This document shows, in pieces, positions 1 to 29,075 of a DNA stretch of 29,075 nucleotides. Position 1 is the stretch's first letter, and each line of letters starts with the position of its first letter. Origin of the DNA: a virus. Under the pieces are notes generated by a model that was not told the origin of the DNA, ran no database searches, and worked only from the letters and a program-made list of their open reading frames with translations. The position numbers and the translations under genes are program-made. Where the stretch lies: the IMG/VR virus record IMGVR_UViG_3300007346_000148, positions 1 through 29,075 of that record. One strand, 5' to 3'.

Positions 1-1620
1 AGCTCTTTCTTGTTCATTATTAATTTGGTTTAAAAGTACATCAAACTCACCCGAGTCAAGTTGATTTTTGCTAAGTGACTTAATACTAGAGGGAGTGTAT
101 TCTACAAAATCAGAATTTAAAGTATCTTCGGAAGGCTGGTTTGTATTAAATTGAGCCGCAAGAGAGTCATTAAGTACTTTAGACTTATTATTTCTAGTTT
201 TAAGATTTTTAAAGGGAGAGCCCAATTGTGGGTCAAGAGACGCAAGCGTTGAAAGCGCCTCTAAAATTGTTTTAACTAAGTTGATAATTGCAGCAATTCT
301 AGATTTATTAAAGTATTTAGGGATTTTTACCTTACTTTTTTTTGTAGCAACTATGGCCGGTGTCGCAGTTGTTTCTGCTCTGCTTCCAACTTTAGTGGTG
401 TTTAGTTCTCTGATCATTCGATGCAAGTCATCTATGGCCTGTGCTTGAGTTGCCATGTCTGTTGTCATATTGCCTAACAACCCGCCTTTTTTCCCGGTAA
501 TAATATTATTCATGAAAGACTGAGATCCCAGCAACCCAAGTCTTTCAATCAGCTCCATTATGCTAATATTGTTATCAGCAATTTTAAATGTTTTCTCAAT
601 CGCTTCCAAGGAATAAATCGTCTCTAGCATCATATCTGTGCCTTCTGCTCCGCCCTTAAACGCATCTTCGAATTTCTTACTTAACTCATTAACCCTAGGT
701 ATAGACTTAATCGCCCCAGTAAAATCTAATAAATTTTTAGGAATAAGTTCTGATCCTATACCCGTTGATACAAACCCAAGCGCGCTAGCTATTGCCCCAG
801 AGTTATTATTTAATATGTCCCCCGCGCCTTTATACACGTTAGAGTTACCTATCGTAAGAGCTTTACATGGATCCAAAAGTCTGTTGCCATCGCTATCAAC
901 CCCATGTTTAGTTTTTCTACATTTAGGATCACAAGGGCACCCCAATCCGCCCACTCCTCCAAACAACCCACCAAAAACGCCGCCGCCTCCAATAATTGCA
1001 GCAAGGGGATTTTCGCCATTAAGCAAAGCAGTAGCAGCCTCGAATCCTATTCCTCCTGGCAAAGCAAGCGCTAACGGCCCCCCGAGACCTATTCCTCCCA
1101 TTAACGACGACGCAGTGAGAGAGATACCAGGCACAAGAGTTTTTAATCCTTCGATGTTGTTAAAGCTTTGAAATGCTTGGGCAACGTCACCCAAACTTCC
1201 GCCATTAATTAAATCTGTTAACTCATTTACATTTAGGTTGTTAAAGTCTATATTGCTCAGCGTGTTATTAACAAAATCATTTAACCCTCCGTTATTTGCA
1301 GTGTCAAATAAATTTGAGATAAGAGCAGGTGCTTTTGAAAAATCAATGCTATCCGTCACACCTTTAAAAATTTCTCCTGCTGGCCCAGGAATTTTATCTA
1401 CACCATATGCAACTGCGCTATCAAGTATTCCCAATCCTCCTCCTACAATGCCTGCTTTTAACACTCCGCCTTCTTGAGAACTTAGTCCTCCTAACACTCC
1501 TTGGAGCGTACTTGCGCCAAGCTTTGAAAAGAAATCATCTGATTCTCCTTCGGGTATAACTCCGGCAGATAGAGCAAGGCCTATTTCTTTTGCAATATCC
1601 AATCCTTTATTAGTGTCCAT
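1..1620 (-). CDS. Glycine-rich virion structural protein, 3' end cut by the window
   Basis: The frame is open without a stop from the ATG at 1620 down to base 1, giving 540 residues with the C-terminus missing. A strong Shine-Dalgarno (GGAGG) lies 9 nt upstream, inside the end of the preceding gene. The first ~230 residues are rich in Gly, Leu and Ala with repeated GG pairs. At about residues 225-260 there is a cysteine cluster (CPC, then C, then a later C) followed by DSDGN, which could bind metal. The remainder is polar and probably helical. It is the fifth gene of a tail/baseplate operon, 5 nt after the spike gene, so a structural or tail-assembly role is inferred from position only. I do not recognise the family. 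A tape measure or hub component is possible but unproven. Confidence 0.75.
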   Translation of the reverse strand, partial: MDTNKGLDIAKEIGLALSAGVIPEGESDDFFSKLGASTLQGVLGGLSSQEGGVLKAGIVGGGLGILDSAVAYGVDKIPGPAGEIFKGVTDSIDFSKAPALISNLFDTANNGGLNDFVNNTLSNIDFNNLNVNELTDLINGGSLGDVAQAFQSFNNIEGLKTLVPGISLTASSLMGGIGLGGPLALALPGGIGFEAATALLNGENPLAAIIGGGGVFGGLFGGVGGLGCPCDPKCRKTKHGVDSDGNRLLDPCKALTIGNSNVYKGAGDILNNNSGAIASALGFVSTGIGSELIPKNLLDFTGAIKSIPRVNELSKKFEDAFKGGAEGTDMMLETIYSLEAIEKTFKIADNNISIMELIERLGLLGSQSFMNNIITGKKGGLLGNMTTDMATQAQAIDDLHRMIRELNTTKVGSRAETTATPAIVATKKSKVKIPKYFNKSRIAAIINLVKTILEALSTLASLDPQLGSPFKNLKTRNNKSKVLNDSLAAQFNTNQPSEDTLNSDFVEYTPSSIKSLSKNQLDSGEFDVLLNQINNEQERA

Positions 1621-1625
1621 ACTTA

Positions 1626-2702
1626 TCATCCTCCAAAGATTTTACTAAAAGCTAAGTTTATTATCTCAGATGTTTTTTCCTTAGTCAGCGCTTCTTCTGC
1701 AATTTCGAGCACATTTTCTGTAATTCCTAGCGCGTTATTAGGCAATGCGCTCTTTACCATTGAAGTCTTTTTCAGCATTTGCTCACCGACATCAGAGAAT
1801 GTAATAGGAGTCCTTGTACCATACTTCACCCAAGTCATATTCTTATCTAGTCTAAGACAAATGCCCATTTCTGAGTTATTTCCATCATCAATAACTGCAG
1901 TTTGTCCGTGAATTTTTTCAGAGCATTTTGGCAGAGTTGTCTTAAAAAACACAGGAGGTGCAGAAACAGGAACCCAAGCCCATTCTTTATTCTCGTCTTT
2001 TTTGCATATAACCGGAAACTGCCTAAAATCCCTATCTTCAGAAAACTGTATTATTTCTCCTTCTAGTTTTTCATTGCATCTTGGCACCGGCCTCGTATCT
2101 ATTTTTACAGAAGAGTCGACTACTTGTTTTGGATCTTGAGACTTTTCAATTACCAAACCTCTTGTCAACCCTTTCCACTCCCATACATCTGCCTCAGGGT
2201 CATTTTGTCTATTATTCCTCCTAACGCATATTTTTAAATCTTGGGAAACGTTATTTGAAAACACGTAAGCCTTCCCTTCATTTTCCCTATTACACTTTGC
2301 TCCTGGGTCACTAATATTTGAAATATCCGAAACGTCGATAATTGGAAAAGTTACAGGAGCAGATGAAATTAATTGATTAGAGGTGGTGTCATTAAATAAC
2401 CCTAGGATTATCGCATTATCGGTGTTTCCAGAAACTGCCCCGACGATACACTTAGATCCGAGATATTGCGAAGAAATTCTACCTTTGCCATTATTAAGCA
2501 CTGGGAGCCAATCAGACTTGGCATCTGTGGCGTTTTCATCGAACAACACCCTAACTCTACAAAGATTATCAGGATCTTCTACGTCAAATATTGTCGCTGG
2601 TTGGATAAAAAACTCAATTTCAAATCCGCCAATTTTTTGCTGGATTCTACCGGTACTATTTTGAGCGTCTATAAGAGCATTTATAAAAGATGAACTTGTC
2701 AT
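1626..2702 (-). CDS. Baseplate central spike / hub protein with gp5-gpV-like OB domain and Cys repeats
   Basis: The 358-aa product has an N-terminal oligonucleotide-binding-type domain at about residues 25-110: the VRVLF strand, DWLPVLNNGKG, and a G-x-A-x-x-LGLFND end, as in gp5/gpV/VgrG spike proteins that cap the tail tube. After it come three tandem repeats (about residues 136-180, 208-246, 259-295). Each has a basic residue plus Cys, an E-x-x-G step, a second Cys 22-24 residues later, then Trp (C137/C159/W174, C209/C233/W241, C260/C282/W291). No lysozyme domain like that of T4 gp5 is visible. The C-terminal ~60 residues are helical. It starts 1 nt after the upstream gene stops, so it is translationally coupled in the baseplate operon. 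The OB call is fairly firm; the role of the repeats is unknown. Confidence 0.72.
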   Translation of the reverse strand: MTSSSFINALIDAQNSTGRIQQKIGGFEIEFFIQPATIFDVEDPDNLCRVRVLFDENATDAKSDWLPVLNNGKGRISSQYLGSKCIVGAVSGNTDNAIILGLFNDTTSNQLISSAPVTFPIIDVSDISNISDPGAKCNRENEGKAYVFSNNVSQDLKICVRRNNRQNDPEADVWEWKGLTRGLVIEKSQDPKQVVDSSVKIDTRPVPRCNEKLEGEIIQFSEDRDFRQFPVICKKDENKEWAWVPVSAPPVFFKTTLPKCSEKIHGQTAVIDDGNNSEMGICLRLDKNMTWVKYGTRTPITFSDVGEQMLKKTSMVKSALPNNALGITENVLEIAEEALTKEKTSEIINLAFSKIFGG

Positions 2703-2703
2703 A

Positions 2704-4926
2704 TTATGCTATCAACTCAAAAAAACCATCGCCTACCCTCCAGGTATCTGCGGCTAAATAGGCGTATTGAACTCTAGGAGTTAGTTTTACGCTCGACCAA
2801 TACTTTGCGATATTAGTTACAAGGTCCCAAGTTATACCATCTCTGTTGTAATAAAAAGGAAGCCTAAAAAATAAGTCATTTACGTTTTCTTTATCGGCAA
2901 TAACAGTTTGGTCTGCTACTAATTGATTTGAGTAGGCTTTAATTTCAAAGTCTGTTTCTGTACCTACTTGCGCAAATTGTCTTTTAATCGGAAGGAGCAC
3001 AGGCGCATTAACTTCTTGGGCTCTTAGTCCGCTTTTAACTCTATACTGATTGTCTATAAAAACAAGCTCTTCATTTACGCTATTTTTAACATTAAATAGA
3101 CTAAATAAAAATACTAGAGATAGTATATTACCCTTCGATTCAATCAGTCCGTTCCAATTTTCTTTATATATAGAGAAATTTCTATTACTTATTTTAGACA
3201 AGTCTATGTCCGAAATATCTACTTCATCTTGGTTTAATACTTCCTTTGTGCTTCTCCATGGCAAAGAGTTAAATGGCGCTTGGTCTAAAACCTCTCCTTT
3301 TATTGTTTTATACTCTTTTGTTCCTATAGTGACAGAAAGATCTTCTTCAAACCATCCTAGAGCATTTCTTATTAGCGCTCTTTTATGATCTGGTCTCCAG
3401 TCAACGTTCCAGAACTCACCAGATAGGCCGACATGCTGAGCCAACCAATCTAAGTTTTTAGGACTGCACTCAACTGGATCTAGATAGGTGTAGTAAAAAG
3501 ATTCAATATCAGACTTCTTTTCTCTTAAAAATTCATCTGCTCCAGCAAGTATCCATTTCGCAACAGGGGCTCTAGGTATTCTATCTTCTTGCAACCTGAT
3601 CCAAGATCTCGCATCTTTAGGAGAATAGAGTTCTTCTTTTGTTCTATCTGAAATTATCGGAGATAGGCCTAAATTTTTTCTTTCTTCGTTATTAGAGATA
3701 GCTCTGGGCAAGAACTGATAAGCCGCTGATCTATCGCTCAATACGACTATTGTGCCTATATCTAGAGAAGAAATAGGTAAATTAAATCTTTCTTCGGCTT
3801 TAAGAACGACTAAAATATCCTGGTCTTCATCTGTTCTGTAACCTAAAGAAGCAGAAGGTAGCCTAAAATAAATTGGCCTTGTGTTCTCATCCGATGTCGA
3901 GAGTATTCTAGACTGCTTAAAACCTGATCGAACTACTTGGATACACTTAAAGAACAATACGCTTAGCTCTCTAAAGACATAACTAATAAACTCCCTATTT
4001 GTTTCATATGTAGTAAGTCTGTTTTCCCATCTCGGAGAAACTATTTCAGATATTCTATCTTTCCAAACTTTATCTAATTTAAATACAATGTCATCAATTG
4101 CCTTATGCACTTGTTCAGAAAGAGGCAAGTTTGCAAGAGAGGTATAAGTAGGTCCTAGTTCTAAATCTCCGACGTTTCTATAGGCTAATTTAATCACCCT
4201 AGAGATAAACTCTTCTTCGGTGGTCGCAATTCCAGAAAGAGTATCGCTACCATCAAGATCTAAAGTTAAGTTAAAAAACTTAGTAAAAGTAGAAGAAAAC
4301 GCATTTTCTAGATAGTTTTTAGGAGGAAGGAAAATAGTAGAAGCTTTACTTGCAGGCTTGTCTACATTAAGCACAGTTCCGTTAAGATTGCGGTGCGTCC
4401 CTCTTACTATTGTTCTTAACTCTACAAAATCTGTCCCACCTACAAAATACTCTACTGGTATACCGTTGTCATAAGTATTAGCAGAAATATATTTCCATCT
4501 AAAAGAAGAATTTTTTAGTATCCTTCCTATTATACATTTTCCAGGCTTACATTCAGTATCCGTTCCGTCAGAGCATTTAAGCCCTTCTATAGAGCAATTT
4601 TCTGTACCTTCATTGAGTTGTCCGTGCGCTAAAACGTTAAACTCATTAGGTGCTATTTCTTCAAGAAAATTTCCATCAGGAGTATATACACCTCCTACGT
4701 TTTCGTAGTTAAAAGAGTCTCCTACTTTTTTTAATATGTCTCTTGATATAGTTTGATTTCTTTCATTATTTAACTCCGCTTTAGATCCAAAGTTAATCTC
4801 CGCGAGAGTATGCTCAACAATTTTTAACTTTTTTGTTTTAGAAAACTCTAAAGTAACTCTTCCTGGCCTATAGCCATTTCTTATAAATTTTCTATTTTTC
4901 TGATCCCAAATAGATAAGGACTCCAT
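2704..4926 (-). CDS. Baseplate protein with P2 gpI-like tail domain
   Basis: The 740-aa protein contains, at about residues 450-530, a pattern typical of phage tail protein I (P2 gpI family): WILAGADEFL, then Y-x-D-P-x-x-C, LDWLAQHVGL, and a W-x-x-D-H-K-R-ALIRNAL stretch. gpI-like proteins sit in the baseplate wedge next to gpJ, which matches the gpJ-like gene immediately upstream. The N-terminal ~200 residues include a Cys-rich patch (about 131-151, four Cys) and a GTHRN motif. The protein is far longer than P2 gpI (about 180 aa), so extra wedge or fibre-anchoring domains are likely. The ATG lies 1 nt after the stop of the baseplate J gene and the protein ends 1 nt before the spike gene. Confidence 0.7.
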   Translation of the reverse strand: MESLSIWDQKNRKFIRNGYRPGRVTLEFSKTKKLKIVEHTLAEINFGSKAELNNERNQTISRDILKKVGDSFNYENVGGVYTPDGNFLEEIAPNEFNVLAHGQLNEGTENCSIEGLKCSDGTDTECKPGKCIIGRILKNSSFRWKYISANTYDNGIPVEYFVGGTDFVELRTIVRGTHRNLNGTVLNVDKPASKASTIFLPPKNYLENAFSSTFTKFFNLTLDLDGSDTLSGIATTEEEFISRVIKLAYRNVGDLELGPTYTSLANLPLSEQVHKAIDDIVFKLDKVWKDRISEIVSPRWENRLTTYETNREFISYVFRELSVLFFKCIQVVRSGFKQSRILSTSDENTRPIYFRLPSASLGYRTDEDQDILVVLKAEERFNLPISSLDIGTIVVLSDRSAAYQFLPRAISNNEERKNLGLSPIISDRTKEELYSPKDARSWIRLQEDRIPRAPVAKWILAGADEFLREKKSDIESFYYTYLDPVECSPKNLDWLAQHVGLSGEFWNVDWRPDHKRALIRNALGWFEEDLSVTIGTKEYKTIKGEVLDQAPFNSLPWRSTKEVLNQDEVDISDIDLSKISNRNFSIYKENWNGLIESKGNILSLVFLFSLFNVKNSVNEELVFIDNQYRVKSGLRAQEVNAPVLLPIKRQFAQVGTETDFEIKAYSNQLVADQTVIADKENVNDLFFRLPFYYNRDGITWDLVTNIAKYWSSVKLTPRVQYAYLAADTWRVGDGFFELIA

Positions 4927-4927
4927 A

Positions 4928-6241
4928 TCAAGCTCCTAATACTTCTGCGTAGTCTTCGTTAATAAAAGTAAATGTTATTGGAGATTGAGTTGAAGAAGCA
5001 ATTAAACTTATTATGTTTTTATATACTCTAAAGCTTCTAATTGGGTTTGTGTTTACAAACGAAGCGTCTATAGAATCTAAAACTGCTTCTGGTGTATCTA
5101 CGCAAATCCCATCGATCTCCTCAGATAGAAAAGGAAAGTTACAATCAGCAGGCGTTTGGACGTCATTTCCCTCGACTATTTGCAAAAGTTTTATTGACAG
5201 AGACTTTATTTTATTTACCACATCTAGTTCGTATATCTCATTAAATACTTCTTGATAATCTATTCCTCCGCCTAGGTCTATTGTCTGAGGATTTAATCTG
5301 TCTGTTAAAAGGGTGTTAATTTGAGAAGCATAAAATCCCAGCCCTCCACTATATTCTGAGTCGTCGTATTCAATAGAAACAGATGTCTCTATCGGTGTTA
5401 TAGTAGGAGACATCAGCGAAACGCTTGTGCCTAAGGGAACTTTTTTATTAAATGCTTTTACAATATCTTGCCTGATACTTTGCTGAAGCTCCTTTCCGTC
5501 TTGATCTCCCACACATACCACAACGATTCCCGAAGTACTTTCTGAGTTGATATTAAGCATCTCTTCGTACGTCAGTACCTTAATTATCGAAGCATCTGGT
5601 GCAAGGATTCTCAGCTCATTTTCGTAATCTTCCGCAGAAATCAACCCTCTCCTTCTCAATAAAGAGAAAGCTTTTGATTTCATAGTTTCTATGGACTCTA
5701 AATCTTTTCCTCCTTGAGCAGCGGCATTATTAGTTACAGAATTAAGCCCTAGTATGTTTACATTTATTTTTTCTATTGAAAGAGCGGGGACATTATATGC
5801 CGTGCCCCATTTTTCCGCAGAAACAATTCCATTCGCTGAGTTAAGAGAATCTCCGATTTTTACTTCGTTTTTTAATACGAAATTAAGTCTGTTTGCTGTG
5901 GAGACAATCGTACCTGCAGGTATAATCACAGTTCTAGTAAACCCAGAAGTTTTTGTAAATGTAACTTCTGCAGCGGCTTTTGCTCCGATGGATCTTTGAA
6001 TGCCTAATTGTCTAAGCCATTGAAGCGTATAGGCCTCAGGTAACGCGTTTAAATAATACAGTAACTCACTCTGCGCATATGCCTGACCTTCTACCAATGC
6101 TGATAAAGGAGATGCTGGACTAAAGTCATTTAGTTGTCCTTGAGACGCAAGAAAAATCTTGGTCTGCATATCTCTTACAAGAGCAGGAGTATTTCTTGGG
6201 TCTAATTGAAGAGGTAGGATTGGTACGTATATGTCAGCCAT
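4928..6241 (-). CDS. Baseplate J-like wedge protein (gpJ/gp6 family)
   Basis: The 437-aa product matches the baseplate J family. It has an N-terminal D-M-Q-T-K-I helix, a central beta segment with PAGT at about residue 107 and an AEKWGTAYNVPA stretch, and the diagnostic GGKDLESIETMKSKAF segment followed by RRRGLISAEDYE (about residues 175-210). The family forms the wedge dimers (T4 gp6, P2 gpJ) that link the hub to the sheath and hold contractile baseplates together. Length is within the normal range for gpJ-type proteins. Its start codon overlaps the stop of the upstream 291-aa gene by one base, and the gpI-like gene follows 1 nt later. This gene is the best evidence for a contractile tail. 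Confidence 0.85.
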   Translation of the reverse strand: MADIYVPILPLQLDPRNTPALVRDMQTKIFLASQGQLNDFSPASPLSALVEGQAYAQSELLYYLNALPEAYTLQWLRQLGIQRSIGAKAAAEVTFTKTSGFTRTVIIPAGTIVSTANRLNFVLKNEVKIGDSLNSANGIVSAEKWGTAYNVPALSIEKINVNILGLNSVTNNAAAQGGKDLESIETMKSKAFSLLRRRGLISAEDYENELRILAPDASIIKVLTYEEMLNINSESTSGIVVVCVGDQDGKELQQSIRQDIVKAFNKKVPLGTSVSLMSPTITPIETSVSIEYDDSEYSGGLGFYASQINTLLTDRLNPQTIDLGGGIDYQEVFNEIYELDVVNKIKSLSIKLLQIVEGNDVQTPADCNFPFLSEEIDGICVDTPEAVLDSIDASFVNTNPIRSFRVYKNIISLIASSTQSPITFTFINEDYAEVLGA

Positions 6242-7116
6242 TAATTGTTACCAAGATTAATTGTAGCAAGATTAACGTTATAAATAGCTTCTTCTCCGTC
6301 AGATAGATTCGACCCGAATATCGAAGAATCGGCAAAATCTAATTGTAGGTTGTTGTAACTATCTGGGTTTAGTAAACTTTCACCTAATAGAGAGAACAGG
6401 GGATAGCCCACGTATCCTTGTAATATAGACTCTTTGATGGAAGAACCTTGTTCTTTAAGAGCAACTCCAGAATAATATTCTTGAGGAGAAATAGTTCCGT
6501 ATATTCTTTCTACGCCTCTCTCGTCCTTAGTAGAAATTCCTTTTACATCCAGAGTAATAATGCTATCAGGTGGAGCTTGAGTAACTTTTGTTTTAGGATT
6601 ATTTATTAACAAAGAAACAAAAGGTACAAAATCTTCTCCTGCGTATCCAAGTTCAATAAAAGCTTTTTCAATCTTTATAGCAAAATTAAATAAGTTTAAC
6701 TCTAGTGGAATCGGATTAACAAATCTAAGACCTGCTTCTTCTAGGCTATCCGCAATTATCTTAGTCGGAGCAACAGAATACACAGAATTTTTATTTACGT
6801 TAGCTATAAATAAATCTGTTGCTATGCTAATAAACCTACCTACGTCAGTTACATAAATATCTACAAAGTCCGTAACATTTTCTGTAATTCCGTATTCTTC
6901 TATTACAACGGATCTAAATATATCTTCTATGAGTTTTCTTGTCCCTAAAAAATCTAGTAAAGCATGGGAAGGAAGCTGGGAGTCTAATGCTTTTGTTTTA
7001 GAGCTTTGCTTAATTTGATCTGCAACTGTGGGAAAGAGCGAAGAAGATCCGTAGGCAACTGATGCCAATCCGCCTATCGTAGAGAATTGATCCGTAAGAA
7101 AATTACTCTTAGCCAC
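6241..7116 (-). CDS. Probable baseplate or tail protein, first gene of the minus-strand operon
   Basis: The 291-aa protein belongs to no family I recognise. It begins with a Ser/Gly-rich segment, has no signal peptide or membrane helix, and contains alternating amphipathic helices (about residues 60-170) followed by a beta-rich region with S-I-I-T-L-D-V and G-Y-P-L-F-S-L-L-G. It is the promoter-proximal gene of the virion operon, overlapping baseplate J by one base, so a wedge or tail-end role is inferred from position. A gp25-like wedge protein would be expected near gpJ, but the length and the lack of a clear gp25 motif argue against that identity. The start at 7116 is the first ATG downstream of the divergent spacer. 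Confidence 0.65.
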   Translation of the reverse strand: MAKSNFLTDQFSTIGGLASVAYGSSSLFPTVADQIKQSSKTKALDSQLPSHALLDFLGTRKLIEDIFRSVVIEEYGITENVTDFVDIYVTDVGRFISIATDLFIANVNKNSVYSVAPTKIIADSLEEAGLRFVNPIPLELNLFNFAIKIEKAFIELGYAGEDFVPFVSLLINNPKTKVTQAPPDSIITLDVKGISTKDERGVERIYGTISPQEYYSGVALKEQGSSIKESILQGYVGYPLFSLLGESLLNPDSYNNLQLDFADSSIFGSNLSDGEEAIYNVNLATINLGNN

Positions 7117-7143
7117 ATTTGAAATTTATTTTACCTAATATAG

Positions 7144-7170
7144 CTTTAAACTGTAGAAGGCAGTTTAAAG
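7144..7170. repeat. Perfect 10-bp inverted repeat in divergent spacer
   Basis: CTTTAAACTG (7144-7153) and CAGTTTAAAG (7161-7170) are exact reverse complements around a 7-nt loop. They lie between the minus-strand baseplate operon (start 7116) and the plus-strand fibre genes (start 7201). There is no T-run on either side, so it is not an intrinsic terminator. An operator or a 5'-UTR hairpin serving both directions fits better. A nearly identical pair of arms occurs at 21843-21870 in the other divergent spacer. Confidence 0.75.
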
Positions 7171-7200
7171 ATCAATAGACTAAATGCAATAGAATTGTAA

Positions 7201-7752
7201 ATGAGTCAAGCATCTATTCAAATTTTAACTTCTAACGTTGTCGGAGAGGAGCCTTTCATCGGGGACTTGGATGAAGGCGAGCTTTTTGGCAATAGCGCCG
7301 ATGGCAGAATTTGGATAGGGGATCCTATTGGATCTCCGATTGAGTTAGGTGGAGCGGCAAAAAATAATCCGATTGGTCCGCTTAGATTTTCAAACTATTT
7401 AGTTGTTGATGTAAGCAATCCAGATAACCTCCCTATTTCAAATACAAATCCCCTACTAATCCCTGTAGGGTTCTATAGAGAAGCAAGAATTTTAATTACC
7501 TTCCCGCAAGACCCCGTGTCAAACGTAGTTTATTTTGACTACCCAGTAGATTGGGGCTCCAAGAACTCTTGGTATATTAGATCTGACGGATTCACTGAAG
7601 GAATTCCTCTAGTAGCTACTGAAGAATTTGCAGATAATCCTATCGATGCGTATAGGAAAGCAGGCAGACAAATAATGGTAGAGTTGAGTTCATTTGGTCC
7701 TAACAACTCTTGGATAGGTAGATTACTCTGGATCAACGAAACCGAAATTTAA
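7201..7752 (+). CDS. Tail fibre / attachment protein, short
   Basis: The 183-aa protein opens with Q-I-L-T-S-N-V-V-G followed by DLDEGELFGNSADGRIWIGD (about residues 7-43). This is the beta-hairpin motif (GELA-N-x-x-DGk-y-x-GD type) seen at the N-termini of many phage fibre and tropism-determinant proteins. The rest is beta-rich with Trp/Tyr and conserved-looking Pro turns. It precedes the 1703-aa fibre gene by 21 nt on the same strand and is probably co-transcribed with it, so an adaptor or short fibre subunit is likely. No Shine-Dalgarno is visible before the ATG. A TAGAAT sequence at about 7190 is too close to the start to be called a promoter with confidence. Confidence 0.65.
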   Translation: MSQASIQILTSNVVGEEPFIGDLDEGELFGNSADGRIWIGDPIGSPIELGGAAKNNPIGPLRFSNYLVVDVSNPDNLPISNTNPLLIPVGFYREARILITFPQDPVSNVVYFDYPVDWGSKNSWYIRSDGFTEGIPLVATEEFADNPIDAYRKAGRQIMVELSSFGPNNSWIGRLLWINETEI

Positions 7753-7773
7753 ATTTTAACAAATTAAACTCCA

Positions 7774-10700
7774 ATGCTTGATAAGATTACGTTCGTTAAT
7801 GGAACAATCGTAACCAAAGAGTACCTCAATGAGGTGCAGAAGGGCACGGTATTTTCAGGAACACCTCCTAGAGCAGATTTTTATTCGATCTCTGACGACG
7901 ATAATAGCACCTGGAATATTGGCGAAAGAGATAAAATAAAAGATTATGAGATTGCTAATCCTAGAGAGGAAAAGCAAACTTCGATCGGTAGATTAGCTTA
8001 TGACGGTATTATCTTGGGCGGACCAAGTGGAATTACCCAAGTAAGCGAGGCAACATTTTCCAAGCCCCGCACCTTCTCTGTTATTGTGGGGTCGGATCAA
8101 TCTGTCACAATTGATGCCGGAGGCACCCAAAAGGGAGTGATTGTAGAGGCGGGATCTATTGTTCTTTCTACAGGAGAGCTGTTTTCTTGGCCTCGTCAAG
8201 TTATCGGATTAATTTCTTCAACTGGTAAAAATTATATCTACATCGGGGAAAAAGGCGCAGACTTCTCTTCTCCGAAAATTATTATTTCAGAGTCATTACC
8301 TTCTTCTGCGTCCGTTCCTTACGTTCCTCTTGCGGAGTTAAACCTTACAAACGGAGATTTTAACGTAGACGCAGAACAGAATGTGATCGGGACCGGCGTA
8401 ATCGATCTAAGGCCAAATCTTTTTGTCGGCGCGCTTAATAACTATTCCACCGGTGTATTAAAGAATACATCTATTATTAATGTCTCTACTCAGATTTCTT
8501 CTTGGGAAAGAGGTATTATAGATACCAGAAACGGATCGGTTATTATCACCCTTCCCGCCGATCCTTCAGATAATGACAGAGTCGCAATTGTTGATCTAGA
8601 GGGCACATTTGATAGCTACCCTGTTGTCCTCCGTCCTGCTCAAAACACTAGGATTAATGACTCTATAGACGACTGGGTGGTGAATATCCGCGATGCCCAC
8701 ATCGAGCTATTTTATCATGCGGCCACTGCAGAATGGAGATTTGAAGAAAGCCCAGGTGCAGAATGTAATCCTAAACTAGGTACGTTTATCAGCTGCGGGG
8801 GAAGAGAGTTTATTGGTGTTAGGACTGCAGGAGAATGCCCTGATGGCGAACTTGTTCCTGCAGAGTTTCCTAATCCTTCTGAAGGCGTATATAGATACGA
8901 AGCAGCAACTCAAAAATGCTATAAGGAGGTTAACTCAAATATCGCCGTGTATTCTAATGGCGAAGGTGGCCTGATCAAAGTATTCAAAGCAGGAAGATGC
9001 AGTAGAGCGGGTTCGAGTGGCCTAGGTGCTGAAGGAATTCTAAAGAATATTCTTTATGTAGATGCTGCTATTGGCGATGATAGCATTACCAATAACGGCA
9101 CAGACTCTAACGTTCCTTTTAGAACGATTGAAAGAGCACTACTCGAGGCCGCAAGGGCAAGCAGAAGAGGCATTGGACCTGATGCATATGACACCACGGT
9201 GATCGAACTTGCCCCTGGTGATTATTATATTGATAACGCTCCTGGCGTTAACTCTATCTCTGGAATTAACACCGGAGAAAATTATATCCGTCAGGTAGAC
9301 ACGGGATTTTCTTCATTATCAGAGTGGACAGAACAAACCCCGTATGTATTGGTTGATACCAACGACTCCACTTCGACCCAACCTCCTGTTAGCTTAAACC
9401 TCGGTAGAGTTATTTACACCAAAGCTGGTGGCATCGGTACTATTTCTAAGCTAGAAAGAGAATCACTTACATCCTCTCGATGGAAAGTCTATCTTAACTA
9501 TGTCCAGGGTACATTTAGCCCTAACGAGGCATTGTTCTTTAACAGACTATCCGATTTCAACCCATCAGAAGGCGGACTGGTTGTCCCCAGAGGTATTTCG
9601 ATCAATGGCGTTGATCTTAGGAAAGTAAGAATTAGACCTATGTACGTTCCTGCCCTGACCCCAGGGCAAAACGTAGCTCAAGATCGCCGGACATACATGT
9701 TCAAGGTGACAGGCGGCACGTACATATCTCTGTTGACATTTGCCGACAACCAACAATTTACAAGGTCTCATAACACAGTTACTTGTATTGGTTTTGCTTC
9801 TGAAGCAGAGATTAGAGGATCGGAAACAGAAACCTCTTATTATCAAAAAGTCGGCTCATTGTTCAAAGAGCTTGATGGATGGGGCGGTGATAGCCTAATT
9901 CCTATCGACGCAGAAACAAGAATTGTTGCGCCTCTTGCTGCTGATAAAGCGGATCGCTCACAAGACCTAGAGCAGAACCAAACCGGTACTCCTACACCCG
10001 ACCTTGATCCAAACTCCCCGAATACCTACCCTGGAGCCGCGTTGCTCAAGGTTAATGAGTCGGGCTCGACTACGTTCTACAAACTTCCTGACGTAAACTC
10101 GACAAGATCTTCATCGCCCTATGTATTTAATTGTTCTGTTAGATCGATTTTCGGTCTCAATGGAATGTGGGTTGATGGCTCTAGAGTGTCTGGATTTAGG
10201 TCCATGGTTACCGCTCAGTTTACCCAGGTATCTCTACAAACCGACCCCAACTGTTTCGAAACACCTTCGATCGGTTACTTCCTCGATCCTCCTACAAACA
10301 AAGAGACTGGCGAGGGTAAAAAATATAAGAACTGTATTGCCGATCCTCTTAAGTACCGTCATTGGGGCTTCAGAGGTAGTTACGACGCGACAATTCAGTT
10401 AGTTTCTTGCTTTGTAATTGGCAACGCAGATCACTTTATTTCTGACTCTGGATCTGATCTTTCGATCACCAACTCCTGCTCAGACTTTGGAGATATTTCA
10501 CTTAGATCCCAAGGATTTAAAGACAGAGCATTCTCTCAAGACGAAGGCGTGCCCCAAGGTACTTATCTTGGCACAAAGATCACAGAGATCATTCCTCCTC
10601 TACCTCTGTCCTACACCACCCTTGCTAACGGCAGAGCACCGACTATTACGGACACAATTATCAATACCGGGATTACTTTAGATTATCCCGAAACATTAAA

Positions 10701-12885
10701 TTATGTAGAGACAAATAGCCTAGGATCTGAGCCTCCTACTATTTTCAGAGTTTACATTCAGAACTCTGATATCGGAAACGTATTCTCCTTAAATAATCCT
10801 CCGAGCGCAAGCGACGTCGCCTTTGGACAATACTCATACACCAAAGATCTAGGAGACGGACAGTACGCTCTTGCTGGAGGTGACACCAGACCTAATCGTA
10901 AGAGAATTTACATCTCTGGTTTTGATGAGAATGGCAGTTCAATTCTTTACACAGGAAATCTTCAGCTCCAGTCAGAAGGCACAGAAGGTTTTGCCGAACT
11001 AGACGGCAGATCTAAAATCTTTGCCTGGGACGCTGCTCTTGGCAAATGGTATATTACTATTACAACAGCGGGGATTCCTGAGGAGTTCGCGAATGCAAAC
11101 GCCGATGATGGCGGAGATGAAAATGGCGATGGATTCCTAACTAAGAGATTCGATTATGCCTTCAGATACAAGCTTTCTTCTAGCACGGACTCACAGACCC
11201 TGATCTTTAAGTCCCTAGATTTTATCTTTGATAAGAGCCCTGTTAAAATTATCAGAGGCGTTGATCAAAGAACCGATGAAGAAAGAATCTATAAAGTTAT
11301 TCTTGAAGGGTATGAAAGAGAGTCGGGTATTAGAACCCCACAAAGTTACTACATTCTAGAGAAGCAAAAAGGTGTTGCCGGATATCCTTTGAATGGAGGT
11401 AATGAGCTCGGAGACGATCCTCTCGTAATTACTCAAGTTCAAACTTTTGATAGCTACGCGCGTCCTGGAGCAGTGGATACAAAATATCCTGGTAAGTACG
11501 TCGTTCTTCTAACTCAGTCTTCCGACGCAAGAAGCGTATTTCTTGGAGATGTATACCCCTCTCAAGATAGAGACGAGCCGGAGCTAACCGAAGACCCCGA
11601 CAACTCTATTACAAAGGTTGCCCTTCAGAAGATGAAGGATAGACCATCGGTATTTTTCTCTGCTCCTGTAGCAACCGGAACATCTTCGATATTTATTAAG
11701 ACAAAGTCCAACTCAGGCACTGCGGGATTCCTCACGAGCTTACGTAGACCTTCTGTGATTAGAGCCTCTGGTCATACGTGGGAGTGGACAGGATATCTTA
11801 ACTACGATACAGCGTTCCCAACGTACCAAGGCGAGCCTCTTGAGCAAGATTACGCTCTTGGCAAAATCATTGTCGAGGAGTTTGGCGGTAGAGTGTATGC
11901 CACCGGCATGAATGAAGAAGGTAATTATTACCTTGGTACGACCGTATTTGACCTGCGTTCTGGAGAACAGTTCTCCATACCTCTCAAGGCAGAGAACGAA
12001 GTCGGTAATGTAACCAACCAAGTACTAAATAACGTTGTTATTAAGAGCAATCTGCTTGTTTCAGATAATGCTTCTCTTGTACTTGGAAGAGGTACGAAGA
12101 TTTTCTTAAGCCAAGATACTGAGTTCAAGAGTTTAACAACAGGTGATATCACTGCATCTAAAAATCCGATCAGTGCCTATGCTTCAACCTCCAGAGCCGG
12201 ATTGGTTCAGTTAGCGTCACTAGAGGAAATTAGAGGCGCTGCAGCTGCGAAAAACGCCGGAACTTCTGATAAAGTAGTCGTTACTGCAAGAAACCTTGCC
12301 GAAGAGTTAAATATTAGATTTGAAAATAATCTAACGCAAGGCACCGGTGTTATCGTCCAGTCGCAACAAATCGATCTCACCCCCAATGACCCAGACGACG
12401 ATCCTATTACACAATTCACTGTTGGTGTTGATCCTGCCTATTCTGGATTTACTCCGGTTGGTGGCATTATCATGTGGTCTGGATCTGTAGTTCCTACAGG
12501 TTGGGCGTTATGTAATGGAGACACTGTAAATGGGGTATCTACTCCAAACCTCCAAGATAGATTTATTATTGGTAGCGGCGCAAACGCGGTAGGATCGACC
12601 GGTGGGCCTTCTATTGCCGGAGCAACAGACGGAACTACGCTCTCTGTGGATGATATTCCTCGTCACTCTCACGGACTTCCGTTTGTAAGTGGAACCGTTT
12701 CAACTGGGGAGGCTGGTTCTGCTTCTGTTGCAGTTCCTGGCGATGCAGAAGTTGGCGCTGGTGGATCTGGAGCTAGTGCTCTTAGAAATCTCAATGATTC
12801 TAATTCCCACTCTCACACGCTATCTGGTGTAACCGACATAAAACCTGCCTGGTATGCCTTAGCATTTATCATCAGAGTTAGCTAA
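7774..12885 (+). CDS. Giant tail fibre with C-terminal phage collar domain
   Basis: The 1703-aa protein starts with a short beta segment (K-I-T-F-V-N-G-T) found at the front of other phage fibre proteins. At about residues 424-485 it has an NILYVDAAIGDD segment, then PFRTIERALLEAAR and ELAPGDYYIDN; this block is familiar from cyanophage fibre proteins and resembles the start of a right-handed beta-helix. At about 1466-1515 there is an AST-RAGLVQLAS segment common in fibre shafts. The C-terminus (about 1562-1703) is a tail collar domain: GGIIMWSGSVVPTGWALCNG, PNLQDRFIIGSG, a histidine-containing loop RHSHGLPF, and a final WYALAFIIRVS. Collar domains often form receptor-binding tips. A terminator follows the stop. 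A role in host recognition is inferred. Confidence 0.85.
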   Translation: MLDKITFVNGTIVTKEYLNEVQKGTVFSGTPPRADFYSISDDDNSTWNIGERDKIKDYEIANPREEKQTSIGRLAYDGIILGGPSGITQVSEATFSKPRTFSVIVGSDQSVTIDAGGTQKGVIVEAGSIVLSTGELFSWPRQVIGLISSTGKNYIYIGEKGADFSSPKIIISESLPSSASVPYVPLAELNLTNGDFNVDAEQNVIGTGVIDLRPNLFVGALNNYSTGVLKNTSIINVSTQISSWERGIIDTRNGSVIITLPADPSDNDRVAIVDLEGTFDSYPVVLRPAQNTRINDSIDDWVVNIRDAHIELFYHAATAEWRFEESPGAECNPKLGTFISCGGREFIGVRTAGECPDGELVPAEFPNPSEGVYRYEAATQKCYKEVNSNIAVYSNGEGGLIKVFKAGRCSRAGSSGLGAEGILKNILYVDAAIGDDSITNNGTDSNVPFRTIERALLEAARASRRGIGPDAYDTTVIELAPGDYYIDNAPGVNSISGINTGENYIRQVDTGFSSLSEWTEQTPYVLVDTNDSTSTQPPVSLNLGRVIYTKAGGIGTISKLERESLTSSRWKVYLNYVQGTFSPNEALFFNRLSDFNPSEGGLVVPRGISINGVDLRKVRIRPMYVPALTPGQNVAQDRRTYMFKVTGGTYISLLTFADNQQFTRSHNTVTCIGFASEAEIRGSETETSYYQKVGSLFKELDGWGGDSLIPIDAETRIVAPLAADKADRSQDLEQNQTGTPTPDLDPNSPNTYPGAALLKVNESGSTTFYKLPDVNSTRSSSPYVFNCSVRSIFGLNGMWVDGSRVSGFRSMVTAQFTQVSLQTDPNCFETPSIGYFLDPPTNKETGEGKKYKNCIADPLKYRHWGFRGSYDATIQLVSCFVIGNADHFISDSGSDLSITNSCSDFGDISLRSQGFKDRAFSQDEGVPQGTYLGTKITEIIPPLPLSYTTLANGRAPTITDTIINTGITLDYPETLNYVETNSLGSEPPTIFRVYIQNSDIGNVFSLNNPPSASDVAFGQYSYTKDLGDGQYALAGGDTRPNRKRIYISGFDENGSSILYTGNLQLQSEGTEGFAELDGRSKIFAWDAALGKWYITITTAGIPEEFANANADDGGDENGDGFLTKRFDYAFRYKLSSSTDSQTLIFKSLDFIFDKSPVKIIRGVDQRTDEERIYKVILEGYERESGIRTPQSYYILEKQKGVAGYPLNGGNELGDDPLVITQVQTFDSYARPGAVDTKYPGKYVVLLTQSSDARSVFLGDVYPSQDRDEPELTEDPDNSITKVALQKMKDRPSVFFSAPVATGTSSIFIKTKSNSGTAGFLTSLRRPSVIRASGHTWEWTGYLNYDTAFPTYQGEPLEQDYALGKIIVEEFGGRVYATGMNEEGNYYLGTTVFDLRSGEQFSIPLKAENEVGNVTNQVLNNVVIKSNLLVSDNASLVLGRGTKIFLSQDTEFKSLTTGDITASKNPISAYASTSRAGLVQLASLEEIRGAAAAKNAGTSDKVVVTARNLAEELNIRFENNLTQGTGVIVQSQQIDLTPNDPDDDPITQFTVGVDPAYSGFTPVGGIIMWSGSVVPTGWALCNGDTVNGVSTPNLQDRFIIGSGANAVGSTGGPSIAGATDGTTLSVDDIPRHSHGLPFVSGTVSTGEAGSASVAVPGDAEVGAGGSGASALRNLNDSNSHSHTLSGVTDIKPAWYALAFIIRVS

Positions 12886-12903
12886 TAACTAAATAAAAAT
12901 AAT

Positions 12904-12930
12904 AAAGGCCCGGCTCAAACCCGGGCTTTA
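12904..12930 (+). terminator. Rho-independent terminator after the fibre gene
   Basis: GCCCGG (12908-12913) pairs with CCGGGC (12921-12926) over a 7-nt loop. A flanking AAA/TTT pairing extends the stem with one bulged G. The T-run is short (TTT), so termination may be incomplete. It sits 20 nt downstream of the fibre stop codon. Confidence 0.75.
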
Positions 12931-12957
12931 AAAGTTTATATAGATACGTAATTAGTT

Positions 12958-13260
12958 ATGATTTCTATTGTTTCTAAATCTGGTAAAAAAGCCAGAGCGC
13001 CAAAGTGGTGGTTGAGGTTTGGAGAATCTCTTCCTAAATTTTCTATACCTGCTTTAAGGCCTAAAAAATGGACAGAAAAGAACGCTAATTTTTGGATATC
13101 TCTCATCCCTGCAAAATGTCCATTTGAAAGGCAACTCTGGGCGGGTAATACGCTTATTCTGTATATTCCTCCGCTATGCGCCCTAAACCCTCTTTCTAAA
13201 CAACTCTATTCTTTAAAATTAGAAGCTCAGACGTACCTTTACGATAAAAAACACTTGTAG
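12958..13260 (+). CDS. Mo-dependent nitrogenase C-terminal-like small protein (cyanobacterial family)
   Basis: The C-terminal half of this 100-aa protein matches what I know of the Mo-nitro_C family (PF06967): SLIPAKCPFER at about residues 49-59, then IPPLCALNPL and a final YSLKLEAQTYL. Cyanobacterial members read I-P-A-x-CPFER, IPPLC-x-LNPL, and L-x-F-x-A-x-x-YL. The name comes from nitrogenase-linked annotation, but most cyanobacterial copies are short stand-alone proteins and no nitrogenase activity should be assumed. The N-terminal 45 residues are basic and Trp-rich (WWLRFGE, KKWTEK). The gene stands alone between a terminator and the next promoter, with no clear Shine-Dalgarno or promoter. 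Its presence points to a cyanobacterial host and gene capture. Confidence 0.7.
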   Translation: MISIVSKSGKKARAPKWWLRFGESLPKFSIPALRPKKWTEKNANFWISLIPAKCPFERQLWAGNTLILYIPPLCALNPLSKQLYSLKLEAQTYLYDKKHL

Positions 13261-13314
13261 CAGTATATACATATATTAGTTTTAAAAAATTGAAATAAAG
13301 TTTAAAGATTCCCG

Positions 13315-13351
13315 CGGCTGGTTGACAAGCGTCCCCTAGCCGTGATATAAT
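13315..13351 (+). promoter_or_regulatory. Strong sigma70-type promoter with extended -10 and flanking dyad
   Basis: TTGACA (13322-13327) and TATAAT (13346-13351) are separated by 18 nt, and TG at 13343-13344 makes an extended -10 (TGATATAAT). An inverted repeat, CGGCTGG (13315-13321) and CTAGCCG (13336-13342, one G-T pair), abuts the -35 box and ends directly before the TG. Transcription would begin near 13358, about 60 nt before the chosen start codon of the 309-aa gene. Confidence 0.8.
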
Positions 13352-13417
13352 TACTAAGTGAGTCAAAGAGAGATCTTTCACTCCGAGAGACAAAATTACC
13401 CAAAGGAACTAAAACAA

Positions 13418-14347
13418 ATGTCTTTTACTATTAACACCATTGACGTATCCACCAGCGCTCCTTCCCTCGCTCCTCTTGCAGGACGCGAGTACTCCAGTGA
13501 GTATACCCAGCTTCCTAACGCCAACCTTCCCAAGGCTATGCGCAAGGACCTCGGTACTGTGTTCCAATTCTTGACTACCGAAGAGCTTCCTCTCGATGAG
13601 AATACTTTTCTGATTAAGTCTCGCGATAGCATCTACTTCCGTCTTTTTGGCCCTGTGCTTAAAGTTGGCGCTGATGGTATCGAAGGAACCGAAGATGGTA
13701 AGCTTTATGTTCAGTGGGGGCCTCGTTTCATCCCTCTGAATCTTGGCAAAAATGGATTTACCACGTCTGATGGTAAAGAGATCGAAGCAGAATTTGGCTC
13801 TTATAACTTCTCTGGGCGCGGCGAAGACGCTGCTTTGTTTGTTGCTGTGGATGTAGAAAACGGACAAACTGTTCTTCCTGTTGCTGTGCGATTTACGGAT
13901 TGGGAAAACCCGACCGAGCCTAAGGCAATGAATGCCCTGATTAAGAAAAAGCCCGAGGACATTATCGGCCTACTTCAAAAAGTTACCGCAAAAGGCGGCG
14001 GTAGCAGCGGACCTCGTATCGAGGCAACTGACGAGGTTGATTTCCGTGATCTTGAGGTTAACGTACCTTACGAAGTTATCGGATATTATCCTTGCAAAAC
14101 CTCCTATGGTTTGACCTACCGAATTCTTATTAAGGACTATCCTAACGATGGCGCAATTGCCGGCGCATGGGCTCACAGCTCCATCCGTCCACTTCTGGCA
14201 ACCAAGCCTGAGATCAACCAGGACAAGCCTGCAACTTTGACGATCCGAAGCAAAGAAGAACTCGATTCTGGAAAGATTCGAATTCGCTCAACACTTTTGT
14301 TGTCCCAACAAGAAACCGATGAGTCTGCTCTTTCTCTGGATTTTTGA
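13418..14347 (+). CDS. Probably highly expressed early protein; possible ssDNA-binding protein
   Basis: I choose the ATG at 13418 (309 aa). It has AAAGGAA upstream and the protein then opens MSFTINTIDV. A longer in-frame start at 13358 would fall at the expected transcription start. Codon use is richer in G/C at third positions than in the AT-rich neighbours, consistent with high expression. Features seen: a Gly-rich linker (GGGSSGP, about residue 209), a following beta-rich stretch (YEVIGYYPC, then YRILIKDY) that could be OB-like, and an acidic C-terminus ending D-E-S-A-L-S-L-D-F. An acidic tail with a terminal Phe is typical of bacterial and T7 ssDNA-binding proteins, so an SSB role is a reasonable guess. 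No family was recognised with confidence. A strong promoter and a strong terminator make it a single-gene unit. Confidence 0.7.
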   Translation: MSFTINTIDVSTSAPSLAPLAGREYSSEYTQLPNANLPKAMRKDLGTVFQFLTTEELPLDENTFLIKSRDSIYFRLFGPVLKVGADGIEGTEDGKLYVQWGPRFIPLNLGKNGFTTSDGKEIEAEFGSYNFSGRGEDAALFVAVDVENGQTVLPVAVRFTDWENPTEPKAMNALIKKKPEDIIGLLQKVTAKGGGSSGPRIEATDEVDFRDLEVNVPYEVIGYYPCKTSYGLTYRILIKDYPNDGAIAGAWAHSSIRPLLATKPEINQDKPATLTIRSKEELDSGKIRIRSTLLLSQQETDESALSLDF

Positions 14348-14374
14348 GATTAACTTTTAACTAAATAATCTTTG

Positions 14375-14407
14375 CCCAGGGAAGAACTACCTTCTCTGGG
14401 TTTTTTG
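14375..14407 (+). terminator. Strong rho-independent terminator
   Basis: CCCAGGGAAG (14375-14384) pairs with CTTCTCTGGG (14391-14400) with one G-U pair and a 6-nt loop, followed by seven T. It lies 27 nt after the stop of the 309-aa gene. Confidence 0.92.
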
Positions 14408-14436
14408 TTTAAAGAAAATATACGACAAAAAATATA

Positions 14437-14619
14437 ATGGAAGAGAACAATTTAATCATACCTGAAGGCTGGACTACGTACTCAGAAGAATGCGTAAAGT
14501 TAGTAGAGCCAGGCCCTCAAACCGGAGAAGACGACTACCACTCTAAGTACGTAGATCCCAACGGAAAGTTTGGTGCTGCTAAGGTTGAAGGTGGAGAAGC
14601 CAGTTCGTACGGAGGCTGA
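14437..14619 (+). CDS. Small acidic hypothetical protein
   Basis: This is a 60-aa protein with no recognised family. It starts N-N-L-I-I-P-E-G-W-T-T-Y-S-E and ends with a Gly/Ser-rich tail (GGEASSYGG). The P-(D/E)-G-W-x-x-(F/Y)-S-E opening recurs at the N-terminus of the HNH protein at 16722. No transmembrane helix or signal is visible and no Shine-Dalgarno precedes the ATG. It lies between a terminator and the promoter of the phosphoesterase, so its own promoter is unclear; read-through from upstream is possible. Reality as a gene is supported by biased composition and neat spacing but not by homology. Confidence 0.5.
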   Translation: MEENNLIIPEGWTTYSEECVKLVEPGPQTGEDDYHSKYVDPNGKFGAAKVEGGEASSYGG

Positions 14620-14625
14620 GAAGGG

Positions 14626-14654
14626 TTGATCTGGCAAAGATTCCATGTTAGAAT
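14626..14654 (+). promoter_or_regulatory. Sigma70-type promoter of the phosphoesterase-nrdB unit
   Basis: TTGATC (14626-14631) and TAGAAT (14649-14654) have a 17-nt spacer. The expected start of transcription is about 14661, only ~15 nt before the ATG at 14676, so the message would have a short leader. Confidence 0.6.
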
Positions 14655-14675
14655 GGAGCTATCTATGGTTCTTTC

Positions 14676-15407
14676 ATGGCCGAAAACATTCTTTTAATTT
14701 CTGATATTCATTCCAGAAATGATGCTTTATCAAAATTAATTGACAATCTCTCTTCTCAGTTAGATTCCTGTCATCTCGTGTTTTTAGGAGATCTTAACGA
14801 CTGTAGAGATAAGTCATATCAAAAAGAATGTTCTTTTACTGAAGTATATAAATTAGTTCGTCAGCTCTGCGACGAAGGATACGCCACACTTATCCACTCA
14901 AACCATGCACAAAATCTTTGCGATCATTATTTACAAAGACGCAAAGTAAGAAAAAACATTGTAGGATTCAAGCGTACCCTTGAAGAGCTCGATTGTCTCG
15001 GAGATATTGAGCGATCTGAAATGATCTCTTGGCTAGATTCTCGCCCGCTCGGTGTAGATTTTACTCTAGATAACGGAAAAACTTACTACGCTTCTCATGC
15101 ATTTTATGATCTTCGCTTGGATTATTCTCAACAAAACAAACTAACTAAAGAGGAAATAGACAGAACTCTGAGGGGTAATAAAGCCACATGGATGTGGCAA
15201 GGAAAACAATATTCAAAACATGTCGGCTTCTGGAGAAATCCAAAACGTTGGGGAGCAATCGGCTCTAACGTATTATGCTCTGGACATTGGGAACAAGTTA
15301 TTATCACTGATAACTGTGTGGTAAATGATCCAGGTGGCCACCAAACTAATGGCACCATCGGTGTATTCGATTGCATTAATCATAGTATTACTATTTACAA
15401 TAATTGA
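14676..15407 (+). CDS. Calcineurin-like metallophosphoesterase
   Basis: The 243-aa protein carries the metallophosphoesterase signature: D-I-H-S-R (D10, H12), GDLND (G38, D39, D42), S-N-H-A (N76, H77; usually GNH), a late S-H-A-F near residue 141 and G-H-W near 202, followed by DPGG. These residues bind the two metal ions in PP1-type phosphatases and Ap4A hydrolases. Substrate cannot be told from sequence: phosphoprotein, dinucleoside polyphosphate or nucleotide are all possible. Length is normal for a single-domain enzyme. It directly precedes nrdB (gap of 2 nt to its ATG), so it is co-expressed with deoxynucleotide synthesis. The change from GNH to SNH is a small deviation from the family norm. 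Confidence 0.8.
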   Translation: MAENILLISDIHSRNDALSKLIDNLSSQLDSCHLVFLGDLNDCRDKSYQKECSFTEVYKLVRQLCDEGYATLIHSNHAQNLCDHYLQRRKVRKNIVGFKRTLEELDCLGDIERSEMISWLDSRPLGVDFTLDNGKTYYASHAFYDLRLDYSQQNKLTKEEIDRTLRGNKATWMWQGKQYSKHVGFWRNPKRWGAIGSNVLCSGHWEQVIITDNCVVNDPGGHQTNGTIGVFDCINHSITIYNN

Positions 15408-15409
15408 TC

Positions 15410-16405
15410 ATGTCCAGCATTCTTGAGCACAATCCACTTATTTTCAAAGTTAATGGTGGTTTTGATTACCCCGAGTTTTATGAATACTACGAGAAGGCTG
15501 TTGCCAGCGTCTGGAGACATCAAGAGGTGGCAATGGAAGCAGATCTGCGCGATTGGCAGTTTAACTCTGCGCCGGAAGAAAGAGCCGTAATTGCGGGTAT
15601 TCTCAAGGGATTTGTAAGTGCAGAGCTAGGCATCGGATGCTATTGGGCAGACAAAATTTGCTCCATCTTCCCTAAGCCAGAGATCCAGGCTATGGCCCGT
15701 GCGTTTTCTTTCTTCGAGACAATTCATGCGGGTGCTTATTCCTACCTCAATGATGTTCTTGGCCTTGATGAATACGACGCATTTATCAACGATCCAATTG
15801 CAAAAGAAAAAGTAGAGACTTTTTTCTCTAACTATTCAGATAAAGTTTCCCTTGCAGTTTTTTCTGGAGCAGGAGAAGGAGTTAGTTTGTTTAGTTCTTT
15901 TTCTGTTCTTCTTAGTTTTAACAAAGATGGTAGATATAAAGGTCTATCTCAAATTATCTCCTGGAGCGCGATCGACGAGCAAATTCATTCCGAAGCCGGG
16001 TGTAAGTTGTTCCGCCATCTTGTCGAAGAGACCGGGCTAACTAACGAAGAAGAAGAGGCAGTATACGAAGGGTTTAGGTTGGTTGTGGACAATGAAGTGA
16101 AGTTTATTGATAATATCTTTAATGGCTACAAACTTTTTACAATTGACGCTGAGGAGTTGAAATCTTATATTAAGAACAGAGCTAACGAGCGACTTTGTCA
16201 GCTTGGACTTGCTCAAATCTTCAAATTATCTACTAACGAACTAACTCAGGCAAAATCGATTGCAGCGTGGTTTGATCCAACAATCAGAGGTGCAAGTAGC
16301 AATGACTTCTTCGCCCAATCTAGAGACGGATCTAACTACTCCTCTAAGATTTCCCAAAATTTTATGTCAGTAGACCTTACATCACTTGATCTTGTACTTA
16401 CATGA
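15410..16405 (+). CDS. nrdB: Class I ribonucleotide reductase, small (beta) subunit
   Basis: The beta subunit supplies the radical for reduction of ribonucleotides by NrdA. With the ATG at 15410 the protein has 331 residues. The metal ligands are all present: D45 (M-E-A-D), E103 and H106 (ETIHAGAY), E156 (GAGEG), E190 and H193 (DEQIH). The radical-site tyrosine is Y110, spaced as in E. coli NrdB (E-T-I-H-x-x-x-Y). So this is a tyrosyl-radical type with an intact site. An in-frame TTG at 15404 overlaps the upstream stop and could add two residues; neither start has a Shine-Dalgarno. The C-terminus that should dock into NrdA ends S-V-D-L-T-S-L-D-L-V-L-T. nrdA follows after two tiny ORFs and an HNH gene. 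Confidence 0.92.
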   Translation: MSSILEHNPLIFKVNGGFDYPEFYEYYEKAVASVWRHQEVAMEADLRDWQFNSAPEERAVIAGILKGFVSAELGIGCYWADKICSIFPKPEIQAMARAFSFFETIHAGAYSYLNDVLGLDEYDAFINDPIAKEKVETFFSNYSDKVSLAVFSGAGEGVSLFSSFSVLLSFNKDGRYKGLSQIISWSAIDEQIHSEAGCKLFRHLVEETGLTNEEEEAVYEGFRLVVDNEVKFIDNIFNGYKLFTIDAEELKSYIKNRANERLCQLGLAQIFKLSTNELTQAKSIAAWFDPTIRGASSNDFFAQSRDGSNYSSKISQNFMSVDLTSLDLVLT

Positions 16406-16572
16406 TTAAAGAACCTTACTACGAAAAAAGTATTGGTAAATGGGTTGTAGACTGCGGGACCCATCTCCATTATTTTGCAGATGGGGAAACCGCAGATGAT
16501 TTTTTTATAATTAACAAGGCGAGAAAAAATGAAAAGAAGATCACCGGACGTGAATCAAAAGCTAATGAGTGA
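16402..16572 (+). CDS. Tiny hypothetical protein overlapping nrdB stop
   Basis: The ATG overlaps the nrdB stop (ATGA, 16402-16405), a classical coupling arrangement, and the frame runs 56 codons. The protein opens M-I-K-E-P-Y-Y-E-K and has an aromatic first half (KWVVDCGTHLHYF) and a basic tail. No family is recognised. It overlaps the next ORF by 44 bases in another frame, which is common in compact phage genomes but means only one may be functional. Support is the stop-start overlap and plausible composition. Confidence 0.45.
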   Translation: MIKEPYYEKSIGKWVVDCGTHLHYFADGETADDFFIINKARKNEKKITGRESKANE

Positions 16573-16729
16573 GCAATTTGGAACTATGGTTTTAATCACA
16601 GATCCTAAATCAGAGATTTATTTAAAAAGAGCTAAAAAACAAACTAACAAACCTCCTAAAAATAGATTGATGCGCCATTGTGGAGGTAAAAATGGCTTCG
16701 ATGATTACGTAGAACGCTGGCATGAATGA
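16529..16729 (+). CDS. Small basic hypothetical protein
   Basis: This is a 66-aa, Lys/Arg-rich protein starting M-K-R-R-S-P-D, with AAGGCGAG 6 nt before the ATG as a plausible ribosome site. Two single Cys/His positions (RHCGG) do not form a recognisable zinc motif. It overlaps the 56-aa ORF upstream by 44 nt and the HNH gene downstream by 8 nt, so the three are probably coupled. No family is recognised; a nucleic-acid-binding role would be a guess based on charge only. Confidence 0.5.
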   Translation: MKRRSPDVNQKLMSEQFGTMVLITDPKSEIYLKRAKKQTNKPPKNRLMRHCGGKNGFDDYVERWHE

Positions 16730-17081
16730 CTATAACGTACCCGACGGTTGGTCGGAGTTTTCAGAAAAATGGAAGAGATGGAAAAACTCACCCTACGAGG
16801 TGAGCAATATGGGCCGAATTAGAAGAGGCGGGGAAATTCGCAAACCTCGTGACGACGACCGTGGACATTTCAGAGTTAACTTAACATGGGATGGCAATCG
16901 AGAAGAACCTAAGCTTCATCACATGGTGATGAAATTATTTGGTCCGCCGAAGCCTTCTGGAGATCCGGTTATTATGCATAAAAATAATAACGGTAAAGAT
17001 AATCGTCTTTCTAACTTAAAATGGGGAACCACGAGTGAAAACACAAAGCAAGCTTATGATGACGGCTTGATTGACAAGTAA
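16722..17081 (+). CDS. HNH endonuclease with NUMOD4-like N-terminus (homing-type)
   Basis: The 119-aa protein has a NUMOD4-like start (W-K-N-S-P-Y-E-V-S-N-M-G-R-I-R, about residues 25-40) and an HNH_3-type nuclease core: L-H-H-M-V-M-K-L-F-G-P-P, then V-I-M-H-K-N-N-N-G-K-D-N-R-L-S-N-L-K-W-G-T and S-E-N. These residues form the beta-beta-alpha-metal site of phage homing nucleases. It sits between nrdB and nrdA, a frequent place for free-standing homing nucleases in phages. The nrdA and nrdB frames on both sides appear intact, so no intron is evident. A terminator follows at once. It could also serve another DNA-processing role. Confidence 0.85.
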   Translation: MNDYNVPDGWSEFSEKWKRWKNSPYEVSNMGRIRRGGEIRKPRDDDRGHFRVNLTWDGNREEPKLHHMVMKLFGPPKPSGDPVIMHKNNNGKDNRLSNLKWGTTSENTKQAYDDGLIDK

Positions 17082-17119
17082 CTAATTAAGAATTTTTTGC
17101 TTAGTTAGTTAGTTTTTTT
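17080..17119 (+). terminator. Rho-independent terminator after the HNH gene
   Basis: AACTAATTAAG (17080-17090) pairs with CTTAGTTAGTT (17100-17110) over 9 nt with one G-U pair, followed by AG and seven T. The T-run leads directly into the nrdA extended -10. Confidence 0.82.
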
Positions 17120-17127
17120 GATATAAT
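17119..17127 (+). promoter_or_regulatory. Extended -10 promoter of nrdA
   Basis: TGATATAAT at 17119-17127 is an extended -10 identical to those at 13343 and 19104. The -35 region holds only TTGCTT (17097-17102, 19-nt spacer), which lies at the loop and right arm of the upstream terminator hairpin. Confidence 0.65.
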
Positions 17128-17148
17128 ACTAATAACTTACATTTTAAT

Positions 17149-19065
17149 ATGACATTGCAGGTTCCTGACTGGATGAGTCAAGAAGCCGTTGATACCCTCT
17201 CACGCGGTTATCTCTGGCAAGCTGAAACCCCGCGAGGTATGTGGGAAAGAGTGGCCAACCATGCGGCTAAAATTCTTAAATATGAAAAAATTTCTCAGGA
17301 CCTATTTGAAGCCATGTGGAATGGGTATATTGGCCTAGCCACGCCTGTTGCCGCAAACTTCGGAACTTCTAGAGGATTGCCGATCAGTTGCTACTCTGTG
17401 CATCTTTCTGACTCTGTTCAGTCTATTTACTCCCATCTTAAAGAAGTTGCTGCTCTGTCTAAAAATGGCGGTGGAGTCGGTGTGTATTTCGGAGATATTC
17501 GCCCGGCTGGTTCTCCTATTAGCGCTGGGGGCAAAAGCACAGGCGTGGTGCCATGGGCTCAGCAATACGACCTCGCTGCATCAGTGGTTAGCCAGGGAGG
17601 CGTGAGGCGCGGTAGCTTTGCAATCTATCTCCCTATCACCCACCCAGACCTTCCCGAGCTTCTCCGCTCTAAAGACCATTCTCAAGGCGATCCTCGTAAA
17701 TTCGTAGATAGCAACGTCGCAGTGACAGTCGACGATGAGTTTATTACTGCAATGCTTCGTGGCGATGTAGAAAAACAAAAACTTTTCGGCGAAGTATTAA
17801 AGATCCGCATGGTAAGCGGGTCGCCGTACATCGTGTACATCGACAATGCTAATAAGCAAAATCCAGAGTGCTACAATCAAAGAGGGCTCAAAGTTTCTAC
17901 CTCAAATCTCTGCTCTGAAATCTTCCTACACACTGACGAAAATCACTCTTTTGTTTGCGTACTTAGCTCTCTTAATCTTGCTAAGTACGACGAATGGAAA
18001 TCATGGGTCGGCCCCAACACAGGGAAAACCGTTCCAGAACTCACGACGTACCTCCTAGACGCCGTTGTGGAGGACTTTTGCCATAAAGCAGAGCGTTTGC
18101 CATCTATGGGCCGGAGTGCGCGTTTTGCCAGGAAATCAAGGGCGTTAGGCATTGGTACAATGGGACTTCATGCCCTATATCAGCACCGTGGTTATGCCTT
18201 TGAATCCGAAGATGCAAGGAAGCTTAATATTGAATGCCACAAGTTCATCCGCGAAAAAGCAGAAAAAGCATCGAGGCAAATGGCAATTGACTATGGCGAG
18301 CCAGAATGGTGCAAGGGCAATGGAATGAGGCATACTCATTTGATCGCTATCGCGCCGACGCGGTCGAATTCTGTGATTAGCGGAGCAGTGTCTCAGGGGA
18401 TCGAGCCGATCGATTCAAATTACTATGTTGCAAAGCAAGCAAAAGGAACATTTGTTCGCAAAAACCCGTATCTTGTTCAGCTTCTTATCGGCCTAGGTAA
18501 AAATACCGAAGAGGTGTGGGAAAGTATTCTTGAGATGAGAGGTAGCGTTCAGCATCTGAACTTCCTTACCGACTCTGAAAAGAAGATGTTCCGAACAGCG
18601 CGGGAGATTGATCAGTTCGAGCTAATCCGCCAGGCCTCTGACCGCCAGCCATACATTTGCCAAGGACAGTCCCTTAATCTCTTTGTTGATCCTGAGGCAC
18701 CACCTGATTATCTGTTTAAACTTCATCTCAGTGCCTGGAAATATGGACTTAAGAGCCTATATTATTTGCGCAGTTCTTCGTTGTTGGTTAAAAAATCTTC
18801 TATGAAAAAGGCCCAAAAACCACGAGTAAAAATTATTACAAAATCAGATTGCCCATACTGCGTTAAGGCAAAAGAACTTCTCAAGGAAAACGGTATTTCT
18901 TATGAAGAGGTAGATAGGGCGCAAGTAGAAGACTTCCCATATAAAACCGTACCTCAGATATGGATTAATGGAAACTATATTGGAGGGTACACAGATCTTG
19001 CGGAAGAACTTAACCAATCAGACGAAGCTTCAAAGTACAAAGAATGCGCTGCTTGTGAGGGATGA
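17149..19065 (+). CDS. nrdA: Class I ribonucleotide reductase, large subunit with internal glutaredoxin domain
   Basis: The 638-aa alpha subunit reduces ribonucleotides to deoxyribonucleotides. Active-site residues are intact: C81 (PISCYS) and C270 (VCVLSSLNL) form the redox pair, NLCSE at 253-257 gives N253, C255 and E257, and Y538-Y539 (LYYLR) carry the radical path. There is no N-terminal ATP-cone: the protein starts directly in the body, so overall dATP shut-off is probably absent. After YYLR, at about residues 556-620, lies a complete glutaredoxin: CPYC (568-571), TVPQIWING (600-608), GGYTDL. After that comes the normal NrdA tail with its shuttle cysteines, KECAACEG (C633, C636). Glutaredoxin is thus built in between the body and the tail, and should feed electrons directly to it. 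A terminator lies 11 nt downstream. Confidence 0.95.
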   Translation: MTLQVPDWMSQEAVDTLSRGYLWQAETPRGMWERVANHAAKILKYEKISQDLFEAMWNGYIGLATPVAANFGTSRGLPISCYSVHLSDSVQSIYSHLKEVAALSKNGGGVGVYFGDIRPAGSPISAGGKSTGVVPWAQQYDLAASVVSQGGVRRGSFAIYLPITHPDLPELLRSKDHSQGDPRKFVDSNVAVTVDDEFITAMLRGDVEKQKLFGEVLKIRMVSGSPYIVYIDNANKQNPECYNQRGLKVSTSNLCSEIFLHTDENHSFVCVLSSLNLAKYDEWKSWVGPNTGKTVPELTTYLLDAVVEDFCHKAERLPSMGRSARFARKSRALGIGTMGLHALYQHRGYAFESEDARKLNIECHKFIREKAEKASRQMAIDYGEPEWCKGNGMRHTHLIAIAPTRSNSVISGAVSQGIEPIDSNYYVAKQAKGTFVRKNPYLVQLLIGLGKNTEEVWESILEMRGSVQHLNFLTDSEKKMFRTAREIDQFELIRQASDRQPYICQGQSLNLFVDPEAPPDYLFKLHLSAWKYGLKSLYYLRSSSLLVKKSSMKKAQKPRVKIITKSDCPYCVKAKELLKENGISYEEVDRAQVEDFPYKTVPQIWINGNYIGGYTDLAEELNQSDEASKYKECAACEG

Positions 19066-19076
19066 CAAAATATCAC

Positions 19077-19100
19077 AGAGGGCAATATCCGGCCCTCTTT
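19077..19100 (+). terminator. Terminator hairpin after nrdA
   Basis: AGAGGGC (19077-19083) and GCCCTCT (19092-19098) form a perfect 7-bp stem with an 8-nt loop, followed by TT and a pyrimidine tract rather than a pure T-run. It also spans the -35 region of the next promoter. Confidence 0.7.
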
Positions 19101-19103
19101 CTC

Positions 19104-19112
19104 TGATATAAT
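19104..19112 (+). promoter_or_regulatory. Extended -10 promoter of the pyrophosphatase cassette
   Basis: TGATATAAT at 19104-19112, followed by TAC as at 13352-13354. No recognisable -35; the position is inside the hairpin 19077-19098. The ATG follows 22 nt downstream. Confidence 0.62.
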
Positions 19113-19133
19113 TACACAAGAAATTTAAAATCC

Positions 19134-19586
19134 ATGTTTGATTACGTTCAGTTTATCAACGAAGGCTACGCTTCCCAGCAAAAATACGCTAAAGCAGCTG
19201 GTCAACCAGGACCTCTTGATCCTGATCTTTCCCGAGAGGATCGTCATGCGAAAGTGATCGAGCACCTGGGCCATCTCATTGAAGAGACTATTGAAGCTCG
19301 GGTGTATGTCCCTAGGCGCAGTTGGAAGAACAATGAACCTTCCTTCCTCGATAATGATAAAAATCGCGAAGAGTTTATTGCAGAGATGTTTGACATCCTT
19401 TTATTTTTTCGAGCAGCGCTGGCTTATGCCGGCGTTAGCGGCGAGGAGTTTGCAAAGATTGCCGAAAAGAAAATGAACTATAACTCTAAACGAAAAGACC
19501 ATAACGTTAATGGCACGGCTTCTGCTTCACAAAATCCCGCGGAAGAACTTCAGGGTAATTGTGATTCTACTAATTTTAATGGCTAA
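19134..19586 (+). CDS. All-alpha NTP pyrophosphohydrolase, dimeric dUTPase / T4 gp56-like or MazG-like
   Basis: The 150-aa protein shows the metal-binding pattern of the all-alpha NTP-PPase superfamily: E50-E51-x-x-E54 (H-L-I-E-E-T-I-E-A), a basic RRSWKN segment (61-66), then E-E-F-I-A-E-M-F-D-I-L with E80, E84 and D87. A late N-Y-N-S-K-R-K-D motif (115-122) resembles the C-terminal signature of dimeric dUTPases, including T4 gp56 (dCTP/dUTP pyrophosphatase). The RRSWKN segment resembles W-K-x-W-K of that branch more than classical MazG, which cyanophages usually carry. It probably hydrolyses dUTP and/or dCTP to the monophosphate, supplying the TS-family enzyme at 24923. The last ~25 residues look like an unstructured tail. 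The next small gene overlaps its stop. Confidence 0.72.
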   Translation: MFDYVQFINEGYASQQKYAKAAGQPGPLDPDLSREDRHAKVIEHLGHLIEETIEARVYVPRRSWKNNEPSFLDNDKNREEFIAEMFDILLFFRAALAYAGVSGEEFAKIAEKKMNYNSKRKDHNVNGTASASQNPAEELQGNCDSTNFNG

Positions 19587-19743
19587 AGATTATAGGGCAT
19601 TTGGTGAAACCAAGTGCCATTTTTGTGACGGGCGAGGATTCATTATCCTCCAGCAATCAACTCTAGAGGGTAAAATCCTCCCCAATCACGTAGAAGAATG
19701 CGAAAGATGTAATGGACAAGGATTTTTTAAACAAAATAGCTAG
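19579..19743 (+). CDS. Miniprotein with two DnaJ-type zinc knuckles
   Basis: I choose the ATG at 19579, which overlaps the upstream stop (ATGGCTAA), giving 54 residues starting M-A-K-D-Y-R. Longer in-frame starts upstream would lie deep within the pyrophosphatase gene. The protein consists almost entirely of two CxxCxGxG motifs, CHFCDGRG (about 13-20) and CERCNGQG (about 41-48), like half of the DnaJ cysteine-rich domain. It should bind one zinc ion. There is no J-domain. Phages and cyanobacteria carry such small zinc proteins; function is unknown. It overlaps the next gene by 32 nt. Confidence 0.68.
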   Translation: MAKDYRAFGETKCHFCDGRGFIILQQSTLEGKILPNHVEECERCNGQGFFKQNS

Positions 19744-20197
19744 AGGGCAAATACTTGTTCTCAACGCGACCTACGAACCAATCAATATCACAACGTGGAA
19801 AAGAGCCTTTGTGCTCCTTCTTAAAGAGAAGGCCCAGGTAATTAATCATAGAGTAATTCGCCTTTTAGAATATATTAAAATTCCTTTCACAAAACTAAAA
19901 AATAACAAACCAACTAGGAGCGCTATTTATCAACGAGATGGGCACAAATGCCAGTATTGTGGCTCCACAAGAAAGCTTACCATAGACCACATTATCCCTA
20001 GATCTAAAGGTGGGACAGATGACTGGGATAATTTGGTTGTTGCTTGCTCATCTTGCAATATCAAAAAAGCTAATAAATATCTTGAGCATACTGGAATGAA
20101 GCTTATTCGCAAACCTACTCAACCTCGCACTCATCTAGACATTGCTATTTCCCAAACAAATATGACAGAATGGCATGAGTTTTGTTTCTTAGTTTAA
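19712..20197 (+). CDS. HNH endonuclease of the bacterial/cyanobacterial CxxC type
   Basis: The 161-aa protein matches a widespread HNH family that begins V-L-V-L-N-A-x-Y-E-P-x-N-I (here I-L-V-L-N-A-T-Y-E-P-I-N-I, residues 14-26). It has CQYC (80-83), the HNH core L-T-I-D-H-I-I-P-R-S-K-G-G (D92, H93), N107 in D-N-L-V, and the second zinc pair CSSCN (112-116). Zinc ligands and catalytic His are intact. Related proteins are common in cyanobacterial chromosomes, where their role is unclear, so capture from a host is likely. The start at 19712 lies within the previous gene, adding ~12 residues before the conserved region; no better start is visible. It ends the nrdA-downstream cassette. Confidence 0.82.
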   Translation: MDKDFLNKIARGQILVLNATYEPINITTWKRAFVLLLKEKAQVINHRVIRLLEYIKIPFTKLKNNKPTRSAIYQRDGHKCQYCGSTRKLTIDHIIPRSKGGTDDWDNLVVACSSCNIKKANKYLEHTGMKLIRKPTQPRTHLDIAISQTNMTEWHEFCFLV

Positions 20198-20235
20198 AAT
20201 AGCAGTAGAGGGAAAATGTAATTATTTACACTGTT

Positions 20236-20350
20236 CCCTTCGTTCATCGGAGAAATAGTTGTGCTTCTCTGACGCAAGTAAGTCGCGGAACGGAACGTTC
20301 ATTCTCTATTCGGAAATAGAGAACGCAAACGACTGAAGGAACGGGAGATT
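20236..20350 (+). ncRNA. Structured leader resembling the glutamine riboswitch (glnA / Downstream-peptide motif)
   Basis: The segment has no open frame but is highly structured. CGTTC (20241-20245) can pair with GAACG (20339-20343) as a closing stem. TCGGAGAA (20247-20254) pairs with TTCTCTGA (20265-20272), and TTCTCTATT (20302-20310) pairs perfectly with AATAGAGAA (20315-20323) over a 4-nt loop. Single-stranded elements CGTTCATC, GACGCAAGTAAGT and GAAGGAACG match my memory of the related glnA and Downstream-peptide RNAs (CGUUCA, ACGGAAGUAGG-type, GAAGGAACG), which bind L-glutamine in cyanobacteria and cyanophages. Those RNAs precede short peptide genes, as here. The assignment is by eye; structure is more certain than ligand. 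If correct, expression of the following peptide responds to cell nitrogen status. Confidence 0.65.
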
Positions 20351-20384
20351 TAAACCTCACCCTAGTATTTCAGGAGTAAATAAA

Positions 20385-20552
20385 ATGAACGCACTTCATT
20401 TGATCAAAAAGCAGATTCAAAAAGCCTCTGCACTTCATGATGCACAAATTCACCACACAGCTTATCGCGGTTGTGAGTTTTGTGTCGGCACCCATGAAGC
20501 AAAGGAAGTTCATGGTACATTTAATTACCGTGGGCATTCCTACACAAAGTGA
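20385..20552 (+). CDS. 55-aa YRG-motif peptide (DUF4278-like) behind the leader
   Basis: The ATG has a strong Shine-Dalgarno, CAGGAG, 9 nt upstream. The peptide opens M-N-A-L-H-L-I-K-K and carries two Y-R-G steps, T-A-Y-R-G-C and F-N-Y-R-G-H-S-Y, the latter ending the protein. The Y-R-G-x-x-Y pattern is that of DUF4278, a family found in cyanobacteria and their phages. Two Cys (C30, C33) form a C-x-x-C pair. The function is unknown. Its position downstream of the leader RNA and before a strong terminator makes a monocistronic, RNA-controlled unit. Confidence 0.75.
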   Translation: MNALHLIKKQIQKASALHDAQIHHTAYRGCEFCVGTHEAKEVHGTFNYRGHSYTK

Positions 20553-20573
20553 TTGAATTATCTGCATAATAAA

Positions 20574-20607
20574 GAGAGGGGCCCTTATCGGAACCCCTCT
20601 TTTTTTT
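20574..20607 (+). terminator. Rho-independent terminator closing the leader-peptide unit
   Basis: AGAGGGG (20575-20581) pairs with CCCCTCT (20594-20600) over 12 nt, followed by seven T. The methyltransferase gene on the other strand ends at 20606, inside the T-run, so the hairpin may also serve that transcript although its T-run on that side is poor. Confidence 0.9.
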
Positions 20608-21820
20608 ATATCGACCAAATTTGCTCCATAGGTTTTTTATTGGCTATGTTTGATTGGCGAAGAATTTTTGGAGTTCCGTCGTCTTTAAGTTCGGGATCTA
20701 TCCATTTCCTTTTACCATCGAGCGCAGCGGCGACTTCGCTAATCCAGTCTCCGGCCGTGCATGCCGGAACATTTTGACAACAAACGTTTGCGTTTTTGCT
20801 ATCTACTTGGACTTTTTTATTAAACTCACGAGGAAAACCCATTAATCCTAAAAGTTCTGATGTAGTTAGCCATCTATCTTCGTAAGGATGCATAAGATGC
20901 GGTGCTGTTTTCCACATCATCGATTGAGTTCTATGCCAAGCTAACTTCATACTTCCGTCCATAATATTCTTACCATTGGCTTTTTTCTCACGAGTGTAGT
21001 TTAGCCATCTATTTACTCTTTCATCACGGACGACTACGCAAGCCTCATCCAGCCAACCAGAGTTATAAATTACTTCCCATACACTAACCATCTTCTTTGC
21101 AGCAACAATGCTCAATATGTCCTGAGTTGTCGATCCTCTATACTTCTCTTTAATAAATTGCCACAAAGGGTCGTCGGAAGGTCTGGTGCTCTTTGTATTC
21201 ACAAGAGGGCTCGGAGCAAATTCCCCTTCCTTAATGAATTTATGAAAGGGTTTATAGTCTTTGTTGATAGGCTCGAGCACAGGGACTTTCTTTCCTTTCC
21301 ATAGAAAGAAGAAGCTACGTGTCCTCTCTTGAGGTACTCCGTGCTTGATTGTTGATGTCTTAATCAGACTCATTGTATAATCATGTTTCTGCGCTAGCCC
21401 GTTTATCCGCTCAGCAAACTCTTCTCCCATCTTGGAAAATAGGGTGGGTGCGTTCTCTACCATGATAGCCTTAGGCTTAATGGTACTCATAGCGTACTCC
21501 GATGCATGGATCATATGCATATTGCTGGGAGCCTGACATCCTCTGGGGTTGTTGGCCATATCACCACTTGTGGTATTGGCCATAGATAGCCCGGCGCATG
21601 GCGGCAAAGATGTTACAATATCTACGTACTTCTTTGGATAGGCGTCTTCATCCAAGTTAAAAAATGGAATTTCTGAAAAGAATTTTAGACAATATGAATC
21701 ATTCAGACCGAAAGTATCAGACCATGATGCAATCCACTCTGGATCACGACCGAGAGCGTTGGTTGTGCCTACAACCGAACCACCAACAAGAGGGATTATA
21801 TGACCGTGGGAATATGACAT
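20606..21820 (-). CDS. DNA (cytosine-5-)-methyltransferase
   Basis: The 404-aa protein has the C5-methyltransferase motifs: a Gly-rich N-terminal loop (PLVGGSVVG, about 10-18) in the place of motif I, catalytic Cys in S-L-P-P-C-A-G-L-S (C75, motif IV), V-E-N-A (121-124, motif VI; usually ENV), and G-V-P-Q-E-R-T-R (161-168, motif VIII). Near the C-terminus are R-W-L-T-T-S-E-L-L-G-L-M-G-F-P and C-Q-N-V-P (motifs IX-X). The region between VIII and IX (about 170-315) would hold the target-recognition part; its sequence gives no target. Motif I and ENA are somewhat divergent, so activity should be confirmed. It is transcribed away from the HNH-domain gene at 21872 across a 51-nt spacer with an inverted repeat. 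It may protect phage DNA or form a restriction-modification-like pair. Confidence 0.85.
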   Translation of the reverse strand: MSYSHGHIIPLVGGSVVGTTNALGRDPEWIASWSDTFGLNDSYCLKFFSEIPFFNLDEDAYPKKYVDIVTSLPPCAGLSMANTTSGDMANNPRGCQAPSNMHMIHASEYAMSTIKPKAIMVENAPTLFSKMGEEFAERINGLAQKHDYTMSLIKTSTIKHGVPQERTRSFFFLWKGKKVPVLEPINKDYKPFHKFIKEGEFAPSPLVNTKSTRPSDDPLWQFIKEKYRGSTTQDILSIVAAKKMVSVWEVIYNSGWLDEACVVVRDERVNRWLNYTREKKANGKNIMDGSMKLAWHRTQSMMWKTAPHLMHPYEDRWLTTSELLGLMGFPREFNKKVQVDSKNANVCCQNVPACTAGDWISEVAAALDGKRKWIDPELKDDGTPKILRQSNIANKKPMEQIWSI

Positions 21821-21842
21821 AAAAAATAGACAATCGTCGGAT

Positions 21843-21870
21843 CTTTAGACTGAATGATCTCAGTTTAAAG
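21843..21870. repeat. Inverted repeat in second divergent spacer
   Basis: CTTTAGACTG (21843-21852) and CAGTTTAAAG (21861-21870) are complementary except for one G-T position, around an 8-nt loop. The right arm is identical to that at 7161-7170 and ends 1 nt before the ATG at 21872. In RNA of the plus-strand gene it would form a hairpin next to the start codon; as DNA it is a candidate operator. Confidence 0.72.
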
Positions 21871-21871
21871 T

Positions 21872-24160
21872 ATGAAGAGATATAGATATGTGCTACGAAG
21901 CATGACGGATAGGATTAGCTATAACGCCCCAGATGACTGGGGTATTTCAGAAAAAGAATCGTGGGTTAGTTTTGAAGAGCTAAAGGATAATGGTGCCCCG
22001 GTCCTTGAGGGTAGAGACGTTGTAGGTTTTATTGAGTTTGCACAAATTAAACTCGCTCCTAATAAGCCTCCTGGGGCAACTTCTTGGCGATCTATAGATA
22101 ATAAGCCAGTGCAGCTGGATCCATCGACTAAAAGATGGAAGTATGTTCGAGCAAAGCCTCAAGCTGAACAGAAAAACACTCCCGCTCAAAGAATGGAGCA
22201 GGCTAGAAAGTCTGGTCAATGGAAAGGCCCAGTAGACAAAGAGACTCCTAAGAATAAGCCCGAGCCTAAAGTTAAGCCAGAAATTAAAAAGCCTGAGCCT
22301 AAAGAAAAGAAAATCGCTCCGGCTCCTGCGCCAGAAACAAAACAAGAAAAAGAACCAACAGCAACTAATATTGATAAATATGCTCTTGACGTTGTTTCAG
22401 AAGAAGATGCAAACCGAGTAGCCGACTTAGCTGCTAAAGGATCTCAAGACCCCATGTTTAGATCGGGTCAAATTACAATTAAAGAGATAGATGGGCATTA
22501 CTCTGGAGCTTCTCCAGTTCAAGAATTATTTAATAAGTTCCCACAAAACGTACGAGAAATATCTGACGCGATAAAAGAAGGAAACTTGGATGCAAAAATA
22601 AAAATGAAGGGCGGAAAGGAAGTAATGACTGTAAGAGAAATTGCTTCTCAGGCAGGAGTTAAAAATGAAGAATTGCAATCTCTTTCAAACTTTATTGAAT
22701 TACTCGACTCTCAGACAGAATCAAATGGGGCATGGAGAACTTCTGCAACTTATAGTTTGTCTCCAGGATTAGATTACGCGTCTGCAAAAATGATCGAGCA
22801 AAGATCTGATCTTGCTAATTCAGAAACTTCTGTTCAAGACATCAGAACCAAGGCTTATTCTTTAGGAGCTTTAAATGACGATAGTAAAGGATGGTCTTCT
22901 CTATCACCAGCGGCCATTGATTTAGCCTTTGAGTTAAGGACTGCAAAACAACGAGAAGCATTGAAAAAGAGCGGCACTCCTAATTATTTTTACGACCCTA
23001 CGGCATCAAATCAGCAGGGTAAAGCAAATAGTATAAGAGGCAGAATGGCTTTATTTATGTACGCAAGGCAGGGTGGTAGAGACTGCTACGCTACAGGAGG
23101 AAACATAAAACCCGTTGGTGACTTTCAAGTAGAGCATATTGAGGATATGTCCTCTGGAGGCAGAGATCACAAAGATAATCTTGCTTTATCAGTAAAATAT
23201 GTCAACGAAGCAAGAGGGTCTATGTCTTTACCCAATCTTCAAAATTTAGGAGAAAGAAAGGCAAAAGAAGTTGATAAAAACTTAGCAAACCCAGACGGAC
23301 AATTTTTACAGGCAAGATTGGGCGCCTTACAAAAAAGAGGAATTCACGACGCTTTAAGCGCAACTGCGTCACCTTTAAAGGGTAAAGTATCTGATTTAAT
23401 TAGCCCGGCTTTCTTCGAGCTAATTTTATCTAATCAAGAAAAACTTCCTGAAGATTTAAAAACTTCTCAAGGAGCTTTTGATTCGTTTGTGGAAGAAATA
23501 AATAGCAACTTTGAAGGAAGTGTAAAAATTACAAGTTTGTCCTCTACTAAGCTAAATAATCTAGTTTCTTCTCTAGAAAACTTGGGAGCAGACCCAGATA
23601 AAATAAAAGATTATCTTGGTAGAATCGCTTTCAACAACTATCACGACGGAAGCAGAGGAACTAGAGGAGGAACAAATGAAAGTCCGGCCGGGCTAACCTC
23701 TCTTGAAAATAGGGCACTTGGAAAACCGGATACTATCTCTGAAGATAGGTACGAGCAGCATACACAAATGATTGCTGCTTCCCACGCCGCAATTAGAGAC
23801 GCAAGAGAGGCATTAATAAAAGGAGAGTCGAAAAATAATGTAGAATTTCACGAAGTTCTTTCTAGAAGCTTACATTTTATTTCTGGAAAAGCAGAAGACT
23901 CTCCTGAATGGATTAAAGCTCGTCCTTCTAATCCAAGAGACATTTTATTTACAGTAGATACTTATTTAAAAAATTTTCCTCCTGAATCAAAAGTAGGAAA
24001 TAACCTTGATGGGTTATATCTCTCTGCCGCTATGAGCCAATACGGATTTAGCGCAGAAGAAATTGCTAATCCTAATTTGCTAACACAAAAAGCTAAAAGA
24101 ACTCAAGCCGAAAAGTTAAGAGCTAACTTAAAGTTAATTAGAGGCGGAAACAATGAATGA
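21872..24160 (+). CDS. Large protein with central HNH-like nuclease motif
   Basis: The 762-aa protein has three visible parts. Residues 1-95 include PPGATSWRSI and are of unknown fold. Residues ~95-170 are a Lys/Pro/Glu-rich linker (repeated K-P-E-P-K). Residues ~170-762 are mostly helical and contain at about 395-450 an HNH-like core: RGRMALFMYARQ, a single Cys, F-Q-V-E-H-I-E-D-M (H422), D-N-L-A-L, and a following Asn (V-N-E-A-R). The lower zinc site of many HNH proteins is not obvious. The start could also be the ATG at 21902 because the first ATG abuts a hairpin and lacks a Shine-Dalgarno. It lies opposite a C5-methyltransferase and overlaps the next gene by 8 nt. It could be a restriction or DNA-processing nuclease, or a homing enzyme. 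The overall family is not recognised. Confidence 0.65.
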   Translation: MKRYRYVLRSMTDRISYNAPDDWGISEKESWVSFEELKDNGAPVLEGRDVVGFIEFAQIKLAPNKPPGATSWRSIDNKPVQLDPSTKRWKYVRAKPQAEQKNTPAQRMEQARKSGQWKGPVDKETPKNKPEPKVKPEIKKPEPKEKKIAPAPAPETKQEKEPTATNIDKYALDVVSEEDANRVADLAAKGSQDPMFRSGQITIKEIDGHYSGASPVQELFNKFPQNVREISDAIKEGNLDAKIKMKGGKEVMTVREIASQAGVKNEELQSLSNFIELLDSQTESNGAWRTSATYSLSPGLDYASAKMIEQRSDLANSETSVQDIRTKAYSLGALNDDSKGWSSLSPAAIDLAFELRTAKQREALKKSGTPNYFYDPTASNQQGKANSIRGRMALFMYARQGGRDCYATGGNIKPVGDFQVEHIEDMSSGGRDHKDNLALSVKYVNEARGSMSLPNLQNLGERKAKEVDKNLANPDGQFLQARLGALQKRGIHDALSATASPLKGKVSDLISPAFFELILSNQEKLPEDLKTSQGAFDSFVEEINSNFEGSVKITSLSSTKLNNLVSSLENLGADPDKIKDYLGRIAFNNYHDGSRGTRGGTNESPAGLTSLENRALGKPDTISEDRYEQHTQMIAASHAAIRDAREALIKGESKNNVEFHEVLSRSLHFISGKAEDSPEWIKARPSNPRDILFTVDTYLKNFPPESKVGNNLDGLYLSAAMSQYGFSAEEIANPNLLTQKAKRTQAEKLRANLKLIRGGNNE

Positions 24161-24641
24161 TAAATTTTTTACAGCCTTAGAAAATATTTTATATAGATTA
24201 AATACTACATTAGGGGAACTAAATTTATCTTCTGATGAGTTATACGCCTATTCAAAAAAATATAAGTTCAACCGCGATGAGCTTGAGGCTTTTATAACCG
24301 AAACTCATAAAAAAATGAAAGAAAGCCCTAAAGAAGATAACAAACAATTTACCGAGGCAGACTACCTCGAGTTAATTAAGTTATCCCGTAACTCCGAATT
24401 TGCCGATTCTATGGTATATTATAAGGGCAAAGTCCTTGGACGTTGTCCAAAAGGCACTTCAAAAATTGGCAAAACTTGCGCCCCCTTAGAAACCGGCGAC
24501 AAACAAATAAAATATAAGAAACAATCCCTTGGTGGCCTAGCTAGTTCTCAGGTAAAAAAGCTGTCCAAGGCAAAAACTATTGAGCAGATCATTGAAGCTC
24601 ATAAAGCACAAGAACAAGAAAAAGAAGAAAACAATGATTGA
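24153..24641 (+). CDS. Hypothetical protein with GRCPKGTSKIGKTC motif, coupled to the HNH gene
   Basis: The 162-aa, Lys/Glu-rich protein overlaps the HNH protein gene by 8 nt and is therefore translated with it. The first ~80 residues are helical. At about residues 90-115 is Y-Y-K-G-K-V-L-G-R-C-P-K-G-T-S-K-I-G-K-T-C, a Cys pair 11 residues apart with basic and glycine residues between them. A basic helical tail ends with repeated E-K/E-E. I recall similar YKGK-GRCPxG segments in other phage proteins but cannot name a family. The coupling suggests a partner of the HNH protein (inhibitor, specificity or DNA-binding subunit), but that is inference. Confidence 0.6.
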   Translation: MNDKFFTALENILYRLNTTLGELNLSSDELYAYSKKYKFNRDELEAFITETHKKMKESPKEDNKQFTEADYLELIKLSRNSEFADSMVYYKGKVLGRCPKGTSKIGKTCAPLETGDKQIKYKKQSLGGLASSQVKKLSKAKTIEQIIEAHKAQEQEKEENND

Positions 24642-24873
24642 AAAATTACAGAAGCCCATCCGTTTTGACAAAGAGGTGGGTTGGTTGATAGTAGCACGTG
24701 ATGGTGAAAAGTTTTACGTTGCCAAAGAAGATAGTATTTCGGAAAGCGATTCTGTCGATCTTCTTGATATGAAGTCAAAATCTCTCCTTCAATGGGCCCT
24801 TGAGTTTGACTATCCTCTCCGTAAGTTTGTAAAGCTCCAAAAAACCTTGGTTCAGAAATTTTTTGGATCTTGA
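24634..24873 (+). CDS. Small hypothetical protein, third gene of the HNH operon
   Basis: I choose the ATG at 24634, which overlaps the previous stop (ATGATTGA); a longer in-frame start at 24580 would only add a Lys-rich stretch read within the upstream gene. This gives 79 residues: a beta-rich first half (G-W-L-I-V-A-R-D-G-E-K-F-Y-V-A) and a helical second half ending K-F-F-G-S. No family is recognised. It ends just upstream of the promoter for the TS-family gene, with no terminator hairpin visible in between. Confidence 0.58.
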   Translation: MIEKLQKPIRFDKEVGWLIVARDGEKFYVAKEDSISESDSVDLLDMKSKSLLQWALEFDYPLRKFVKLQKTLVQKFFGS

Positions 24874-24898
24874 CATAGTCACCAAAATATGATATGAT
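24870..24898 (+). promoter_or_regulatory. Sigma70-type promoter of the TS-family gene
   Basis: TTGACA (24870-24875; followed by TAG, as at 27015) and TATGAT (24893-24898) have a 17-nt spacer. TTTTGG (24861-24866) and CCAAAA (24882-24887) form a dyad around the -35 box. Expected start of transcription is near 24905. Confidence 0.8.
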
Positions 24899-24922
24899 AG
24901 GGCCGTAGTCTAATAATTTTCT

Positions 24923-25759
24923 ATGGCCCTTAGTTTTGATCTTCAGTACATTAAAATTGCTAAAGAAATCCTTGATGATGGGGTCGAGGTAGTAGGTCGT
25001 AATAATCTTCGTTACAAGCAAGTATTTGGTCAGACAATCTGCATCGATCTTCGTGATGGCTTTCCTGCGCTCACTCTTCGCAAAATGCCCGTCCGCAACC
25101 TCTTTAGAGAGTTTATGTGGGATGTAAACGGAAACTATGAAGTTAGCAATCTCGGCCCTGCAAAGCACTTCTGGGACTTCTTGGCCGATGCCGAAGGCCG
25201 CCTTGCAGGATCATACGGACGGAGTTGGAGAGCTTGGCCACAAGTTTGTCCTGAGCAGGATATGCAATGGGAAAAATTTCGTGAAACGCCATTTGACCAG
25301 CTCAAGTGGATTTGGGAACAACTCCGTGCTAATCCAACAAATCGCCAACTTGTTCTTCAAACTCTCAATCCTGCTTACGATTCTCTTCACTGCCCTCCTT
25401 GTCACCCTAATATCACTTTTTCTAGTGACGGGACTTATCTTGATATCCTAGTTAATGCTCGGAGTAATGACATGGCTACCGGTGTCCCTTTGGATATGTT
25501 CAGATACGGCCTTCTTTGCACAAAGATGGCACAAGATTCAAGTCTTACGCCTCGGTATGTAATGTTTGCTTCTGCTAATAATCATATCTATTCTCAGAAC
25601 GAACTAGCTATTCGCTCAATTATCAAAAACATCCCTCTTGGTAAATGTGAAGTTTTAATTAATTCAGACAAAACTCTTTTCGATCTGGATCCTGAAACAG
25701 ACTTCGAACTTATTGATTATAGTTCTTACGGAAACGTACGAATGGAGGTTGCTAATTGA
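24923..25759 (+). CDS. Thymidylate-synthase-family enzyme with dCMP-type active site (probable dCMP hydroxymethylase)
   Basis: The 278-aa protein has the TS fold signatures: E63 and W84 in the folate/nucleotide region, catalytic C160 in P-P-C-H (158-161), the R-S-x-D segment as R180-S-N-D183, and H221-I-Y223 for nucleotide binding. The decisive residue is D191 (G-V-P-L-D-M): TS has Asn here (N177 in E. coli, P-F-N), which selects dUMP, while T4 dCMP hydroxymethylase has Asp (D179). R-S-N-D is also the form seen in the T4 enzyme. So the substrate is probably dCMP and the product 5-hydroxymethyl-dCMP, or 5-methyl-dCMP if it acts as a methylase; sequence alone does not separate them. The family uses methylene-tetrahydrofolate. 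It is coupled to the following nuclease gene. Confidence 0.8.
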   Translation: MALSFDLQYIKIAKEILDDGVEVVGRNNLRYKQVFGQTICIDLRDGFPALTLRKMPVRNLFREFMWDVNGNYEVSNLGPAKHFWDFLADAEGRLAGSYGRSWRAWPQVCPEQDMQWEKFRETPFDQLKWIWEQLRANPTNRQLVLQTLNPAYDSLHCPPCHPNITFSSDGTYLDILVNARSNDMATGVPLDMFRYGLLCTKMAQDSSLTPRYVMFASANNHIYSQNELAIRSIIKNIPLGKCEVLINSDKTLFDLDPETDFELIDYSSYGNVRMEVAN

Positions 25760-27000
25760 TAGAGTATGATTATAAAACAACTCTGCTAGAAGATGTTTTT
25801 GAGGTAGAGAAGGACCCTCTTCTCCCGATTTATGTCATAGACTTTAAAGTCGCTGCCCATTTTATCAATGGGTTTTATGACATAATGCATGAAATTGCTA
25901 AGGGAAACGAAAAACTTCTCAGGGATTTAATTAAAGCTATGTGGGCCTATAGATTAAATCGTGGGCCCGATATGCTCGCACCCTTTGATTTTATAGGCAT
26001 CATTGCCGATGACAAAAAAGGAAACGTTGAGGATAACGCCTCCGTAAGCGGAAAAGGATACTGGAGGCATATTGAAGCATATAAACTTCAAATGCAAGAG
26101 TATAAAGCTGGCAGAGCGCCAAAGGCAGATAACTTCATCCTAGTACAAGATATCGGATATGAATATATCCAAAGTCCTAACTCGTCGTTTCATTATTTCT
26201 GCAAAGAATTTTTCGAGGCAGACGACATTGCGGGAAAAATTGCCCGAATGAAAAGATCGGCATCTCCACGGTCTAATTTGGCAAAACGTCAAGTTCTCCT
26301 TGGCACTCTTGACGGAGATTGGCAGGGTCTTGTGTCCAATAAGCATAAGATCTTATGGTGTAATACGGGCCCATGGTTACCGCGTATGCGCGGAGAAGCC
26401 GAGGTTATTGACTACTATCTCCGCAAAGAAGGTTTAAAAATAAATGAAGCACGAGAGTGCTACACAGTAAAAGTAGAGGTGGGAGACATCGGCGATGGTC
26501 TCCTGCCCGGTTCTCCGCTCCGATTTTTTGACCTATATAACGAAGATGAAACGTGGAATTTCTCAGAGGAAGATACCTCGTGTCTATCAAAAATACTTGA
26601 TTCAAATAACAGATCAAACCGGCAAGATCATTTTAATTCCGCGAAAAAATTTCTTCTCGCACATGGGATGTTCCTCCCAGAACTTGCAAAAACTGAAGAC
26701 CACGACAAACAGCTTTTCTTTAGCAAGTCGAATAAGATACGCAAAGAGAAAGCTAATCCAGAACTCAAAGGGCGTAATAAAAAAGTGTGTATGGAGGCCC
26801 CTCAAGAGAATTTTGAAAAATGTAAAGACCTTGTGGTTAAAGACGAAGACATCAAAATAAAAATTAAATACGAAGAACAGAACTTAAAAGATTGCGGGGA
26901 AGATAAGCTTTGTAAAAAAGCTATTCGTACAGCGATCAAAGCCTATAAGTCTATTCGCGAAGATATAAAAGAAAAGCTTAGCTCTCTGTCAAATAAATAA
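25756..27000 (+). CDS. 5'-3' exonuclease, FEN/RNase H-like (PIN-domain) with long C-terminal extension
   Basis: The start is TTG at 25756, overlapping the upstream TGA. GGAGG (25745-25749) lies 6 nt before it and no usable ATG is close. The 414-aa protein shows FEN motifs: Y-V-I-D-F (D29), a D-D-K-K-G turn (D85-D86), Y-W-R then Y-K-x-x-x-x-E-Y-K (helical arch), F-E-A-D-D-I-A-G (154-160), L-D-G-D-W-Q-G-L (185-192) and a divergent helix-hairpin region V-G-D-I-G-D-G-L-L-P-G (242-252). T4 RNase H and related enzymes remove RNA primers and flaps during replication. Residues ~320-414 form a Lys/Glu-rich, possibly coiled tail of unknown use. It is co-expressed with the TS-family enzyme and precedes the helicase. 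Confidence 0.78.
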   Translation: MIEYDYKTTLLEDVFEVEKDPLLPIYVIDFKVAAHFINGFYDIMHEIAKGNEKLLRDLIKAMWAYRLNRGPDMLAPFDFIGIIADDKKGNVEDNASVSGKGYWRHIEAYKLQMQEYKAGRAPKADNFILVQDIGYEYIQSPNSSFHYFCKEFFEADDIAGKIARMKRSASPRSNLAKRQVLLGTLDGDWQGLVSNKHKILWCNTGPWLPRMRGEAEVIDYYLRKEGLKINEARECYTVKVEVGDIGDGLLPGSPLRFFDLYNEDETWNFSEEDTSCLSKILDSNNRSNRQDHFNSAKKFLLAHGMFLPELAKTEDHDKQLFFSKSNKIRKEKANPELKGRNKKVCMEAPQENFEKCKDLVVKDEDIKIKIKYEEQNLKDCGEDKLCKKAIRTAIKAYKSIREDIKEKLSSLSNK

Positions 27001-27007
27001 CTGTCAC

Positions 27008-27044
27008 ATCCTCCTTGACATAGCCATCTTGGAGGATTTATAAT
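27008..27044 (+). promoter_or_regulatory. Sigma70-type promoter of the helicase with flanking dyad
   Basis: TTGACA (27015-27020) and TATAAT (27039-27044) are 18 nt apart. ATCCTCC (27008-27014) abuts the -35 box and its exact complement GGAGGAT (27031-27037) ends one base before the -10. The dyad starts 8 nt after the nuclease stop codon and might double as a weak terminator. Confidence 0.8.
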
Positions 27045-27067
27045 ATAAACCTAAGCTTAACTACTCT

Positions 27068-28927
27068 ATGCCTCGTAAGAAAAACGAAAAGGAACACGAC
27101 TCAGCATTTGCGACACTTACTCCCAGCACTCCTGCTGAGATGTACAACAACCTAACTCCTTGGTTGCAAAAGAAGGGCTGTATTCTTAGGTTTGACTACA
27201 GTGCAAAGCTTCAAAGCTACCATAGCCTTTATACCTGGGGTGATCCTACAAAAATCAAAGGAATTACTTTTCCTAATGGGTTTTCTGTAGCAATGCCCGC
27301 TGACGAAGATTACCTTCAGGGTATTCAAAAAGCAATACTAGGCATCGCTTCTGGACAAGACGGAGATGGGCTTACTGCAGAAGAGGCAGAGTTTGCCCTA
27401 CCACTTGTAATCTATCGCCAGGGCCGCGCGTCTGACATCGTCGACCATGTGCTCGGTCTTCAAACTCTCAAAGCTCGGTACCATAAAAAAGTCGGAGGTG
27501 GACTATATGAGCAAGGAATCGCATTCAAACCTGGTACCACTTTGGGTATTGATACTTGCTCGAGTCCTATTTTTGCTTATATCCCTGAGAAGTCTTGGTT
27601 TAAGGAAGAAATTCAAGATTTGGGTTTTGAAGACATCGTAAAAATTTTTCCTCATTACGAGGCTCAAATGATCAAATTGATCTTGGGCCGCGCAGTTGTT
27701 GGCCGAAGCGGATCCGTCCACCCAGGAACAAAAGAAGTAATCCATCACGGATTTCGTAAAGCTGGGGTGGTGATCGGCGAACCTGGAGTTGGTAAGACTA
27801 TTACGCTCAATGGCGTGCTCGATGCGATGAAATATCTAGGTTATGAAGTAACTGCGATGGGTGACTTTGGCTCTCGCTTCAACCAAGGAGAAATTATTAC
27901 ATCTCACCTGGCATATAACGACGATCTTACAACCGAAGGCCTAAAATCTATGCTCACAGCTCATAGTTTTAAGTCTGTGGTTACAGGTGGCACGGAAAGA
28001 GTTGAGAATAAAGGAACAGACGCCGTTGAAGTCGTTGCAAACACTGTTATCTTGGCAAATTGCAACGAGTGGAAACCAGAATTAACTTACGATCTTGACT
28101 CCGGTGCGATTTCTCGATTGGCGCCGATTGCGACTTATCGACTCTATGAGCTCGAGGAGATGTCCGATGAGGCTGGCCACGATCTCCACCCTGCAGCTCA
28201 TATTAGGTGGCTATGCGAAAAATACGGAGTAGAGCCCCGAACGTTGTACATCCGATTGTTGCGCGATTGCGCCGATTTCTTTCTTGAAAAATGTAAGGGC
28301 GAAGAAGGAGAAGATGTTCATTTCTATTCCGAAGCGCTTCTTCCGTATATGCGGGTGCAAATGCACAAAGCCGCTCTAGAAAGCTTTCTTCGGTTTATGT
28401 TGCTTGCTTTTGCAATTCGGAAGCGCAAAGCAAAAGGTGAATGGTTGCCTGAGCTAACTCTGAATAGCTTCGAAGATACCTACGAGGCCACAAGGTTCTT
28501 GATGATTGACAAACGAGCAGATCGACTCCGCACTCTAATGAAGCAAGATTGGGAGTATAATAATCGCCCCGCTCGGCATCCTTATTGGGCCCAGAGAAAG
28601 CTTCTAATTACCTCGGTAGATAAAGCCTGGGCGGCTCTTCAAGAATCCAAGTCAAGTAAAGATGTCGCTCTAAGTGTTGAGATGGTTCTTGATGTTTTAC
28701 GACTACGCGATGGGTTCAATATGGGTAAAAAAATGCCTTATGTTGTTCGAACATGGGAATCTGTAAAAGGAGAGGTTAAAAAGATTTACGCACTTGCGGA
28801 TAATCTTGTAGATCAACTCAATGACGAAGAGAAGGCCAGTGTGTTTAACACCTCGTCTCACTGCGATTCTAACTGGCTTTATGATCCTGATTACGATCCA
28901 AAGACCGTTGGCCCTGTCACAAAATAA
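27068..28927 (+). CDS. SF3-like replicative helicase / ATPase
   Basis: The 619-aa protein has a Walker A G-E-P-G-V-G-K-T (237-244), an acidic Walker B-like L-A-Y-N-D-D-L (281-287), K-S-V-V-T-G-G-T-E-R (302-311), a sensor-type N-T-V-I-L-A-N-C-N (325-333) and an S-R arginine-finger candidate (349-350). This order and spacing are those of superfamily 3 (D5-like) helicases, which act as hexamers at replication forks. The N-terminal ~200 residues show no recognisable primase motif. The C-terminal half is helical and rich in Arg/Trp. It has its own promoter. Adjacent FEN-like nuclease and nucleotide genes support a replication role. A DnaB-like helicase is excluded by the motif pattern. Confidence 0.78.
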   Translation: MPRKKNEKEHDSAFATLTPSTPAEMYNNLTPWLQKKGCILRFDYSAKLQSYHSLYTWGDPTKIKGITFPNGFSVAMPADEDYLQGIQKAILGIASGQDGDGLTAEEAEFALPLVIYRQGRASDIVDHVLGLQTLKARYHKKVGGGLYEQGIAFKPGTTLGIDTCSSPIFAYIPEKSWFKEEIQDLGFEDIVKIFPHYEAQMIKLILGRAVVGRSGSVHPGTKEVIHHGFRKAGVVIGEPGVGKTITLNGVLDAMKYLGYEVTAMGDFGSRFNQGEIITSHLAYNDDLTTEGLKSMLTAHSFKSVVTGGTERVENKGTDAVEVVANTVILANCNEWKPELTYDLDSGAISRLAPIATYRLYELEEMSDEAGHDLHPAAHIRWLCEKYGVEPRTLYIRLLRDCADFFLEKCKGEEGEDVHFYSEALLPYMRVQMHKAALESFLRFMLLAFAIRKRKAKGEWLPELTLNSFEDTYEATRFLMIDKRADRLRTLMKQDWEYNNRPARHPYWAQRKLLITSVDKAWAALQESKSSKDVALSVEMVLDVLRLRDGFNMGKKMPYVVRTWESVKGEVKKIYALADNLVDQLNDEEKASVFNTSSHCDSNWLYDPDYDPKTVGPVTK

Positions 28928-28935
28928 TTGTGACA
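28915..28935 (+). repeat. Perfect 8-bp hairpin spanning the helicase stop codon
   Basis: TGTCACAA (28915-28922) and TTGTGACA (28928-28935) are exact complements with a 5-nt loop containing the TAA stop (28925-28927). No T-run follows, so it is a poor intrinsic terminator; it might mark the 3' end of the message or bind a regulator. Confidence 0.6.
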
Positions 28936-28974
28936 ACATGTTACGGGGGTGGGTAATCCCTGCCTCTGCTCGTA

Positions 28975-28980
28975 TATAAT
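28975..28980 (+). promoter_or_regulatory. -10 element upstream of the last gene
   Basis: TATAAT at 28975-28980 is followed by TAC, as at 13352 and 19113. There is no TG at the extended position and no clear -35 box; upstream is a G-rich/C-rich stretch that could fold. Confidence 0.5.
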
Positions 28981-29001
28981 TACTTCAGATTTAGTGGCTT
29001 T

Positions 29002-29075
29002 ATGAACTCGATTCTTGTTAGTCTTGATGAGGAGCCTTGGGATCATAAACCAAGCACAAAACTTCAGTATAAAGA
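29002..29075 (+). CDS. Start of an unidentified gene, cut by the window
   Basis: An open frame starts with ATG at 29002 and runs off the right edge, showing M-N-S-I-L-V-S-L-D-E-E-P-W-D-H-K and eight more residues. It lies downstream of the -10 at 28975, with an mRNA leader of about 15 nt. Too short to identify. Confidence 0.5.
   Translation, partial: MNSILVSLDEEPWDHKPSTKLQYK

Follow-up and report, generated by a model that had tools for sequence, protein, structure and literature searches.

The question raised by this locus is what kind of RNA precedes a short ORF with two YRG motifs in a viral genome, and what such an RNA would sense and control. The locus lies in a viral record of 29 kb (29,075 nucleotides, hereafter called the window), in which the leader is surrounded by genes for baseplate and tail fibre proteins, the large and small subunits of ribonucleotide reductase, an HNH endonuclease, a cytosine methyltransferase and thymidylate synthase. 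The order NrdA-HNH-leader-peptide-methylase-ThyA is the same as in cyanophage S-TIM54 (genus Aurunvirus, marine Synechococcus), and for this reason the phage of the window most likely infects a marine picocyanobacterium. In a DNA similarity search, parts of the stretch were found in 433 phage records, nearly all of them cyanophages. The terminator downstream of the ORF is common to the peptide gene and to the convergent methyltransferase gene, and a terminator scan called it on the minus strand.

A preliminary description of this DNA had proposed a glutamine-class riboswitch leader of the glnA/Downstream-peptide kind in front of a small YRG protein, to be checked against Rfam. At curated thresholds, Rfam listed no family for the window. 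When the thresholds were relaxed, RF01739 (glnA RNA, glutamine-I) and RF01704 (Downstream-peptide RNA, glutamine-II) matched the leader with 31.1 and 27.6 bits, below the gathering cut-offs of 35 and 33, respectively. The E-value of the RF01739 match was 7e-5 in a 501-nt search with all Rfam families and 9.9e-7 in the 29-kb record. These were the two best Rfam matches in the leader, every other family giving E >1, and they are clearly more than chance. Viral contigs and isolates yielded 178 distinct leaders, most of which were found by exact core patterns that left hairpins, platform and ORFs unconstrained; the invariance of the core is thus partly by construction. A covariance model (R1), built from 15 compact relatives with the window excluded and most relatives over the RF01739 cut-off, gave a single match in the 29 kb, at 20239-20376, with 85.9 bits and E 7.6e-20. 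Moreover, 11 of 13 compact phage leaders exceeded the RF01739 cut-off (36.0-46.2 bits), and ten match over 86-97 nt.

This result, together with the covariation described below, bears out the glutamine-class leader. As far as its sequence can tell, the leader (20239-20376) belongs, in an elaborated form, to the glutamine-I riboswitches (glnA, RF01739), so that of the double class first proposed only the glnA part stood. Membership of glutamine-II was rejected: the RF01704 cut-off is missed, and in the RF01704 alignment of the window most of the 3' P2 helix after GGAACGG turns into gaps. In the host family, RF01704 exceeded its cut-off in 42 of 61 genomes and RF01739 in 15 of 121. R1 gave zero matches in 60 other genomes of this family and, at that sampling, the nested arrangement therefore looks phage-specific. 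One further genome searched was matched by R1, on a contig probably of phage origin. This contig (G001 contig 3, L238; from the single-cell assembly of Prochlorococcus AG-418-C09) is 189 kb long, carries a phage-type leader and is probably a co-amplified cyanophage genome.

Table 1. Features of the leader and of the downstream gene, with their coordinates in the window.
Feature	Position	Strand	Evidence
P1 5' strand CGUUC, outer aptamer helix	20241-20245	+	invariant in 15 relatives; matches R1
P2a hairpin, 8 bp UCGGAGAA/UUCUCUGA, compact in window	20247-20272	+	sequence; covariation in relatives
CGCAAGUAA, linking strand and E-loop 5' side (AAGUAA)	20273-20281	+	AGUA conservation; crystal-construct motif
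P3 5' strand AGUCG	20281-20285	+	pairs with 20330-20334; compensatory changes in relatives
P4 hairpin GAACG-GAA-CGUUC, within P3	20288-20300	+	sequence; GGAG counts in relatives
Rfam RF01739 match (RF01704 from 20293), below gathering scores	20294-20347	+	relaxed-threshold Rfam search
P2b hairpin, 9 bp, loop CGGA, compact in window	20302-20323	+	covariation
P3 3' strand CGACU	20330-20334	+	compensatory changes in relatives
CUGAA, P3/E-loop 3' side, alternative partner of the Shine-Dalgarno region	20333-20337	+	pairing counts; fold prediction
P1 3' strand GAACG	20339-20343	+	R1 match; relatives
UUCAGGAG, switching strand UUCAG overlapping Shine-Dalgarno AGGAG	20369-20376	+	pairing counts; fold prediction
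55-aa double-YRG peptide, phrog_545, distant DUF4278	20385-20552	+	phrog_545 E 5e-28
Intrinsic terminator AGAGGGG...CCCCTCT followed by 8 T	20575-20607	+	sequence

The stems of the leader are compatible with each other, as first described, but they are five (P1, P2a, P3, P4 and P2b) and not three. P1 closes the junction, P2a follows it directly, and an E-loop, AAGUAA (20276-20281) facing UGAA (20334-20337), lies between P1 and P3, as in the crystallised glutamine-I construct (PMC5393176). The construct reads GGAAGUAAGGCCC...GGGCCUGAAGCAACG (PMC5393176) and its counterpart in the window CGCAAGUAAGUCG...CGACUGAAGGAACG. AGUA is kept in 178/178 leaders, partly owing to the search pattern, and UAAA replaces UGAA in about 30% of relatives. 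P3 encloses a second half-aptamer made of the P4 hairpin and P2b. Covariation backs P2a, P2b, P3 and a CURAA/UUYAG stem to which we return below; P1 and P4 never vary and consequently carry no covariation evidence. In fact, all five aligned pairs of P2a are changed on both sides in relatives, and P3 is compensated (AGACU/AGUCU in L046, GUCAA/UUGAC in L236, AUUCG/CGAAU in L278, which is P-RSM4). P3 is nearly invariant and its support comes from these few divergent leaders, the L010 and L237 types retaining it only with C-A mismatches. Over the 15 compact relatives, the nested structure has 99.7% of its cells paired as compared to 93.2 in shuffled controls, and 7 pairs changed on both sides as compared to 2.0; sliding by a column lowers the pairing to 30-58%.

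The nested arrangement has to be weighed against two independent tandem aptamers (CGUUCA-P2a...GGAACG and CGUUCA-P2b...GGAACG), which would give a steeper response to glutamine. Each half owns a possible P1, P2 and CGCA, the Rfam match in the window is the second half alone, the unliganded fold of the window uses the first local P1, and tandem glnA RNAs have been reported (Weinberg 2010, PMC2864571). However, neither half has a complete E-loop, since AGUA is confined to the first and GAA to the second, and P3, which joins the halves, is compensated in relatives. The Rfam model also favours the nested parse in compact relatives: two RF01739 alignments run from the first-half CGUUCA to the second-half GAAGGAACG, with 38-42 nt inserted in P3. 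Since these matches span both halves, the outer strands can be taken as one glutamine-I aptamer (P1, P2a, E-loop and P3), and we regard the tandem reading as unlikely.

Further down the scale, and improbable in our judgement, is a leader that descends from a glutamine riboswitch but binds a protein or a ligand other than glutamine. The linking strand is altered (CGC for CGG) and there is an extra inner domain, but the changed pair is compensated, G23-C55 of the construct (PMC5393176) being C-G in the window and thereby resembling the long-range C-G pair of glutamine-II, whose ligand is the same; moreover, the downstream genes are of the kind that glutamine riboswitches precede in hosts. The conserved aptamer core gives good grounds to infer that the nested leader senses glutamine, and with it nitrogen status.

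How ligand binding would reach the peptide gene is suggested by the CURAA/UUYAG stem, which pairs the 3' side of P3 and of the E-loop with the strand that overlaps the Shine-Dalgarno sequence. The middle pair of this stem is G-C in 82, A-U in 53, G-U in 38 and A-C in 0 of 176 leaders, and it is difficult to see how else the A-C class would be empty. It is paired in 173 of the 176 as compared to a maximum of 156 in shuffles, which ignore relatedness. In the ligand-free ensemble of the window RNA from 20240, the switch stem has a probability of 0.97-0.99 and the Shine-Dalgarno site is predicted to be hidden; among 15 compact leaders, the window included, this probability is >0.5 in 13. The free fold of the window has -36.2 kcal/mol and the nested aptamer -33.0, that is 3.2 kcal/mol above, in energies that ignore ligand and tertiary contacts. 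In the absence of glutamine, CUGAA would pair with UUCAG (20369-20373), mask the Shine-Dalgarno sequence and keep the peptide off. Once glutamine is bound, the outer P1 as well as P3 and the E-loop would form, CUGAA would be retained in the aptamer core, and the 55-aa YRG peptide would be translated from an accessible Shine-Dalgarno sequence. The ribosome site would therefore be freed by any ligand that makes the aptamer more stable. Anatomy, covariation, family relationship and predicted ligand-free fold are what the analysis demonstrates; glutamine as the ligand, the ON direction and the translational switch are what we infer. The predicted direction fits that reported for both glutamine riboswitch types, in which glutamine binding activates expression (PMC6316151), and Gln-II probably acts by making the ribosome binding site accessible (PMC6698751). 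A point against the model is that, if transcription started further upstream, CUGUUCCCUUC might pair with GAAGGAACGG and compete with P1; in the region 20200-20240, CTGTTCCCTTC lies directly 5' of P1 and is complementary to the same core GAAGGAACGG.

Of the 178 leaders, 118 have a TTGAC/TAnnnT promoter that ends directly upstream, and roughly half have an NtcA box; out of 106 GTAN8TAC boxes, 86 are 52-61 nt 5' of CGTTCA. In host type-2 leaders (L253-L264), an NtcA-type box, GTAGC-N4-GCTAC, stands 18-19 nt 5' of CGTTCA in 12/12, at the likely transcript start. The position of the box suggests repression by NtcA in hosts and possibly activation in phages; NtcA sites are known in cyanophages (PMC3037559). 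A promoter scan of the window gave nothing relevant to the leader, before which both the TTGAC/TAnnnT promoter and the NtcA box are absent, and this leader may be read from upstream. The region 20200-20240 also contains GTAATTATTTAC (GTA-N6-TAC, as compared to GTA-N8-TAC in S-TIM54), perhaps a broken NtcA box.

The 55-aa ORF and the terminator with its 8 T are present where the preliminary description had placed them. Relatives of the peptide at >=80% of its length occur in 371 phage records, all of cyanophages, and the distribution of differences over codon positions indicates coding constraint; for both reasons the ORF is real. In isolates it is annotated as T4-GC 937. YRG is present in 171/171 readable downstream ORFs, twice in 170 of them. 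The window peptide itself gave zero matches at E up to 10 in Pfam, PF14105 (DUF4278) included, and zero matches among the solved structures of the PDB. PF14105 is matched weakly by 14 of 16 close family members (best E 9.2e-5), short phage double-YRG proteins attain 27.8 bits in it (cut-off 25.3), and the matches of the 55-aa family profile are of the DUF4278 type only. The only elements in an AlphaFold model of the peptide (mean pLDDT 70) are a helix and, at the second YRG, a beta hairpin at the C-terminus. A relationship to PirA was weighed and discarded, as PirA is absent from marine picocyanobacteria (PMC8092223).

Host glutamine-II-type leaders precede DUF4278 proteins with two and three YRG motifs, many of them with a TYRGxxYxK end, and the phage locus likely originated from such a host module of riboswitch and DUF4278 gene. 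Interference with the host through binding of glutamine synthetase, in the manner of gifB/IF17, had also been envisaged; this finds no backing, because DUF4278 is the sole match of the peptide family, and this part of IF17 is described as dispensable for IF17 function (PMC6316151); among the family matches there was none to an IF7-like part. Our guess is that the phage carries, in this peptide, its own copy of the DUF4278 proteins that hosts make when nitrogen-replete, and that the peptide tunes host nitrogen metabolism when glutamine is plentiful.

With respect to the known systems, the leader shares with glutamine-I (for example the Synechocystis gifB leader) P1, P2, the E-loop AAGUAA/UGAA, P3 and the compensated long-range pair, the position in front of a DUF4278-type protein and, by prediction, activation. 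It differs in that P3 encloses the second half-aptamer (P4 and P2b), and in that the P2 loops of most relatives are filled by ORFs. The glutamine-II RNAs of marine picocyanobacteria have the same CGUUCA, CGCA and GGAACGG blocks and also precede DUF4278 proteins, but host type-2 leaders lack the AGUA/GAA E-loop and the phage leader lacks the 3' P2 helix; the NtcA box, at the likely transcript start in these hosts (12/12), is 52-61 nt upstream in many phages. The glutamine riboswitch of the methylophage Melnitz shares the marine phage setting and is associated with a tmRNA gene, not with a YRG peptide (PMC9004378). Rfam matches have placed a glnA RNA in cyanophage S-CREM1 (PMC9964418) and a glutamine riboswitch in a cyanophage list (PMC9602691); the accessible portions of both papers give the match only and describe neither anatomy nor switch, nor the family of the downstream peptide, nor ORFs nested in the RNA. 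The S-CREM1 match to RF01739 spans 99 nt, the length expected of the nested form (PMC9964418).

Small ORFs lie within the P2b and/or P2a loops of 162 of the 178 leaders (P2b only in 125, both in 34, P2a only in 3); the window belongs to the 16 with neither. P2b holds an ORF in 159 leaders and P2a in 37. The start codon abuts or lies in the stem, and the ORF usually ends in stem or core. The P2b ORFs are mostly of 53-66 aa (phrog_504, phrog_13397), usually start as CGTTCA-TCCC-ATG and mostly terminate in the core, where TGGGACGCAAACGACTGA reads WDAND-stop; a few already end at the P2b 3' strand or ahead of it. Most P2a ORFs stop 2 nt before CGCA, and the stop is thus in the 3' strand, while five continue into CGCAAGTAA; in the clearest examples the start codon is itself part of the P2a pairing (UCUUAUG/CAUAAGA). 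The stems still covary over 140-230 nt of intervening coding sequence: P2b pair 4 is paired in 157/159 (shuffle maximum 140) and P2a pair 3 in 37/37 (shuffle maximum 32). In both ORF types, differences fall preferentially at third codon positions. The P4 loop is GAG in the ORF-bearing relatives and supplies a Shine-Dalgarno-like sequence for the nested ORF; GGAG is found there in 150 of 159 leaders with a P2b ORF and in 0 of 19 without (Fisher p 4e-19, uncorrected for relatedness). Relatives of the P2b and P2a ORFs occur in 311 and 57 phage records, respectively, and in isolates they are annotated as hypothetical genes, such as T4-GC 430 (P2b) and 429 (P2a). Homology between nested ORF families A and B was considered and not established (17% probability in a profile comparison).

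On the simplest reading, closing P2 and P4 would block the nested ORF, with an effect opposite to that on the peptide. A ribosome terminating in the core could also melt the switch stem. We tentatively propose, as a possibility falling somewhat short of even chances, that the aptamer hairpin loops are gene slots, that glutamine closes P2/P4, shuts the nested ORFs and frees the YRG gene, and that the window is an emptied form. A very improbable alternative is that the window is a decaying copy, its lineage having lost nested ORFs, promoter and NtcA box and being regulated no longer. The nearest isolates, S-TIM5 and S-TIM54, do bear ORFs in both loops, and no promoter match precedes the window leader; however, every core residue and all five helices are intact, as are the switch stem, the Shine-Dalgarno sequence, the ORF and the terminator, both hairpins of the window are long and fully closed, and 15 other leaders are likewise compact. 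A chance resemblance, to which scores below the Rfam cut-offs might point, is refuted by the R1 match and by covariation over the 178 leaders.

The window most probably carries a glutamine-I-type riboswitch variant that controls a DUF4278-like peptide. As a single phage riboswitch it would be modest, and its family is unusual. Glutamine RNAs in cyanophages are already known; for the nested form, its switch and the genes nested in it, no account was found in the searchable literature, outside which most subscription journals lie. We know of no earlier case in which coding genes lie inside an aptamer, the stems being conserved across these genes and their codons serving as aptamer core as well. 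The nested relatives offer a testable case of the same bases being both aptamer and message, and of a single ligand setting two genes oppositely. If the reading is true, marine viruses of a common group monitor the nitrogen status of their hosts by an RNA sensor and answer with a small protein of host derivation. To our knowledge, the DUF4278 proteins of marine picocyanobacteria have no established job, and the phage copies would be a handle on them.

Several leaders deserve separate mention. S-TIM54 (L001, 4082-4470), S-TIM5 (L265, 456-859), P-HM1 (L277) and P-RSM4 (L278), phages that are near to that of the window or resemble it, have ORFs in both hairpins, annotated only as hypothetical proteins. 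In Synechococcus phage S-H68 (L266, 59-650), a 190-aa ORF interrupts P4 and parts the riboswitch halves; it has a GIY-YIG-like look with no Pfam match and is possibly a homing-type insertion. In L026 (about 960-1335), P2b is altered to GUUUAU/AUAAAC, and its loop contains a signal-peptide-like ORF with a terminator-like GGGC...GCCC hairpin downstream of it. In the podovirus P-GSP1 (L276, 701-835), an unannotated ORF related to that of P2a stands between psbA and a high-light-inducible gene; its surroundings contain no glutamine aptamer motifs, and the P2a-type protein thus also occurs outside the riboswitch. Finally, one phage contig (L097) carries, about 7 kb from its glutamine leader, a PhotoRC-II RNA at 1021-1116 (57.1 bits).

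Follow-up and report, generated by a model that had tools for sequence, protein, structure and literature searches.

The window, i.e., the whole 29-kb stretch of viral DNA (29,075 nucleotides) analyzed here, contains a thymidylate synthase (TS) family gene whose protein very probably uses dCMP as its substrate and modifies it, judging from its residues and from the gene content of its relatives. At the pyrimidine-selecting position, where dUMP-specific TS has Asn177 (E. coli TS numbering, EcTS), this protein has Asp191. Given this residue and the ThyX, dCMP deaminase and T4-type alpha-glucosyltransferase (AGT) genes of cyanophage S-TIM5, the dCMP specificity and the cytosine-modified phage genome proposed in the initial annotation are well supported. 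As for the product, for which the initial annotation allowed both the 5-hydroxymethyl and the 5-methyl form, we modestly favor 5-hydroxymethyl-dCMP, later glucosylated in DNA. The features discussed are presented in Table 1.

Table 1. Features of the window relevant to the putative dCMP-modifying enzyme
Feature	Position	Strand	Remarks
Ribonucleotide reductase large subunit	17149..19065	+	Fused C-terminal glutaredoxin domain
MazG-like nucleotide pyrophosphohydrolase	19134..19586	+	Possible supplier of dCMP from dCTP
C5-cytosine DNA methyltransferase	20606..21820	-	Conserved in clade
762-aa ORF	21872..24160	+	Weak HNH-endonuclease-like segment
TS-family ORF, predicted dCMP-specific	24923..25759	+	ATG to TGA, 278 aa
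Cys157 codon, three residues before catalytic Cys	25391..25393	+	Leu in TS, Asp in T4 dCMP hydroxymethylase, Asn in Xp12-like enzymes
Catalytic Cys160 codon (EcTS C146)	25400..25402	+	Alignment
Asp191 codon GAT (EcTS N177, T4 gp42 D179), pyrimidine-selecting position	25493..25495	+	Alignments
5'-3' exonuclease/flap endonuclease-like gene	25756..27000	+	4-base overlap with TS-like gene, same replication module

The gene and its neighborhood

The TS-like gene is an open and complete reading frame, as initially annotated, and it matches Pfam Thymidylat_synt (PF00303 superfamily) at 5e-49 over its whole length and the PHROG thymidylate synthase at 6e-58. Besides this profile match, the residues Glu58, Cys146, Arg166, Asp169, His207 and Tyr209 (EcTS numbering) place the protein in the TS family, and its catalytic set is kept (E63, W84, Y98, R141, C160, R180, S181, D183, H221 and Y223). 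Identity is 26-33% to true TS, 20% to T4 gp42, and 86-87% to the products of S-TIM5, S-TIM54, S-TIM61 and S-TIM66, whose genes lie in the same order and present no difference of substance from the window ORF. These four homologues are annotated as thymidylate synthase or ThyA, a label that had been suspected of hiding a dCMP-type enzyme; in this group of cyanophages it would, in all likelihood, be a misannotation of a dCMP-modifying member of the TS family.

The presumed cyanobacterial phage source also holds: the right half of the window is collinear with S-TIM5 and the three relatives named above, and the window represents part of the genome of an S-TIM5-like cyanophage. Around the TS-like gene lies a replication module with ribonucleotide reductase, MazG-like, C5-cytosine DNA methyltransferase, flap-endonuclease-like and primase genes, the order of which is mostly kept in related contigs. 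The methyltransferase looks intact (PPC motif, ENA, QERTR), and every related contig long enough to reach this region has it. The S-TIM5 homologue of the 762-aa ORF is annotated as a virion structural protein, and several relatives lack this gene or conserve it poorly.

Asp191 and the choice of substrate

D191 had been placed by eye at the dUMP-selecting Asn of TS, opposite Asp179 of T4 gp42, and the alignments bear this out. It aligns with N177 of E. coli TS in the multiple alignment and with the TS Asn of PDB chains aligned by phmmer, and it faces T4 gp42 D179 within an ungapped stretch of the BLASTP alignment; in the alignments with TS and T4 gp42, no other residue stands at the N177 position. 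The protein thus lacks the Asn177 of dUMP-specific TS and has the Asp found at 177/179 in T4-type dCMP hydroxymethylase.

This residue does not vary among the window, S-TIM5 and 20 related viral contigs of marine origin, 19 of which encode proteins at 79-86% identity and one of which (L129) at 75%. Within the clade, dN/dS is 0.06-0.08 with synonymous sites near saturation, i.e., purifying selection is strong, and both GAT and GAC are in use at the D191 codon. Given such invariance despite near-saturated synonymous sites, D191 is not a chance occurrence.

In T4 gp42, Asp179 both holds cytosine N3 and protonates it, and the D179N mutant forms no product (PMC6400193). Introducing Asn177Asp into TS switches the substrate from dUMP to dCMP (PMC8670742). 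The same study found that environmental phage DNA, when selected for modified cytosine, mostly encodes Asp at position 177, against mostly Asn in unmodified contigs, and that genes for dCMP deaminase and a MazG-like pyrophosphohydrolase accompany those for TS domains (PMC8670742). The segment RSND (residues 180-183), in contrast, was ruled out as the T4-type feature that the initial annotation saw in it, since B. subtilis TS A, an enzyme of the Asn type, has it too (ARSNDMALGNPFN) and so, in the multiple alignment, does the SPO1 dUMP hydroxymethylase gp29.

Partner genes in S-TIM5 and its relatives

Both the ThyX gene and the AGT-like gene were identified in S-TIM5 and relatives, outside the window record. 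S-TIM5 encodes ThyX (Thy1 profile, 7.6e-47), as do seven of eleven related contigs, most of which are fragments; the window record yielded no ThyX, as expected of a 29-kb fragment. No second ThyA-type gene was found in the twelve records (S-TIM5 and eleven related contigs). Given S-TIM5 has ThyX as its own source of dTMP, a second dTMP synthase would not be needed. The S-TIM5 gene set combines dCMP deaminase, a MazG-like protein and the TS-like enzyme, which is the co-occurrence described in PMC8670742. It is on account of the Asp177 literature, this gene set, ThyX and the lack of a second ThyA-type gene that we assign dCMP as substrate with high confidence.

S-TIM5 gp011, already named DNA alpha-GT in its GenBank record, is a member of the T4 DNA alpha-glucosyltransferase family, scoring 37.3 bits with PF11440, for which the curated cut-off is 25. 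It aligns with T4 a-gt at 23.5% identity over 86% of the length (8e-12), and keeps the T4 AGT features, namely the N-terminal RGxEGCGV, H114, D115, R204, E306 and E311. The substrate of T4 AGT is 5hmC in DNA. Matches to T4 a-gt occur in 619 phage records, and the five named cyanophages among the matches listed are all S-TIM isolates. Homologues of gp011 are also present in two large related contigs, with 65% and 55% identity. The AGT-like match in L045 (contig of L019) has one in-frame TAG inside an open frame. S-TIM5 additionally encodes gp211 (L002 16050-16724), a second, weakly glycosyltransferase-like protein, which could add a different sugar.

A point against the hydroxymethylation route is that the matches listed for the S-TIM5 proteins scanned (PHROGs) include no T4-type dNMP kinase. 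Oxidation of 5mC by TET/JBP was considered as an alternative source of 5hmC and set aside, as S-TIM5 and eleven relatives yielded no match in a search run without a positive control.

Nature of the product

In the pathway that we modestly favor, Cys160 would attack C6 of dCMP, Asp191, in place of the uracil-reading Asn, would bind and protonate cytosine N3, and methylenetetrahydrofolate would provide the one-carbon unit. The exocyclic methylene would most likely be hydrated to give 5-hydroxymethyl-dCMP, which would be phosphorylated and then polymerized into DNA, where 5hmC would be alpha-glucosylated by the T4 AGT-like enzyme encoded elsewhere in the S-TIM5 genome. Thymidylate would come from a separate route, through phage and host ThyX. 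We infer that the window's own phage has these same partners.

The main rival is a dCMP methylase, in which the methylene is reduced by the tetrahydrofolate (THF) hydride to yield 5-methyl-dCMP, as in the Xp12-type 5mC phages. We consider this unlikely on balance, and the evidence on the product is mixed: the residues and the gene context point different ways. Hydroxymethylases have a published signature, in which Asp/Glu precedes the catalytic Cys by three residues and Ser/Thr precedes a conserved Tyr (Tyr96) by two (PMC6400193). The window protein has Cys157 and Gly96 at these positions, both invariant in the clade. It also has a TS-like C-terminal tail (...MEVAN) and a TS-like His161 (EcTS H147). 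The tail seals the active site of TS, and T4 gp42 has none. Furthermore, N177D alone is enough for TS to yield 5-methyl-dCMP (PMC8670742). Among known systems, the presumed dCMP methyltransferase of Xanthomonas phage YB23 likewise combines Asp177 with the lack of an Asp at that -3 position, and YB23, as S-TIM5, carries dCMP deaminase and MazG-like genes. YB23 serves here as a stand-in for Xp12, because both published qPCR primers for Xp12 match it exactly and the two genomes are nearly equal in length. The likeness is nevertheless partial, since the YB23 clade has Asn/Pro at 143/147 and no TS-like tail, where the window clade has Cys/His and the tail. Cys157 in fact sets the protein apart both from TS, which has Leu there, and from Xp12-like enzymes, which have Asn, and the protein departs from TS at all three solvent-excluding positions: Leu87 for Trp83, Cys157 for Leu143, and Asn278 where a hydrophobic residue usually ends the chain.

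The gene context favors hydroxymethylation. A methylase would leave the AGT-like glucosyltransferase without a substrate, and it would produce dihydrofolate (DHF): TS-type methylation releases DHF, whereas hydroxymethylation returns THF and requires no dihydrofolate reductase (DHFR) (PMC5175136). DHFR is absent from S-TIM5 and its eleven relatives and from all 61 host-family genomes, none of which has ThyA either, while ThyX is present in 38 of 41 host-family genomes. T4 and the Xp12-like phage YB23, in contrast, have DHFR. Its absence is not general to cyanobacteria, as the S. elongatus control genome has it. With no DHFR in phage or host family, an enzyme producing DHF would be a burden, which a hydroxymethylase, by returning THF, would avoid; folate economy would therefore favor 5-hydroxymethyl-dCMP as product.

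The conserved C5-cytosine DNA methyltransferase is an odd companion for a cytosine modification made at the pool level. Complete replacement of cytosine would leave this enzyme with hardly any role, so replacement may be partial.

Comparison with related enzymes

In comparison with ThyA (EC 2.1.1.45), the window protein shares the fold, catalytic residues, length, C-terminal tail and H147, and differs by Asn177 to Asp191, Leu143 to Cys157, Trp83 to Leu87, Arg127 to Gln142, and the C-terminal Asn. With T4 gp42 (EC 2.1.2.8) it shares the Asp at the pyrimidine-selecting position and the catalytic Cys, Glu, Arg, Ser, His and Tyr, and S-TIM5 resembles T4 in having an AGT-like glucosyltransferase and dCMP deaminase; T4 gp42, however, has the Asp145 and Ser94 signature and lacks the tail. 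SPO1 gp29 has Gln at the EcTS Arg127 position, as the window protein does, in addition to RSND, and differs in its Asn177, Asp143 and Asn147.

The residues at positions 177/143/147 were compared in 147 distinct sequences, gathered for this analysis and not a random sample. These comprise 93 N/L/H (TS), 31 N/D/N (SPO1 dUMP-hydroxymethylase type), 11 D/N/P (Xp12-like), 5 D/C/H (the window clade, with five members as representatives), 4 D/D/T (T4-type dCMP hydroxymethylase), 2 D/L/H and 1 N/L/V. The D/C/H combination is confined to the window clade among the sampled relatives. About 30 contigs (L235-L272) have the SPO1 gp29-like Asn177/Asp143/Asn147 and form a pool of possible hydroxymethyluracil phages.

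In a 49-row tree, N/D/N, D/N/P, D/D/T and D/C/H each form one starred group. Free trees put the D/C/H clade on the TS side, yet the AU test does not reject a grouping with T4 gp42 (p 0.225 and 0.553), such that shared ancestry with T4 gp42 is, from these sequences, neither supported nor rejected. A separate origin from TS is likewise unsupported, the AU tests not rejecting the gp42 grouping and the branches being very long.

An AlphaFold model built from 59 diverse rows, mostly TS, reached a pLDDT of 91.8, against 46.7 when close relatives only were used. Its nearest structure is E. coli TS (Z 35.9, with 260 residues superposed at 1.5 A), a nearness partly built in because the input alignment is mostly TS. 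The predicted structure supports a TS fold, not a function.

That the protein is an ordinary TS which tolerates Asp at 177 and still converts dUMP to dTMP is improbable. This would agree with the ThyA annotation, the identity to true TS and the model, yet Asn is the rule among sampled TS with Leu143, the W83 and L143 positions are changed in the same protein, and ThyX occurs in S-TIM5 and the host, with no DHFR. Two otherwise canonical phage TS with Leu143/His147 do have Asp177 (L039 492-1331, td of Aeromonas phage AhFM11, and L135 301-1125); these are themselves candidate dCMP methylases, and the close relative L220 keeps Asn at 177. A dCMP-modifying enzyme whose end product is neither plain 5mC nor 5hmC, e.g., a shuttle for another hypermodified cytosine, would fit a D177/C143/H147 set unlike the characterized classes and the presence of gp211, but is the least probable reading, as glycosyltransferases are the only hypermodification enzymes among the matches listed for the S-TIM5 proteins scanned.

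Returning to 5-hydroxymethyl-dCMP, the enzyme most likely works like T4 gp42, yet its sequence would not justify classing it with the gp42-type dCMP hydroxymethylases, since the Asp/Ser signature and the lack of a tail, both defining features of that type, are missing. The chances are about even that it represents a distinct Asp177/Cys143/His147 class of dCMP hydroxymethylase, with no water-activating Asp and a full TS tail, that supplies widespread marine cyanophages with genomes containing glucosyl-hydroxymethylcytosine; on this reading, the lack of DHFR on both the phage and the host side would select for THF-sparing chemistry.

Implications

No earlier report of modified cytosine in the S-TIM5-like group was found in the open papers searched, which do not include the 2012 S-TIM5 genome paper, so an earlier hint is possible; nor did these papers yield data on the virion DNA bases of S-TIM5-like phages. 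Given a culturable phage (S-TIM5) exists, the question is directly answerable. It would also test the completeness of the published Asp145 rule separating hydroxymethylases from methylases. If the proposed reading is true, the "thymidylate synthase" label hides modified, probably glucosylated cytosine in marine cyanophages that are cultured and widespread, which would bear on their sensitivity to restriction and CRISPR and on the behavior of S-TIM5-like genomes in sequencing.
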